Positions 1-64,000 of a stretch of DNA of 64,000 bases are shown piece after piece; position 1 is the first letter of the stretch, and each line of letters starts with the position of its first letter. The position numbers and the translations under genes are program-made. The DNA is from Flavobacterium muglaense (lineage in GTDB: Bacteria > Bacteroidota > Bacteroidia > Flavobacteriales > Flavobacteriaceae): contig NZ_JACRUK010000019.1 of NCBI RefSeq assembly GCF_014305155.1, forward strand, positions 1 through 64,000. The letters are read 5' to 3'. Under the pieces are notes generated by a model. That model made no database searches and was not told the origin of the DNA. It saw only the letters and a list, made by a program, of their open reading frames with translations.

Positions 1-77
1 TGATAGCAGTGGAAATCCTACCGAGCCTTTTTGGCGAGGTAGATTGTAGCGAATAGCAGGAAATAGCTCCTGAAAAA
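1..77 (-). repeat. REP-like intergenic element, copy 1
   Basis: Non-coding. Read on the minus strand it starts with GGAGCTATTTCCTGCTATTCGC and ends with GGATTTCCACTGCTATCA around a small central hairpin (CTACC/GGTAG arms). The same border words frame the element at 1998-2078, and the right border recurs near 39196-39215. It lies downstream of the DUF4294 gene and may be cut by the window edge. Confidence 0.7.
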
Positions 78-144
78 TATGCTTGTTTATGAAAACACAG
101 TTCTTACAGCTTGTACCTATATATAAGAGGAATGGTTTCTTGAA

Positions 145-822
145 CTATTGTGGTTTTGATTCCTGCGCTTTGGTTTCCCAAAAATCATTTAGATTGTCAA
201 AATCTATTGGGTTTGCTGGAGGCTGATTGATTAACCTGCCGGATTGAAAGGCGCGGTACAAGATAGACTCGATTAAAAAATCTTCGTTGACTGAATATGG
301 CGCGTACTCCGACTTTAAATTAATATCAAACATACTCGCAGCCGTATTGGACCAAAAAGCCTTCCAACCGCTCTTTAATGTTTTTACTAACTCAAAAGTT
401 GACTTCCCTGTTTGGCGATGAATCAATTTTACTAGGATTCGGCCTTGACTCTTTGATAATTTCTTCAATTTATCTTCAAATTCATTCGTTAGATAATCCT
501 CTACGATTTTGAAATACTTTTTCTTTTCTTTGTTTGTAGACAACCTCTCCATTCCTTTATTCAAATTAGTCAAGCGCTCTGAAGCTAGTTTTGCATACGG
601 ATAGGTTTTATAGACCCTGTTTTGAAGGATCAAAAACTGCTTTTTGGCATCTGGATCTAATTTTTCTTTCGAAATTAAAATCTCCTCTAATGCAATGGTG
701 TCTTTCTCAATATCATAATCCGCTTCAATTTCTACTGAAGGTCTTGATGGATCTACAGGTAAAACCTGCGCCTGAATTGAACCGGATACTAATAAAAACA
801 TTAATGCAATAATAAACTTCAT
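145..822 (-). CDS. DUF4294 family exported protein
   Basis: About 225 aa, recognised as the DUF4294 family typical of Flavobacteriia; function unknown. I chose the ATG at 822 because the protein then begins MKFIIALMFLLVSGSIQAQ, a clean signal peptide with cleavage after the AQ; the longer reading frame back to 891 adds 23 unlikely residues. The mature part is rich in Lys and Glu and predicted mostly helical, with no catalytic motif that I recognise. It is probably periplasmic. It is divergent from the peptidase at 904 across a short shared upstream region. Confidence 0.8.
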   Translation of the reverse strand: MKFIIALMFLLVSGSIQAQVLPVDPSRPSVEIEADYDIEKDTIALEEILISKEKLDPDAKKQFLILQNRVYKTYPYAKLASERLTNLNKGMERLSTNKEKKKYFKIVEDYLTNEFEDKLKKLSKSQGRILVKLIHRQTGKSTFELVKTLKSGWKAFWSNTAASMFDINLKSEYAPYSVNEDFLIESILYRAFQSGRLINQPPANPIDFDNLNDFWETKAQESKPQ

Positions 823-903
823 AAGACATAATTTAATTGTAAAATTATACATAATATGTGCAACTGTGATGCCAAATTTATAAATTAGCAAAAAATAATT
901 TTT

Positions 904-1992
904 ATGAGCACAAAATCAATATTAAAAGAATCATCAATCACATTTTTAGAAAAATATTTAAATAACGCATCCCCTACTGGTTACGAAGCTGAAGGACAAA
1001 AAATATGGATGGACTACCTAAAACCATACGTTGACACTTTTATCACAGATACGTACGGAACGGCGGTAGGTGTTATTAATCCAGACGCTCCCTATAAAGT
1101 AGTTATTGAAGGTCATGCAGATGAAATTGCTTGGTATGTCAACTACATTACCGAGGAAGGAATGGTTTACGTCATTAGAAATGGTGGATCAGATCATCAA
1201 ATTGCACCATCTAAACGCGTTCACATCCATACTAAAAAAGGGATTGTAAAAGGTGTTTTTGGTTGGCCAGCAATTCACACTCGTAATAGAGACAAGGAAG
1301 AGAACCCTAAAATTAGTAATATTTTCATTGATCTAGGTTGTGAAACGAAAGAACAAGTAGATAAATTAGGCGTTCATGTGGGCTGCGTAATTACTTATCC
1401 TGATGAATTTATGGTTTTGAACGAAAACAAATTTGTATGTCGTGCTATTGACAACCGTATGGGAGGATTTATGATTGCCGAAGTGGCACGTATGCTACAC
1501 GAAAACAAGGTGAAATTACCTTTTGGATTGTACATCACTAATTCGGTTCAAGAAGAAGTAGGATTGCGTGGAGCAGAAATGATCACACAAACTATTAAAC
1601 CAAACGTTGCTATTGTTACGGATGTTTGTCATGACTCTACAACACCTATGATTGATAAAAAAATCGAGGGAGACACCCAAATAGGAAAAGGTCCCGTGGT
1701 TACTTATGCACCTGCTGTTCAAAATAATTTAAGAGAATTGATTCTTAATACAGCCGAGGAGAAAAACATTCCGTTTCAGCGTCTTGCATCTTCACGTGTG
1801 ACTGGTACTGATACTGATGCCTTTGCATATAGTAATGGAGGTGTTGCATCTGCATTAATTTCGCTTCCGTTACGTTACATGCATACGACAGTTGAAATGG
1901 TACACCGCGACGACGTTGAAAATGTTATCAAACTGATCTACGAAACATTATTGAAAATAGAAAACAACGAAACCTTTTCTTATTTCAAATAA
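904..1992 (+). CDS. M42 family metallopeptidase (aminopeptidase/endoglucanase-like)
   Basis: 362 aa, full length for peptidase family M42, which are cytosolic dinuclear metal aminopeptidases that form large tetrahedral assemblies. Visible metal and catalytic motifs are GHADEIAW (His71, Asp73), AIDNRMGG (bridging Asp), VQEEVGLRG (general-base Glu and ligand Glu), VTDVCHD (Asp) and RYMHTTVEM (final His). There is no signal peptide, in line with a cytosolic role in trimming peptides. The older name endoglucanase M for this family is probably a misnomer. Start ATG at 904 is the first in frame. Followed by a REP-like element, so probably monocistronic. Confidence 0.92.
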   Translation: MSTKSILKESSITFLEKYLNNASPTGYEAEGQKIWMDYLKPYVDTFITDTYGTAVGVINPDAPYKVVIEGHADEIAWYVNYITEEGMVYVIRNGGSDHQIAPSKRVHIHTKKGIVKGVFGWPAIHTRNRDKEENPKISNIFIDLGCETKEQVDKLGVHVGCVITYPDEFMVLNENKFVCRAIDNRMGGFMIAEVARMLHENKVKLPFGLYITNSVQEEVGLRGAEMITQTIKPNVAIVTDVCHDSTTPMIDKKIEGDTQIGKGPVVTYAPAVQNNLRELILNTAEEKNIPFQRLASSRVTGTDTDAFAYSNGGVASALISLPLRYMHTTVEMVHRDDVENVIKLIYETLLKIENNETFSYFK

Positions 1993-1997
1993 AATTT

Positions 1998-2078
1998 GGA
2001 GCTATTCCTGCTATCCGCTTTATCTTTATCTGGTTTCAAAAAAGAAACCAGATAAAGGATATCGCTTCTATCAGGGCT
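1998..2078 (+). repeat. REP-like intergenic element, copy 2
   Basis: Starts GGAGCTATTCCTGCTATCCGC and ends GGATATCGCTTCTATCAGGGCT. The centre is a strong hairpin, TTTATCTGGTTTC / GAAACCAGATAAA, with an A-rich loop. Borders match copy 1 (1-77, opposite orientation). It lies between the M42 peptidase and the YjdF-like gene and could act as a terminator or mRNA-stability hairpin. Confidence 0.75.
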
Positions 2079-2090
2079 AAAAAACAAACT

Positions 2091-2687
2091 ATGAAGTACA
2101 TCTATTTAATGCTAATCGTTTATTTTGGATTTTTTTCATGGTCAATAATCAATCCAAATGAAGGTTTTACCTGTTTCTTAGAAATTATCCCAGCAGTTAT
2201 TGGTTTACTCGTATTGGTATTTACATTTGATAAATTTAGATTTACCAACTTCACGTATTCCTTAATTCTGATCCATTGCATTATTTTATTCATAGGCGGG
2301 CATTATACCTATGCCGAAGTTCCTTTTTTTGATTTTATCAAAGAAACTTTTCATCAAACTAGAAATAACTATGATAAACTAGGGCATTTTGCACAAGGAT
2401 TAGTTCCTGCAATGATAACAAGGGAATTATTTATTCGTAAAAATGTTGTTAGCAACAAAAACTTTTTTAACTTTATTATAGTTAGTATTTGTCTTGCCAT
2501 TAGCGCAGCTTATGAGTGGATTGAATGGTTTGTATCATTAGCAACTGGTGATGGAGGTGACGCATTTCTTGGAACACAAGGTGATGTTTGGGACACGCAA
2601 TCTGATATGTTATTTGCTACAATCGGCGCAATTATTGGTTTGGTTCTGTTTTCAAAAACTCAAGACAAGCAACTTTTAAAAAATTAA
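2091..2687 (+). CDS. YjdF-like membrane protein (DUF2238)
   Basis: 198 aa, with about six hydrophobic segments over the whole length. The family is recognised from its conserved centre: YDKLGHFAQGL near residues 95-105, AAYEWIEW near 140, and GDVWDTQSDM near 165. The charged residues in these motifs lie in or beside membrane segments, which suggests a metal or proton site, but the function of DUF2238 is unknown to me. Inner membrane. It ends just before a bidirectional terminator shared with purC, so it forms its own unit. Confidence 0.82.
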   Translation: MKYIYLMLIVYFGFFSWSIINPNEGFTCFLEIIPAVIGLLVLVFTFDKFRFTNFTYSLILIHCIILFIGGHYTYAEVPFFDFIKETFHQTRNNYDKLGHFAQGLVPAMITRELFIRKNVVSNKNFFNFIIVSICLAISAAYEWIEWFVSLATGDGGDAFLGTQGDVWDTQSDMLFATIGAIIGLVLFSKTQDKQLLKN

Positions 2688-2702
2688 TTGATTTTAATTA
2701 TA

Positions 2703-2740
2703 AAAAAAACCGCAATTCTAACTTAGAATTACGGCCTTTT
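2703..2740. terminator. bidirectional terminator between the YjdF-like gene and purC
   Basis: A-tract, stem CCGCAATTCTAA / TTAGAATTACGG with one mismatch, then a T-tract. It sits between convergent genes ending at 2687 and 2760 and can serve both. Confidence 0.8.
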
Positions 2741-2759
2741 AATTGCAATTACTTTATTG

Positions 2760-3710
2760 TTATTGTTTTGCTAAATAAGCCAAAACATTTTTCTCTATTC
2801 TTTCATTGATATTGGAGATATCTGCTTTTACAAATTGCTCCCCTAAAATATTTTCATACAATTCAATGTACCTTTCTGAAACTGTTTCAATATATTCGTC
2901 CGACATTTCTGGAATGGATTGTCCGTCTAAACCTTGAAACCCATTTTGAATCAACCAACGACGCACAAACTCTTTAGACAATTGTTTTTGTTCTTCGTTT
3001 TTATCTTGTCTTTCTTGGTATCCTTCTGAATAAAAGTAACGAGACGAATCTGGTGTGTGAATTTCGTCTATTAAAACAATTACACCTTCTTTGGTTTTTC
3101 CAAATTCATATTTGGTATCTACCAAAATTAGTCCGCGGCTTGCTGCAATTTCAGTTCCTCTTTGAAACAAAGCTCTTGTGTATTTTTCAAGAACTAAATA
3201 ATCTTCTTCGGTAACGATTCCTTTTGATAAAATTGCCTCACGAGAAATATCTGCATCGTGCTCCCCATTATCTGCTTTAGTTGTAGGTGTAATAATAGGT
3301 TCTGGAAACTTATCATTCTCTTTTAAACCTTCGGCCATAGCTACACCACAAATTTCTCTTTTTCCAAGTGCATACTCACGCGCCGCATGACCCGAAACAT
3401 ATCCACGAATTACCATCTCTACCTTAAAAGGCGTGCATAAATGCCCTACAGCTACACTAGGATCTGGAGTTGCAATTAACCAGTTAGGCACAATATCCTG
3501 AGTAAGCTCCATGAACTTAGTTGCAATTTGATTTAAAATTTGACCTTTGTACGGAATCCCTTTTGGTAAAACCACATCAAAAGCTGATAGTCTATCAGTA
3601 GCAACCATCACAAGAAGATTGTCATTGATATTATAAACTTCCCTTACCTTACCGCGATAAACGGATTTTTGACCAGGAAAATTAAAATTTGTAGTTGTTA
3701 TAGTGTTCAT
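2760..3710 (-). CDS. purC: phosphoribosylaminoimidazole-succinocarboxamide synthase
   Basis: 316 aa. Catalyses ATP-dependent joining of aspartate to CAIR to give SAICAR in purine synthesis; cytosolic. The protein opens with the SAICAR synthetase signature YRGKVREVY, followed by [29 protein letters not shown] and LVDTKYEFG. It is longer than the roughly 240-aa enterobacterial form and matches the long type common in Bacteroidota. A well-formed -33/-7 promoter lies just upstream (3733-3764), so it is probably transcribed alone. Confidence 0.96.
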
Positions 3711-3732
3711 TTTTATAGTGTGTTGTATTGTA

Positions 3733-3764
3733 CAAAAGTAGTTTCTTTAGTAGAAATACACAAA
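3733..3764 (-). promoter_or_regulatory. purC promoter (Bacteroidota -33/-7)
   Basis: On the minus strand TTTG (3764-3761), a 20-nt spacer, then TACTTTTG (3740-3733), which matches the Flavobacterium consensus TTG-N17-23-TAnnTTTG. The purC ATG lies about 23 nt downstream. Confidence 0.75.
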
Positions 3765-3797
3765 ATACTTCTACTATTATTACTGTTATTATTTCGC

Positions 3798-6152
3798 TTA
3801 TTTTTCAACTTCTAAAAGCGTACTATTGAACAAGTTCAAGATACGACTGTACTCATCAATCCACGAATAGGTTTCTTTAAATCCATGCGCTTCCACTGGG
3901 AAAGACGCTAAAGTCCAGTTTTTCTTTCCTAATTCAATGAAACGTTGTGACAAACGTACGATGTCTTTATACTCTACATTATCATCTACCATACCGTGCA
4001 ACATCAATAAATTTCCTTGTAAATTATTAGCAAAATAAATAGGCGAGCTTTTCTGGAAAGCAATAGGGTCAGTCTCCGGAAAATTAAGAATATTACCTGT
4101 GTACCCATGATTGTAGTGTGCCCAATCAGTCACAGAACGCAAGGCAGCACCCGATTTGAATTCAGTAGGTTTTGTTAGCATAGCCATCAGGGTTATAAAA
4201 CCGCCATAAGATCCTCCATACATACCTATTCTATTCGCATCAATTCCTAATTTTTGAACCAAGTAATTTTTACCGTCAATTTGGTCTGATAAATCTTTAC
4301 CACCCATGAATCGGTAAATTCCGGTTCTAACATCGCGGCCGTAACCGTCGCTTCCTCTATAATCTATATCTAAAACCGTGTACCCTAAATCTGTTAATAA
4401 ATTATGAAACATGAACTCTCTGTTGTAACTGCTCCAGTAATTATGTGCGTTTTGCAAATAACCCGCACCATGTACAAAAATTACAGCTGCAAAATTTGAT
4501 TTCTCTGCTAATGGTTTATACACCCTAGCATTTACATTAGTCCCATCTTCTGCCTTGAAGGTAATCACATCAGGAGATCGCCATGCATAAGCTTCAAACG
4601 CTTTAGAAGTAGAATGAGTAATTGCGGTTAAAGTTGCTTCAATTCTGTTGGGTGCAATGTAAAATTCCCATGGCTTATTTTTGAAAGAATAACGCACTAA
4701 CAAAGTAGTTTCATCGGGTGACAAACTTACTTCGTGCGCTCCATCCTTGGTTAAAATAGGCTCTAAATCGCCACCAGTGGTCGCCAATTTATAAAATTCT
4801 CTATTTCCCGGATGCGTAGTATTTGTGGTTAGATAAAATGTGTTTTTATCTGCAGCAATTGTTACATCTCGTACTTCCCAATTTCCTTTAGTGAGTTGTT
4901 GTTTCTTATTGGTAGTTAAATTATAAGTATACAAATGCGAATAACCAGTGGCTTCTGACTGAAAATAAACGGTTTCATTGTCACTTAAAAAACCCAAAGT
5001 ACCACTGCTGTACGCATACGATGGTATTCCAGGACCACCAATCCAAGCATCGTCATGTTGATATTCTATTTCTCTAAAAGTTCTTTTCTCTAAATTTAAC
5101 TCAACGATCCAGCGGTCTTTATTATCTTGGCTTCTAATCTCTGTAATTGCACGAGAACCATCTTCATTGTATGTGGGTGATTGTACAAATAACGCTCTAT
5201 CTTCTTTGGCTTTATTCTTTAAATTATCATAGTCTTTATAGTACTTTGGTTTGTCTTGAATATGACTCAAACTAGAAAAATTCATGAAGTAAACTGTATC
5301 TTTTGCTACATCATAAATTCCGTATTTAGATTTAGTCAAATTTGCTGCCGATACTTTTTGTTTTGTATTTACTGATTTATTATAACCGTCCTTTGTAATG
5401 AAGTTTTCCATTATTTCGCTTTGTACGTCATTAGCTTCAACTAATCTAAAAGTCGCATAGGTTCCTTTTGGATTCATCTTCAAGCTTTCAAAATTTTGCT
5501 TGCCGTAATAATAAGGTTTAGGAAAATCAGTTTTGTTTTTATCGGCTTTGGCTTTATTCCAATTCTTTTTCGCTTCTTGATCTCTCACAAATTGAAACAA
5601 CTCTTTTTGCTGGTTCAACAAGAAAGACTCTTTATCTACTTCCTTATCACGCTCTTTTCCTTCTTTAAAGTTTGTAAGTTGTACAACGGTACCATTATTA
5701 GTATCGAATTTTAGTATGTTTTCATTTTGAATAAAAAACAAGACACCTTTCTCTGATGCCAGTTCAAGATTTGAAATTGGGTTTGATTGTTGTAATAGTT
5801 TTTTTGAAGTTTTATCTGTTAAACTATACGAATACAAAGCGCCTTTTTGAACATAATAGGCAACTCCTGTATTGGGTTTCATCTTAAAGTCAAGGCTTGA
5901 AAAAGCGGCTTCAGCAGGTGAGGCTAGCTCAGGAGCAGTCATTCCTTTTTTCCAAAAATAAGTACTTGAACCTAACTCCTTGTTGGGATTCCATTCAAAA
6001 TAAACTTTTTTTCCGTCTACTGACCATCTTCCATAAAAAGGTTGTTCTCCTATAAATCCATCACCTTTCATGATTTCTTCTAATTGTAAAACCTGACTTT
6101 GGGCTAGAACCGAAAGAAATAAAAAGAGGGCTGTAAAAGTGTTCTTTATCAT
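3798..6152 (-). CDS. S9 family serine peptidase (DPP4/acylaminoacyl-peptidase type)
   Basis: 784 aa, exported: it begins MIKNTFTALFLFLSVLAQSQ, a typical signal peptide. The N-terminal two thirds should form a beta-propeller (repeated strands with Asp/Trp-rich turns) and the last 250 residues an alpha/beta-hydrolase. The triad is visible as Ser648 in GGSYGG, Asp723 in GMVDDNV and His756 in EAHGF. These enzymes release di- or tripeptides or cleave after Pro/Ala in the periplasm. A candidate -7 box TATTTTTG lies at 6182-6175. Substrate preference cannot be told from the sequence. Confidence 0.9.
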   Translation of the reverse strand: MIKNTFTALFLFLSVLAQSQVLQLEEIMKGDGFIGEQPFYGRWSVDGKKVYFEWNPNKELGSSTYFWKKGMTAPELASPAEAAFSSLDFKMKPNTGVAYYVQKGALYSYSLTDKTSKKLLQQSNPISNLELASEKGVLFFIQNENILKFDTNNGTVVQLTNFKEGKERDKEVDKESFLLNQQKELFQFVRDQEAKKNWNKAKADKNKTDFPKPYYYGKQNFESLKMNPKGTYATFRLVEANDVQSEIMENFITKDGYNKSVNTKQKVSAANLTKSKYGIYDVAKDTVYFMNFSSLSHIQDKPKYYKDYDNLKNKAKEDRALFVQSPTYNEDGSRAITEIRSQDNKDRWIVELNLEKRTFREIEYQHDDAWIGGPGIPSYAYSSGTLGFLSDNETVYFQSEATGYSHLYTYNLTTNKKQQLTKGNWEVRDVTIAADKNTFYLTTNTTHPGNREFYKLATTGGDLEPILTKDGAHEVSLSPDETTLLVRYSFKNKPWEFYIAPNRIEATLTAITHSTSKAFEAYAWRSPDVITFKAEDGTNVNARVYKPLAEKSNFAAVIFVHGAGYLQNAHNYWSSYNREFMFHNLLTDLGYTVLDIDYRGSDGYGRDVRTGIYRFMGGKDLSDQIDGKNYLVQKLGIDANRIGMYGGSYGGFITLMAMLTKPTEFKSGAALRSVTDWAHYNHGYTGNILNFPETDPIAFQKSSPIYFANNLQGNLLMLHGMVDDNVEYKDIVRLSQRFIELGKKNWTLASFPVEAHGFKETYSWIDEYSRILNLFNSTLLEVEK

Positions 6153-6242
6153 TTTGTATCGAATTTAATTCACACAAAAATACACTTTGAATTGTATAAA
6201 AAAAAAGATAATACTTATTAAAAAAGTCAAAAACTTTAAATA

Positions 6243-7058
6243 TTACTTATTTAGGAGGTTTATTGCCAAATAATTTGCCACCCCGTCATTGTAATTGGTA
6301 TCAATAACTTCTAAATGTGACAACTTTGTTTTTAAACTGTCGGGAGCGTTGCTCATTATTAATCCTACAGCGGTGGCTTTGAGCATATTTTCGTCATTAA
6401 AACCATCTCCAAACGAAATACTTTGATCAAAACTACAATTTTCGATCTCTAATACTTTTGCAATAGCGGCACTTTTATCTACTGATACATCCATAAACTC
6501 AAGACAATAAGGTAAACTGAATGCATGACTAAACAACGATTCGTGATCTACTAAAATGCGATCCCTCAATTCCACTAATTTACTGTGACTTTCATGCGTG
6601 AAAAACATTTTAATCGCTTTTAAATCGTTTACAGTATTGAAGTCGACTAACTCTGGTGCGTAGTTTAACTCTTTTTGAAAACTGTTTAATTTTTCATTAT
6701 ACTTATTGGTTTGCCACACTTCCTCTTTAAAAACCACAATGGTAATTTCGGGATCTATATCTAGTTTCAAAACTGATTTGATGGCGTCACTTGCTATATC
6801 AAACGAAAAAAGCAGTTCCTTATTCGGAGCGTGAATTCTAGCACCATTGGAAGTAATTAAGTATATAGGGAATCCCAAACTAGCCACCAACGGAATCGCA
6901 TCAAGGTGATGCCTACCTGTTGCTACGATTATCAAATATCCTTGCTGGTATAAGTCTTGAAAAACTTGTTTGGTATAATTAGAAATCTTGTGATCTGATC
7001 CTAGTAAAGTACCGTCTAGATCACTTATGATTACTTTTATTTTAGTCTCTATTTTCAT
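6243..7058 (-). CDS. HAD family hydrolase, Cof/YidA type
   Basis: 271 aa. Motif I is DLDGTLLG with nucleophile Asp13 and acid/base Asp15. Motif II is the VATGRHH segment, and motif IV is SFGDGFNDENML near residues 215-226. The C2B-type cap between motifs II and III puts it in the Cof subfamily of sugar-phosphate and nucleotide phosphatases; the substrate is not predictable. Cytosolic. The next gene on the same strand (SDR, 7089) starts upstream and ends about 30 nt before this ATG, so the two are probably cotranscribed. Confidence 0.9.
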   Translation of the reverse strand: MKIETKIKVIISDLDGTLLGSDHKISNYTKQVFQDLYQQGYLIIVATGRHHLDAIPLVASLGFPIYLITSNGARIHAPNKELLFSFDIASDAIKSVLKLDIDPEITIVVFKEEVWQTNKYNEKLNSFQKELNYAPELVDFNTVNDLKAIKMFFTHESHSKLVELRDRILVDHESLFSHAFSLPYCLEFMDVSVDKSAAIAKVLEIENCSFDQSISFGDGFNDENMLKATAVGLIMSNAPDSLKTKLSHLEVIDTNYNDGVANYLAINLLNK

Positions 7059-7088
7059 TATTGTACTACTGTTTGCGTAAAAACTGCC

Positions 7089-7904
7089 TTATTTTAAGAC
7101 AGATTGCCTAATGATTCGTCCGAACAATCGATAGCCCAAATTTGATCTCAAAATATTCAAGCAATTAGCATCAAAACCTATAGTATATCTTTTAAATTTT
7201 GTAGCAGGTTTCTCGGCTATTTTAAAGATTTGATTAATGATCTGTGGTTTCAAATCCTTGTTCTTTTTGGTTTTATTTTCTAATATTTTTCCAATTTTAT
7301 CCATCAAAATCGCATATGATGGAAACGAAGAACAATCCGATTTAGCGACGTTCTTTTGAAAATTAGAAGGTGTATTTCCAAATTGTACAGTAGCAACACT
7401 CACATTAAAATCGATTAACTCATACGCCATACATTCAGAAAAACTTTCCACTGCATGCTTAGTAGAGTGATAAAAGCTTCCCAATGGTAAATTAACCAAG
7501 CCTGCAATTGAAGTAATATTGATAAACTGTCCTTTTTTCTGATTTCGAAATAAGGGAATAAAAGCTCTACATACTTTTACAACACCTAGATAATTTACAT
7601 CAACAATTTGATTGATTTTAGCATCTTCGGATAATTCGACAAAACTCCTATAACCAATACCAGCATTGTTGATTACGACATCAATTGTTTTAAATTCAGC
7701 TATTATTTTTTCGCAAGCTGTCTCAATACTTTCAGTCGAGCTAACATCTAGCAAAAAACATTTTACATTTTTCAGTTCTTCCAATTCTTTTCCTTGTTCT
7801 AAACAAATCATAGTTGCAATTACATTCCAACCATTTTTAGCAAAGTGCAAGGCTAGTTCTTTACCTATACCGCCCGAAGCACCAGTTATAACAACATTTT
7901 TCAA
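7089..7904 (-). CDS. short-chain dehydrogenase/reductase
   Basis: 271 aa classical SDR. The NAD(P)-binding motif TGASGGIG is at residues 7-14, NNAG at 79-82, the catalytic Ser in NITSIAG near 132, and YHSTK gives Tyr145 and Lys149. The C-terminal 80 residues are less conserved and define the substrate pocket, which I cannot assign. Upstream of and probably cotranscribed with the HAD hydrolase at 6243. Cytosolic oxidoreductase of unknown substrate. Confidence 0.9.
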   Translation of the reverse strand: MKNVVITGASGGIGKELALHFAKNGWNVIATMICLEQGKELEELKNVKCFLLDVSSTESIETACEKIIAEFKTIDVVINNAGIGYRSFVELSEDAKINQIVDVNYLGVVKVCRAFIPLFRNQKKGQFINITSIAGLVNLPLGSFYHSTKHAVESFSECMAYELIDFNVSVATVQFGNTPSNFQKNVAKSDCSSFPSYAILMDKIGKILENKTKKNKDLKPQIINQIFKIAEKPATKFKRYTIGFDANCLNILRSNLGYRLFGRIIRQSVLK

Positions 7905-8029
7905 TTCTCTAATTTTACTTTAATTGTTTCGTTTTTTTTAATGATTAAGTACCCAAATCGTATTACATAAACTATTTACCGTAGCTAATCGGTAGCAATA
8001 TATAGCATTTGCACACTACTTACAATAAA

Positions 8030-9010
8030 TTAATCGGGATTTTCTGTATATTTATAAGCATCTATCACTTTTTTAACTAAACGATGCCTTACAATGTCCT
8101 TATCATCCAGATAAATAATCCCTATTCCTTCTATATCTTTCAAAACTAATAAAGCTTCTTTTAAACCCGAAATTGTTCTTCGAGGCAAATCAACCTGACC
8201 GGGATCACCTGTAACCATGAACTTAGCACTTTTTCCCATTCGAGTCAAAAACATCTTCATTTGAGAGTGGGTTGTGTTTTGTGCTTCATCTAGAATAACA
8301 AAAGCATGATCTAACGTTCTACCGCGCATAAATGCTAGTGGAGCAATTTGAATAATTCCTTTCAAGATGTAATCTTCCAGCTTTTCATTGGGCAACATAT
8401 CCCGTAAAGCATCATATAAAGGTTGCATGTAGGGATCTAGCTTTTCTTTCATGTCTCCTGGTAAAAACCCAAGATTCTCGCCTGCTTCAACCGCAGGACG
8501 CGTCAATATAATACGTTTGACTTGCTTTTCTTTCAGCGCCTTTACTGCCATGGCAACACCAGTATAGGTTTTCCCTGTTCCTGCTGGACCTACAGCAAAC
8601 ACCATGTCATTTTTATTAATGGTATCTACCAGCAACTGTTGATTAGGAGTCATTGCTTTAATGATTTTTCCTCCTACTCCATGCACCAATATTTTATCAT
8701 TGGCAGCCATTTTTTTATCATCTTGTGGATCCCCTAGAATTACGCGTTCAATAACATTATTATCAATCGTGTTGTAGCGGCTAAAATGAACCATTAAGCG
8801 CTGAAAACGTTTTTCGAACTCGTCAAGAATCTCTTTTTCTCCAAAAGCTTTCAAGGTTGTTCCTCGAGCTACTATTTTAAGTTTTGGATAATATTTTTTA
8901 ATCATTTCAAGATGAGTGTCTTGAGCGCCCCAAAACTCTTTTGGTGCGATGTCGATGAGCTCAATTATTCTTTCGTTCAAATGTTGTAGTTTTATATTAA
9001 AATTAATCAA
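8030..9010 (-). CDS. phoH: PhoH family ATPase
   Basis: 326 aa. The N-terminal 100 residues resemble a KH-like RNA-binding segment (ARGTTLKAFGEKE). The P-loop GPAGTGKT and Walker B VILDEAQN sit in the PhoH core, with the family motif TRPAVEAGENLGFLPGD between them. PhoH proteins are cytosolic ATPases linked to RNA metabolism and stress; the precise role is unsettled. Divergent from the SAM hydroxide adenosyltransferase at 9176. Confidence 0.93.
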   Translation of the reverse strand: MINFNIKLQHLNERIIELIDIAPKEFWGAQDTHLEMIKKYYPKLKIVARGTTLKAFGEKEILDEFEKRFQRLMVHFSRYNTIDNNVIERVILGDPQDDKKMAANDKILVHGVGGKIIKAMTPNQQLLVDTINKNDMVFAVGPAGTGKTYTGVAMAVKALKEKQVKRIILTRPAVEAGENLGFLPGDMKEKLDPYMQPLYDALRDMLPNEKLEDYILKGIIQIAPLAFMRGRTLDHAFVILDEAQNTTHSQMKMFLTRMGKSAKFMVTGDPGQVDLPRRTISGLKEALLVLKDIEGIGIIYLDDKDIVRHRLVKKVIDAYKYTENPD

Positions 9011-9083
9011 TCAATACCTCTAACTGATTTTGTAGGTCCACTTGCGTTTAATTTACTTTTTAAATTAGAAATTGTTTTTCTTT

Positions 9084-9116
9084 TTTGTGTATTTGAGTTT
9101 ACTATTATTAGCTTTG
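9084..9116 (+). promoter_or_regulatory. candidate promoter of the SAM hydroxide adenosyltransferase gene
   Basis: TTTG (9084-9087), 21-nt spacer, TAGCTTTG (9109-9116), a good match to the Flavobacterium promoter consensus. The ATG at 9176 lies 60 nt downstream. Confidence 0.65.
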
Positions 9117-9175
9117 CACTTCTCAAATTTAATGAAATTTAGTTTTAAATTACAGCAATAGTTATAAACAAAATT

Positions 9176-10006
9176 ATGTCAATAATTACCCTTACTACCG
9201 ATTACGGCTTGAAAGACCACTTTGTAGGTGCGTTGAAAGGGAAGATTTTATCCGAATATTCAGAGGCTGTAATTATCGATATTTCACATGATATTGACCC
9301 ATTCAACACTGTACAAGCTAGTTACATCATTGGAGCTGCTTTTTCTAGTTTCCCAAAAGGAACAGTCCATTTAATTGGTGTGGACATGGAATTAAATAAA
9401 GAGAACCAACATATTGTGATGCAATGGAATGACTCGTACTTTATTGCCGCCGACAACGGTATTTTAAGCATGCTTTCGCAAAAAATTGTTCCGCAAAAAA
9501 TTGTTGCCATCAACATACACGACCGTTTACCTAGTGATGCTTCAGGCCTTGACGTTTTTGTGAAAGTAGCCTGCCATATCGCCAAAGGAGGATTACTAAA
9601 CGTCATTGGAAAAGAAATAAACACCATTAAACAAATCACAGAACTGAAAGCAGTGGCATCCGATGATAACAATACTTTAAAAGGACATGTGATTTACATT
9701 GATCACTTTGGGAATGTTGTTACCAATATTTCTAAAAAACAATTTCTTGAAGTAGCCAAAGGCCGTCCTTATGAAGTGATCATGAAAACAAAAAACATCA
9801 AAACTATATTACCTAACTATTCGGCTATAGCCAATTCAGATAAGTACCCCATCAAAAATTACGAAGGAGAAAAACTAGCACTCTTTAACGAAGCTGGTTT
9901 TCTAGAAATTGCCATTTTTAGAAGTAATCCTGCCACAGTGGGATCGGCACAAAGTTTACTAGGTCTTAGCTTTAGAGATGTTATTTCCATAAAATTTACT
10001 AATTAA
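9176..10006 (+). CDS. S-adenosyl-L-methionine hydroxide adenosyltransferase (DUF62)
   Basis: 276 aa. The protein opens with ITLTTDYGLKDHFVGALKG, the signature of the fluorinase/chlorinase/SAM hydroxide adenosyltransferase superfamily, and later shows IDHFGNVVTN. Most housekeeping members use water/hydroxide to convert SAM into adenosine and methionine. A halogenase role is unlikely because halogenase relatives usually carry a dedicated gene cluster, absent here. Cytosolic. It may be cotranscribed with the small monooxygenase 38 nt downstream. Confidence 0.88.
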   Translation: MSIITLTTDYGLKDHFVGALKGKILSEYSEAVIIDISHDIDPFNTVQASYIIGAAFSSFPKGTVHLIGVDMELNKENQHIVMQWNDSYFIAADNGILSMLSQKIVPQKIVAINIHDRLPSDASGLDVFVKVACHIAKGGLLNVIGKEINTIKQITELKAVASDDNNTLKGHVIYIDHFGNVVTNISKKQFLEVAKGRPYEVIMKTKNIKTILPNYSAIANSDKYPIKNYEGEKLALFNEAGFLEIAIFRSNPATVGSAQSLLGLSFRDVISIKFTN

Positions 10007-10043
10007 ATGACTAGTAATCGTTAATCTAAAATCAAAAAACTAC

Positions 10044-10340
10044 ATGTTTGTACGAATCGTAAAATTGAGTTTCCACGAAGACAAAATCCCCGATTTCTTA
10101 GCGAATTTTGAAACCATAAAAGATCAAATACGCGCTGCTCCGGGTAATAAATTACTGGAACTATACCAAGACCAAAACAATAAAAGCATTTTTTTTACGT
10201 ACAGTTATTGGGAAACAGAAACCGACTTAGAAAATTACCGCAATTCGGCTTTTTTTGATGAAGTCTGGACATTTACAAAGAAGCTATTCAATGACAAACC
10301 ACAAGCTTGGAGTGTCGATAAACTAGCTTCTTTGGTTTAA
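10044..10340 (+). CDS. ABM-domain putative quinol monooxygenase
   Basis: 98 aa, a single antibiotic-biosynthesis-monooxygenase fold (dimeric ferredoxin-like). Recognised from the pattern FVRIVKLSFHEDKI... GNKLLELYQD... FTYSYWETETDLENYRNS, with the conserved SYWE segment. These small cofactor-free enzymes oxidise quinols or polyphenols, but many members have no known substrate. Probably in one transcript with the DUF62 gene before it and close to gldF after it. Confidence 0.8.
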   Translation: MFVRIVKLSFHEDKIPDFLANFETIKDQIRAAPGNKLLELYQDQNNKSIFFTYSYWETETDLENYRNSAFFDEVWTFTKKLFNDKPQAWSVDKLASLV

Positions 10341-10403
10341 AGTTTAATGTTCGAAGTTGAACAACATTAGACCTTAACCCTTAAATTTTTTAAACAAAAA
10401 ACA

Positions 10404-11129
10404 ATGAAAGCAATATTATTACGAGAAATAAAATCCTTTTTTGGTTCTCCAATAGGTTATTTAGTAATAGCCCTTTTTCTCATTCTAAATGGATTATTCC
10501 TATGGGTTTTTCAGGGTGAATACAACATTCTAAATACTGGATTTGCAGATATGTCTCCTTTCTTTACCTTATCTCCTTGGATCTTAATTTTCTTGATCCC
10601 TGCAGTAACAATGCGCAGCTTTTCGGATGAAAAGAAGCAAGGAACTCTCGAACTATTACTGACTAAACCATTAAGTGTATGGGAAATCGTAAACGGGAAA
10701 TTTCTTGCCGCCATGTTACTTATTGTTATGGCAATTGTACCAACAGTAATTTACGTTTATGCCATCTACGGTTTAGGTAATCCAGAAGGTAATATTGATA
10801 TGGGCAGTACCATTGGGTCCTATTTTGGTCTGCTTTTTTTAATTGCTGCTTACTCTTCTATTGGTATTTTCACTTCTACTCTATCCGATAATCAGATCGT
10901 TGCTTTCATTATAGCGGTATTCTTATGCTTCTTTTTCTTCTTTGCATTTGAAGGCTTAGCATCGCTTGTACCTGATCTATCGGGCTTTATTACGGCCTTG
11001 GGCATGCAGGATCATTTTAAAAGTATGAGCCGTGGGGTGATTGATACTCGAGATGTACTTTACTTTACCAGTATCACCATCTTGTTCTTATCACTTACCG
11101 TATATCAATTAAAATCTTTTAAATTGTAA
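10404..11129 (+). CDS. gldF: gliding motility ABC transporter permease GldF
   Basis: 241 aa, six predicted transmembrane segments, ABC-2 type. It starts MKAILLREIKSFFGSPIGYL and contains the ABC-2 signature EKKQGTLELLLTKPLS near residues 75-90. In Flavobacterium GldF and GldG form the membrane part of an ABC transporter with the ATPase GldA, which is not in this window. GldF is required for gliding in some Flavobacterium species. Stop and the gldG start overlap at 11129, showing translational coupling. Confidence 0.95.
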   Translation: MKAILLREIKSFFGSPIGYLVIALFLILNGLFLWVFQGEYNILNTGFADMSPFFTLSPWILIFLIPAVTMRSFSDEKKQGTLELLLTKPLSVWEIVNGKFLAAMLLIVMAIVPTVIYVYAIYGLGNPEGNIDMGSTIGSYFGLLFLIAAYSSIGIFTSTLSDNQIVAFIIAVFLCFFFFFAFEGLASLVPDLSGFITALGMQDHFKSMSRGVIDTRDVLYFTSITILFLSLTVYQLKSFKL

Positions 11130-12814
11130 TGATAGCTATTCAAAAAAACAACCTAAAAACAGTTTTAATTACCGTTGCTCTTTTACTAATTGCAAACGGA
11201 ATTAGCATGCGTTATTTTCATCGTTTTGACTTAACAAAAGATAAAAGATACACCTTGTCTGAAACTTCGTTAAAAATTATACAGCAAGTAAAAGAACCGC
11301 TTTCGATAAAAATCTATATGGAAGGCGACTTGCCATCAGAATTCAAAAGACTGCAACAAGAAACCCAACAACTGCTAGAAGAGTTTCAAGCGTATAATAA
11401 GAATATTGTATTCGAATTTGTCAATCCGTTAGAGAACGAAGATGCGAGTATGGACAACATAAAAGAGTTGTACCGTAAAGGCTTAACTCCCGTAAACATA
11501 ACCGTTGATGATAAAGGAAAGCAATCACAAGCCATGGTATTTCCTTGGGCAATAGCCGTGTACAATAATAAGGAAGTTAATATTCCTTTATTAAAAAATA
11601 TAATGGGCGTCACCACCACCGAAAAAGTAATTGGCTCCGTACAACATTTAGAATACTCTATTGCTGACGCCATCAATAAAATTACTGTTGCTAAACAAAA
11701 AAAGATTGCAGTAATCAAAGGAAATGGGGAGTTACAAGATATTTTAATGGCAAAGTTTTTATTGCAAATAAGAGAAAGCTACCACATAGGTCCTTTTACA
11801 TTAGACTCGGTTTCTAAGAGTCCGATGCAAACCTTAGAAGCATTAGAAAAGTACGACTTAGCTGTAATTGCTAAACCTACAGAAACCTTTACTGATGCCG
11901 AGAAGCAAGTTCTGGATCAATACATTATCAATGGGGGTAAAACCTTATGGCTGGTGGATCAAGTTGCTGTAGAAATGGACAGTCTTTACAATTCGAACGG
12001 TGCTACATTAGCATATCCAAGAGACTTGAATCTTAATGATATGTTCTTTAAATATGGTTTTAGAATCAATCCTGACATTGTAAAGGACGAGCAAGGTAGT
12101 TCGATAAAGCTGGCCACTGGCGAACAAGGAAGTGCTACACAATACCAAGAATTCAATTGGAAATTTGCCCCACAAGTATATCCTGAAAGTACGCATCCTA
12201 TCGTTAAAAACTTAGGTGGAATTAAATTTGACTTTGCGAACCCTATCGATACTTTGAAAAATGGTATTAAGAAAACGGTATTATTACAGTCGTCAAAATA
12301 TTCTAAAAAAGTAGGAACACCAGTTGAAGTGAATTTGAATATTGTCGAGGAAGAAACAAGTCCAAATCACTACATCAATACGGGCAACATTCCTTTATCG
12401 ATTTTACTCGAAGGGCAATTCCATTCGGTCTTTGAAAACCGCGTTTTACCATTCGAACAAAGCAATTTCAAAAAAGAGGGAAAAGCAAGTAAGATGATTG
12501 TAATTTCGGATGGTGATTTAATCAAAAATCAATTGGATAAAAACTTTCAACCTGTTGAGCTAGGTTTTGATCAAAGATCAGGTAATTTGTATGACAACAA
12601 AGATTTTATGCTAAATTGTGTGAATTATTTACTGGATGATACTGGACTTATTAACATTCGATCAAAGGATCTTGACCTTCCATTATTAGATAAAGAAAAA
12701 GTATATCAAAACTATACCCAGACACAAATCATAACTATCGGGCTTCCAATCCTAATTTTAGGTCTATTTGGCGTTTTATTTACCTTCATTAGAAAAAGAA
12801 AAAACAGCAACTAG
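11129..12814 (+). CDS. gldG: gliding motility ABC transporter substrate-binding protein GldG
   Basis: 561 aa. One N-terminal membrane anchor (residues about 12-28), then a large periplasmic domain with the ABC-type uncharacterised transport motif YFHRFDLTKDKRYTLSE, and one C-terminal transmembrane segment (IITIGLPILILGLFGVLF) before a basic tail RKRKN. This is the full-length GldG arrangement. It overlaps the gldF stop and is followed by dnaN, which has its own promoter-like box. Confidence 0.95.
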   Translation: MIAIQKNNLKTVLITVALLLIANGISMRYFHRFDLTKDKRYTLSETSLKIIQQVKEPLSIKIYMEGDLPSEFKRLQQETQQLLEEFQAYNKNIVFEFVNPLENEDASMDNIKELYRKGLTPVNITVDDKGKQSQAMVFPWAIAVYNNKEVNIPLLKNIMGVTTTEKVIGSVQHLEYSIADAINKITVAKQKKIAVIKGNGELQDILMAKFLLQIRESYHIGPFTLDSVSKSPMQTLEALEKYDLAVIAKPTETFTDAEKQVLDQYIINGGKTLWLVDQVAVEMDSLYNSNGATLAYPRDLNLNDMFFKYGFRINPDIVKDEQGSSIKLATGEQGSATQYQEFNWKFAPQVYPESTHPIVKNLGGIKFDFANPIDTLKNGIKKTVLLQSSKYSKKVGTPVEVNLNIVEEETSPNHYINTGNIPLSILLEGQFHSVFENRVLPFEQSNFKKEGKASKMIVISDGDLIKNQLDKNFQPVELGFDQRSGNLYDNKDFMLNCVNYLLDDTGLINIRSKDLDLPLLDKEKVYQNYTQTQIITIGLPILILGLFGVLFTFIRKRKNSN

Positions 12815-12853
12815 ATGTTAATAAAAAAGTTTCAATACTAGAATAGTTTACGA

Positions 12854-12861
12854 TATATTTG
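12854..12861 (+). promoter_or_regulatory. dnaN -7 box
   Basis: TATATTTG matches TAnnTTTG and lies 61 nt before the dnaN ATG. The -33 element is weak (TTTC about 21 nt upstream). Confidence 0.5.
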
Positions 12862-12922
12862 TAAAATGTATTCTATTTTGGAATTTTAACTAAAACAGAA
12901 ACTCAAAAATAAAACAAAACAG

Positions 12923-14041
12923 ATGAAATTTATAGTATCGAGTTCGTACTTATTAAAACAACTACAAGTTTTAGGTAGTGTTATCAACAGTAGCAATACT
13001 TTGCCAATATTGGACAACTTCCTATTTGAATTAAACAATAATGAATTAACCGTTTCAGCTTCTGATTTAGAGACTACAATGTCAGCTAATTTAGCGATTG
13101 ATTCTACTAGTCAAGGAAGTGTTGCAGTACCTGCTAAGTTACTTTTGGAAATCCTTAAAACATTCCCTGAGCAACCTTTAACTTTTACAGTAGAAGAAAA
13201 CAGTACTATCGAGATTAGCTCTAATTCTGGTAAATATGCACTAGCGTACGCTCCTGGAGAAGAATTTCCAAAAGCGGTAAGCCTAGAAGAGCCATCAGTG
13301 ACTTTAGTCCCTGCAGATGTATTAGCAACTGCGATTAGCAAAACAATCTTTGCTGCTGGAAATGATGATTTACGTCCAGTAATGTCTGGTGTGTTTTTTC
13401 AATTCTCTCCAGAAGGATTAACTTTTGTAGCAACTGATGCACACAAATTAGTAAAATACGCTCGTACAGATGTGAAAGCGTCTCAAGTAGCTGATTTTAT
13501 TATGCCAAAAAAACCATTGACTATTTTAAAAAGTATTCTTGCTACATCTGATGCAGAAGTAAAAATTGAATACAACGATTCGAATGCTACTTTTTCATTC
13601 GATAATTACATCTTGATGTGTCGTTTAATTGATGGTAAATACCCAAACTACGAAGCCGTAATTCCTAAAGAGAATCCAAATAAATTAATGATTGACCGTT
13701 CTCAATTTTTGAGTTCTGTACGTCGTGTTGCTATTTTTTCTAACAAAACAACGCACCAAATTCGTTTAAAAATTGCTGGTGCTGAGTTAAATGTTTCTGC
13801 AGAAGATATTGATTACTCTAATAAAGCTGAGGAAAGATTGACTTGTGATTATCAAGGTGACGATATGCAAATAGGGTACAATTCTCGTTTCTTAACAGAG
13901 ATGTTGACTAACTTGCAATCGGATATGATTATGCTTGAAATGTCATTGCCTAATAGAGCTGGAATTCTTACTCCTGTTGATGGACTAGAAGAAGGCGAAA
14001 CAGTAACTATGTTGGTTATGCCAGTGATGTTAAATAGTTAA
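12923..14041 (+). CDS. dnaN: DNA polymerase III subunit beta (sliding clamp)
   Basis: 372 aa, normal length for the clamp, with three repeated clamp domains. Recognisable pieces are the N-terminal MKFIVSSSYLLKQLQVLGSV, FVATDAHKLVKY in domain 2, and the C-terminal ILTPVDGLE followed by MLVMPVML, which forms the partner-binding pocket. Ring-shaped dimer that tethers DNA polymerase. It is not next to dnaA here, which is common in Bacteroidota. A rho-independent terminator follows at about 14142. Confidence 0.97.
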   Translation: MKFIVSSSYLLKQLQVLGSVINSSNTLPILDNFLFELNNNELTVSASDLETTMSANLAIDSTSQGSVAVPAKLLLEILKTFPEQPLTFTVEENSTIEISSNSGKYALAYAPGEEFPKAVSLEEPSVTLVPADVLATAISKTIFAAGNDDLRPVMSGVFFQFSPEGLTFVATDAHKLVKYARTDVKASQVADFIMPKKPLTILKSILATSDAEVKIEYNDSNATFSFDNYILMCRLIDGKYPNYEAVIPKENPNKLMIDRSQFLSSVRRVAIFSNKTTHQIRLKIAGAELNVSAEDIDYSNKAEERLTCDYQGDDMQIGYNSRFLTEMLTNLQSDMIMLEMSLPNRAGILTPVDGLEEGETVTMLVMPVMLNS

Positions 14042-14141
14042 CATTAAATTATGATTTTGTTTAATTAGAATGTTGTATATTAAATTTAAATACCTATCAT
14101 TGTAATTCATAATACGCTATTAACCAAACCATTTTTATATT

Positions 14142-14183
14142 TAAAAAAACCGCTATTTCCCTAGGGATATGCGGTTTTTTTTG
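14142..14183 (+). terminator. dnaN terminator
   Basis: A-tract, stem AAACCGC with an imperfect CCC/GGG extension, then GCGGTTTTTTTT. Confidence 0.75.
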
Positions 14184-14230
14184 TTCTAAAATGTATCACT
14201 GCAACTAGTTCCTATAAAATGAATTAAATA

Positions 14231-14785
14231 TAATTTTTAACCACATAGCAACATTGAAAAGAAAAGTTGGATAAGTCCCATTCTTGGATTCACATAGCGT
14301 GTTTGTTACTATTTTTCCATTAGGATTCTTTTTGTGTATCTCAATGCCTGGACGGAACAGCTAAAATATTGCCTTCGCAACTATTCAATATAAAATTTAA
14401 CCACATAGATACATCGAAAAGAAAGAGTTGGATAAGTCCCATTCTTGGATTCACATAGCGTGCTTGGTCCTGTTTTTCTATTAGGATACTTTTTGTGTAC
14501 CGCAATGTCTGGACGGAACAGCTAAAATATTGCCATTGCGACTAGTCAATATAATTTTTAACCACATAGCCACATGGAAAAGAAAAGTTGGATAAGTCCC
14601 ATTCTTGGATTCACATAGCGTGTTTGTTACTATTTTTCCATTAGGATTCTTTTTGTGTATCTCAATGCCTGGACGGAACAGCTAAAATATTGCCTTCGCA
14701 ACTATTCAATATAATTTTTAACCACATAGCTACATAGAAAAAAAGAGTTGGATAAGTCCCATTATTGGATTCACATAGTAATGAT
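14231..14785. repeat. four-copy 160-bp intergenic tandem repeat
   Basis: The word AACCACATAG starts at 14239, 14399, 14560 and 14720, giving periods of 160, 161 and 160 bp. Each unit continues through GTTGGATAAGTCCCATTCTTG, GATTCACATAG, ATTAGGAT(A/T)CTTTTTGTGT and GGACGGAACAGCTAAAATATTG. The fourth copy stops after GATTCACATAG. Copies are about 90 percent alike by eye. No open frame is maintained and no dyad as regular as a CRISPR repeat is present. The tract lies between convergent dnaN and the MutS-like gene. Confidence 0.9.
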
Positions 14786-14832
14786 TTTAGATAATAAAGT
14801 AAAACTGCTTTCAAAATAGAATTCGCAACTAC

Positions 14833-16605
14833 TTAGATCACTCCCATTTTAGTCATCAGGAATGTAGCGCTTTTATTTTTACATATTCCTTGACGCAATT
14901 TATAATCAAAGTGCAAATCATCGTTTACAATTTCGACCTCAAAACATTGATTTGTCAATACGTCTGGATAATCATTGGTAGTCAAACAGACTTCGATATC
15001 ATGTGTGGCGATGGCACCAATGGCTTGCTTAGCAATTACCTTCTTCACCACTTCGATAGTTCCGTTGCGTTTATCATCAGAGTTGGTTCCTCTTAAAATC
15101 TCGTCTAGCAATACAAATGCCGGCTGTTGCTCTAGTGCGTCCATTATTTGCTTTAAGCGCTTAATTTCGGCAAAGAAATAGGACTCACTATCGGATAAGG
15201 AATCAGACAATCGCATCGATACCAAAATAGGCAATGGATGCACATTAGCCTTACTGGCACAAACCACTGATCCCAAACCTGCTAACACCATATTCACCCC
15301 TAAACTGCGTAAAAAAGTACTTTTACCAGACATATTAGAACCCGTTAAAATCATGAACGATTGTGGGTGAAACTGCACATCATTTCCTACCCTTGATTTT
15401 TTATTGAGCAAAGGATGGCTGAGTGAAGCAAAATCTATTTCATGATTGGTATTCAAACTTGGAAATACAAAATCAGGATTGTTATACGAGAAGTTAGCTA
15501 AGCTATTGAGCATTTCAAACTCACCAATGACTTCTAACCACTCTTCTAGAACACTAGCGTGCTGCTTTTTCCATTTTAATAATTTCTTTAAAACATGTAA
15601 ATTAAACAAAAACGAACCATTGAATAACGAAGCCGTCACCAAGTTGGCTATCGTATCCATATTCGAAAAAAGACCTGACAATTCTTGAATATGCTCACTT
15701 GCATTTTCGGACTCGAATTGTAATTTTTGCTGTAATTGCTTTAATTTTTTTGATTCAAACGGCTCTTCTTCTATCTTTTTAAGCAACAAACTATACTGGC
15801 TGATTACCTTATCAATAGCAGCAGAGTTAGCTGTTTCGGCTTGAATGCGCTTAAAAAAAAGTCCCAAAATGATTAAATTTAAAATAAAAACATAACTTAA
15901 TAACGATAGAAAAACAGTGTTAAAAGTGACAAAATAAGCGATTAAACAACCCAAAAAAAGTACAGGCGTAGCATACGAAACCCAGTTCACCCATTTAGGC
16001 AATGGCGAAATTCCAAATTTACTCCACTTTAATAGTGATTCATAAGTCGCCTTGGTATCCTGGCTAATTTTGGCCAAAGCCAAAAAACCCTGACGCCAAT
16101 CCAACTTACCTTCTAGTTCTTTTATAGCCTCTTGATTGTCCATAATAACTGCATTAGGAGACAGTTGCAACAATCCCTGAGCAACTATTTTCTTCCCGAT
16201 GAAAGTGGCTGTTCTATTTAAATTTTGAAACAAAGAATGTTCTCCAAAAATATCCAAATCATAAGCATAAGGATGCTGAAAATCATTGAACTCTAATCCG
16301 TTTTCAAACGGTAGTTTTGCATCTTCTAAATATGAAATTTCGTCTTGATTGATTTTTATCAGCGCTTCTTTGATCCGCCTTTTAAACAGTAACTTAGAGT
16401 GAAGTCGCATGAAAACGATAAAAGCAGCAAAAAAAACAACAGCCAATCCTATATAAATCGTGTCGCTGTTTTTTATATAAAAATAAAGTGAGCCTAAGCC
16501 TATCGCAATACTTACAAGCCTTAAAAAACTAATTGTATTGTATTTAGCGTTAATTGCGCTTAAGTCTGCCGAGGCCGTGCTAACCTTTGATTTGTAAATT
16601 TCCAT
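14833..16605 (-). CDS. membrane-anchored MutS-like ATPase
   Basis: 590 aa. Two hydrophobic hairpins near residues 29-75 and 205-250 should anchor it in the inner membrane. The C-terminal third is a MutS domain V ATPase: Walker A GSNMSGKST (422-430), Walker B FVLLDEILRGT near 497, and ATHDIEV. The mismatch-recognition and connector domains of MutS1 are absent, and there is no Smr nuclease domain as in MutS2. The family is usually annotated as DNA mismatch repair protein MutS, but the membrane anchor makes a classical repair role doubtful. It ends next to the 160-bp repeats. Confidence 0.85.
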   Translation of the reverse strand: MEIYKSKVSTASADLSAINAKYNTISFLRLVSIAIGLGSLYFYIKNSDTIYIGLAVVFFAAFIVFMRLHSKLLFKRRIKEALIKINQDEISYLEDAKLPFENGLEFNDFQHPYAYDLDIFGEHSLFQNLNRTATFIGKKIVAQGLLQLSPNAVIMDNQEAIKELEGKLDWRQGFLALAKISQDTKATYESLLKWSKFGISPLPKWVNWVSYATPVLFLGCLIAYFVTFNTVFLSLLSYVFILNLIILGLFFKRIQAETANSAAIDKVISQYSLLLKKIEEEPFESKKLKQLQQKLQFESENASEHIQELSGLFSNMDTIANLVTASLFNGSFLFNLHVLKKLLKWKKQHASVLEEWLEVIGEFEMLNSLANFSYNNPDFVFPSLNTNHEIDFASLSHPLLNKKSRVGNDVQFHPQSFMILTGSNMSGKSTFLRSLGVNMVLAGLGSVVCASKANVHPLPILVSMRLSDSLSDSESYFFAEIKRLKQIMDALEQQPAFVLLDEILRGTNSDDKRNGTIEVVKKVIAKQAIGAIATHDIEVCLTTNDYPDVLTNQCFEVEIVNDDLHFDYKLRQGICKNKSATFLMTKMGVI

Positions 16606-16968
16606 TTGAATCTATTAATGAGATACAAATATAAGCTTCCCAAAACTAAAATGCTATGGCAATCAATCCATAAATACCCAAATATCCTAAAAAAGAAAAG
16701 CAGCTAAAACCTTAAAAGGTCTTAACTGCAATCCTTACTCAAAAAAAATATAGTACTCGTACTAAAAAACAGATCAACCACTGCTAAAAACAAGGTTGTA
16801 TTGTATACTATTTCATGCCTATTCTAGGATTTCCACAGCATTTCAAACTTAAAAAACTACAAGCATTCTGTTTTAGATTTTCCCTTTATAAAAAACACTA
16901 AAACCCCCAAATTTTAAATCCTATTAAACCAATAAATAGCTGTGGAAATCCTAGAAAGCGCACTATAA
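16606..16968. other. intergenic region with a 16-bp inverted repeat
   Basis: No gene seen. The region contains CTAGGATTTCCACAGC near 16833-16848 and its exact reverse complement GCTGTGGAAATCCTAG near 16940-16955, about 90 bp apart. The word GGATTTCCAC is also in the REP-like elements at 1-77 and 39155-39215, so this may be a related element with inverted ends. Confidence 0.6.
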
Positions 16969-17805
16969 CTACTCTTTCAAATGAATCGATAAGATAGGTA
17001 CTTCAAAACTAGTTGCAAATTTCTTTGTTAGACTAGGATTAAAAATACCTTCAAAAAATCCACGTTTATAGGTTAACATCGTCAAAAGATCGATGTCTTT
17101 ATACAATACAAAATCAAGAATTGTTTCCTTCACTTCATCGCTACTCACCACAAAAAATTCTACTGCTTCCTGGGCAAAATCATTTTCCCATTCCTTAATG
17201 GTTTGTTTATCCACATCCGAGTCGCTTGTTTTTACATACAAACATTTCACTTTGGCATGTGCTAATTTTGCAATAGCAATCACTTCCTTCAGTGCTTTTT
17301 TATCTTTTGGTCTAAAACGTGTTGTAAAACCTATCGTTTTTATAGGTTTATAGATCGCTTGGGCCGGAATACTCAATAAGGGCACCTTAATATCCGTCAA
17401 GACATTGGCCGTATTCGAGCCATAAAAGAACTCTGCCCAACCTGTAGCACCTTCCGTCCCCATGATCACATAATCAATTTTATCCTCCTTAATCGCGGTC
17501 CTGATATTGTAAACTAAATCCCCATCCATCAATCGATGCGACAACTTAATTTGCGCTAAATTACGCTCCTCTGCAATGGCGCGCAATTTCGGAATCTCAT
17601 CTTTAAACATTTCAAATTGCGACAACTGTAGCGACTCAAAAATCACCATATAATTCTCAGGAACAAACTGATTGTCAAAAACTGGCAATTCAAAACTGTG
17701 CAACAAAATCAACTCCCCATCTACCATTTTTGCAAACTCAAGGGCATGAACAAAAGCATTTGTAGCAGTCTCAGAAAAATCAGTTGGAAATAGGATACGT
17801 TTCAT
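16969..17805 (-). CDS. tandem universal stress protein
   Basis: 278 aa with two UspA-like domains (about 1-145 and 150-278). The first opens MKRILFPTDFSETA and carries VIMGTEGATGWAEFFYGSNTANVL, close to the ATP-binding G-x2-G-x9-G(S/T) pattern. The second is shorter and less conserved. Such proteins respond to stress or energy limitation in the cytosol, but the exact role is unknown. Transcribed away from mnmE; the shared upstream region holds a palindromic repeat. Confidence 0.9.
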   Translation of the reverse strand: MKRILFPTDFSETATNAFVHALEFAKMVDGELILLHSFELPVFDNQFVPENYMVIFESLQLSQFEMFKDEIPKLRAIAEERNLAQIKLSHRLMDGDLVYNIRTAIKEDKIDYVIMGTEGATGWAEFFYGSNTANVLTDIKVPLLSIPAQAIYKPIKTIGFTTRFRPKDKKALKEVIAIAKLAHAKVKCLYVKTSDSDVDKQTIKEWENDFAQEAVEFFVVSSDEVKETILDFVLYKDIDLLTMLTYKRGFFEGIFNPSLTKKFATSFEVPILSIHLKE

Positions 17806-17904
17806 CTTAAATAGCGTTTTAAAGAATTAATACCTCAAAATTACACCTAAAGTTACGCTAAAAATATGATAAAAGTCAGTTTCCAATAATAATTATAACT
17901 GTAT

Positions 17905-18018
17905 TTTGGGTGTGCCACCCACTAGAAAAAAGGGCTATCTAGCAAGTGGTCATTGCCCTTTCTTCTAGTGGCTGTCGGGCTATACGCGCTACTTTGGTAG
18001 CAAGCTCCTATCCCTCAC
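17905..18018. repeat. palindromic intergenic element of a second type
   Basis: Contains CCACTAGAAAAAAGGGC and, 24 nt further, GCCCTTTCTTCTAGTGG, forming a long stem. It is followed by GCTGTCGGGCTATACGCGC, CTACTTTGGTAGC and CTCCTATCCCTCAC. The layout resembles a mobile intergenic element common in Flavobacterium genomes, but differs from the element at 1998. Its right end lies just before the mnmE promoter. Confidence 0.6.
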
Positions 18019-18048
18019 ACAAAACCACTAAGAAACCAGCTCCATTCC

Positions 18049-18080
18049 TTGCCATCACTTCTATAGTTTTAGTACCTTTG
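18049..18080 (+). promoter_or_regulatory. mnmE promoter
   Basis: TTG (18049-18051), 21-nt spacer, TACCTTTG (18073-18080), 18 nt before the ATG at 18099. Confidence 0.7.
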
Positions 18081-18098
18081 CAGTCAATACACATACAA

Positions 18099-19499
18099 AT
18101 GCTAAACAACGACGCCATAGTAGCACTAGCAACACCATCAGGAGCTGGAGCCATCGCTATCATAAGAATATCAGGACAAGAAGCCATCACCATAGGGAAT
18201 TCGGTTTTCAAATCCATCAAAAACAAAAAATTATTAAATCAAAAAACACATACCCTTCACTTAGGGCATATTGTTGATGGTGCTAAAACGCTAGACGAAG
18301 TCTTGGTTTCTATTTTCAAAGGACCCAACTCGTACACAGGCGAAAACACGATCGAAATTTCCTGTCACGGCTCTACTTACATTCAGCAACAAATCATTCA
18401 ATTGTTATTGCGTAAAGGTTGCCGTATGGCTGATGCGGGTGAATTTACCCTACGTGCTTTCTTGAACGGTAAATTAGACCTATCACAAGCCGAAGCTGTT
18501 GCCGATTTGATTTCGTCAGATAATGAAGCCTCTCACCAAATTGCCATGCAACAAATGCGTGGTGGTTTTTCTAATGAAATAGCCAAACTGCGTGAAGAAT
18601 TATTGAATTTTGCTTCACTAATCGAACTCGAATTAGACTTCGCAGAGGAGGATGTAGAATTTGCCGACAGAACACAGTTTCACGAACTCTTAAACCGAAT
18701 CGAGTTTGTCCTAAAACGCTTAATCGACTCCTTTGCCGTTGGAAACGTAATCAAAAACGGAATCCCAGTAGCCATTGTAGGCGAACCAAACGTAGGGAAA
18801 TCTACGCTTTTGAACGCTTTACTAAACGAAGAACGCGCCATAGTCTCAGAAATTGCTGGAACCACTCGTGATACGATCGAAGACGAATTGGTCATTGGCG
18901 GAATCGGTTTCCGTTTCATCGATACGGCTGGTATTCGTGAAACAATAGATATCGTAGAAAGCATCGGAATCAAGAAAACATTCGAAAAAATCGAACAAGC
19001 GCAAGTAGCTTTATATTTGTTTGATAGTTTAAAGTTTAAAGTTCAAAGTTCAGAATACATCATCGAAATTGAAAAGATCAAAAATCAGTTTCCTTTAAAA
19101 CCGTTAGTGGTTGTGATAAACAAACTGGATTTATTATCAGATCTTGAAATTAGTACTATTCAAAAAGAACTTGAAACCTTAAACATTAAACTAATTTTTC
19201 TGAGTGCTAAGGAGAAAATTGGAGTCGACGAACTTAAAAACCAACTCCTTTCCTTTGTGAACACAGGTGCCCTGCGCAACAACGAAACTATCGTTACCAA
19301 CACCAGACATTATGATTCGTTGCTAAAAGCCCTAGACGAAATCACAAAAGTAAAATACGGATTAGAAACCAACCTTTCAAGTGACCTAATGGCGATCGAT
19401 ATCAAAGAAGCTTTGTATCATTTTGGGATGATCACCGGGCAAGTTACGAATGATGAATTGCTAGGGAATATCTTTGCGAATTTTTGTATCGGGAAGTAA
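18099..19499 (+). CDS. mnmE: tRNA uridine-5-carboxymethylaminomethyl(34) synthesis GTPase
   Basis: 466 aa from the ATG at 18099. This start is chosen because the protein then begins MLNNDAIVALATPSGAGAIAIIR, the conserved MnmE N-terminus, and a promoter sits just upstream; the 51 codons that extend the frame upstream run into a repeat. The G domain has GEPNVGKST, DTAGIRET and NKLDL, and the protein ends in CIGK, whose Cys is the conserved C-terminal residue. With MnmG it modifies U34 of certain tRNAs. Cytosolic. Confidence 0.96.
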   Translation: MLNNDAIVALATPSGAGAIAIIRISGQEAITIGNSVFKSIKNKKLLNQKTHTLHLGHIVDGAKTLDEVLVSIFKGPNSYTGENTIEISCHGSTYIQQQIIQLLLRKGCRMADAGEFTLRAFLNGKLDLSQAEAVADLISSDNEASHQIAMQQMRGGFSNEIAKLREELLNFASLIELELDFAEEDVEFADRTQFHELLNRIEFVLKRLIDSFAVGNVIKNGIPVAIVGEPNVGKSTLLNALLNEERAIVSEIAGTTRDTIEDELVIGGIGFRFIDTAGIRETIDIVESIGIKKTFEKIEQAQVALYLFDSLKFKVQSSEYIIEIEKIKNQFPLKPLVVVINKLDLLSDLEISTIQKELETLNIKLIFLSAKEKIGVDELKNQLLSFVNTGALRNNETIVTNTRHYDSLLKALDEITKVKYGLETNLSSDLMAIDIKEALYHFGMITGQVTNDELLGNIFANFCIGK

Positions 19500-19575
19500 A
19501 AAGCACCTAAGCTCCATTTTAATTAAATCATCTTTGGTTCACTGAAGCCTTACTAAATATCAAACAATAAAACAG

Positions 19576-19615
19576 AAACCCAAAAGAAACTTCTTGTTAT
19601 CCTTTGGGTTTTGTT
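19576..19615 (+). terminator. mnmE terminator
   Basis: AAACCCAAA / TTTGGGTTT with an 18-nt loop, ending in a T-rich run. Confidence 0.65.
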
Positions 19616-19843
19616 GTTAAAAGACTGCTTCTTTCTTTATTATAAATTTCACATCTATCAGTTGTAATTTACATTCGTACTATTCCTTTTCTTAAATAGA
19701 ATTAAGACTGTCATCCTACTGACCATAACGCTATTGAGAACTTTATTTTTCCAATATTAAAATTTATTCGTTAATTTTACATCTATAATTTAAGAAAATT
19801 ATAACATGTATTTTTTTCTTAAATAAACATTTCGAACTAAAAC

Positions 19844-19895
19844 CAGTTCAGCGAACAACTGAACTGAAAAACATAGCATTCAACGATTACTTTTG
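19844..19895 (+). promoter_or_regulatory. promoter with upstream palindrome for the giant surface-protein gene
   Basis: A -7-like box TACTTTTG lies at 19888-19895. Just upstream CAGTTCAG (19844-19851) and CTGAACTG (19859-19866) form a perfect palindrome with a 7-nt centre, in the place of the -33 region. This could be an operator. The rest of the 480-bp gap from mnmE is AT-rich and shows only the mnmE terminator. Confidence 0.5.
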
Positions 19896-19980
19896 TTTTT
19901 TCGTGTTTATTTTCTTATTTTATCGAAAGTATTACATCAAATAGCAAAAAAATTAGACTCCAATTTATACCATAGATATT

Positions 19981-20358
19981 ATGAAAAAAAAATACTTACT
20001 TCTATTTTGTATTTTATTATCCTTTTTCCCAAACGCTTATTCACAACTAAGTGACTTGCATTATTTGCCGCCCTTAAAACAGGTTACCAATAATCAAGCT
20101 GTAAGAAACCAAGCTTTCTATCTTTCTACTCCTGAAACAATCCCTTTTACTGTGGAAGTTTTCGAAGGGGCAAGCACTACGCCTGTCACAGTTTTGGTAG
20201 TCTCAAATGCCGTTCCTATTAAATATGACTTAGGTGATGGAGACAATAACATTAGTTTAGTTACCAATGCCAACACAGGAATTGTATTAAGTAATAGCGG
20301 ACTGCGCTTTCAAGCCGCTGGAGGACAAAAATTCTATGTCAATTATAGAGGTCGATAG
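19981..20358 (+). pseudogene. 5' fragment of the giant T9SS-secreted surface protein
   Basis: Carries the signal peptide (KKKYLLLFCILLSFFPNAYSQ) and the first part of an IgGFc-binding-like N-terminal domain. The frame runs into a TAG at 20356, within FYVNYRGR. The protein clearly continues in the -1 frame directly after this point (SIGAQGTSLTSKGRQALG), so the gene has a net loss of one base near 20345-20355. No slippery heptamer is visible, so this looks like a mutation or sequencing error, not programmed frameshifting. Confidence 0.8.
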
Positions 20359-23300
20359 GGGCACAAGGAACTTCACTTACATCAAAAGGAAGGCAAGCTT
20401 TAGGAACTATATTCAAATGGGGAGGAATTCCTAATAGAGCCACTAACGCTAATTTGACTACGACCTTAGGAATCATGGCTACCGAAGACAATACTATTGT
20501 AACCATAAGTGGTTATGATCCAAACTGCGAGTTTAGACTAGGGAATGACGCCGGTGGAATTACAGATAATACACTGACAATAAACCTGAATGCGGGCCAA
20601 TCCTATGTGGTAGAAGCTCCAAAAAATCAGACTACAGCCAATATAGACGGTTGGCTTGGCGCCACAATTACGGCCAATAAAAAAATAGCCATTAGTAACG
20701 GTGGTCTAAATGTAGGTGTAAGAGCTGGTGCACAATCGCGTGATGCTGCAATTGATCAACCTGTACCGCAAAATATTATTGGTAAAGATTATGTTTTTGT
20801 AAGAGGAAATGGTACTGATGAAACTGAGTTCCCAATTATTATAGGAACGCAAAATGGGACAGACATTTTTGTTAATGGTTCGAGTATTCCAATAGCTACA
20901 ATCAACAATGGAGATTATTTTGAAATTCCGGGTAGCAACTATTCGTCTGGTACTATCGGAGCAAACATGACCGTTATTACTTCGAAAGAAGCCTACGCCT
21001 ATCAATGTTTAGCAGGTTCAAGCGGAATCCAAACTATTGGTCTTAATTTTGTAGCACCAGTTAACTGCTTACTACCTGATAATTTAAGTAATATCCCTGA
21101 TATTAAAGACGTAGCTGGTTTAAGCTTCACCGGAGGAATTACTATTTTAGCATCTACCTCAACGCCAGATGGAAATATAATGGTTACAGATGGAACAGGA
21201 ATGGTAAATGTACCTCCTTCAATTCCATCCTCAGGTCTTCCTTGGAAGTCTTTCTTCGTTCCTAATTTAACTGGAAATGTTTCCGTTTCTTCAACGGGTC
21301 CTATTGCTGTTGGTTTCATTGGTGTTAACAATAACGCGGGTATCGCTGGATATTTTTCTGGTTTTGACACCGTGCCTGTAGTTGATCTTGCCATAAATGG
21401 TGGGGGTTGTTTACCTGGGTCTGATTTAGTTGAAACATCTGGAACATTTGATGCATACCAATGGTATAAAGACGGGACTTTAATAGCAGGAGCTACAAAT
21501 CAAAATTACACACCTGTTTCACCCGGTGACTTTTTTGTAAGAGTTACTAAAGGAGGTTGTACCTACGACTCGCCCATTTTATCGGCATACAATTGTGATC
21601 CTGAAATTGTTTTAACAAAAACGGTAGACAAAAGTAATGTTATCGAAGGTGATATCATTAATTTTAAAGTAACAGTAAAAAGTCTAGGAGTTAATCCAGT
21701 AAACAATTTAGTTATTACTGATTTGCTTCCTGCTGAACTTTCTTTTGTAAGTGCTACTCCTGCCAAAGGAACTTGGACCGCTCCTTACTGGAACATTGGA
21801 CAAATGACTAATGGCGAAGTCTTTAGCATTACCATTAAAGCTAAAGTAAATGAAGTGAGCGCTACTACCACTGTCGCTAATACCGTTTCGAATTCTCAAA
21901 CCGAAGTAGAAGCTGACGTAATTACCGACGATGACACAGAAGCTGTAACCATTACAAACAGTGGCTTAACTGTTACCAAAGAAACTTTACCGGCAGACGA
22001 TGGAACTTATGACACTTTAAACGAACTCATTAAGTATAAAATTGTTGTAACGAATACAGGCGATACGGAACTAAGTAATGTAACTATTACCGATCCAAAA
22101 GCTGATACCGGCAGCATCAGCCCATCATCTGTAGCAACACTAGCAATTGGTGCTTCAACCACATTTACAGCAACTCATAAAATAACGCAAGCTAATATTG
22201 ATGCTGGAAAAGTAATTAATCAGGCTACCGCCAAAGCATTACTTTCTAACGATTATGAGATATCTGATATTTCGGACGATCCTAATGATCCAAACAATAA
22301 CATTGACGATCCAACTATTACTCCCATCGTTCAAAACGGAAAATTAGTATTAGAAAAAACAGCAGATCCCGCAGACGATGGATTATATGATAGTTTAGGC
22401 GAAAAAATAAACTATGAACTATTAGTCAAAAACACAGGAAACGTTACCCTAAATAATATTACAATAACAGATTCAAATGCTGATGCGGGAAGTATTTCAC
22501 CTGCAAACCTTACTAGTTTAGCAGCAGGCGCCTCTTTTACTTTTACGGCCAAACACACCATCGTTCAAGCCGACTTTAACAACGGGAAAGCGACTAACAC
22601 AGCTACTGTTACTGGAACAATACCTGTTGTTGGTACATTGATTACTGATCAATCTGATGATCCTACAACAATTGCTCCAAATGATCCTACAGTAGTGACT
22701 GTGCCAGAAATAGGAAAACTGACCTCGACCAAAGTTGATGCTGCTCCAGCAGACGGCAGTTTTGACACTGTTGGTGAGATCATTACGTACACTATTTTTG
22801 TAACAAATACAGGGACAATCACCTTAACAGACCTTAATATTGTTGATCCTAATGCTGATACTATAACATTACAGTCAACTACGGGAACTGATACCAATAC
22901 AACTGATAATCGTGTTGACAGTATTGATCCTAATCAAACAGCTACTTTTATTGCCACTCATGCCATAACTCAAGCTGACTTAGACCTTGGAAAAGTCCAA
23001 AACAGAGCCACGGCATCAGCTCTTGACATAACACCCGCCAGCGTTACAGATCTCACTGACGATCCAGACAACCCAAATAATAATATTGATGATCCAACAA
23101 TAACACTGTTAAACGCAACACCTTCTTTATCTATTACTAAAACAGTAAATGACGACTCAAACGTAGCTGCGGGTCAACTACTAACTTATACTTATATTGT
23201 TACCAACAACGGAAATGTAACCATCGATGATGTAACCATAAGCGACTTACATAGCGGCAGCGGCACGTTAACAACGCCCAAACTGCAAAGTACAACCGGT

Positions 23301-23987
23301 ACTGATAATGACACTACTGATAATAAAATTGAAACTTTAGCACCCGGACAAATAGGAACCTGGACTGCAACGTACACTGTAACTACTAGTGATATTACGA
23401 ATCAAGTTGATATAACCAATACCGCAACAGCTACAGGAACACCTAAGATTAAAACACTAACGAACCCAACTGCCACAAAAAATACAACTGTACATCCTAT
23501 AGAAACGATTTGCAGTGATGCCGCTTTAGCACACGACTTGACTTTAGACGGATCATTTACGGGTGCCTCTTTTAGTTGGGTAGCTGCAGCAAATGGCGAT
23601 ATAACAGGTGCAAGTACTAGTCCTAAAACAACTACTACAATTAATGATATTCTTGTCAATGACTCAGGAACTGACCAGATCATGCAGTACAACATCACTG
23701 TACGAAACTCCAGTAATGTGATTATTGACACTTACAAATATGTTGTGACCGTACATTCTCAATTGATAATTCCCGATGATGATTCGTCTAAAATAGCTTG
23801 TATTGCGCAAGCTACTATGCCCGCAACTCCAGTTGTAACAGACTATTCAGGAGCTACAATTACACCCGTAATTACAGAAAATACAAGTCCTATTTGCGAA
23901 GGAGATAAAATTTATAGTTTTGAATATACAGACTGCGTAGGAAATAAATACACCTACAAATATACCTACACTATTGACTTAACTATC

Positions 23988-24953
23988 AAACCTGTTGTTC
24001 CTGTGGATGGAGCGAGTACAGTAGAATGTTTAGCCAATGCAACAACACCAACGCCTCCAACAACTGTAAAAGACAGTTGCGGAAACGCCATTACTGCCGT
24101 CTTCGTTTCGACTGTAGATTCTCCTTCATCATTAACTTGCGAAGGAACCAGAACTTATAATTATTCGTTTACAGATTGCTCCGGTTTAGTTTCGAATTGG
24201 AAATACGTTTATACTATTGACAAAACAACAAAACCAGTTGTTCCTGTGGATGGAGCAAGTACAGTAGAATGTTTAGCCAATGCGACACCACCTACTACTC
24301 CAACAACTGTAAAAGATGTTTGTGGAACTGCCATTACAGCTGTTTTAGTTACGACTGTAGATTCTCCTTCATCATTAACTTGCGAAGGAACGAGAACATA
24401 CAAATATACGTTTACAGATTGCTCCGGTTTAGTATCGAATTGGAAATACGTTTATACTATTGATAAAACAACAAAACCAGTTGTTCCTGTGGATGGAGCA
24501 AGTACAGTAGAATGTTTAGCCAATGCGACACCACCTACTACTCCAACAACTGTAAAAGATGTTTGCGGAACAGCGATTACTGCCGTTTTAGTTTCAACTG
24601 TTGATTCTCCTTTATCATTAACTTGCGAAGGAACGAGAACCTATAATTATACGTTTACAGATTGCTCTGGTTTAGTATCGAATTGGAAATACGTTTATAC
24701 TATTGATAAAACTACTGTTCCTGTTATTCCTGCAGATGGAGCAAGTACAGTGGAATGTTTAGCCAGTGCGACAACGCCAACTCCTCCAACAACTGTAAAA
24801 GATGTTTGCGGAACAGCGATTACTGCCGTTTTAGTTTCAACTGTAGATTCTCCTTCATCATTAACTTGCGAAGGAACCAGAACTTATAATTATACCGATT
24901 GCTCTGGTTTAGTTTCGAACTGGAAATACGTTTATACTATTGATAAAACAACA
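23988..24953 (+). repeat. four 81-aa (243-bp) HYR-like tandem repeats
   Basis: Units start at 23988, 24231, 24474 and 24717 (243 bp each); the last is 237 bp because two codons in the NYTFTDCSG segment are missing. Each carries PVVPVDGASTVECLA, CGTAITAVLVSTVDSP and SLTCEGTRTY, with four Cys likely to pair. The DNA is nearly identical between units, unlike the diverged DUF11 repeats around them. Confidence 0.9.
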
Positions 24954-27900
24954 AAACCTGTTGTTCCTGCAGATGCTGGTTCAACAGTACATGATATCTC
25001 GAAAGCTGTTCAACCAGCTGCTCCAACTGTAATGGATAAATGTGGAAACAACATCACTCCTATCATCACACAAAATGCGAGTCCTGTTTGTGATGGTACT
25101 AAAGTTTATACTTTTACCTATACTGATTGCGCTGGAAATAGTGCTGTGTACAAATACACATACCAAATTGATGTTACCTCAACATTGGTTATTTCGAATA
25201 AAATAAGAACGACTTGTAGCAATGTTGCTCTTAATTTTGATCTAAAAACAGTAACAACATTGGTAAACCCTACTTTCCAATGGACTGCTACAGATAACCC
25301 TAATGTTAGTGGTGAGAATAATAACACCGGAACTTTACTAAATGACCTTTTAGTCAACAAAACAGGAACTGCTCAAAATGTGAAGTACACTATTATTCCT
25401 TTCAACAACGCAGGCTGTCAAGGTCCTAGTTTTGAAGTTCTAGTTACAGTAAATCCTGAACCTTACGTAGCTACAGCTCCTACAGCAGTAACTTGCAGCA
25501 ACATTCCATTAAATCACGATTTAAACTCAGATGTTAATGTTACTGGAGCAACTTTTAAATGGGTAGCAATAAGTAATCCTAATGTGAGTGGCGCAACAAC
25601 AACAGTAAACACCTCAGAAACAATCACTGATAACTTGATTAATACTTCTGGAATTGTTCAAACTGTTGTATATAAAATCACTCCTGAGTCTATAAAAGGG
25701 TGCTTGGGTACCACTTACAACTTTACTGTTACCGTACGTCCTGAGGCCAAGTTAATAGTAACCAAAAGTACAATTGTTGCTACAGATGGTGCTTATGACA
25801 GTCTGGGCGAGCTAATCAAATACCAAATTACGGTTGAAAATCCAAACGAACTAGCACTTACCAATCTAACTTTGACCGATGCAAACGCTGACGCCAATAG
25901 TATTAGTCCGTTAACTATACCTACTGTTGCTGCATTTGCAAAAACAACTTTTACAGCTTCACACACGATTACGCAAGCCGACTTAGATGCTGGTTTTGTA
26001 GATAACAGTGCTATTGGAAAAGCTTTTGATCCTTGCGGAACTGCTGTTACGGATGATTCTGATGATCCTAGTACCGCTGCCGCAAATGATATAACGCGAA
26101 CCCCTTTGGTACAAAAACCATTAATTGCTTTAGAAAAAACATTCCAATTTAATGACGAAAATGGCGATGGAATTGTTCAAAATAACGAAACAATAACCTA
26201 CCGCTTTAAAGTAATCAACACTGGAAATGTTAACCTAACTGCTATTCAGATTACAGATCCACTAATTACAGTAAACGGAGGCCCTATTAACTTAGCACCA
26301 GGCGCTATTGATACAACTACTTTCTTTGGAACCTATACTTTGAACCAAAGCGTAATTGATTCAGAGAGTTTGACGAATTCAGCTACTGTTGAAGGAGTAG
26401 ATCCAAAAGGGAATTTGGTTTCAGATATTTCTGACGACCCAAAAGACCCAACAAATACGGATAGCAATGGAAACGGAAATCCAGATGACAGTACCGTTTT
26501 TGCAATAGCGGCAAAACCCGAATTAACATTAAAAAAATCAGGGGTATTTCTTGATGCTAATGGAGATGGACTACCGCAAGCTGGTGAAAAAATCGAATAT
26601 ACTTTTGACATTAATAATACTGGAAATGTCACTATGAAAGGAATTACTGTTAGCGATCCATTGACAACCGTTACAGGAGGACCAATTGATTTATTACCAG
26701 GTCAAACGGATACGACTACTTTTACTGCAATATATACCTTATCACAAACCGATGTAAATGCTGGTAAAGTAACCAACACGGCTACTGCTTCAGGAAAATC
26801 TCCTAATGGCAGCACGATAACTGATGCTTCTGATGATCCTTCTACCGTAGCAAACAATGATGCTACGGTAACTAAACTGACACAAGATGCTCAGATTACA
26901 CTATTAAAAACAGCGGTATTTAAAGACCAAAACGGAAACGGTTTCCCTGAAGTAGGCGAAACCATTGCGTACACTTTCAATGTGAAAAACGTTGGAAATG
27001 TAACCGTAACTGATGTACAAATTACCGATCCATTAATTACCGTGACCGGTGGACCAATTACCTTAACACCAAAACAATTGGATGCTACCACATTCAAAGG
27101 TTCTTATACATTGACCTTAAATGACATCAATACAGGAAGCGTAACGAATAGTGCAACAGCAGAGGCGAAAGATCCAAAAGGAAATACTGTTTCGGCATTA
27201 TCTGATGATCCAAATAATCCTACCAATGTTGACACTAATAACGACGGACACCCTGATGATAAAACGGTAACTAAACTGGTTGCAAATCCAAAATTATCGG
27301 TTAGTAAAACAGGTGTTTTCAATGATGCTAATTCTGATGGCCTTACTCAAGTAGGCGAAACAATTAGCTATACATTTGAAGTAAAAAATATTGGTAATGT
27401 AACTGTAAGTGCCATAAAAATAACGGATGCTTTGGTTGGTGTTAACGGCGGGCCAATTTCTTTGAATCCAAATCAAAATGACAGCACCACCTTTACTGCA
27501 CTTTACACGATCAAACAAAGTGATATTGACGCTGGTAAAGTCACAAATACAGCTATTGCTTCTGGTTTGAGTCCAAAGGGCAATGTGGTTTCGGATACAT
27601 CTGATGATCCAAATAACAGTGCCAACCAAGATACTAATGGTAACGGAGAACCTGATGATGCAACCGTGACAACCCTTCCTGGAAAAGGAAAAATTAGTTT
27701 AACCAAAGTAACTTTGGCAGCAGCTGATGGTGCTTATGATACTGTAGGAGAAAAAATCAATTACCAATTAACAATTACAAACACTGGAAACCTAACACTT
27801 ACAAACGTAATTGTTACTGATGCTAATGCTGACAGCGGAAGCATACTTCCGGCAGTAATCACAACAATTACTCCTGGTGCTACTGCAACCGTAAATGCGC

Positions 27901-28863
27901 AACATACATTAACATTAGCCGAAATCAACTCTGGTTCGGTGACCAATAGTGCTTCTGTGAATGCAAAAGATCCTTTTGGAAATACCATTACTGATATTTC
28001 TGATGATCCAAATAATGCTACCAATAGCGATTCAAATGGAGACGGTGATCCTGATGATGCAACCATTACACTCCTTTCGCAAAAGCCTTCTATTTCGATA
28101 GAAAAAACGTTTACTTTCAATGATGAAAACAAAGACGGTTTCCCTCAGTTGAATGAAACCATAACCTATGATTTTAAAGTAACCAATACCGGAAATGTTA
28201 CCCTTTCAAACATTACAGTAACGGATGCTTTAGTACCCGTTCTAGGTGGTCCAATTACGCTTGGTTCAAAACAAATGAACAATAATACTTTCTATGCTGA
28301 TTACAAAATCACTCAAGCAGATATTGATGCGGGTGCTATTGTAAATTCGGCTACAGTAAACGCTAAAGACACTAATGGCAACAATGTAACGGATACATCC
28401 GATGATCCTAACAATCCTACTAATACCGATGTTAACGGAGATGGAGAACCAGATGATGCAACTGTAACGCCATTGGCACGTAATCCAAAATTAACAATCA
28501 CTAAGAAAGGAACTTTTATAGACACCAACAAAGACGGCTTAGCACAAGCTGGAGAAACGATCAAATACCATTTTGATGTGAGCAACACTGGTAATGTTAC
28601 CATCAGCGGTATAACTGTTGACGATGCTCTTGTACCTGTAACTGGAGGTCCTTTAACCTTAGCTCCAAAAGCGAAAAACACAACCACATTTCAAGCCATC
28701 TATGTTTTAACTCAAGATGATGTAAACGCAGGTTTTGTAGTAAACTCCGCTACAGCAATTGGTCAAGATCCTTTTGGAAATACCATTACTGACAAATCAG
28801 ACGATCCTACAACTACTGCTAAAAATGATGACACGACTACTAGCCTAGCAAGAGAGTCGCAAT

Positions 28864-28872
28864 TATCTTTAT
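28864..28872. repeat. target-site duplication, left copy
   Basis: TATCTTTAT here is repeated at 29830-29838; eight of these nine bases are the probable duplication, the usual size for IS1595 elements. Joining the two flanks at this word restores the DUF11 frame. Confidence 0.8.
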
Positions 28873-29830
28873 AGGTATAGGCGCTTTAATCGCACTCGTT
28901 AGTTACTGAATTTATTGATTTTTATTTGTAATTAACCATCTTTCGTATTAACACATCGAAGATTGTATCCATATTTGACCTTCTGTTGTATCTAAAATGA
29001 TATTCATTCAAATAATCCTGCATATGTTCTTTGCTACAATGATGATGTATTCCTCTTAGCCAACCTTTGATATTCATTATGTGAATATGTAACTCTTTAA
29101 AGTTTTTTCCATCATCTGAATCAACTTGTTTCAGGTTTGGAAAATCTTTTTTCAATGGACTATAACCTCTCCATTTATCTGTAATTATAGTAGCTTCTTT
29201 TGAGACATATTTCTTTAGAAAAGCCCCTAATTCCATTGCAGATGAATGTTCTATGACCTCGGCATAAGCACGTCCAACACCATCGTCTGAAATTTCTACG
29301 GCAAGAACAGCAAGTTTTTTCAACCCTTTACTTCTCCCTTTCTTATTTTCTTCTGGGCCGCCAACCATAAACTCATCGACATGAATTACCCCTGTTAATG
29401 GGTGGTTCAAGCTGCTTTTCATTGCTTGTTGCACTTTTGATTTGAAAGACCAACAAGTCTTTTGACGAAGTTCAAACTCTGAACTTAACTCTAAAGATGA
29501 CATCCCTTTCTTCTTGGTGCTAATTTTAAAAGCAATATGGAATGCAATTAAAAGAGAAAATTTAATCTTCTCAAACATTGTTCCTGTTGTAGGACTTTCA
29601 TCGTATCTGCATTTTGTGCATCGTCTGTTTTGAGGATTTTTTCCATTCCCGAACTTGTCGTTATCACACCGTTTACATTTATATCCGTCTGCCCATTTTA
29701 TTTCTGAAAGATAAATCAAACAATCATTAGCATCTTTAAATCTATTATGAAATTTTATCGAATTCACTCCTCTAAAAATATTTCTATCTGCCATAAGGCT
29801 AAGATAATTATTTGCGACCTAAACGCCTAT
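28873..29830 (-). mobile_element. IS1595-family insertion sequence
   Basis: About 958 bp holding one transposase gene on the minus strand. The ends are imperfect inverted repeats: left TATAGGCGCTTTAATCGC (from 28876), right end read inward TATAGGCGTTTAGGTCGC, 14 of 18 matching. The left side has about four extra bases (AGGT) outside the repeat. It sits inside the fourteenth DUF11 repeat of the host gene. Confidence 0.88.
28922..29794 (-). CDS. IS1595-family transposase (ISXO2-like DDE domain)
   Basis: 290 aa. An N-terminal zinc ribbon (CKRC near residue 38, CTKC near 58) precedes the ISXO2-like DDE domain. Visible catalytic-type motifs are HVDEFMVGGPEE (first Asp), IITDKWRGY (second Asp) and the HHHCSKEHMQDYLNEYHFRYNRR block containing the final Asn/Glu region. 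The frame is intact and full length, so the element may still be active. Its orientation is opposite to the host gene. Confidence 0.93.
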   Translation of the reverse strand: MADRNIFRGVNSIKFHNRFKDANDCLIYLSEIKWADGYKCKRCDNDKFGNGKNPQNRRCTKCRYDESPTTGTMFEKIKFSLLIAFHIAFKISTKKKGMSSLELSSEFELRQKTCWSFKSKVQQAMKSSLNHPLTGVIHVDEFMVGGPEENKKGRSKGLKKLAVLAVEISDDGVGRAYAEVIEHSSAMELGAFLKKYVSKEATIITDKWRGYSPLKKDFPNLKQVDSDDGKNFKELHIHIMNIKGWLRGIHHHCSKEHMQDYLNEYHFRYNRRSNMDTIFDVLIRKMVNYK

Positions 29831-29831
29831 A

Positions 29832-32800
29832 TCTTTATTTAAAACAGCAACGTTTAATGACCAAAATGGAGACGGCTTACCTCAGGTGAATGAAACGATC
29901 AATTATATTTTTGACATTCGAAATGACGGAAATGTAACTGTATTCAATATTGTGATTACTGATCCACTTGCTGCTGTAATAGGCGGTCCTATTGACTTAG
30001 ATCCAGCACAAATTGACAATACGAGTTTCTCAGCTGTTTATACCATTAAACAATCCGATATCGATTCAGGTGCTATTACAAATACGGCATTGGCTGTTGG
30101 GCAAGATCGTGATGGTACAACTGTAACTGATGTAAGTGACTTCTCTGATGATCCTGACAATCCTAATGACATTGATTTAAATGGTGATGGCGATCCAGAT
30201 GACCCTACTGTGAGTTCATTGACAGGTAAAGCTTCATTAGATTTAACTAAAAAAGCCACTTTTAATGATACCAATGCGAATGGTTTTGCTGATATCAACG
30301 AAACGATAACCTATGTATTTGAAGTGACCAATACTGGAAACCTTTCGATAAAAAACATTACAATTACTGATCCACTAGTGACCGTGACGGGAAATGCTAT
30401 CAATTTGGCTCCAAGCCAAAAAGACAATACTACTTTTAAAGCTACTTATGTTATTACGCAAGCAGATTTAGACGCTGGAAAAATAACCAACTCAGCTACT
30501 GTATCTGGTCAAGATCCAAGTGGAAATACCGTCAAAGACATCTCTGATGACCCTACCAATGCTACAAATGCAGATAGCAATCATGACGGTAATCCTGATG
30601 ATGTGACGGTAACAACTTTTCCTGTACGAGGAAAAATTAGTATTACTAAAACAGCTTTGGCTGCTGCAGATGGTGCTTATGATACTATTGGCGAAAAAAT
30701 CAATTACAGCATTGTAGTAACTAATACAGGAAGCACTACATTATCAACTGTAACGATTGCAGATGCTAATGCAGATGCAGGTAGTATTATGCCTAAAGCA
30801 ATTACTATTCTTGCACCTGGACAAACCGTAAATGCAACTGCAACGCATACGATAACGCAAGCCGACTTGAATGCGGGAACAGTGAGTAATTCAGCTTCGG
30901 TTTCTAGTAAAGACAAATTAGGAAATACTGTTGCTGACCTATCAGATGACCCAAACAATCCTGCCAATATAGATGCTAATGCGGATGGTGATCCTGATGA
31001 CACTACCGTAACAGCAATGATTCAAAAACCAAAAATGGCCCTTACAAAAACGGCTAGTTTAGCTCCTGATGGTTTATGGGATGAAGTAGGTGAAGTTATT
31101 CTTTACAACTTAGTACTTACTAATACAGGAAATGTCACGCTGACTAATGTGGAAATTACTGATGCTAATGCTGATGTTGCTAGCGTTGTTCCGGCTACAA
31201 TTGTAAAACTAGAACCAGGACAAAAAACAACTATAAAAGCGCAACACACCATCACACAAAATGATCTAGATAGCGGTGCTGTAACCAACTCAGCTACGGC
31301 CAGCGCAACCGATCCAAAAGGAAATAATGTAAGTGATTTATCTGATGACCCAACGAACCCAGCTAATGTGGATACCAATGGAAACGGAAATCCAGATGAT
31401 GCTACGGTAACAAAAATCCCGCAAACGGCAACTATGGATGTGACTAAGGTTACCACTACTCCAACATTTACAAACCCTGGTGATATCATGAAGTACACTA
31501 TTAAGGTCACTAACACTGGAACAGTAACGTTGTTAAACCTTATTATCAAGGATGCAAATGCTACATTTACAAGTCCAGCTACCAGAGGTTCGTTAGACCC
31601 TGGGAAATCATTCACCATTACAGCTCAGCATATTGTAACTGCTGATGATGTTCTTTTTGGTTTCATTGATAACACCGCTATAGCAACCGCTATTATTCCG
31701 TTTTCGAATGTAACGGTTAGTGAAGACTCAGACGATCCTAATAACACCACTAATTTAGATAAAGACAATGATGGTGATTATGAAGATCCTACTACTAGTT
31801 ACCTAGATACTGATAGTGATGGAATTGCTGATATTATTGATATTGACGACGACAATGATGGAATCATTGACACTGTGGAAGGAAATATCGATAGTGATGG
31901 CGACGGTATACCAAACAGCCTTGATATCGATGCCGATAATGACGGTATTCCTGATAATGTTGAAGGTCAGCCTACCAATACCTACAAAGCACCAAGCGGA
32001 ATAGATGCGAATAGAAACGGACTTGATGATAGCTATGAAACAGCTACGTCAATAGGTATTGTTCCTGAAAATACAGATGGAACTGACAATCCAGATTATC
32101 TAGATGACGACTCTGACAACGATGGAATTACAGATACCATTGAAGCATTCGATAAAAACCACGACGGTATACCGGACTTATTTGCTTCAGGAAATGATGC
32201 TGATCATGATGGACTTGACGACAGTTTTGAAGGTGCTAATACTAGAGATGGTTTTGTAGTCAACGACGAACTTAAAAATGGAAGTATCGACACTAACAAC
32301 ACAGACAAAAAAGACCAACCTGATTATCGAGATACTGATGATGACAATGACGGCGTATTTACAATATACGAAATAGATCCGAACCAAGATGGCAACGGAC
32401 CTGATGATACTGACAAAGATGGTATTCCAGATTATCTTGATATTGATGATGATGGTGATGGCGAGACTACACGAAATGAAGGCGCCGACCCTAACGGTGA
32501 TGGAAATCCAAATGATGCAGTCGATGCAAATGCAAATGGCGTTCCTGATTACTTAGAAGTTGGTAACTATGACCAATCAATCCCTGAAGACGAAATACAG
32601 GTATTTAACTATGTAGCTCCAGATCCTGATGGTAAAAATGATGTGTTTGTATTAGGACGTATCCATTTATTCCCAGAAAACACTGTTGAAATATATAACA
32701 GATGGGGTGTTCTTGTTTATGAAACAACGGGCTACGGACAAAACAATAACTTTTTTAGAGGATTGTCTGATGGTCGAGTTACACTCATAAGAAAAGAAAA

Positions 32801-32891
32801 ACTCCCTGGAGGAACTTACTTTTACGTGATCAAATACAAATCAGGTGAAAACCACAAACAAAAAGCAGGATATTTATTCTTGATGCAATAA
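29832..32891 (+). pseudogene. 3' fragment of the giant surface protein with CHU_C sorting domain
   Basis: Continues the interrupted DUF11 repeat (SLFKTATFNDQNGDGLPQ) and adds four more. Next come thrombospondin-type-3-like calcium repeats (DTDSDGIADIIDIDDDNDG and several DxDxDG copies, about 31800-32560). It ends in a gliding-motility-associated C-terminal domain (VEIYNRWGVLVYETTGYG ... GGTYFYVIKYKSG ... AGYLFLMQ), the type B signal for the type IX secretion system. Without its own signal peptide this part is unlikely to be exported. A GTG at 29886 is the first start-like codon. Confidence 0.88.
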
Positions 32892-32897
32892 AAAAAA

Positions 32898-32933
32898 AGA
32901 GACTTTCCTTTAAAAAGGAAAGTCTCTTTTTTT
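32898..32933 (+). terminator. terminator of the giant surface-protein gene
   Basis: Perfect 14-bp stem AGAGACTTTCCTTT / AAAGGAAAGTCTCT followed by seven T. Confidence 0.92.
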
Positions 32934-33055
32934 ATTGTCTAATTGTACCTAAAAGTTAACTAGAGGCAAATTAATTATTACTATTTCTATCTTTTATGTG
33001 TTTCATTTTATACCTCAATAATTATATCTAGAAATACAAACCCCTTTTTTCCTAA

Positions 33056-33424
<369 letters not shown>

Positions 33425-33514
33425 AAAAGTTATGCAATGATCCTAAAAATTTTAGACAGCCAATAGATATCTAAAATTTTCTAAAAAACATATTATTTTT
33501 AGTCGAATACATAA

Positions 33515-33522
33515 TACTTTTG
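33515..33522 (+). promoter_or_regulatory. -7 box of the GYF_2 protein gene
   Basis: TACTTTTG, 22 nt before the ATG at 33545. Confidence 0.5.
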
Positions 33523-33544
33523 TATTCCAAATAGTAAGACAACA

Positions 33545-34255
33545 ATGAGAGTTTATTACATCAATAATGGCGGCGAAAACGGAGGTCCTTTTACAATAGA
33601 AGAATTGAAAAAAGAGGCACTTCACGAACAAACATTAGTTTGGTTTCAAGGCATGGACGACTGGCAATATGCGAAAAACATAGTAGAGCTGAAGCCCTTT
33701 TTTACTGTGATACCTCCACCGATACAAAGAGCGATTCCTAAACCAGAAACCAAAGTACCAATCGCTTCGTCGACAATTTATGGAATCAAAAAAAGTTATT
33801 TCTTTCTAGCCATCGCTTTTCTTGTAATTATGGCTTTTGTACTTGTTCTAACACTTATACAAAATAGTAAAAGAGCAGAAATAGAACTAAAAAATAAAGA
33901 AACTGAATTTGGAAATGTTCAAATTGAATTGCAACAAAAAGAATCTATTGAAGAGCGCATTCAGGATGAAATTCAAAAACGAATAATATCTGAAAATAAC
34001 AACACCAGAAGAAAAGATTCTATTAATGCGCGCCTAACCCAAATTAAGAGTCTAATTGTTGATGGTAAAAATCAATTGACTGAAGCCAAAAAAAGCTTAT
34101 CTGATGCAGAAGATTTTAAATTACTTCGCTCTGAGAACACCAAAGAAGAACAATTAAAATCGTACCAAGCAGATGTCGATAATTGGAAAAGAGAAATTGA
34201 CGAACTAGAAAATGAATCCAACAGGTTGTACTTAATGCTAGAAACCGTTCACTAA
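33545..34255 (+). CDS. DUF4339/GYF_2 domain membrane protein with coiled coil
   Basis: 236 aa. Residues 1-55 form a GYF_2 (DUF4339) domain: YYINNGGENGGPFTIEEL and LVWFQGMDDWQYAKNI. A single transmembrane segment (about 80-102) follows a Pro-rich linker, then a long Lys/Glu-rich coiled coil to the end. By topology one side of the membrane binds a partner through GYF_2 and the other holds a stalk. Function unknown. A strong terminator follows. Confidence 0.82.
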   Translation: MRVYYINNGGENGGPFTIEELKKEALHEQTLVWFQGMDDWQYAKNIVELKPFFTVIPPPIQRAIPKPETKVPIASSTIYGIKKSYFFLAIAFLVIMAFVLVLTLIQNSKRAEIELKNKETEFGNVQIELQQKESIEERIQDEIQKRIISENNNTRRKDSINARLTQIKSLIVDGKNQLTEAKKSLSDAEDFKLLRSENTKEEQLKSYQADVDNWKREIDELENESNRLYLMLETVH

Positions 34256-34276
34256 TTAACCTTCGTTAAAAAAACA

Positions 34277-34313
34277 AAAGCCTTTTCAATCTTAAACTGA
34301 AAAGGCTTTCTTT
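34277..34313. terminator. terminator between convergent genes
   Basis: AAAGCCTTTTCA / TGAAAAGGCTTT stem with flanking A- and T-rich runs. Lies between genes ending at 34255 (+) and 34325 (-). Confidence 0.88.
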
Positions 34314-34324
34314 ATAATTAAATA

Positions 34325-34918
34325 TTAATCACACTTTAACCAACCGGTAATACTCATGCGGGTGTTTTGAGTAACTAAGACTTCATGAAGTAATTCATCA
34401 CTTTTAAAGAAAACTGTTTTTCCTTGTGTAGGTGCAATTTTTTGATTATTATTCTCTTGGTGAATAAGTAGTTCTCCACCATCTTCTATTTTCCAATTGC
34501 TATTCAAATAACTGATCATTGAATATTTACGACTCGGATTATTTGAAAATTGATCATAATGCTGCAAATAAAAATCGCCTTTTTCATATAAGGAATAATG
34601 AAATTCATAACCAGTGATTCCGGTATAACAACTTTCATTTAAGTATTTTATAAACGCTTCTATTTGTTCAAAAAAAGCATTTTCAAAAGGATTGTTGTTT
34701 TTTTTATCCAACCAATAAATAGAATCGCTGCGCACGGCACTATCGTAGGCAATAACCTCAGAGTTTCCTGTTCCCGCAGTTATCAATAAATCTTGTTGGT
34801 TTAAGGCAAGTAAATTTTTCTTTAAGTTGTTAGCCAATTCATCACTTAAAAAATGTTCAGATATACCTACTTTATGATCAATATACGAGGTAATCAAAGC
34901 TTCAAAGCTATTTTCCAT
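34325..34918 (-). CDS. 2OG-Fe(II) oxygenase, prolyl-hydroxylase-like
   Basis: About 197 aa. The iron ligands are visible as HYD in YLQHYDQF and the distal His in DELLHEVL, and the 2-oxoglutarate Arg is in TRMSITGW. The double-stranded beta-helix and overall size match prolyl 4-hydroxylase-type enzymes. I prefer the ATG at 34918; the reading frame stays open upstream to about 34990, and a TTG at 34948 is the only start-like codon there. The substrate is unknown; it might be a protein or small molecule. Cytosolic. Confidence 0.85.
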   Translation of the reverse strand: MENSFEALITSYIDHKVGISEHFLSDELANNLKKNLLALNQQDLLITAGTGNSEVIAYDSAVRSDSIYWLDKKNNNPFENAFFEQIEAFIKYLNESCYTGITGYEFHYSLYEKGDFYLQHYDQFSNNPSRKYSMISYLNSNWKIEDGGELLIHQENNNQKIAPTQGKTVFFKSDELLHEVLVTQNTRMSITGWLKCD

Positions 34919-35018
34919 TTGTTTTTTATCGGCTGCAAAGACGGCCAACTCTTGTAAGGTAGTATATATTGCATCAGTTCTAACATAATGATTTTATTAT
35001 AATTACATTAGACTAAAT

Positions 35019-35055
35019 AAAAAAAGCACCTAGAACAAACTTCTAAGTGCTTTTG
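35019..35055 (-). terminator. terminator of the MoxR-like gene
   Basis: AAAAGCACCTAGAA / TTCTAAGTGCTTTT stem; on the minus strand it ends in seven T. Confidence 0.85.
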
Positions 35056-35074
35056 AAATATAACTAGTGCACTA

Positions 35075-36538
35075 TTAAAGCTTACTAATATAACTTCCGT
35101 AAATATCTTTGAACTGATACCCTGTAGATATGCGGTCTTTACTCAATTTATTATATTCGACTAATGCCCAAAGAATAAATTCTTTCATGAACAACTTATC
35201 TTCTTTGGCTAATTCAGGTTGGTATTTTTTAATCAAGATTTCAAGCGGTACAATCGCTCCCAAAATTCTTTGGTACTCTTCATCACTTGCATCGTCTAAT
35301 AATTCAAAACCACTTTCGGCAAAAAACCATTCGATTAAATCCGTGTATGCCGTTTTTTCATTTGGTTTTTCTAGCTTTTCAATCTTTGGGAAATAAGCTG
35401 GGAAAAAAGTATGAATCGCTGATCCTAAAAGATTTTGAGCTACAGCTGCTGCTCCCTCCTGCTCTCCTTCATAAACCAACTCTACCTTACCTGTAATAGC
35501 AGGAATGATTCCCATAAAGTCTGATAATCGTAAACTTGTTTTATCCGCGCCTGCTCTTAAAGCGCGACGCTCAGCAGTGCTTAATAGGTTTTCATAAGCC
35601 GTAATACTCATCCTTGCACTTACTCCACTTTTATTATCAATATACTCACTTTCTCGTGCTTCAAATCCTATTTGTTCTAGTAGGTCTTTGGCTAATGATG
35701 GAACATAAACCATATCACTTTGTGATTGATCTAGTTTAGCTTCTTGTTCTGTAATCGTACGTGCAATCTTAATGGTCTCTGGATAATGTGTTAAAATTTG
35801 CGAACCTATTCTATCTTTTAATGGAGTAACAATGCTACCACGATTGGTATAATCTTCAGGGTTTGCCGTAAACACAAACTGCATGTCTAACGGCATTCTA
35901 AGTTTAAAACCACGAATTTGAATATCTCCTTCTTGCAAAATATTAAACAATGCCACTTGAATACGTGCTTGTAAATCGGGTAATTCGTTGATTACAAAAA
36001 TGCAACGATTGGCACGCGGAATCATCCCAAAATGAATCACGCGATCATCAGCATACGATAGTTTTAGATTGGCTGCTTTTATAGGATCGACATCCCCTAT
36101 TAAATCGGCAACGGTAACATCTGGCGTAGCTAGTTTTTCTGAGAAACGATCCCTTCTATGCAACCATGAAATTGGGGTATCATCTCCTTTGCTTTCGATA
36201 AGATCTTTGGCAAAACGCGATATAGGATTCAACGGATCATCATTAATCTCTGAACCAGTTACAAACGGAATGTACTCATCTAATAAATCGACCATTTTGC
36301 GCGCCAATCTTGTTTTGGCTTGACCACGAAGCCCTAATAAATTGATATTATGGCGGGATAAGATAGCACGCTCTAGTTCTGGAATAACTGTATTCTCAAA
36401 ACCATGTACACCCTCAAAAGCGGGTTTACCCGACTTAATTCTTTCTCTTAAATTATTTCGCAATTCCTCTTTGATGGAAATGCTTTTATATCCTGCTGCT
36501 TTTAATTCTCCTAATGTGTGTATGTTTTCTATTTTCAT
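35075..36538 (-). CDS. MoxR/magnesium-chelatase-like AAA+ ATPase
   Basis: 487 aa. Walker A GLRGQAKT (69-76), Walker B IFVINELPDL, and the ChlI-like insert QEGDIQIRGFKLRMPLDMQFVFTANPEDY. The family pairs with VWA proteins to remodel or load cofactors onto targets. The gene just upstream on this strand encodes a VWA protein, so the pair is probably one functional unit. The substrate is unknown. No chlorophyll genes are present, so it is not a true magnesium chelatase. Cytosolic. Confidence 0.9.
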   Translation of the reverse strand: MKIENIHTLGELKAAGYKSISIKEELRNNLRERIKSGKPAFEGVHGFENTVIPELERAILSRHNINLLGLRGQAKTRLARKMVDLLDEYIPFVTGSEINDDPLNPISRFAKDLIESKGDDTPISWLHRRDRFSEKLATPDVTVADLIGDVDPIKAANLKLSYADDRVIHFGMIPRANRCIFVINELPDLQARIQVALFNILQEGDIQIRGFKLRMPLDMQFVFTANPEDYTNRGSIVTPLKDRIGSQILTHYPETIKIARTITEQEAKLDQSQSDMVYVPSLAKDLLEQIGFEARESEYIDNKSGVSARMSITAYENLLSTAERRALRAGADKTSLRLSDFMGIIPAITGKVELVYEGEQEGAAAVAQNLLGSAIHTFFPAYFPKIEKLEKPNEKTAYTDLIEWFFAESGFELLDDASDEEYQRILGAIVPLEILIKKYQPELAKEDKLFMKEFILWALVEYNKLSKDRISTGYQFKDIYGSYISKL

Positions 36539-36641
36539 TTTTCTTATTTAAAAATTGAATCATTAAAAAATTCAACTTATTTATTATCTTTATTTGAGAA
36601 GACTTCAAATTTATTACTCTGTTTCTTTGAAAATCTAATAC

Positions 36642-37766
36642 TTATTTAATTTTCTTTTTACGATTCGTTTCATAATCTTCAAAAATCATTTCGCCTAAAC
36701 CTTTTAATCCAGTGTAGAATGCTTTTCCTTGATTGGCTTCGGTGAATTTATTGACAAATTTTTGCAAATAAGGATCGTTTGCAATCATAAAAGTAGTGAT
36801 CGGAATGTGCAGTTTCCGCGCTTGTTGTGCTTGACTGTAACATTTGTCTACAATGTATTCGTCAAGTCCATTACTATTCATATAATAAGAGCCATCTTTT
36901 TCTCTCACACAACTCGGTTTCCCATCCGTAATCATAAAAATTTGCTTGTTGGTATTTCGTTTTCTACGCAACAAGTCCATTGCTAGTTGCAATCCTGCAA
37001 CCGTATTCGTATGAAAAGGTCCCACTTGCAAATACGGTAAATCCTTGATCGCAATGGTCCAAGCATCATTACCAAAAACTAATATATCTAATGTGTCTTT
37101 AGGGTAACGAGTAGTAATCAATTCGGCTAGTGCCATTGCTACTTTCTTGGCGGGCGTGATTCGATCCTCGCCATACAAAATCATACTGTGGCTAATGTCA
37201 ATCATCAATACCGTACTCATTTGAGATTTGTATTGCGTGTCCTCTACTACCAAATCGCTTTCGGTAAGCATAAAATCAGCTACTCCATTATTGATTTGAG
37301 CGTTACGCAAACTCTCGGTCAACGAAATCCTTTCGAGCCCATCACCAAAATGGAATTCTCTAAATTCTCCTGTATGCTCGTCTCCGTTTCCGGAATGTTT
37401 GGTTTTATGATTCCCATTTCCAGAACGTTTTAAATTCCCAAAAATCTGGTCTAAAGCTTGTTGTCGAATCGCTCTTTCCGTCTTGGCAGTAATCCCTAAA
37501 CCTGAGCTTCCATCTGGTTTAACTTCGTCTTTTATATAGCCTTTTTTCTTTAAATCTTCAATAAAATCATCGATGCTGTAGTGCTCATCTGTGAGTTTAT
37601 ATTCCTTGTCCAATTCGCGCAACCAGTCGATCGCTTCATCAAAATCACCAGAAGTATGTGTGATTAATTCCTTGAAAATTCCAAAGAGTTTATCAAACGG
37701 AGATTGATGTGGCGCCTCATATTGCTTGAAATAAAAACCTTTTTTATTATCATTTTTCATAGTCAA
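36642..37766 (-). CDS. VWA domain protein, partner of the MoxR-like ATPase
   Basis: 374 aa. The N-terminal 180 residues are charged and helical. The VWA domain begins at MIDISHSM, giving the metal-ion-dependent adhesion site D190-x-S192-x-S194, then the Thr in ELITTRYP and the Asp in MITDGKP. An intact MIDAS suggests Mg-dependent binding to a partner. It lies about 100 nt upstream of the AAA+ gene in the same direction, the usual MoxR-VWA arrangement. Cytosolic, since no signal peptide or anchor is seen. Confidence 0.9.
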   Translation of the reverse strand: MTMKNDNKKGFYFKQYEAPHQSPFDKLFGIFKELITHTSGDFDEAIDWLRELDKEYKLTDEHYSIDDFIEDLKKKGYIKDEVKPDGSSGLGITAKTERAIRQQALDQIFGNLKRSGNGNHKTKHSGNGDEHTGEFREFHFGDGLERISLTESLRNAQINNGVADFMLTESDLVVEDTQYKSQMSTVLMIDISHSMILYGEDRITPAKKVAMALAELITTRYPKDTLDILVFGNDAWTIAIKDLPYLQVGPFHTNTVAGLQLAMDLLRRKRNTNKQIFMITDGKPSCVREKDGSYYMNSNGLDEYIVDKCYSQAQQARKLHIPITTFMIANDPYLQKFVNKFTEANQGKAFYTGLKGLGEMIFEDYETNRKKKIK

Positions 37767-37906
37767 TAAAATTACATCATTTTAAAATAAAGCCTTGACA
37801 AACGTTTACTAATTTTTAGTTAAAATGGGCAATAACTCAAAATTCGACTTGCAACTCGTTTACTTTATTCGAAAAAAGTTTAATTTTATGCTTTTAAAAA
37901 ATCAAA

Positions 37907-39142
37907 ATGCAACAGCAACATTGGGATATCCTTTTATCCAATCAAGTAGATAAAAAAACGTTTATCGCAACCATACTTTCAGGCAATTCAACGGGAGCAC
38001 TTAGTTCCTTCAATTCTAAAAAGGGCATTCTATTTTCAGACCTCGCTATCGATAATTTCATTAAAAAAGAATATCAGTACGATACCATTGAAGCATCGCC
38101 CGAAACCACCAGAAAGCTGAGTACTTTTTCATCAGGAGAGCGCAAAAAAGTTTTCTTGCAGTATTGCATCAATCAAAAACCCGATTATATCATTCTCGAC
38201 AATCCGCTCGATCATTTAGACATCAATTCTAGAAAGTCTATTGCCATTGCCCTAGAGCAATTGGCCGATAAAATGTTGTTGATACAACTGGTCAATCGCC
38301 AAGATGATTTATTGCCATTCATTCCTAACAAAGGACAAATTTTAACCAATGACTTTAGTGTTGAAAGCTTAAAAACAACTGAGGACCATTCGAATAAAAA
38401 CATAAAAAGCATCCCTCCTGCCTATGATCCCATTGTTATCAAAGATTCGGTTTTAATACAAATGAATCAAATTTGCGTAAGCTATCAGGAAAAACCCATT
38501 TTAAAAAACATCGATTGGACCATCAAAAAAGGTGATTTCTGGCATCTACTAGGACCAAACGGTTCTGGTAAAAGCACCTTACTTTCGGTACTCACCGGCG
38601 AAAACGCTAAAGGATACGGACAAGATTTGTACCTCTTTGGACAAAAAAAAGGAAGTGGAGAAAGCATTTGGGACATTAAAAAAAACATTGGTTATTTTTC
38701 GACCGCCATGACTGATTTGTTTCAAAAAAGAGACAGCCTAGAGCAAATGATTTTATCTGGATTTTTTGACTCCATTGGTTTGTACACCCAACCCACTACT
38801 TTACAACAAAAAATAGTAGCGCAATGGCTGGAGCTAATAGACATGCAACATCTAAAAAACAAAATCTTCAACCAACTTTCCATCGGGCAACAGCGCCTTG
38901 CTTTAATTGTAAGAGCAGTACTTAAACACCCTCCATTGTTAATATTAGACGAACCTGTAGAAGGTTTAGACGATCAAAATGCAGCCATGGTCACCCAATT
39001 AATTACGCTATTATCTCAAAAAACAGATATGGCCATTTTATACGTATCCCATAGAATTGAACCCACGCTTTCGCCCAAAGCCATTTATGAATTAACTCCA
39101 CAAAACACTGGATCAACAGGAAGTATTAGAATCAAAGATTAA
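37907..39142 (+). CDS. duplicated ABC ATPase, ModF-like, with a P-loop-less first domain
   Basis: 411 aa with two ABC domains and no membrane segment. Domain 1 keeps the signature LSTFSSGERKK and Walker B YIILDNPLDHLD but has no recognisable Walker A. Domain 2 is complete: Walker A GPNGSGKST (216-224), signature NQLSIGQQR, Walker B LLILDEPVEGLD and the His switch SHRIEP. The layout matches ModF-type (molybdate-linked) proteins, whose exact role is unclear. Start ATG at 37907 overlaps no neighbour. It is followed by a partial REP-like element. Confidence 0.85.
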   Translation: MQQQHWDILLSNQVDKKTFIATILSGNSTGALSSFNSKKGILFSDLAIDNFIKKEYQYDTIEASPETTRKLSTFSSGERKKVFLQYCINQKPDYIILDNPLDHLDINSRKSIAIALEQLADKMLLIQLVNRQDDLLPFIPNKGQILTNDFSVESLKTTEDHSNKNIKSIPPAYDPIVIKDSVLIQMNQICVSYQEKPILKNIDWTIKKGDFWHLLGPNGSGKSTLLSVLTGENAKGYGQDLYLFGQKKGSGESIWDIKKNIGYFSTAMTDLFQKRDSLEQMILSGFFDSIGLYTQPTTLQQKIVAQWLELIDMQHLKNKIFNQLSIGQQRLALIVRAVLKHPPLLILDEPVEGLDDQNAAMVTQLITLLSQKTDMAILYVSHRIEPTLSPKAIYELTPQNTGSTGSIRIKD

Positions 39143-39154
39143 TTTTGGAAGTGA

Positions 39155-39215
39155 CCGAAAGGATCGGGCTCATTCTCAATCTCCCGAAAAAAACGGGAGG
39201 ATTTCCACTGCCATC
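39155..39215 (+). repeat. REP-like intergenic element, partial copy 3
   Basis: Contains the hairpin CTCCCG (39181-39186) / CGGGAG (39194-39199) followed by AGGATTTCCACTGCCATCA, which differs by one base from the border of copy 1. The left border is not recognisable. The hairpin may also end transcription of the ABC ATPase gene. Confidence 0.6.
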
Positions 39216-39253
39216 ACTCACGCAGCCTCAAGTAAAAAGGAAATATTGTTCTT

Positions 39254-39631
39254 CTATTCCGGAAAACTGCCATCAACATAAAACCATTTTCCGTTTTCCT
39301 TTATAAAGGTAGAAAACTCATGGTGCATATTCATTTTCATGGCAGTATCGAGGTAAAAAGCTTTAAACTCAACAGTAAATTCAGTTGCATTAAGTACTTC
39401 TAGTTTCACCCATTGATTGCTTTGTGCCCATTCGAGGATCGAAGCTTTGGTATGGAATTCCCGAGTCGAACGGTGTGTAGTCTCAACCAAATAATCAGCG
39501 GCAGCACATGCATAAGCAGTATACCGAGAACGCATTAACAACTCAGCCGTTTCAGGATTTTTAATCCCTTTTATATACGGTTCACAACAATTGTCAAAAG
39601 ATTGCGGTGAACCACAGTAACATTTTATCAT
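39254..39631 (-). CDS. YchJ-family protein with SEC-C motif
   Basis: 125 aa. Starts MIKCYCGSPQSFDNCCEPYI, a SEC-C-like zinc motif (C-x-C-x8-CC), followed by a YchJ middle domain (LLMRSRYTAYACAAADYLVETT), an NTF2-like fold. Function unknown; the Zn knuckle could bind SecB or ribosomal partners as in SecA. Downstream of, and on the same strand as, the two small genes at 39641 and 39879, so likely cotranscribed. Confidence 0.85.
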   Translation of the reverse strand: MIKCYCGSPQSFDNCCEPYIKGIKNPETAELLMRSRYTAYACAAADYLVETTHRSTREFHTKASILEWAQSNQWVKLEVLNATEFTVEFKAFYLDTAMKMNMHHEFSTFIKENGKWFYVDGSFPE

Positions 39632-39640
39632 CTGTAAAAA

Positions 39641-39871
39641 TTAGGATTGACCATTCATTCCCACAATTTTCTGCTGTAGTTGATTCAATAGAACTTGGTA
39701 TTTACTTATTTCAATCAAATCATCATCTTCATCCGAAAAGTCTAACAAATCATCTAATTGCTCACTTACTTCTACTAATTTATTATTGGCTTCTTTTCCG
39801 TTTTTAGCAGCAATCAAATCTATAATTTCCTGAACACTCGCTTTCAATAAGCTATATTTATCGTTTTCCAT
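39641..39871 (-). CDS. small acidic helical protein
   Basis: 76 aa from the ATG at 39871; the frame extends 11 codons upstream but that part overlaps the neighbouring small gene, so I prefer the internal start. Strongly acidic (DDLLDFSDEDDDLIE) and predicted helical, with no known domain. It sits 7 nt after the stop of the 49-aa gene and just before the YchJ-like gene, indicating an operon. Function unknown. Confidence 0.65.
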   Translation of the reverse strand: MENDKYSLLKASVQEIIDLIAAKNGKEANNKLVEVSEQLDDLLDFSDEDDDLIEISKYQVLLNQLQQKIVGMNGQS

Positions 39872-39878
39872 TGCTATA

Positions 39879-40028
39879 TTATTTATCAGATACTTTGGAT
39901 TCATTGAATTTTTTCATAATTAGTTTCAATTGCTCTTTTCTAGCTATTTCTGACTGTTTTACCTTGTCTTGTGCTTTGTGCAACTTATCGTTATGCTTCT
40001 TAATGTTTCTGTCGTTATTTCTACCCAT
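39879..40028 (-). CDS. 49-aa basic helical protein
   Basis: Starts MGRNNDRNIKKHNDKLHKAQ and ends KKFNESKVSDK. It is very basic, Lys-rich and helical, with no membrane segment. The next gene on this strand begins 7 nt after its stop. The pair of a basic and an acidic tiny protein suggests they may act together, but this is inference. Too small to be certain that it is expressed. Confidence 0.55.
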   Translation of the reverse strand: MGRNNDRNIKKHNDKLHKAQDKVKQSEIARKEQLKLIMKKFNESKVSDK

Positions 40029-40392
40029 ATTTGATGTTTTTAAAGACCTTAGTTAGATCTCCACAGTTTTTGTTTAATCTATAAATCGCACTCTTAAGTA
40101 TCATTACAAAATTGCCAACTTTCATTAAGCCACAAAGTTCGTTAAATTAATTCAAACTTACGCGAGAGCGCCGCATAGATATTTTTTGTAATGCGCAAAT
40201 GAAAAAAAACATACAGGCTCTTTAAAAAAAGAATAAAATTTACGCTCAATATTGCTGATTACAAATATTTTACATCAATTTATAAGAAATTATGTTGATT
40301 ATAATTAATAACTTGCTAATTATAAACATAATAATTACTTTTAACTTGTGAAACAAAACGGCCTTTTGATCAAGACCAATTAAAATAAATAG
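40029..40392. other. AT-rich intergenic region
   Basis: 364 bp between divergent genes. No gene or strong hairpin is seen. Confidence 0.5.
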
Positions 40393-43236
40393 ATGAAATC
40401 AAAAATCAATTGGTCCTCTTTTATCACTTTTTTTTTAAACAAACCCAAGATAACTGGGTTCATCGTTTTTGTATGCCTATTTGCCATTTTTTCTTACTTA
40501 GTAGCGCAACAGTATAAGATTCAAAAAGAAAACAACCACATCATGATGAATCGTACTCTTAAGGAGATCGATCAAAACATTGAACAAAAATTAAAAAACT
40601 GCTACACGACCACCCTTACACTAGCACTGACTATAAATGACGAAGGAATTCCCGAAGATTTCAATGCCATAGGTAAACGCTTACTAGAATCTAATGATGT
40701 GGTAAGTGCTGTACAACTAGTTCCAAATGGAGTCATAAAATATACGTATCCACTAAAAGGCAATGAAGCCGCAACAGGACTCGATATTCTAAAATCTAAA
40801 AAACTAAAAAGAGAAGCATTAAAATCAGTACTCAACAAAAAAATGTACTTCGCTGGACCTTTCAAATTAAAGCAGGGAGGGTTAGGTATTGTAGGACGTT
40901 TTCCAGTATACAATAAAAATCATTTTTGGGGATTCTCAGCAGTTATTATTAAACTAGAACAATTATTAAAAGTTTCCGGAGTCCATAACATTGACACTAC
41001 AAACTTTAGTTTTCAAATGTCCAAGAAAAATCCTGAAACCTTTAAAGAAGAATTTTACTTGCCTCAAAAAGTGAAGTTTACAGAAAATAACTTTGTTACT
41101 AGTACAGTGCCCGATGGTGATTGGAAAATATACCTGATTGACCTTAAAGCAAACAAAGCGACTTCTACCCTTTTTATTTCACAACTACTAGGATTCATCT
41201 TGGCATTGACCTTCGGGTTTTTAGTAGTGCTGTTTTTAAAAAAACCGGCCGAATTACAACATTTAGTAGAACAACAAGCTGCTATTTTAATAGATAGTGA
41301 AATCAAGTTTAAAACCATTTTTGATCAAGCTGCCATTGGTATCGCCAATGTTGACACTTCAACTGGTACTTTTATCGAAATTAACAATCAGTTTTGCAAA
41401 ATGCTTGGTTACTCGCAACAAGAGATGAAAACGAAGACTTTTTTACAAATCACACATCCTGATGACTTAAAAAAAGACTTAAATAACGTCAATAAATTAA
41501 AAACTGGCGTAATCAATGAATACTCCATGGAGAAGCGCTATTTTACAAAAGAAGGCGCAACAGTTTGGGTCAATTTAAATGTCGCTCCCTTACTAAATCA
41601 AAAAAACGAACAAATTAGTGTGCTTGCTATTGTTGAAGACATAACCCTTAAAAAACAAACCGAAAAAATAATTAGAGAAAGAGAAAATCACTTTAAAAGC
41701 TTATTTGAAGATTCTCCACTACCCCTTCGAGAAGAAAATTTTTCGAAAGTAAAACTGTATCTGCAAGAGTTAAATTTAATAGAAAAACCTGCTGAAGAAG
41801 TATCGAGTTATCTCACTAAAAATCCAAACATAACGCATCAATTGCACGCGCTCATTGAAGTCATAAATGCAAACCATGCATGCTTAGATCTCTATAATGT
41901 AAACTCAAAAGACGAATTAATTGCTGCTAAAAAAGAACTATTCAACCCTAATTCATTTAGTGATTTTGTTAAGCAATTAGTTATAATTACACAAAATCAA
42001 GATAATTTTAGTATTGACACCATCATTAAAAATGCTCAGCAAGAGTATCGAAACATCAACCTGCGTTGGAACGTAATTAGAGGATATGAAAAGTCACTAG
42101 ACCGTATAATTGTTTCAAATGAAGATATTACAAATCGCAAACGAGCCGAAAAAATCATTCTAAATTCACAAGAAAAAATAGAATCATTAATGAATACCAT
42201 TGACGGAATTGTCTGGGAATGCAGACCCGATGATTTTGCTTTTACTTTCGTTAGTAAAAAAGTAGAAGGAATACTAGGATATACCGCCGAAGAATGGTTA
42301 GAAAGCCCAACTTTTTGGACTGATCACATCTATCCAGAAGATAAAGAAGCAACACTTGAATTTTGTAAAATAAAAACAACAAACAAAGAAGACCATGATT
42401 TTGAATACCGAATGGTTGCCAAAGACGGACGAACAGTTTGGCTTCGAGATATTGTAAGTATTGTTAGCGAAAACAACAAAATAACAAGTTTGAGAGGTAT
42501 CATGATTGATATCACTAAGAGCAAAGAAGTCGAAAATGACTTAAAAAAATCCTTCGATTTGGTTTCAGAGCAGAATAAACGTTTGCTCAATTTTTCGTAT
42601 ATTGTTTCGCACAATCTAAGATCGCACACAAGCAATATTACCTCTTTGACTGAATTGATTGACACAGCCGAATCTGACGAAGAAAGAGAACAAATGATAG
42701 GCTTACTAAAAACAGTAGCAAATTCACTTAATGAGACCATGACTAATCTAAATGAAGTAGTTAACATTCAAACGAACATTGGCCTAGTGGTAGAAAAAAT
42801 CAATCTTAAAACATACATTGATAACACTTTAAAATTAGTTAGTGAACAAATAAAAAACAAAGAAGCAAGTATACAATCCAATGTAAATGAAGAGATTGAA
42901 ATCAATTATAATCCAGCTTATCTCGAAAGCATACTTTATAATATTATTTCTAACGCACTTAGATATAGCGATAAAACTCGTAAGCCATTAATATCAATTG
43001 AATTTACAAAAGAAAACAATCAAAATATAATAGCCATTACAGACAATGGTATTGGTATTGACTTAGATAAAAACGGTAGTAAAATCTTTGGGATGTATAA
43101 AACATTTAGCGAAAATCCTGATTCAAAAGGAATAGGACTCTTTATCACTAAAAACCAAATTGAAGCAATGGGCGGTACCATTACAATTGAAAGCAAGCCA
43201 GGAGCGGGCACGACATTTAAAATATACATAGCATGA
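40393..43236 (+). CDS. membrane PAS-domain sensor histidine kinase
   Basis: 947 aa. Transmembrane segments at about 17-37 and 257-280 enclose a periplasmic CHASE-like sensor domain. PAS domains with PAC segments follow near 304-425 and 596-715, with a more diverged segment between them. The dimerisation box FSYIVSHNLRSH gives phospho-acceptor His740, and the HATPase domain has N (NIISNALRYS), G1 (ITDNGIGIDL) and G2 (GIGLFITKNQ). The SHNLRSH variety is common in Bacteroidota. Its stop overlaps the start of the REC gene (ATGA), so the two are translationally coupled. Signal unknown. Confidence 0.92.
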   Translation: MKSKINWSSFITFFLNKPKITGFIVFVCLFAIFSYLVAQQYKIQKENNHIMMNRTLKEIDQNIEQKLKNCYTTTLTLALTINDEGIPEDFNAIGKRLLESNDVVSAVQLVPNGVIKYTYPLKGNEAATGLDILKSKKLKREALKSVLNKKMYFAGPFKLKQGGLGIVGRFPVYNKNHFWGFSAVIIKLEQLLKVSGVHNIDTTNFSFQMSKKNPETFKEEFYLPQKVKFTENNFVTSTVPDGDWKIYLIDLKANKATSTLFISQLLGFILALTFGFLVVLFLKKPAELQHLVEQQAAILIDSEIKFKTIFDQAAIGIANVDTSTGTFIEINNQFCKMLGYSQQEMKTKTFLQITHPDDLKKDLNNVNKLKTGVINEYSMEKRYFTKEGATVWVNLNVAPLLNQKNEQISVLAIVEDITLKKQTEKIIRERENHFKSLFEDSPLPLREENFSKVKLYLQELNLIEKPAEEVSSYLTKNPNITHQLHALIEVINANHACLDLYNVNSKDELIAAKKELFNPNSFSDFVKQLVIITQNQDNFSIDTIIKNAQQEYRNINLRWNVIRGYEKSLDRIIVSNEDITNRKRAEKIILNSQEKIESLMNTIDGIVWECRPDDFAFTFVSKKVEGILGYTAEEWLESPTFWTDHIYPEDKEATLEFCKIKTTNKEDHDFEYRMVAKDGRTVWLRDIVSIVSENNKITSLRGIMIDITKSKEVENDLKKSFDLVSEQNKRLLNFSYIVSHNLRSHTSNITSLTELIDTAESDEEREQMIGLLKTVANSLNETMTNLNEVVNIQTNIGLVVEKINLKTYIDNTLKLVSEQIKNKEASIQSNVNEEIEINYNPAYLESILYNIISNALRYSDKTRKPLISIEFTKENNQNIIAITDNGIGIDLDKNGSKIFGMYKTFSENPDSKGIGLFITKNQIEAMGGTITIESKPGAGTTFKIYIA

Positions 43237-43628
43237 CAAACAGAACCATCTGGGTAATAGACGATGATGTGATTTATAAAACCATCATGAAAAAAATCAT
43301 CAAGAAAGCTGCGATTTTTGACATGCCTATTACTTTCACAAACGGAAAAGAAGCACTGGACGCCTTAATAAAAACAGTTACAAACAAGGAGCAAGTTCCC
43401 GAAATTATTTTATTGGATATTGAAATGCCCATTCTAGACGGATGGGGCTTTATGGTTGAAATTGAAAAACTAAAATCGAAACTGGAGAAATTTCCGAAAA
43501 TCTATATTTCAAGTTCTTCCATAGCTGTTGAAGACAAAGCGAAAGCAAAAAACAATCCTGATATTTTGGGCTATATGTCTAAACCTATAAGCCTAGAAGA
43601 CTTGCTACTTATTGCCTCTACTGAATAG
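43233..43628 (+). CDS. single-domain response regulator (REC only)
   Basis: 131 aa. The acidic pocket is DDD at 10-12, the phospho-acceptor Asp62 in LLDIEMPILDGWGF, and the conserved Lys in GYMSKPI. There is no output domain, so it probably acts by protein contact or in a phosphorelay, receiving phosphate from the kinase with which it overlaps by 4 nt. Confidence 0.92.
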   Translation: MTNRTIWVIDDDVIYKTIMKKIIKKAAIFDMPITFTNGKEALDALIKTVTNKEQVPEIILLDIEMPILDGWGFMVEIEKLKSKLEKFPKIYISSSSIAVEDKAKAKNNPDILGYMSKPISLEDLLLIASTE

Positions 43629-43633
43629 CTGCA

Positions 43634-44176
43634 TTATAGCTCCAATTTTATCTCTTCCAGTGTCTTAGTCGTAAACACTAATTGATCAACAACCTTTTGA
43701 CGTAAAACAGCTATATCCTCATAATCATAGTACTTAGCCCAAGATGTTAAACCCAATAAGTTTCTGATTTGCTTGATCTTCTTAGTGGTTTCAAAACTGG
43801 TTCTTAAAATCGCTTTCTGATCGTACGAAGGATTATTTTTATGTTGGTAATTTACCGTATTACTTACATAGTTTACTTCTAAATAATACAACTGTTCCAC
43901 TGCATTATCGGGATAAAAATCATCCCAACTAGCAAAACCCAACTTAAACTTAGAACTGGTCTCAGGTTCTAGAGGAATTAAACGCCACTTACTATTTGCC
44001 AGTCGTCCCCAATGATTAGAAATCCTATACATTCCCAAATCACTATAATAATAAGTACTCCCCGCCTTACTTTGAAACTGCACCCTCAGTCCTTTTACTA
44101 CATCTAAATGTTGCTCCTTAAACACACAAAAAGTATTTTTAAACGAATTTGGACTTGGTCTAAAATTTTTTTCCAT
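43634..44176 (-). CDS. hypothetical protein, unrecognised
   Basis: About 180 aa from the ATG at 44176 (two codons after a first ATG). Begins MEKNFRPSPNSFKNTFCVFK. Mixed alpha/beta with many aromatic residues (YYYSDLGMYRISNHWGR, FASWDDFYPDN), no signal peptide. No domain that I know. It is convergent with the REC gene, with only 5 bp between the stops. Confidence 0.7.
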   Translation of the reverse strand: MEKNFRPSPNSFKNTFCVFKEQHLDVVKGLRVQFQSKAGSTYYYSDLGMYRISNHWGRLANSKWRLIPLEPETSSKFKLGFASWDDFYPDNAVEQLYYLEVNYVSNTVNYQHKNNPSYDQKAILRTSFETTKKIKQIRNLLGLTSWAKYYDYEDIAVLRQKVVDQLVFTTKTLEEIKLEL

Positions 44177-44228
44177 GCGCAAATATAATCAGAAACTTAA
44201 ACAAGAGAAAAACCATTATAAAATTCGC

Positions 44229-44236
44229 TAACTTTG
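44229..44236 (+). promoter_or_regulatory. -7 box upstream of the 83-aa gene
   Basis: TAACTTTG, 31 nt before the ATG at 44268. Confidence 0.5.
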
Positions 44237-44267
44237 CACCTTATTATTATCATTATAAAATTACATC

Positions 44268-44519
44268 ATGACCAAAGGAGCTAACGAAAAAATGTTACAA
44301 AAAGGAGTATATACCGGTATAATTGAAAAAGACGAAAACAACAACTTTTTTTGTGGCGTCTATCTCTTAGACTATAAAATGGTAGTAGCTAAACACGAAG
44401 TGGGAGACTGGATCACTATCAAATCCATAATTGAAAACCCAAGCGACATTAGTTATAATAAATACCAAAAAAAATCTAAAAACTTTGATAAGGCAAACAA
44501 CAAGCCGGAACAAAAATAA
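44268..44519 (+). CDS. small hypothetical protein
   Basis: 83 aa, not recognised. Beta-rich N-terminal half (VYTGIIEKDENNNFFCGVYLL) and a Lys/Asn-rich disordered tail. No signal peptide. It has its own -7 box and a separate promoter follows for the next gene. Confidence 0.6.
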   Translation: MTKGANEKMLQKGVYTGIIEKDENNNFFCGVYLLDYKMVVAKHEVGDWITIKSIIENPSDISYNKYQKKSKNFDKANNKPEQK

Positions 44520-44592
44520 AGAACAACACTTTTATTTATCGAAATAAAAACTGATTTTTTATAATCACAAACTAATAATTTAAAAAAAAGTG

Positions 44593-44600
44593 TACCTTTG
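44593..44600 (+). promoter_or_regulatory. -7 box of the DnaJ-KTSC gene
   Basis: TACCTTTG, 69 nt before the ATG at 44670. Confidence 0.5.
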
Positions 44601-44669
44601 CAAAAAATTGTTGTTTTTGAGAGTAAATTATATTGATTTCGAATTCAAAAACAAGTAGTTACCTTATTT

Positions 44670-45110
44670 ATGAAAAAAATAGTTGAATACCGCAAGTTGC
44701 TAAATGTAGACAAAACTGCAGAATTAAAAGATTTAAAAACCATTTATCGCAATGCGATGAAAGAATCTCATCCTGATAAATTTCAAGGTGATGAAGCTGG
44801 TTTAAAAGCTGCTGAGGAAAACAGTAAAAAAATTATTGAAGCATATCACTTTTTAGTGAGCATCAATCCTGAAACTATTAAAGCAAACTTACCAGAATAC
44901 ACAGAAACGATTTCTACTGCAACAATAACAGATTACAAATTTGTTGAAGGAAGATTAATTATTAACTTTTCTAACGGTAGTGTTTATGAATACATTAGTG
45001 TTCCTAAAGCCACTTACGTAAAGATGGTAAATGCTGATTCTCCTGGAAGATTTGCAAAAAGACATATCCTTAACTCTTTTACTTGGAGAAAAACAATAAA
45101 CCAAGACTAA
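44670..45110 (+). CDS. J-domain plus KTSC-domain protein
   Basis: 146 aa. Residues about 5-65 form a DnaJ domain with the HPD motif in ESHPDKFQ. Residues about 82-140 form a KTSC domain (GRLIINFSNGSVYEYISVP ... FAKRHI). KTSC is often the C-terminal part of Lys-tRNA synthetases or stands alone; the fusion with a J domain is a known but uncommon layout. It may recruit Hsp70 to a KTSC partner. Cytosolic. Followed by a terminator. Confidence 0.85.
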   Translation: MKKIVEYRKLLNVDKTAELKDLKTIYRNAMKESHPDKFQGDEAGLKAAEENSKKIIEAYHFLVSINPETIKANLPEYTETISTATITDYKFVEGRLIINFSNGSVYEYISVPKATYVKMVNADSPGRFAKRHILNSFTWRKTINQD

Positions 45111-45131
45111 AAGTTGTAACAAACATATAAG

Positions 45132-45161
45132 AAAAACACTCCTAATCGAGTGTTTTTTTTT
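45132..45161 (+). terminator. terminator of the DnaJ-KTSC gene
   Basis: AAAAACACTC / GAGTGTTTTT stem with a 6-nt loop and a run of T. Confidence 0.85.
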
Positions 45162-45241
45162 GTTCTAACATTTTCAAAATCTTATTGTGTAGTCGTTTAG
45201 TTTTTAATATATTAGCCAAAATATTACAAAAAACCAAAATC

Positions 45242-45490
45242 ATGACCCCCACCTACCAATTGTACCAAGCTCAACTTGAACGTGCTAATGAAACTATGCA
45301 ACGATTACTCAAAAACAAAGAACAAATAGATCACAACCTCATTATCACCCCCTACAACCCTTCCCTTCACGATCAACTTCGTACATCAAACCTTGAAATT
45401 AAAATTACCACAAATGAAATTGAAAATATCGAAAACATTTTAAAAGAGTTTGAATTAGAAAACGATATTCAAAACTCTAACTCGCTATAA
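45242..45490 (+). CDS. small coiled-coil protein
   Basis: 82 aa from the ATG at 45242 (the frame extends 19 codons further upstream without a good start). Leu-heptad-like helices throughout (LYQAQLERANETMQRLL, IENIENILKEFELE). Function unknown; not recognised as a family. Confidence 0.55.
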   Translation: MTPTYQLYQAQLERANETMQRLLKNKEQIDHNLIITPYNPSLHDQLRTSNLEIKITTNEIENIENILKEFELENDIQNSNSL

Positions 45491-45636
45491 AACAAATTAA
45501 TCTTTAGCACTAAAAGCTTTATAGGACAAAAAACAAACTCATAAACCAAAATTACAACAACAATTTATAACAAAAATAAATTAAAATATAACAAAAATTT
45601 AGGTTACAAAACTATTTATACTTTGATAAATTTAAA

Positions 45637-45644
45637 TACTTTTG
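45637..45644 (+). promoter_or_regulatory. -7 box of the TlpA-like lipoprotein gene
   Basis: TACTTTTG, 28 nt before the ATG at 45673. Confidence 0.5.
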
Positions 45645-45672
45645 CAGCTATAACTTAATTAACTAATTAATA

Positions 45673-46827
45673 ATGAAAAAAATAATTTTATTACTTTCTG
45701 CTACTGTTGTTTTATTTTCTTGCAGTAAAGTTGGAAAAGACGAATACATCATCACCGGTACTGCTAAAGGTGTAGAAAATGGAAAAACAATCATCCTGGA
45801 AACACAAAATGAAACAGGAATGGTTGCTATTGATACTGTAAAAGTTGAAAACGGTAAATTTGAAATCAAAGGAAAAATTACTGAGCCTGCATTCCATACA
45901 TTAAAACTAGAATCAGCTGAAACTCCAATACCATTCATCTTAGAATCAGGAGAAATTACTATCGTAATTGATAAAGACAGTATCCAAAAATCTAAAGTTT
46001 CTGGAACATACAATAATGATGAGTACGTGAAGTTTAATGAAGAAATCAAAGTTGTTCAAAAGAAACTTATGGATTTCCAAACTAAAAACATGCAAGCAAT
46101 GAATACAGCACAACAGTCAAAAGATACAGCTGTAATTAACTCTTTAATGAAACAATTTACTGTAATTCAACAAGAAGTTGGTGAAGCGTCAAAAGCAAAA
46201 TACATTGGTTATGCTGAAACTCACCCAAAATCTTTCATTAGCGCCTTAATCATTCAAGGAATGGCTAACGACCCAAGTGTTGATACTAAAAAAACAGAAG
46301 CCATTTTCAATAGCTTTGATGAAGCCTTGAAAAATACAAAACCAGGAAAAGCAATAAAAGCTAAATTGGACCAAAACAAAGCGCCTACAACTGGAGCACC
46401 AGCCGTTGGTGACGCTAAATGAAGTTCAGATTTTTCGGCACCCAATCCAGAAGGAAAAGTAATTTCTCTTAAAGAAAGCTTAGGTAAAGTAACTATTGTA
46501 GACTTTTGGGCATCATGGTGTGCACCATGTAGACAAGAAAACCCTAATGTAGTAGCTATATACAAAGAGCTTCATTCAAAAGGTCTTAACATAGTAGGAG
46601 TATCTTTAGATAAAGATGCTGCAAAATGGAAAGAAGCTATTGCCAAAGACAAATTAACATGGACACAAGTGTCCCATTTAAAGTCTTGGGATGAACCAAT
46701 AGCAGCTCAATATAAAGTTGAAGCAATTCCTGCCACTTTTATACTAGATGCTTCAGGTAAAATAGTAGCAAAAGACCTAAGAGGTGCAGAACTTAAAGCA
46801 AAAATTATCGAGCTTTTGGCTAAATAA
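45673..46827 (+). pseudogene. DUF4369-TlpA/AhpC lipoprotein split by an in-frame TGA
   Basis: A lipoprotein signal (lipobox LFSC, Cys17) precedes a DUF4369 domain with beta strands, then a helical linker. At codon 250 (46420-46422) the frame meets TGA and continues without shift for 135 more codons: a thioredoxin fold with WCAPC (C283 and C286), VGVSLDKD and VEAIPATFILD. The whole matches the DUF4369-thioredoxin thiol-disulfide oxidoreductases of Bacteroidota, about 384 aa. The TGA lies in the linker, not at the active site, so selenocysteine is unlikely. It is a nonsense mutation, a sequencing error or a natural split. A terminator follows at 46848. Confidence 0.8.
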
Positions 46828-46847
46828 CCTTAATCTTGATGCAAAAT

Positions 46848-46877
46848 AAAAAAATCTCCCTAGTGGAGATTTTTTTA
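46848..46877 (+). terminator. terminator of the TlpA-like gene
   Basis: AAAATCTCC / GGAGATTTTTTT stem-loop with T-tract, just after the stop at 46827. Confidence 0.85.
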
Positions 46878-46931
46878 TTTTATTCAATACCAAACAGTTA
46901 AAAATAATAGTGAAATTAAGTGCAAAAAATG

Positions 46932-46962
46932 TTTGTAGAAACGAAAAGTGTTACTATATTTG
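46932..46962 (+). promoter_or_regulatory. tRNA-Tyr promoter
   Basis: TTTG (46932-46935), 19-nt spacer, TATATTTG (46955-46962), the best full match in this window. Confidence 0.8.
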
Positions 46963-47001
46963 CCACCGCTAACAACAACAAACGTTGTTATCAAAAGCCT
47001 C

Positions 47002-47083
<82 letters not shown>

Positions 47084-47150
47084 CTGAAAGGGATTAAGAT
47101 TAAAAAATGAAAGTTTTTCAATCTTTTCAAAAGTCCTCAAAAAAAGTGTT

Positions 47151-47184
47151 AAGCCTGCAAATCCAACGATTTGCAGGCTTTTTT
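47151..47184 (+). terminator. terminator after tRNA-Tyr
   Basis: Perfect 13-bp stem AAGCCTGCAAATC / GATTTGCAGGCTT followed by T-run. Confidence 0.9.
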
Positions 47185-47375
47185 CATTTTCTGCACTTTG
47201 TCAAAATTTATAAAAGCGCTCAAAGTTTCTATGGCAGAATCGTGGCACATTTGTATTTTTCGAAAATGTGCCACAGAATATGAGTTAAACCATTATACAC
47301 ACAGGGGTTAACGTGCTTAACGACTTGATTTTTTGACGTTATAATTCTACATTTATTAACCTTAAAAGTTGAATT

Positions 47376-48581
47376 ATGTTAGAAAGCAGTTTTGGGCTGG
47401 TTTTCTTTTTGAAAATCCCCCGCAATGAAAGTAAAATTAGAACCATTTATCTTAGAATTACCGTAGATGGGATACCTAAAGAAACATCTACAAAACGTAA
47501 ATGGGATATCTCGCGTTGGGATCAAAAATTAGAAAGAGCAATCGGAACTAAAGAAGATGCGAAATCTATTAATATGTTCTTAGAGTCTCTTACACTAAAA
47601 ATCAATGAGTACAAAACCGAGAACATGTATAACGGAAAGCTTATTACTGCTCAGAAAGTTATGGATTACATCTTAGGGAAAAATGCTGCGAGAGTCAAAG
47701 TACTTGAAGAGTTCCAAAAGCATAATGATGAAATTACGGCTTTGCTGGGTAAAGGATACGCAAAAGGAACTCTCGACCGTTTTACTATCACTATTAATCA
47801 TTTACGAGCTTTTATCCGAATTAAATTTAATGCTGAAGATCTTGAATTTTCTGATTTGAATCTTGAATTTATAAAAGACTTTCAATTTTACTTACGTTCT
47901 GTTCGTAATTGCAGTAATAATACAACCTTAAAATATATCGCTAACTTTAAAAAAATAGTACTTCGTGCTATTGATAATGAAGTCATCCTGAAAGATCCAT
48001 TTAAGAACTTTAAAGCTAAAAAATCAAAAATTATAAAAAAACCACTTTCAACTCAGGAATTATATGAGTTAGAACGACATTACTTTAGTACTGATAGACT
48101 CAATGTAGTTAGAGACGTGTTCGTCTTCCAATGCTATACGGGATTAGCTTATATCGACGTATATCAATTAAAAAAGACTGATATCAAAGTGGGTGTCGAT
48201 AAACAATCGTGGATTATGTCTGAAAGACAAAAAACAGGCTCTGCAACTAATGTTCCTCTCCTACCGCAAGCCCTTAATATAATCGATAAATATAAGGATC
48301 ATCCTCTTTGTATACAACGTGGCACTGTCTTGCCTGTAGCCTCAAACCAAAAAATGAATGAATATTTGAAAGAGATTGCTTTACTGTGTGCTTTTCCTTT
48401 TACTCTCAACACACACATGGCTCGTAGGACCTTCGGAAGCACTGTTACGTTACAAAACAATGTACCGATAAATGTAGTGAAGGAAATGCTTGGACATTCC
48501 TCTGTGAAGCAGACAGAAGCCTATGCTATTACAGAACAAGTTACAGTTGGTAGGAAATGGCATTGCTTAATAAAAGGATAA
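47376..48581 (+). CDS. tyrosine recombinase (Bacteroidota integrase)
   Basis: 401 aa with an N-terminal arm-binding domain (RTIYLRITVDGIPKETSTKR), a SAM-like core-binding domain (about 105-215) and a catalytic domain. The catalytic set is seen as HMARRTFGS (His and Arg), LGHSSVKQTEAY (His and nucleophile Tyr) and a box-I segment CYTGLAYIDV, in which the usual first Arg is replaced, as in CTnDOT-type integrases. It probably integrates a mobile element next to tRNA-Tyr 290 bp upstream, but no repeated attachment site is seen. Full length and apparently intact. Confidence 0.9.
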   Translation: MLESSFGLVFFLKIPRNESKIRTIYLRITVDGIPKETSTKRKWDISRWDQKLERAIGTKEDAKSINMFLESLTLKINEYKTENMYNGKLITAQKVMDYILGKNAARVKVLEEFQKHNDEITALLGKGYAKGTLDRFTITINHLRAFIRIKFNAEDLEFSDLNLEFIKDFQFYLRSVRNCSNNTTLKYIANFKKIVLRAIDNEVILKDPFKNFKAKKSKIIKKPLSTQELYELERHYFSTDRLNVVRDVFVFQCYTGLAYIDVYQLKKTDIKVGVDKQSWIMSERQKTGSATNVPLLPQALNIIDKYKDHPLCIQRGTVLPVASNQKMNEYLKEIALLCAFPFTLNTHMARRTFGSTVTLQNNVPINVVKEMLGHSSVKQTEAYAITEQVTVGRKWHCLIKG

Positions 48582-48598
48582 ATAAAACGGATCCAGTA

Positions 48599-48682
48599 AT
48601 GTGTGAGTCAGATTTAGCCATCCTTACCAGATTAGAAAAGGAGATAAAAAAAATCAAACAGAAGTATCACTTATCTTGAAAT
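48599..48682 (+). other. small reading frame, possible remnant of the element
   Basis: A short frame MCESDLAILTRLEKEIKKIK... ends in TGA near 48682. The next frame continues LEITANTVYYLELEDNWN, so this may be the broken 3' end of a longer gene, perhaps of the integrated element. Low support. Confidence 0.3.
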
Positions 48683-48745
48683 CACAGCAAATACTGTTTA
48701 TTATCTAGAACTTGAAGACAACTGGAACATATTAATTCAAAACGC

Positions 48746-48779
48746 AAAAAGGTTGCTACCATCATGGAGCAACCTTTTT
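48746..48779. terminator. bidirectional terminator downstream of the integrase
   Basis: AAAAAGGTTGCT / AGCAACCTTTTT with a 10-nt loop. It overlaps the 3' end of the gene at 48762 on the minus strand. Confidence 0.8.
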
Positions 48780-49076
48780 GTCTTTCAGATAGACTTCACT
48801 TTTAACACCGGGATGATAGGAAGGAAAATATTCGATGTATCCTAAATTCTGTAATTCTTTGAAATACTTATGATAGGTTGGTATCGTATTAATATGCGAT
48901 AGTGCCATGATTTTACTTCGACTCACTTTAATATTTTGCATTTGTCCTTGCTTATAACCCAAACTAAGTATAGCAAGTAATAGCGCTAAATGCCAAACGT
49001 TTAATCGTGGATCTTCCATATAAATCAAAAAAGTATTCATCAAACTATCCTTACTACTTTTATTTGCATCTTTCAT
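48762..49076 (-). CDS. small helix-turn-helix-type protein of the element
   Basis: 104 aa. Centre SRSKIMALSHINTIPTYHKYFKELQNLGYIEYFPSYHPG looks like a winged-helix DNA-binding fold. Not assigned to a family. Its start overlaps the stop of the gene at 49060 on the same strand, so both are coupled. Possibly a regulator of the integrated element. Confidence 0.65.
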   Translation of the reverse strand: MKDANKSSKDSLMNTFLIYMEDPRLNVWHLALLLAILSLGYKQGQMQNIKVSRSKIMALSHINTIPTYHKYFKELQNLGYIEYFPSYHPGVKSEVYLKDKKVAP

Positions 49077-49338
49077 CTGTAAAAAGTTTAAGGAGATCCA
49101 CTTTATTATAGTAGTACGAGCCGAGTATTTTTTTATATCGTACTTTTTGGGTCACTCTTAAATTTTGAATTGATCCTGGAGACATATTCATTAATAGCCT
49201 CACTTGCTTGCTTTTTATCCAATCTTGCTCTACTATTTCATTCTGAACTTCCCTAGTCTGTGTCATTAAAGTACCGATATTGCCTAGTAGCTCCAAACCA
49301 AACTGCCTCAAATCTTCTTTTGTTACCATGTCATTCAT
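49060..49338 (-). CDS. helix-turn-helix (excisionase-like) protein of the element
   Basis: 92 aa. The second half IKSKQVRLLMNMSPGSIQNLRVTQK...GSYYYNKVDLLKLF resembles the HTH_17/excisionase-type MerR fold seen next to integrases of Bacteroidota conjugative elements. The N-terminal half is helical. It overlaps the downstream gene by a few codons. Probably controls excision or transfer; not proven. Confidence 0.75.
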   Translation of the reverse strand: MNDMVTKEDLRQFGLELLGNIGTLMTQTREVQNEIVEQDWIKSKQVRLLMNMSPGSIQNLRVTQKVRYKKILGSYYYNKVDLLKLFTDERCK

Positions 49339-50249
49339 AATTTCCTTTTATTAAAAATTTAAACAATACAACTCTCTCTTCCTTTTAGTTTTAACTAGCT
49401 ATTCACTTCACTTACAAAATCTCAAAAATAGAAATTACCGAATGATACAAAATGCAATTTAGCAAATAGCTTGATCGTAGTTCTTTTACCCTAAAGTATA
49501 GAGATAAAGTGAGTTCTTTATACATCTGATTAGCAATGGTATTATTTGTCCTCTAGTGGCAGTTCACATCAATTTATAGTACAACTTTAATCACCTCTTT
49601 TCAAAAATCAACTTTTAGAACAGTCAAATCTATACTTCGCTCAATTTCAACTTAACTCCAATCCTCAAAGCACATTTATACTTCCACTCTGCTCCAGCAT
49701 AAAAGAGCTTCTTCGAATAATTGATAAAAGAATCTTGAAAATTAAAGCCACTAACTACGTATAATTTTCAAGATCCTTTTACATGGCTTATATAGCCATA
49801 GCATTATATTGGAGAAATTGTGGATGGATAACATTACACAGTATTTGTTTGAAGAGTCACCTCTTTCTTTATAATTCCAAATAATCCTCTTTACAACCTT
49901 GCTTCCAGCCTATTACTATTCAAAAACCAGTATGCTAAATTGTTCCATTTCAAGAGCAAAGGTATTCTAGTGTTTTTAACGCAAAAAAAAGGTCAAGCCC
50001 TACGGATTTATCAAAAAAATCTCCACCCATGCGGGTAGTATTTATTTGATAAAACCTTGTTTTTGCTAAACACTAACCTTTTATGCTCTCGAAACGAAAC
50101 ATAGCATACTCCGGCTCTTTGGACGAATAAAAAAAATGTCAACAATGAAATTTAATACTATTTATAATGGAATTAAAGTGAAACAAAACAGCACCTCCTC
50201 TCATTACCGAATAAATTAATTTAAAAAATAATTCTAAAAAGTAAAAACT
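49339..50249. other. gene-poor AT-rich stretch in the element
   Basis: No convincing gene in 911 bp. A tiny frame at 50136-50219 (27 aa, starts MSTMKFNTIYNG) lies just before ssb and is of doubtful meaning. An imperfect hairpin lies at about 50010-50062: GGATTTATCAAAAAAATCTC and CACCC, ATGC loop, GGGTAG and TATTTATTTGATAAAACC. Confidence 0.5.
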
Positions 50250-50642
50250 ATGAACATCATCGGAAGATTAACAAGGGATGCGGAAGTACACACAACACCG
50301 CAGGAGAAAAAAGTAGTAAATTTTTCAGTAGCGATCAATGATAGTTACCGAAATAAGCAAGGCGAACGCATAGAGCAAACTAGCTATTTTGATTGCTCCT
50401 ATTGGATAAGTCCAAATGTTGCCAAAATACTCCTTAAAGGGGCTTTAGTAGAGCTAACAGGAAGAGTGAGCACAAGAGCCTGGACAGCTACTAACGGAGA
50501 ATTAAGATCGAGTTTAAATTTTCACACCTCGACTATTAAATTACACGGAGGTAGTAAGAAAATAGAACACCCGCAGGCTATCGTAAAACAAGAAAACACA
50601 AAGATCATCATAGAGGAGCCTGTAGATGACCTACCATTTTGA
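50250..50642 (+). CDS. ssb: single-stranded DNA-binding protein (element-borne type)
   Basis: 130 aa. Opens MNIIGRLTRDAEVHTTPQEK with an OB-fold segment NFSVAINDSYRNKQGE and YFDCSYW. The C-terminal tip is acidic, ending DDLPF, the contact used by partner proteins. The divergence and the location beside a recombinase suggest an element-borne copy, not the housekeeping one. It is followed 44 nt later by the DUF932 gene, probably in the same transcript. Confidence 0.9.
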   Translation: MNIIGRLTRDAEVHTTPQEKKVVNFSVAINDSYRNKQGERIEQTSYFDCSYWISPNVAKILLKGALVELTGRVSTRAWTATNGELRSSLNFHTSTIKLHGGSKKIEHPQAIVKQENTKIIIEEPVDDLPF

Positions 50643-50686
50643 CACTAAATACTTAATCATTTTTTTAACTCTTAAATTTTAATATC

Positions 50687-51754
50687 ATGGCACACAATTT
50701 AAATTTCAACGAAAGAACAGGACGCTATTCCTTTTTTAGCGTACAAGAAAAAGCTTGGCACGGTTTGGGTCAAATAGTAACGGACTATCCAACAAGCGCC
50801 GAAGCAATTAAGCACGCAGGACTTGATTATGAAGTGATAAAAAGTCCGCTTTATACCAAGGTGTCAAACATAATTGATCCTACTGACAATTTAGAGCTGG
50901 GCAATAACGAGGTCAACGTACCCAATTATTTTGCTACAATCCGCACGGATAACAATACCGTTTTGGGTGTAGTCGGTAAAGACTATCACATCGTACAAAA
51001 TCGTGAAGCATTTAGTTTCTTCGATTCCATTGTAGGTGGCACAGATGGGATTTTGTACGAGACTGCAGGCGCTTTAGGAAATGGAGAACGTATTTTTATT
51101 ACGGCTAAATTACCGGACTATATTCGTGTGGGCAATGGTGATGATGTTATAGAAAAATATATTTTCCTCACTACTTCACACGATGGTAGCGGAAGCATTA
51201 CGGCAGCGTTTACACCCGTTAGGATTGTTTGCCAAAATACACTAAACGCTTCGCTTCGCAATATGAGTAATGTAGTACGCATACGCCATACTTCAGGAGC
51301 TAAACAACGTTTGGAGAATGCACACAAAGTAATGGGATTAGCAAACGAATTTAGCAATCAATTAGAGGATATTTTTAATAATTGGGCAAAAGTGAAAGTG
51401 CACGATCATGAGGTTAAAAAAATGATCCAATTCGCACTATGCCCTAATAAAGAAACCTTACAACATCTTAAAGCTGGAAATGAGGACGAAATATCCACAG
51501 TTTTTAAGAATACCGTTGAAGATGCTTTTGCTTATGCTATGACAAGTGACTCACAACAAATGAACACGACAAAAGGAACTTTATTTGGAGCGTACAACGC
51601 TGTAACAGGCTACTACCAAAATGTACGTAGCTATAAGGATAGCGAAGCCAAACTACAATCCATTATTTTGGGTGGTACTGCACAATTAAAATCTCAAAAA
51701 GCTTTTGAAATCTGTACTAATTTTCAAAATATGGGTACAAACTGTTTTAATTAG
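50687..51754 (+). CDS. DUF932 phage/plasmid-like protein
   Basis: 355 aa. Recognised from the N-terminal HNLNFNERTGRYSFFSVQE, AWHGLGQIVTDYPTSAEA and the centre EKYIFLTTSHDGSGSITAAFTPVRIVCQN of the DUF932 (TIGR03299-type) family carried by phages and conjugative elements. Function unknown. Together with ssb and the recombinase it marks the integrated element. A terminator follows. Confidence 0.88.
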   Translation: MAHNLNFNERTGRYSFFSVQEKAWHGLGQIVTDYPTSAEAIKHAGLDYEVIKSPLYTKVSNIIDPTDNLELGNNEVNVPNYFATIRTDNNTVLGVVGKDYHIVQNREAFSFFDSIVGGTDGILYETAGALGNGERIFITAKLPDYIRVGNGDDVIEKYIFLTTSHDGSGSITAAFTPVRIVCQNTLNASLRNMSNVVRIRHTSGAKQRLENAHKVMGLANEFSNQLEDIFNNWAKVKVHDHEVKKMIQFALCPNKETLQHLKAGNEDEISTVFKNTVEDAFAYAMTSDSQQMNTTKGTLFGAYNAVTGYYQNVRSYKDSEAKLQSIILGGTAQLKSQKAFEICTNFQNMGTNCFN

Positions 51755-51773
51755 TGTTTTCCTTTAAAATCAT

Positions 51774-51808
51774 AGACGGCCCACTTCGATAGTGGCCGTC
51801 TATTTTTA
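51774..51808 (+). terminator. terminator after the DUF932 gene
   Basis: AGACGGCCCACT / AGTGGCCGTCT stem with one bulge and a T-rich tail. Confidence 0.85.
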
Positions 51809-51855
51809 TTAGTATCGTTTTTTAGTTTTACGGAATACATATCTTGTAATTTCGA

Positions 51856-51907
51856 ACTTCAAAAAGACCTTCCCTTCCAAATGGTCGGGAAAGTCTTTTT
51901 GAAGAAG
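51856..51907. terminator. long hairpin, probable bidirectional terminator
   Basis: ACTTCAAAAAGACCTTCCC / GGGAAAGTCTTTTTGAAG, about 18 bp with one mismatch and a 12-nt loop. The 5-A and 5-T parts of the stem could terminate transcription in both directions. It lies between the DUF932 gene and the histidine kinase gene, both of which end towards it. Confidence 0.7.
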
Positions 51908-52105
51908 TTGGTTGAACCACATCAGAAAAAAGTAATCAGTACGCAACGCTCCCTTCTATTTTTCCTGAAAAGGTTCGAGTTAAATGATAGGATATTCTTT
52001 ATCCTATTAATTTTAGTTGACTTTTTTAAACCTAAAGTAGTAGGACTATCTTTTTGGACTTTGATTATTTACTTCTGTTTAACTACAGTATTCAGTTTAA
52101 AATAA

Positions 52106-53821
52106 CTAATCTACGTTCATCATTATACTAAATGTACTCCCTAAACCTAGTTCACTTTCTACTGCTATTTTACCACCTTGGGCTTCAATGAATTCTTTAC
52201 TTATTGCTAATCCCAAACCTGTTCCAGATTTACTGCTTCCTGGAATTTGAAAATACTTATCAAACACTTTATACTTGTATCGAGAATCAATTCCTTTTCC
52301 GGTATCGATAACTTGAAATACAACTTGACTATCTGACTGACTTATTTGTACAACAATTTTACTTTCTGCATTAGAATAAGTAATGGCATTGGTTAAAAAA
52401 TTAACTAAGACCCAAGCCGTTTTTTCACTATCTGCAGTTATATATGGTAGATTTTCTTCCTCATCAATAACAATTTCAATTTGTTTATTTTCTGCTTGCA
52501 TTTTCACTGCCTCTACTGCCTGATGTACTATTAAATAAGGACTTGCTTTCTCAATTTTCAAATTTATCTTTCCAGTTTCTAATTGTGAAATATCAAGTAG
52601 CTCTCCCGTTAATTTAAGTAACCTTTGACTATCCTCTTTGATACTGTCTAAGAGTTGCTTTTGTTCCTTGTTAATTACTCCAGTTGCTTCTTTTTCTAGA
52701 AGTTGCAGACTAAATTTTATAGAGGATATTGGCGTTTTTAGTTCATGTGATACTGTCGCTATAAAGTTGGTTTTAGCAAAATCTAATTCTTTGAAAAAAG
52801 TAACGTTTCTCAGGATAATTACATTTCCAATAGCGATCTCTTTCTCCTCACCCGTTGGCGTAATCGTAATATCGACCACTTCTTTTTCGAAATAGCTTTC
52901 TCTATCATCTGCAAATATTTTTATTGGCAATATCTTTTCATTAGTTTCTAAGGTGATTAGCAATCGTATTAAATCATTATTTACAGCCAAATCGGCTACA
53001 TTTTTGCCTACAACATCACTTTGCTTTAAACCAAATATAGTCAGGGCTTCATCATTAACAAATAAGATACTATTGCTCGTGTCTAATCCTATAATAGGAT
53101 CATGCATTTTATTAATTAATGTTTCTAATCTTTTCTTTTCGAAAGACAAACTATACAAATTACTGTTGTTGTATTCCTGTAACTTTTCGGCCATGACATT
53201 GAAGGAACGAGCCAAGTCTCCAAATTCATTGTGTTGTAAAAAATGTACCCTTTCAGAGTAGTTCTTGTTGGCAATTTCTTGAATACTCGTTGTTAACTCC
53301 TTAATAGGATTAGCAATATTATTGGGTAAATTTACTAATAGATTAAAGGCTATCAGGAAACATAAAGTTCCCAGTATCAAGATATAAAAATTTGCTGTTT
53401 CAGCGGTTTTCTGAGCGATATCACTTTTTAGTTTTATTGCATCGGTATTGAGTTTCATGATTTGTAAAATCGCATCATGCATCTCAGCTTTAGCTCCAAC
53501 TGATCCATTGCCCTCTTTTAATGATTGAAAAGCTATTTTAAGCTTATTGGTGATATTCGCTTCGTTTTTCTCCGTAATATTCAGAAGCTGTAACTCTAAA
53601 TTTTGACCAAAAACCACAGTAGCATCTGTATTATTCTCGCCAATGTCCTCCATTGCCATTAACATATTCCTAGAATACTCTAAAGAATCATAATTGGCTT
53701 TAAGGATATTTTGAGTATCTTGTTTTATCGAATTAATATAATAGACACTAACAACTGAAAGTAAAATTATTAATGAAAATAATAAGCCTACACTTAAGTT
53801 TAATTTAGTTTTAATTCTCAT
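52106..53821 (-). CDS. membrane histidine kinase of the kdp locus (HAMP-PAS-HisKA)
   Basis: 571 aa. Transmembrane helices at about 8-29 and 144-165 flank a periplasmic sensor of about 110 residues. HAMP (166-218), PAS (about 230-340), HisKA with His359 in FIATVSHELKTP, and HATPase follow (VLVNFLTNAITYS, GLGLAISKEF). The start overlaps the stop of the kdpD-like gene, and the order suggests it is the separated kinase half of the Kdp sensor. The partner regulator is probably the NtrC-type gene at 61936. Confidence 0.88.
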   Translation of the reverse strand: MRIKTKLNLSVGLLFSLIILLSVVSVYYINSIKQDTQNILKANYDSLEYSRNMLMAMEDIGENNTDATVVFGQNLELQLLNITEKNEANITNKLKIAFQSLKEGNGSVGAKAEMHDAILQIMKLNTDAIKLKSDIAQKTAETANFYILILGTLCFLIAFNLLVNLPNNIANPIKELTTSIQEIANKNYSERVHFLQHNEFGDLARSFNVMAEKLQEYNNSNLYSLSFEKKRLETLINKMHDPIIGLDTSNSILFVNDEALTIFGLKQSDVVGKNVADLAVNNDLIRLLITLETNEKILPIKIFADDRESYFEKEVVDITITPTGEEKEIAIGNVIILRNVTFFKELDFAKTNFIATVSHELKTPISSIKFSLQLLEKEATGVINKEQKQLLDSIKEDSQRLLKLTGELLDISQLETGKINLKIEKASPYLIVHQAVEAVKMQAENKQIEIVIDEEENLPYITADSEKTAWVLVNFLTNAITYSNAESKIVVQISQSDSQVVFQVIDTGKGIDSRYKYKVFDKYFQIPGSSKSGTGLGLAISKEFIEAQGGKIAVESELGLGSTFSIMMNVD

Positions 53822-54948
53822 TAGGATAAAATTATAAGGTCAACATTTGATGAAGCTAACTTATTTAATAATTTATTAAATATATTTGAAGACAAAATTA
53901 CTTTAAATAAATTGAAATGTGGTTTTCCTATGCAAACCGTTGTAATCTGTTTTTGCTCTACTACTTCGAGAATAGCATCGGTAATTTTACCGTTTTCTTT
54001 TTTTATTACTTCGGCGCCTAATTGCGTTGCTAATTTTAAATTATTGATGAGATAGCGCTGTTTAGCAAGCGGAATTCTAACACTACTCTCTTTCGGTGTC
54101 TCCACATACAAAACCATCCACTTGCTGTTGTAATAACTTGCTAAACGCGCCGTTTTTCTAATCACAATTTTGGCCGTTTTGTCATTACTGCTAATACAGG
54201 CCAATAATTTATCTTGTCTAAAATTGGTGTTTTTAGGCTTTTCATGCTCTACTTTTCGTACTACTTGACTTGCTACTTCTTTTAGTGCTAATTCACGTAA
54301 TTGAAGAATTTGATCTGATTTAAAAAAATTAGTCAAAGCCATTTGTATTTTGTCTTCTGCATAAATTTTACCTTCCTTCAATCTGTTTATCAATTCCTCT
54401 GCGGTTAGATCAATATTGACTACTTCATCTGCCATACTTATAACATTATCAGGTACGCGCTCTTGTACTTCCACGCCCGTAATTTCCTTTACCACCGTAT
54501 TTAAACTCTCTATATGTTGAATATTTACAGCAGAAATAACGTTAATACCAGCTTCTAAAACTTCCAAAACATCCTGCCACCGTTTTTCATTTTTACTACC
54601 CTGAATATTAGAGTGTGCTAGTTCATCTACAATTACGACCTCTGGCCTCAGATTAATTATAGCTTGAACATCTAGTTCCTCTAGTTCTTTACCTTTATAG
54701 AAAATTGTTCGCCTTGGTATTATAGGCAAACCAGTTATTAATTCCTGAGTTTCTTTTCTAGCATGTGTCTCTATATAACCTATTTTAACATCAATCCCTT
54801 TTTTTAATAAAGTATGAGCTTCTTGTAGCATTCTATATGTTTTGCCTACTCCAGCACTCATACCAATATAGATTTTAAACTTTCCTTTCCTGGATTTTTG
54901 AATCAAATCCAAAAAATGCTGTGCGTTATTCTCCCTTTCTTGTTCCAT
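53821..54948 (-). CDS. kdpD: KdpD N-terminal sensor protein without kinase
   Basis: 375 aa. The KdpD N-domain has Walker A GMSAGVGKT (29-37) and the family segments YIETHARKET, VDELAHSN and VNIQHIESLN. A universal-stress-like domain fills the C-terminal third (NNLKLATQLGAEVIKKENG, VVEQKQITTVCIGKP). The four membrane helices, GAF and kinase parts of full KdpD are absent; the separate kinase at 52106 overlaps by one base. It may sense K+ or turgor and pass it by protein contact. Cytosolic. Confidence 0.93.
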   Translation of the reverse strand: MEQERENNAQHFLDLIQKSRKGKFKIYIGMSAGVGKTYRMLQEAHTLLKKGIDVKIGYIETHARKETQELITGLPIIPRRTIFYKGKELEELDVQAIINLRPEVVIVDELAHSNIQGSKNEKRWQDVLEVLEAGINVISAVNIQHIESLNTVVKEITGVEVQERVPDNVISMADEVVNIDLTAEELINRLKEGKIYAEDKIQMALTNFFKSDQILQLRELALKEVASQVVRKVEHEKPKNTNFRQDKLLACISSNDKTAKIVIRKTARLASYYNSKWMVLYVETPKESSVRIPLAKQRYLINNLKLATQLGAEVIKKENGKITDAILEVVEQKQITTVCIGKPHFNLFKVILSSNIFNKLLNKLASSNVDLIILS

Positions 54949-55082
54949 ATTCGCTTTGATGCTTCAAATGATTTGCCCTTCTACCCTTTTTATATTTCAG
55001 TAATGAATGGCCTTCTCGATTGTACACTTCCCTTTAACAAAGATTTTGATAACTAAATGATTTAGAAATAAACCTACTGCTA

Positions 55083-55643
55083 TTATTTAGTTATTTTGTC
55101 TAATTCGGAATTCAGCATCACAATGTTAATAGTTTTCGGTCCTAGACATGTTATTAATCTTTTTTCGGTATGGTCTACAATGATAGAATCTATAATTTTT
55201 GTCGAAATATTTCTAGCTTTTGCGATTCGTGCCACTTGCTTCTTGGCACAATCTATAGTAATGTTTGGACTCATAAACTTAGATTCGTTCAGGATAGATT
55301 GTGATTTTCCTTTTCTGTGCACCCTTATTTTTTTTTCAGAAACGAGTTTTTCTGTTACTACAGTGGGATAAAACAATTCGCAAGGCTTTGTTAGTTTACT
55401 GCTATCTAATGGCGCTACTTCGTCAAACTCTTCATCCAAAGTTGTACTCCAAAAATAAACATCAGCACTGAATTGCTTGTCTATTGTGGGAGTAGTAACT
55501 TCAAGTTTATAAATAGATTTAGCATCTCGTATTGATTGATCTGAATTGCTTTTCTGGCATCCCACAAATAGGACTAAACTTGCTAATCCAAAAAATGGAA
55601 TACTCAAAAATGTATTACTTCGTTTTAAAATTATTATTTTCAT
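55083..55643 (-). CDS. KdpC-like lipoprotein (diverged kdpC copy)
   Basis: 186 aa from the ATG at 55643 (an ATG at 55646 is an alternative). A hydrophobic start and LFVGC form a weak lipobox (Cys29). The C-terminal half aligns with the KdpC of the same operon: KQFSADVYFW versus QNFTADKYFW, SPNITIDCAKKQVARIAKAR versus DPNISVASTKVQITRVQKTR, and LGPKTINIVMLNSELDKI versus FGPTKVNVLKLNIALDQL. The GSGASN motif of KdpC is lost and the conserved DPN has become SPN. It could be an alternative or regulatory subunit held at the membrane by lipid. Confidence 0.72.
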   Translation of the reverse strand: MKIIILKRSNTFLSIPFFGLASLVLFVGCQKSNSDQSIRDAKSIYKLEVTTPTIDKQFSADVYFWSTTLDEEFDEVAPLDSSKLTKPCELFYPTVVTEKLVSEKKIRVHRKGKSQSILNESKFMSPNITIDCAKKQVARIAKARNISTKIIDSIIVDHTEKRLITCLGPKTINIVMLNSELDKITK

Positions 55644-55758
55644 CATAATTAGTAAGGTTAAGACAATGTTACAGTCTATTACCCTGTAGACGCTATTTTT
55701 AAGTCTCTTGCAATGGATTATAGACACATTTTTATTAAGTAAAGACTACTATCAAGTT

Positions 55759-56841
55759 TTAAAATTTTACTGCTAAGGATGTTGACAGAACCAAACTTTC
55801 ATTAGCAGTTCCTCCTCCTTGTTTAACGTAAATAGCGTCTTTGCTTGAGAAATTTTTCACTTCCATTCTCCAAACTAAATTGGAACCTATTCTATAATCT
55901 GAATTCAGGGATGCACCATAGGTTTCAAACCCATCTGGAGTTCCTGTTACGATAATTACTCCTTTTTTATCTTGATAATATTCTGCTCTTACTGCCAAAT
56001 TTAATTTGTCAGTTATCGCAATTTGTGTCATTACTGAAGCTCCATACCATTTGTTATATTGATCGCCTTGAGAGCTATTCTCTTCCCAACCTAAATCGAA
56101 TCCTGCCATCAATTTCACTTTACTTGTTAGCTCAAATTGTCCGTAAAAATCATGAAAATAACGCCTTTGACGTACATCGTCTGGTTTATCATTTCCAATA
56201 AAAGAACTGCTGTTTAAGGTTATTCTGTTTGTTGGCTTGTAAATCAATTGATGCCCAAAAGCAGGAGTGGTATTTCCATCTACACGCTGAATTCTTTGCC
56301 AACCATTTAAATACAATCCGGAAAATTCCCATTGGCCACTTGGAGAAACATAAGTGATTTTGGCTCCAGCCTCAAAATAGGGAGAGTTTTCAGCTATTAT
56401 ACTTCTAGTTAAGGTAATGCAGTCTGCACCTACAGCACTTTCAAAACCGATATGTGAAGGTAAAATCCCAGCGGTAATCCATAAATTTTGATTTTTTAAA
56501 ACTTTGAATCCTACGTTTGCTTCATAAACATTTTTTAAAACTCCAGGCTCAGCGGAATAATTTGCATTCATATAAGAACCAGCTGCTAAAGCCAAATTGG
56601 CGCGAACTAATTCGGTATCATAAATGGCTTTTAGTAATCCTAGATTTAAATTGACCTCATTGTTTCGGTTGTGACTGTAAATAAAGCTTGGACGTGTATT
56701 CGTTTCAGGATTATTGGCATCGTATTGGAAGTAGGTTTCAACATATCCTGAAAAGGTCATCGGATTTTTTTTCTCTTCTTGCGCAAAAGCAGCATTCGAT
56801 AAAAAAAGTGATAAGGCTAGAGTAACTATTTTAGTATTCAT
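55759..56841 (-). CDS. outer-membrane beta-barrel porin of the kdp operon
   Basis: 360 aa. Signal peptide (cleavage after SNAAFA, residue 20), then repeated amphipathic strands ending in Phe (LSTSLAVKF), typical for outer-membrane insertion. Many features resemble the OmpL/Bbp2-type porins of Bacteroidota. It lies between kdpC and the KdpC-like gene on the same strand, suggesting it supplies potassium access across the outer membrane when Kdp is induced; this role is inferred from context. Confidence 0.85.
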   Translation of the reverse strand: MNTKIVTLALSLFLSNAAFAQEEKKNPMTFSGYVETYFQYDANNPETNTRPSFIYSHNRNNEVNLNLGLLKAIYDTELVRANLALAAGSYMNANYSAEPGVLKNVYEANVGFKVLKNQNLWITAGILPSHIGFESAVGADCITLTRSIIAENSPYFEAGAKITYVSPSGQWEFSGLYLNGWQRIQRVDGNTTPAFGHQLIYKPTNRITLNSSSFIGNDKPDDVRQRRYFHDFYGQFELTSKVKLMAGFDLGWEENSSQGDQYNKWYGASVMTQIAITDKLNLAVRAEYYQDKKGVIIVTGTPDGFETYGASLNSDYRIGSNLVWRMEVKNFSSKDAIYVKQGGGTANESLVLSTSLAVKF

Positions 56842-56907
56842 TATAATTCATTTAGTTTGATTAAAAAAAAGGGAGACAGCGTTTCATCTCCCTGATTTTT
56901 CTATATT

Positions 56908-57468
56908 TTAATTCAGTTGGTCAAGCGCAATATTTAGTTTTAAAACATTCACTTTTGTAGGTCCAAAAATCCCTAGAAAGGGGTGTTCTGTATTTGCATC
57001 TATTAAAGAATTTAATTTTTCGCTACTAATTTTCCTCGTTTTTTGAACTCTTGTAATCTGTACTTTAGTACTTGCAACAGATATGTTAGGATCTAATCCG
57101 CTTGCACTAGCGGTCACTAAATCAATTGGAACATCTAATTTTTTTACCGTAGGATTCTTTAATAAAAAAGTATCAATACGACCTTGAACTACAGCTAAAT
57201 ATTCTTCGTTAGAAGCTCCTTTATTGCTAGCTCCTGAGCCAGCGGCGTTATAATCTACAGCAGATGGTCTTCCCCAAAAGTATTTGTCAGCCGTAAAATT
57301 TTGACCAATGTTCGAATATCCTTTGTTTTGTTTGTATACTACCACTTCACCTTCACCATTATTGGGCGCTAATTGAGCAACTGTCCAAACCGATAGAGGA
57401 TAAATTACCATGAAAAGTACCAGCAGGACAACAGTCATTCTGATTCCGATTATTAAATTATTTTTCAT
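56908..57468 (-). CDS. kdpC: potassium-transporting ATPase subunit C
   Basis: 186 aa from the ATG at 57468, 14 nt after the kdpB stop; the upstream part of the frame overlaps kdpB. One N-terminal transmembrane helix (residues about 7-29) and a periplasmic domain with NFTADKYFWGRPSA, GSGASN, DPNISV and FGPTKVNVLKLN. KdpC stabilises the complex and may help ATP binding to KdpB. Inner membrane, in operon with kdpA and kdpB. Confidence 0.95.
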   Translation of the reverse strand: MKNNLIIGIRMTVVLLVLFMVIYPLSVWTVAQLAPNNGEGEVVVYKQNKGYSNIGQNFTADKYFWGRPSAVDYNAAGSGASNKGASNEEYLAVVQGRIDTFLLKNPTVKKLDVPIDLVTASASGLDPNISVASTKVQITRVQKTRKISSEKLNSLIDANTEHPFLGIFGPTKVNVLKLNIALDQLN

Positions 57469-57481
57469 AATTTCTATTTTT

Positions 57482-59491
57482 TTAAATGAATAATGCAACA
57501 ACAATGTCAATCAATTTGATACCTATGAACGGTACGATAATTCCTCCTACACCAAAAAGTAACAGATTTCTTCTCAACAAAGCACTTGCGCCTATTGGTT
57601 TATAGCTCACGCCTTTTAAAGCTAACGGAATCAAGAACGGGATAATAATGGCATTGAAAATTACTGCCGAAAGTATGGCACTTTCAGGACTGTGTAAATG
57701 CATGATATTTAATCCTTGAAGCGCTGGAATTGCAGTAATGAATAATGCTGGAATGATGGCAAAATATTTGGCAACATCATTAGCAATACTAAAAGTAGTA
57801 AGCGTACCGCGGGTCATTAATAACTGTTTCCCTATTTCGACAATCTCAATTAACTTGGTTGGGTCATTGTCTAAATCAACCATATTTCCTGCCTCTTTTG
57901 CTGCTTGCGTTCCGCTGTTCATAGCAACACCAACATCTGCCTGAGCTAAAGCCGGTGCATCATTTGTACCATCTCCCATCATGGCAACTAATCTTCCTGC
58001 TAATTGTTCCTGTATGATGTAATTCATCTTATCTTCCGGTTTGGCTTCGGCAATAAAGTCATCAACCCCTGCTTTTTCGGCTATAAATTTTGCAGTCAAA
58101 GGATTATCTCCCGTCACCATGACCGTTTTTATACCCATTTTACGAAGGCGTTCAAATCGTTCAAACATTCCCGTTTTGATGATGTCTTGCAACTCAACAA
58201 CCCCAAGCGCCACTTCATTTTCAGAAACTACCAAGGGCGTTCCTCCGTTTTCGGCAATTATTTTCACTCGATCTAAAAGCTCCGTTGGAAAAGGATTTCC
58301 AGCATTTATGACTATACTTTTTATAGCATCAGTTGCACCCTTTCTAATTCGAATTCCGTCAAAATTCATTCCTGAACTTCTCGTCTCAGCTGTAAACTTG
58401 ATAAATTGTGCGTTATTTACTTGCAGTGTTAAAGGATCTATTTGTGCCAACTCTACAATTGATTTCCCTTCGGGAGTATCATCCGACATAGAACTTAAAA
58501 CCGCTGCTTTAACCAATTGCTCTTGTGAAATACCTGGAGCAGCATAGAACTGAGTTGCTTTCCTGTTACCAATGGTGATTGTTCCTGTTTTATCCAATAA
58601 CAATACATCAATATCTCCTGCAGTCTCCACCGCTCTCCCGCTTTTTGTAATTACATTGGCTCTTAAGGCTCTGTCCATACCTGCTATTCCAATCGCAGAT
58701 AATAACCCTCCAATGGTGGTTGGTATCAGGCAAACAAATAATGCGATAAATGAAGCTATCGTAATATTTACATTCGAATAATCAGCAAGTGGTTTTAGCG
58801 TAATACAAACGATTATAAAAACTAACGTAAATCCTGCAAGCAATATCGTTAAGGCAATTTCGTTTGGCGTTTTTTGTCGTGAGGCACCTTCTACCAAAGC
58901 AATCATTTTATCTAAAAAACTCTCCCCTGGCTCATTGGTTACTTCTACAACGATGCGGTCTGACAATACTTTCGTACCACCAGTAACTGAACTTTTATCT
59001 CCGCCTGACTCGCGGATCACTGGTGCCGATTCACCTGTTATGGCACTTTCATCTATTGTTGCGAGACCTTCTATGATTTCCCCATCCGTTGGGATGGTAT
59101 CACCCGCTTCACAAACAAACAAATCTCCTTTTTTCAGTTGCGAAGAAGAAATCTTTTCTCCTCTTTTTAAGGTTGCTGGTGTTTCTTCTCTTGTTTTTCG
59201 TAAACTGTCAGCTTGAGCTTTTCCTCGTGCTTCGGCAATCGCTTCTGCAAAATTGGCAAACAACAGTGTAAATAAAAGCACTAGGAATACAACAAAATTA
59301 TATCCAAAACTACCTTGCGATGTTTCACCCGTTAATGTCCAAATAGAGACAAATAGCATAACGATTGTCCCGATTTCTACCGTAAACATCACAGGATTTT
59401 TAAATAGTAACTTCGGATTTAATTTCACAAAAGACTGCACTAATGCTTGTTGCACAATCTCCTTTTGAAACAATGATTGATCTTTATTCAT
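57482..59491 (-). CDS. kdpB: potassium-transporting ATPase subunit B (P-type ATPase)
   Basis: 669 aa. Phosphorylation motif DKTGTIT with Asp300, actuator motif DESAITGES (TGES), and hinge [21 protein letters not shown]; seven membrane helices. Length and motifs match KdpB. It hydrolyses ATP to drive K+ uptake through KdpA. It starts 13 nt after the kdpA stop, in operon with kdpF, kdpA and kdpC. Confidence 0.97.
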
Positions 59492-59504
59492 TTTTAAATT
59501 CTTT

Positions 59505-61193
59505 TTAGTAGATAGTAAAATATTCAGCGATTGGTCCTAATGCTAGTACAGGAAAGAAAGCTAAGGCGGCTATAATTAAAATAACAGTTAAGGTCACTAC
59601 CCCAAATGTAGCCGTATCTGTCTTGAGCGTTCCATCATTTTCAGGTATGTATTTCTTTTGTGCTAAGAGTCCAGCAATGGCTACAGGCCCTATGATTGGC
59701 AGAAAGCGTGCAAGAAGCAGTACAATTCCAGTAGAAACATTCCACCAAAAAGTATTGTCTCCCAAACCTTCAAACCCACTTCCGTTATTTGCGGATGCAG
59801 ATGTGAATTCATATAACATTTCACTAAGTCCATGAAATCCAGGATTATTTAATGTTGCTGTGCCATATTGAGGCATAGCAGTCGTTATTGCAGTACCCAC
59901 TAATATTAAGAATGGGTGAATCAAAGCAATAATCATCGCTATCTTCATTTCTCTAGCTTCGACCTTCTTCCCAAAAAATTCAGGTGTCCTTCCAACCATT
60001 AATCCACTAATAAAGACCGCTAAAATGATGAAAATGAAGAAGTTCAAAATTCCGACTCCCACTCCACCATAAAAGCTATTAATCATCATTGCTAGTAATT
60101 CATTCATACCCGAAAGAGGCATCGTGCTGTCGTGCATTGAATTTACCGAACCTGTTGAAATTACTGTAGTTGCAATACTCCAGTATCCTGTTGCTGCTGC
60201 ACCAATTCTTGATTCTTTTCCTTCCATAGCACCCAGAGAGGTATCAATTCCCATTTTTTGAATCATAGGATTTCCTTGCATCTCTGCGATAACATTCGGA
60301 ATGGTTAATGCCAAAAATCCAACAGTCATCACGCCAAAAATCATCCACGAGAATTTCTTCCTTTTAATAAAATATCCGAAAGCGAATATCATTGCGAATG
60401 GAATTAACATTTGAGCAATCATTTCGACCATATTGGAGAAGTATGTTGGATTTTCAAAAGGATGTGCAGAATTGGTTCCAAAAAATCCGCCTCCATTCGT
60501 ACCTACATGTTTTATCGCTACAAAAGCAGCAGCAGGACCACGAGAAACATCTTGTGAACTGCCTTGTAAAGTAGTTATAGTATCTTTTCCCTCAAAAGTC
60601 ATTGGAGTTCCTTGAAAAGCTAGTAAAATTGCCACTACTAATGAAATCGGAAATAAGATACGTGTACATGATTTCATGAAGTACGTATAAAAATTACCTA
60701 ATTCAGTAGTGGTTTTATCTCGAAATGCTCTAAAAACTACTACTGCGGCGGCCATTCCAGTCGCGGCACTTACAAACTGTAAAAACATTAGATAGAACTG
60801 TCCTAGATAACTAAGTCCTGTTTCTCCTGAATAATGCTGCAGGTTACAATTCACTACAAAAGAAATCACGGTGTTGAAAGCTAAATCGGCGGACATACTT
60901 GGATTTCCATCTGGATTCATGGGTAAGCTTCCCATGGTCATCATGATGATCATTCCTATGAAAAACCATACTACATTAATCGTTAGTAAAGCTTTCATGT
61001 GCTGTTTCCAGTTCATTTCTTGCTCGGGATTAACACCACTCAATTTGAAAAGCACTTTTTCAACTGGATTGAATATAAAATCCAGCCACGTTTTCTCGAG
61101 TCCGTAAACCTTGGAAATATATTTTCCTAATGGAATAGCGAGTGCTAATGTGAGCAAAAACATCGCTATAATTCCAACTATTTCTGTATTCAT
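59505..61193 (-). CDS. kdpA: potassium-transporting ATPase subunit A (K+ channel-like)
   Basis: 562 aa with ten or so membrane segments. The selectivity-filter-like segments are visible as [34 protein letters not shown] and [12 protein letters not shown], conserved in KdpA. It binds and translocates K+ in the Kdp complex. It follows kdpF in the operon and is followed by kdpB. Confidence 0.97.
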
Positions 61194-61313
61194 TTTTATG
61201 TATTAAGGATTAAATAAATTTTGGTTTTAAAAGAGGTAAGAACTAAAACTGTAATAGCGAAAATCCACTCTGATACAATTATCAGCACTTGCCTATTTTT
61301 TACCTTGATCATT

Positions 61314-61391
61314 TTAGAATTTTTCTGGCTTAAGTAATACGTAAACCATATAGCCAAAAACGGCTATTGCGACAATAAAAAGTGCGATCAT
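61314..61391 (-). CDS. kdpF: potassium-transporting ATPase subunit F
   Basis: 25 aa, MIALFIVAIAVFGYMVYVLL followed by KPEKF: one transmembrane helix then a short charged tail, the usual KdpF form. KdpF stabilises the KdpABC complex. Located 120 bp upstream of kdpA on the same strand and 4 bp after the stop of a second tiny membrane protein. Confidence 0.82.
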   Translation of the reverse strand: MIALFIVAIAVFGYMVYVLLKPEKF

Positions 61392-61395
61392 AATT

Positions 61396-61485
61396 TTAGA
61401 TTTTTTCAAAAAAGTCAATGGTTAAAAAACAAATGCCAAATAATAAAATGGCTAGTCCGAGCAATAAAATTGTTTCAGTCATCAT
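61396..61485 (-). CDS. 29-aa membrane microprotein before kdpF
   Basis: MMTETILLLGLAILLFGICF followed by LTIDFFEKI: one predicted transmembrane helix with a short acidic end. It ends 4 bp before the kdpF start, so the two are probably translated together. It does not match KdpF in sequence, but has its size and topology. A second ATG is at 61482. Unrecognised; expressed status unproven. Confidence 0.6.
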   Translation of the reverse strand: MMTETILLLGLAILLFGICFLTIDFFEKI

Positions 61486-61488
61486 AAT

Positions 61489-61773
61489 TTAATTGTAATT
61501 TGGTTGGTGAATTTGCTTTGCATATTCTGTTTTCAATACTTCGGGAAATAAATTTGAAATGGTGCAATGCTTCACTTTTAAGAAGGAAGCAATTGAATAG
61601 AGATACACATTGGCAATAATACCTCTTGTTTCTGTGCTACCTGTAACAAATAGTTTTTCAGCTATATTGAGGCATTTTTTTGCCCTTAGTACATTGCCAG
61701 CGATTAGTGCTTTTTTAGTAATCTCAGCAAATCGTTCTGCATTTTTGAATACATTAGTAATTTGATTTTTCAT
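61489..61773 (-). CDS. helical protein, first gene of the kdp operon
   Basis: 94 aa, all-helical with a TPR-like feel (FAEITKKALIAGNVLRAKKCLNIAEKLF) and a Cys near residue 71 (VKHCTISNLFPEVLKTEYAKQI). Not confidently assigned to a family; possibly a DUF7674-like protein, which I recall near such operons. It ends 3 bp before the microprotein start. No signal peptide, so cytosolic. Confidence 0.68.
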   Translation of the reverse strand: MKNQITNVFKNAERFAEITKKALIAGNVLRAKKCLNIAEKLFVTGSTETRGIIANVYLYSIASFLKVKHCTISNLFPEVLKTEYAKQIHQPNYN

Positions 61774-61800
61774 TTGAATGTTATTTATTTTCTAGTGCAA

Positions 61801-61818
61801 TGCCAAAAGACATTCCAA
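61801..61818 (-). promoter_or_regulatory. candidate sigma-54-like promoter of the kdp operon
   Basis: On the minus strand TTGGAATGTCTTTTGGCA lies 28-45 bp before the first ATG. It has GG and GC with an 11-nt gap where sigma-54 sites need 10, so the match is imperfect. The adjacent NtrC-type regulator makes it plausible. Confidence 0.35.
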
Positions 61819-61887
61819 AAAAGGAACAAACAAATTAATCAACTACATATCAACATATTAACACACAAACGTAATTTTAGAGCACAA

Positions 61888-61917
61888 AAAAAGCCTATCA
61901 AAATGATAGGCTTTTTA
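61888..61917 (-). terminator. terminator of the sigma-54 regulator gene
   Basis: Perfect stem AAAAAGCCTATCA / TGATAGGCTTTTT with a 3-nt loop; on the minus strand a T-run follows. It separates the regulator from the kdp operon. Confidence 0.88.
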
Positions 61918-61935
61918 TTAAAATGATAGGTTTTA

Positions 61936-63276
61936 TTAAATTCTATACTCTTCTACCTTTCGATACAAAGTAGCAATTCCAATTTCTAACAACCTTGCAG
62001 CTTCCGCTTTATTGCCATTGGTGTAATTTAAAACTTTTTGGATGTGTAGTTTTTCCATGCTATTGATAGCAAAAGCGGATAGTACAGTATCACCACAATT
62101 CTCTTTATAATTTACAATTTCATAGGGTAAATCGGCGGCAGTTAAAGAATTCGAAGAAGCTAAAATCACTGCTCTTTCAATTACGTTTTTAAGCTCACGC
62201 ACATTTCCTGACCAAGAGTATTTTTCTAAGTGCTCCAAAAAATCGTCCTCAATTTCTAGTGCCTTCTTGTTTGTCGCAACTGAAAATTTTTCAACAAAAA
62301 AATTAGTAAGAGCACCTATGTCCTTGACACGCGCACGCAAAGGCGGCAAATTTATTTCGAAAATATTCAACCTATAATATAAATCAGAACGGAAACGATA
62401 GGCCTCACTTTCGGTTTTTAAATTTCGATTAGTAGCTGCAATTAATCTAAAATTGGATTTTTTAGGGGTACTATCTCCTACGGTAATATATTCATTGGTT
62501 TCTAATACTCTTAACAATTTTGCTTGCAAATCAAGAGGCATTTCTCCTATCTCGTCCAAGAATAAAGTACCGCCATTTGCTTCTTCGATAAAACCCTTTT
62601 TGTCTTTTACAGCTCCTGTAAAAGCACCTTGACGGTGGCCAAACAGTTCGCTTTCTAATAATTCTTTACTAAAAGTACTGCAGTTCAGCGCCACAAATGA
62701 TTTTCCTACGCGAGTACTATTTTCATGAATGGCTTGTGCAAAAACTTCTTTACCGGTTCCTGTCTCTCCAGTTAATAAAACGGTGGAATCAGTTATCGCA
62801 ACTTTTTTTGCCAATTCAATAACTTGTAACAATGCTTTAGACTTTCCTATGATAGCGTCAAAAGAATATTTATTCATAATGCGCTTTTCCAACTGCTTCA
62901 CTTTCTTCTGAAGTTGGACTTTTTCTAAAGCCTTGTATAAAAGCGGAATGATTTTATCATTGTCATCTCCTTTGACAATATAATCAAAAGCGCCATTTTT
63001 CATTGCTTGAACGCCGTCAGATATGTTTCCATAAGCGGTTAGCAAAATCACTTCTGTTAATGGGAAATTAGTTTTTATCTTTTGAAGAAAATCTACTCCA
63101 TTACCGTCAGGAAGTTTGACATCACATAGCACAACATCAATATCATTCTGCTCTAATTTTTTGAATCCCAACTTCAAATCCGGAGCTTCAACTACTTCAA
63201 ATCCCTCTGAATTTATTATCCTTGCGAGTAAACCACGAAGTTTTTCTTCGTCATCAATTATTAAAATATTTTTCAA
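61936..63276 (-). CDS. NtrC-type sigma-54-dependent response regulator
   Basis: 446 aa. Receiver domain with Asp52 (VLCDVKLPDGNG), AAA+ domain with Walker A GETGTGKE (170-177), the sigma-54 contact loop GAFTGA (217-222), Walker B GGTLFLDEIGEM, and a Fis-type HTH at the C-terminus (GNKAEAARLLEIGIATLYRKV). The usual KdpE is OmpR-type; here an NtrC-type regulator lies upstream of the kdp genes, probably phosphorylated by the kinase at 52106. A terminator divides it from the operon. Confidence 0.93.
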   Translation of the reverse strand: MKNILIIDDEEKLRGLLARIINSEGFEVVEAPDLKLGFKKLEQNDIDVVLCDVKLPDGNGVDFLQKIKTNFPLTEVILLTAYGNISDGVQAMKNGAFDYIVKGDDNDKIIPLLYKALEKVQLQKKVKQLEKRIMNKYSFDAIIGKSKALLQVIELAKKVAITDSTVLLTGETGTGKEVFAQAIHENSTRVGKSFVALNCSTFSKELLESELFGHRQGAFTGAVKDKKGFIEEANGGTLFLDEIGEMPLDLQAKLLRVLETNEYITVGDSTPKKSNFRLIAATNRNLKTESEAYRFRSDLYYRLNIFEINLPPLRARVKDIGALTNFFVEKFSVATNKKALEIEDDFLEHLEKYSWSGNVRELKNVIERAVILASSNSLTAADLPYEIVNYKENCGDTVLSAFAINSMEKLHIQKVLNYTNGNKAEAARLLEIGIATLYRKVEEYRI

Positions 63277-63368
63277 AAGATGTGCAATTTTATTTATGTA
63301 AAACTAGTTATTATTTAATTACAATAAAAAATAATAGTGAAGCAATAGAGTGTCTGGATCAAAACAAT

Positions 63369-63653
63369 TTATCGTACTGAATTTATGATTTTACCTTTTT
63401 TTTCAGTTTGCTCTTCTCTATCCTTATTATTTCTTGAATAACTCCATAACATAAGTAGTCCAAAAATAATAAATCCAATGGAAATCCATTTGGTCACTCT
63501 TTCAAAGAATGTTATTACTACTGATTTTTCGTAACTCGAAAACCCTTCCACTCCCATTGGCCCTCTTCTGTAAAACTTTCGTCTGTTGATCCAATATCGA
63601 AGGCTTACACCTATAATTAGAGCAATTATACCTAAAAACAATGCAGGATTCAT
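63369..63653 (-). CDS. small membrane protein
   Basis: 94 aa from the ATG at 63653. Two transmembrane helices (about 4-20 and 54-75) flank a basic loop (RRKFYRRGPMGVEGF); the tail is charged. Not recognised. It is upstream of the regulator gene on the same strand, with about 90 nt between them, so could belong to the same transcript. Confidence 0.7.
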   Translation of the reverse strand: MNPALFLGIIALIIGVSLRYWINRRKFYRRGPMGVEGFSSYEKSVVITFFERVTKWISIGFIIFGLLMLWSYSRNNKDREEQTEKKGKIINSVR

Positions 63654-63768
63654 AATCAAATATTTATAAATTTCACGTGATAAATTTACAAAAAAAAGCA
63701 ACAAAATAAAAATAAGTTACTCATTTAAAGGTAGTTACTATAAATATTTAAGATACCAAAAAAACAAT

Positions 63769-63802
63769 GTGATTGCTTTACTTGATTCAGTAAAGCAATC
63801 AC
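63769..63802 (-). terminator. terminator of the partial gene at the window end
   Basis: Perfect 14-bp stem GTGATTGCTTTACT / AGTAAAGCAATCAC; on the minus strand a T-run (TTGTTTTTTT) follows. Confidence 0.9.
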
Positions 63803-63822
63803 TTCCTATTTAATTTTAATCA

Positions 63823-64000
63823 CTACTGTAAATCTTCCTCTGTATGTGGCTTCTTAACTAACTTGGATTTAAGTAAGTGGCTGTTTTTAATCTCCAAAAC
63901 TTGCAATCGACTACCATTTTTTTCATGGAGTTCTATGCGAAGCACTTTGTCATCAGCGATCGTAAATTGATCCAAAACAAAAACATTTCTGGAAACCGTT
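63823..64000 (-). CDS. 3' end of an unidentified gene (cut by window edge)
   Basis: 59 codons in frame to TAG at 63823: it reads TVSRNVFVLDQFTIADD, then RIELHEKNGSRLQVLEIKNS, and ends KPHTEEDLQ. The start lies beyond 64000. Beta-rich C-terminus, family not recognised. A strong terminator follows, which supports a real gene. Confidence 0.6.
   Translation of the reverse strand, partial: TVSRNVFVLDQFTIADDKVLRIELHEKNGSRLQVLEIKNSHLLKSKLVKKPHTEEDLQ

Follow-up and report, generated by a model that had tools for sequence, protein, structure and literature searches.

The kdp locus of Flavobacterium muglaense encodes an intact KdpC and, two genes further on, a second protein that resembles it, raising the question of what this extra protein is, where it came from and whether it is still used. 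The window (the whole stretch of DNA analysed, 64,000 nucleotides) carries the locus on the minus strand in the order kdpF-kdpA-kdpB-kdpC-porin-KdpC-like gene-kdpD(N)-histidine kinase. KdpF (61314..61418; TIGR02115, 27.1 bits, cut-off 26.85), KdpA (59505..61193; TIGR00680, 639.6 bits, cut-off 387.7) and KdpB (57482..59491; TIGR01497, 1009 bits, cut-off 527.9) are followed by the true KdpC of 186 aa (56908..57468; PF02669 E-value 2.4e-65, with PRK14002 and TIGR00681 over their cut-offs), a BBP2/OmpL-like beta-barrel porin (55759..56841; PF07642 E-value 5.1e-100) and the KdpC-like gene (55083..55643). Beyond it lie a KdpD N-terminal sensor protein without kinase domains (53821..54948; PF02702 E-value 5.9e-93; NF038185 369 bits, below the cut-off of 550) and a separate HAMP-PAS-histidine kinase (52106..53821), the latter identified by profile match, as was a response regulator of the sigma-54 type that lies upstream of kdp (61936..63276, minus strand).

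Several neighbouring features were recorded alongside. Of 78 Flavobacterium kdp stretches, 55 hold relatives of the regulator (61936-63276) and of the KdpD-N protein and separate kinase (52106-54948), all three together; some of the stretches stop short of the regulator. A DUF7674 protein of 94 aa (61489-61773) precedes kdpF and has a relative in 55 of the 78 stretches, and a 29-aa hydrophobic open-reading frame before kdpF (61396-61485) was matched by tblastn in 38 of the 82 kdp stretches, a set in which two genomes appear twice, and has no NCBIfam match. Beside the kdp locus, genes for a tyrosine recombinase, SSB and DUF932 (47376-51754) look like a mobile element.

The extra open-reading frame at 55083-55643 encodes 186 aa counted from its ATG; an alternative ATG one codon earlier is possible, compare the F. 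frigidarium open-reading frame. The initial annotation had read the product as a KdpC-like lipoprotein, and the KdpC profile does match it: PF02669 scores 53.7 bits (curated cut-off 24.1, E-value 2.9e-14) over residues 124-183, profile positions 123-182 of 182, which is the C-terminal third only. The similarity to the KdpC two genes upstream that had been noticed by eye was also borne out, with all four named motif blocks present in both proteins and a BLASTP alignment of 40/149 identities (27%, 55.5 bits, E-value 1e-14). TIGR00681 (cut-off 152.55) aligned with residues 53-183 at 57.7 bits, and the score fell below the model's own cut-off for all 11 KdpC models (TIGR00681/NCBIfam) that matched. 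A PDB sequence search using a profile from three copies (see below) returned KdpC chains only at E ≤ 0.01, the best at about 1e-11. Chance resemblance is ruled out by the PF02669, BLASTP and PDB sequence matches and, judged by its sequence, the 186-aa protein is a KdpC paralogue. A single-sequence search of the family with P0001 returned the window's own two proteins, the KdpC of G059, G062 and G398, and matches in G391, G410, G522 and G545 (E-value ~5e-4), whilst the same search against plasmids gave 156 records at E ≤ 0.01; among the 10 listed (24-29% identity) nine were annotated as KdpC and one had no annotation. Among the open-licence papers listed on KdpC or kdp operons, lipoproteins, Flavobacterium and F. 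frigidarium, we found no title or abstract start that describes such a protein.

At the N-terminus (residues 1-29, 55557..55643, minus strand) hydropathy shows a hydrophobic stretch, and the segment MKIIILKRSNTFLSIPFFGLASLVLFVGC satisfies the PROSITE rule PS51257 for lipoprotein signals and lipoboxes, applied to these N-termini as a pattern and not as a trained predictor. The probable signal peptide ends in a lipobox, LVLFVGC, with Cys29 as the putative lipidated residue. The F. frigidarium copy described below also satisfies the pattern and has the lipobox; the pattern is absent in the copy of Flavobacterium sp. TAB 87, in all of 29 KdpC (13 of them from Flavobacterium) and in all 79 KdpC sequences taken from the tree set (78 from Flavobacterium, one from UBA1946). 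In this last set each start is the first possible one, and the pattern could therefore be missed where an N-terminus has been made too long. The window and F. frigidarium copies carry Ala where KdpC has its conserved anchor Tyr (Y22 in E. coli), whilst TAB 87 keeps the Tyr in a KdpC-type hydrophobic anchor with a YP motif. From the pattern we predict export, lipidation at Cys29 and a C-terminal domain towards the periplasm, though the hydrophobic stretch may instead be an uncleaved anchor. Passages of a paper on surface-exposed lipoproteins give the export signals of Capnocytophaga and F. johnsoniae as C-X-K-(D/E)2-X and SDDFE (PMC5080379). The residues after Cys29 are QKSNSD and contain neither signal; as they lack the acidic pair, a periplasm-facing lipoprotein is favoured and would be the natural guess.

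In the middle of the protein, alignment with KdpC shows that GSGASN is absent, as had been noticed at the outset, and that SGLDP, not mentioned then, is likewise cut down to its P; SGLDP and the S..SN motif are 90-100% conserved in 29 KdpC. Positions 67 to 128 include 17 conserved ones, of which two survive in the window copy (one S and the P of SGLDP) and seven in the TAB 87 copy. Over the whole middle part (37-128) conserved positions are not retained in excess of others in the window copy (5/22 vs. 10/70, P = 0.27), and are so to a moderate degree in the TAB 87 copy (10/22 vs. 12/70, P = 0.009). The C-terminal domain (129-186) behaves differently: KdpC-conserved positions are kept at 9/13 vs. 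10/45 others in the window copy (one-sided P = 0.0027) and at 12/14 vs. 8/44 in the TAB 87 copy (P = 9e-6), and the two copies are identical at 17/39 conserved vs. 36/142 other columns (P = 0.024). The PF02669-matched domain itself (residues 124-183, 55095..55274, minus strand) looks constrained by profile, model and conservation. As KdpC-conserved residues are preferentially retained there and not in the middle, the C-terminal domain is probably still used; so the copy has kept this domain and given up the middle.

An AlphaFold model of the window copy built from seven sequences had a mean pLDDT of 50, with ten-residue blocks of 75-82 over residues 131-186 except for one at 57 (a dip at 161-170) and C-terminal elements E127-129, H130-144, H148-160, E171-173 and H174-185. 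A control model of the true KdpC at equal alignment depth reached a mean of only 57 (56-86 over residues 131-186), with its C-terminal elements in the same order and one helix split; as the control was only slightly better, the low N-terminal pLDDT of the window model is partly made by the method. In a Foldseek search of the PDB the best seven matches were all KdpC chains (E-values 2.5e-3 to 1.1e-2, TM-scores 0.28-0.34, rmsd 14-20 Å), the next match falling to an E-value of 2.5. In this proposed check of the protein's structure alone KdpC leads the matches, none of which reaches E = 0.001, and only the C-terminal domain is fairly confident. The model is consistent with a KdpC-like fold. The core reading, a KdpC homologue in which a probable lipoprotein signal has taken the place of the membrane N-terminus and GSGASN is lost, draws its support from profiles, alignment and comparative genomics, with which the fold search agrees weakly.

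A survey of other Flavobacterium kdp operons had been proposed, and it shows that the extra gene is not a regular component of these operons. In a PF02669 search of 299 genus genomes, 121 had a match; in three of these a further KdpC match follows directly after the porin, namely in the window genome, F. frigidarium DSM 17623 and Flavobacterium sp. TAB 87. The F. frigidarium copy is 92% identical to the window copy and occupies the slot between porin and kdpD-like gene; the TAB 87 copy (L103:10001-10552) occupies the same slot at ~30% identity. A profile of the three copies recovered the same three from an overlapping sample of 398 genus genomes (164 with a match) at E ≤ 7.5e-96; among the matches listed the next had an E-value of 1e-26 and weaker, and the five next best were ordinary KdpC by place. 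Three further genomes (G005, G210 and G765) also had a second match to this profile, that of G005 being a weak frame with two stops. Among 299 family genomes KdpC was found in three and the extra copy only in the window genome; among 395 phylum genomes KdpC was found in 107, the other genomes with extra matches there being G827 and G900. Porin and kdpD-like gene were both present in 73 of the 78 Flavobacterium kdp stretches that were chosen, G116 supplying three of the 78; three of the porins were identified by weak matches (L072, L075 and L091). The spacer between them is 811 nt in the window, 808 and 813 nt in TAB 87 and F. frigidarium, and -3 to 304 nt in the other 71. Together, the genus surveys and spacer lengths rule out a general Flavobacterium kdp gene.

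Other second matches were not counted as copies. Those of G827 and G900 are an insert-bearing KdpC in another kdp operon; the UBA1946 match (L104) is the ordinary KdpC of that genome; and the three matches of G116 (L057, L058 and L062) come from two kdp operons cut at contig ends and a short contig. Two other Bacteroidota genomes have a second kdp operon whose KdpC, of 338-344 aa, carries a long insert between the halves of the profile match (L116:7500-8534 and L117:2079-3095), and G116 appears to hold two kdp operons, both cut inside kdpC at contig ends.

A KdpB tree (quick method, 76 rows) places all three carriers in one nine-row group (support 100), within which the window and F. frigidarium pair (98), TAB 87 groups with G245 (93), and G116 (two rows), G717, G256 and G757 form the third branch (97). 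As the gene is present in two of the three branches, it either arose in their ancestor and was then lost, or spread. We found no gene remnants in the porin-kdpD spacers of G256, G245, G717, G757 and one G116 operon. Separately, inverted repeats around GCACAAAG ... CTTTGTGCC were seen by eye in the porin-kdpD spacers of L078, L080, L120, L123 and L062. A KdpC tree built from 48 of 82 rows unites the three copies in a single clade (98/88), on very long branches of 2.5-7.5 changes per site and with an odd letter make-up in two of them, for which reasons long-branch attraction is possible; placing the copies with the clade's own KdpC was not rejected (p-AU 0.418). From these comparisons the gene is a lineage-restricted KdpC paralogue, most simply a local kdpC duplicate. 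Because the TAB 87 copy has a KdpC-type anchor and no lipobox, lipidation is not the gene's defining trait, and the lipid anchor was probably acquired after the KdpC copy had arisen.

A terminator-like hairpin with a T-run lies between kdpC and the porin (56870..56893, minus strand). The scan that found it gave nine sites in 12 kb vs. 5.8 in shuffles, and with a count this near to the shuffles it is therefore only recurrence in relatives that speaks for the hairpin: a similar paired stem occurs in the kdpC-porin spacers of F. frigidarium, TAB 87, G256, G245, G717 and G116, the extracted spacer of G757 being too short to judge. This stem was found in none of four more distant loci (L046, L119, L065 and L044), of which L065 and L044 carry other hairpins. 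The hairpin argues against simple equal co-expression with kdpABC, and it may separate the porin and KdpC-like gene from kdpFABC in expression. With the pattern used, no sigma-54 site was found upstream of kdp, its two matches in the window (859-874 and 28457-28472) being about the number due to chance; a Bacteroidota-type promoter pattern matched at 61902-61866, which means little at 13 matches in the window vs. 9.5 expected.

As to role, our leading reading, tentatively held at a probability of about 0.38, is that the protein is tethered by lipid in the periplasm and there assists or modulates the Kdp pump. The tether would replace KdpC's membrane helix, and the C-terminal domain would dock on the periplasmic side of the pump (the KdpA side, KdpC's seat), where it would act as an accessory or competing modulator, not as the stoichiometric KdpC, itself intact and encoded two genes upstream. 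Counting against this, near relatives of the window genome manage without the extra gene, and the hairpin ahead of the porin could reduce its expression. Decay is a live rival because dN/dS is high and divergence about as fast as in one flanking spacer: one of two kdpC copies would have drifted, nearly useless, and acquired a lipoprotein-like signal by a chance N-terminal change. Between the window and F. frigidarium, dN/dS is 0.53 for this gene vs. 0.04-0.22 for eight other kdp-locus genes; 15 of 21 differing codons are nonsynonymous vs. 15.5 expected under neutrality (P = 0.48), such that constraint on the whole gene is not seen, and substitutions are as frequent in the gene (24/561, 4.3%) as in the downstream spacer (6/133, 4.5%; upstream spacer 8/115, 7.0%). 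The long branches fit such drift, as does the middle part, where the window copy keeps no excess of conserved positions. However, both divergent copies retain the conserved C-terminal positions far more often than the remaining ones, and codons 60-186 show 5 of 11 changes nonsynonymous vs. 8.1 expected (P = 0.04). The frame is open in all three copies, even though identity between the most divergent two is down to 29.5%, and between the two lipobox copies it runs without an indel over 561 nt, the flanking spacers having 1 and 3 gapped positions. The lipobox itself is kept in both close copies despite 10 nonsynonymous (and no synonymous) changes in the first 59 codons. On this evidence we consider decay somewhat less likely than the modulator reading, though not by much.

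A signalling or outer-membrane adaptor, which would report K+ supply by using its lipid-anchored KdpC domain to connect the pump with the BBP2 porin or with the periplasmic portion of the separate kinase, would suit both the position of the gene on the same strand between the porin and the kdpD-like/kinase genes and the QKSNSD sequence, favouring as it does a periplasm-facing lipoprotein; it seems unlikely, as porin and kinase occur in 74 and 73 of the 78 Flavobacterium kdp stretches, nearly all without the gene, and neither needs it. Still more improbable is an alternative KdpC replacing the normal subunit in some pumps and altering affinity or stability. The TAB 87 copy, whose KdpC profile match spans almost its full length (residues 9-181, 93 bits) and which keeps the anchor Tyr, could still occupy KdpC's place, but in the window copy the Tyr and GSGASN are missing and SGLDP survives only as its P; this copy also falls below the cut-off of every KdpC model it matches, and is accompanied by a normal KdpC. 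A bolder form of the modulator reading is that KdpC has been cut in two, with the C-terminal domain alone, held by lipid, regulating the pump from the periplasm as a detachable unit, and with TAB 87 representing an intermediate state; we regard this as a rather unlikely speculation.

The reach of these observations is small, as three genomes were found to carry the gene. Their interest lies in KdpC itself, whose role is called unknown or elusive in passages of two structural papers (PMC9651954, PMC8385062) and uncertain in a third, which sets KdpC close to the selectivity filter of KdpA and compares it with beta subunits (PMC6255902); a passage of a fourth suggests a structural chaperone (PMC12629597). 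A paralogue without the conserved anchor and middle motifs but with the C-terminal domain would show the part of KdpC needed for pump contact, and would be a ready test protein for KdpC function. Were KdpC indeed cut in two, the copy would show which part suffices to bind the pump. The membrane anchor of TAB 87, set against the probable lipid anchor of the frigidarium branch, would also show a way for a pump subunit to become a separate periplasmic protein.

Among known systems, the beta subunits of the Na+/K+-ATPase and other P-type ATPases are described, in the passages at hand, as outward-facing accessories beside the ATPase, as KdpC is (PMC6255902, PMC10654040), a likeness by role only. 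The TAB 87 second copy shares with the window copy its slot, its clade and a partial loss of the middle motifs, and differs in its KdpC-type membrane anchor with the YP motif, its missing lipobox and its ~30% identity. KdpC (PF02669; TIGR00681) is the closest comparison: the window copy is alike in the ~60-residue C-terminal domain, in the near-invariant Q, R, R, G, N, L, N and L positions, in the YFW block and in its location in the kdp operon, whereas it has a probable lipoprotein signal in place of the membrane helix, lacks GSGASN and nearly all of SGLDP, scores below the equivalog cut-offs, and is additional to an intact KdpC.
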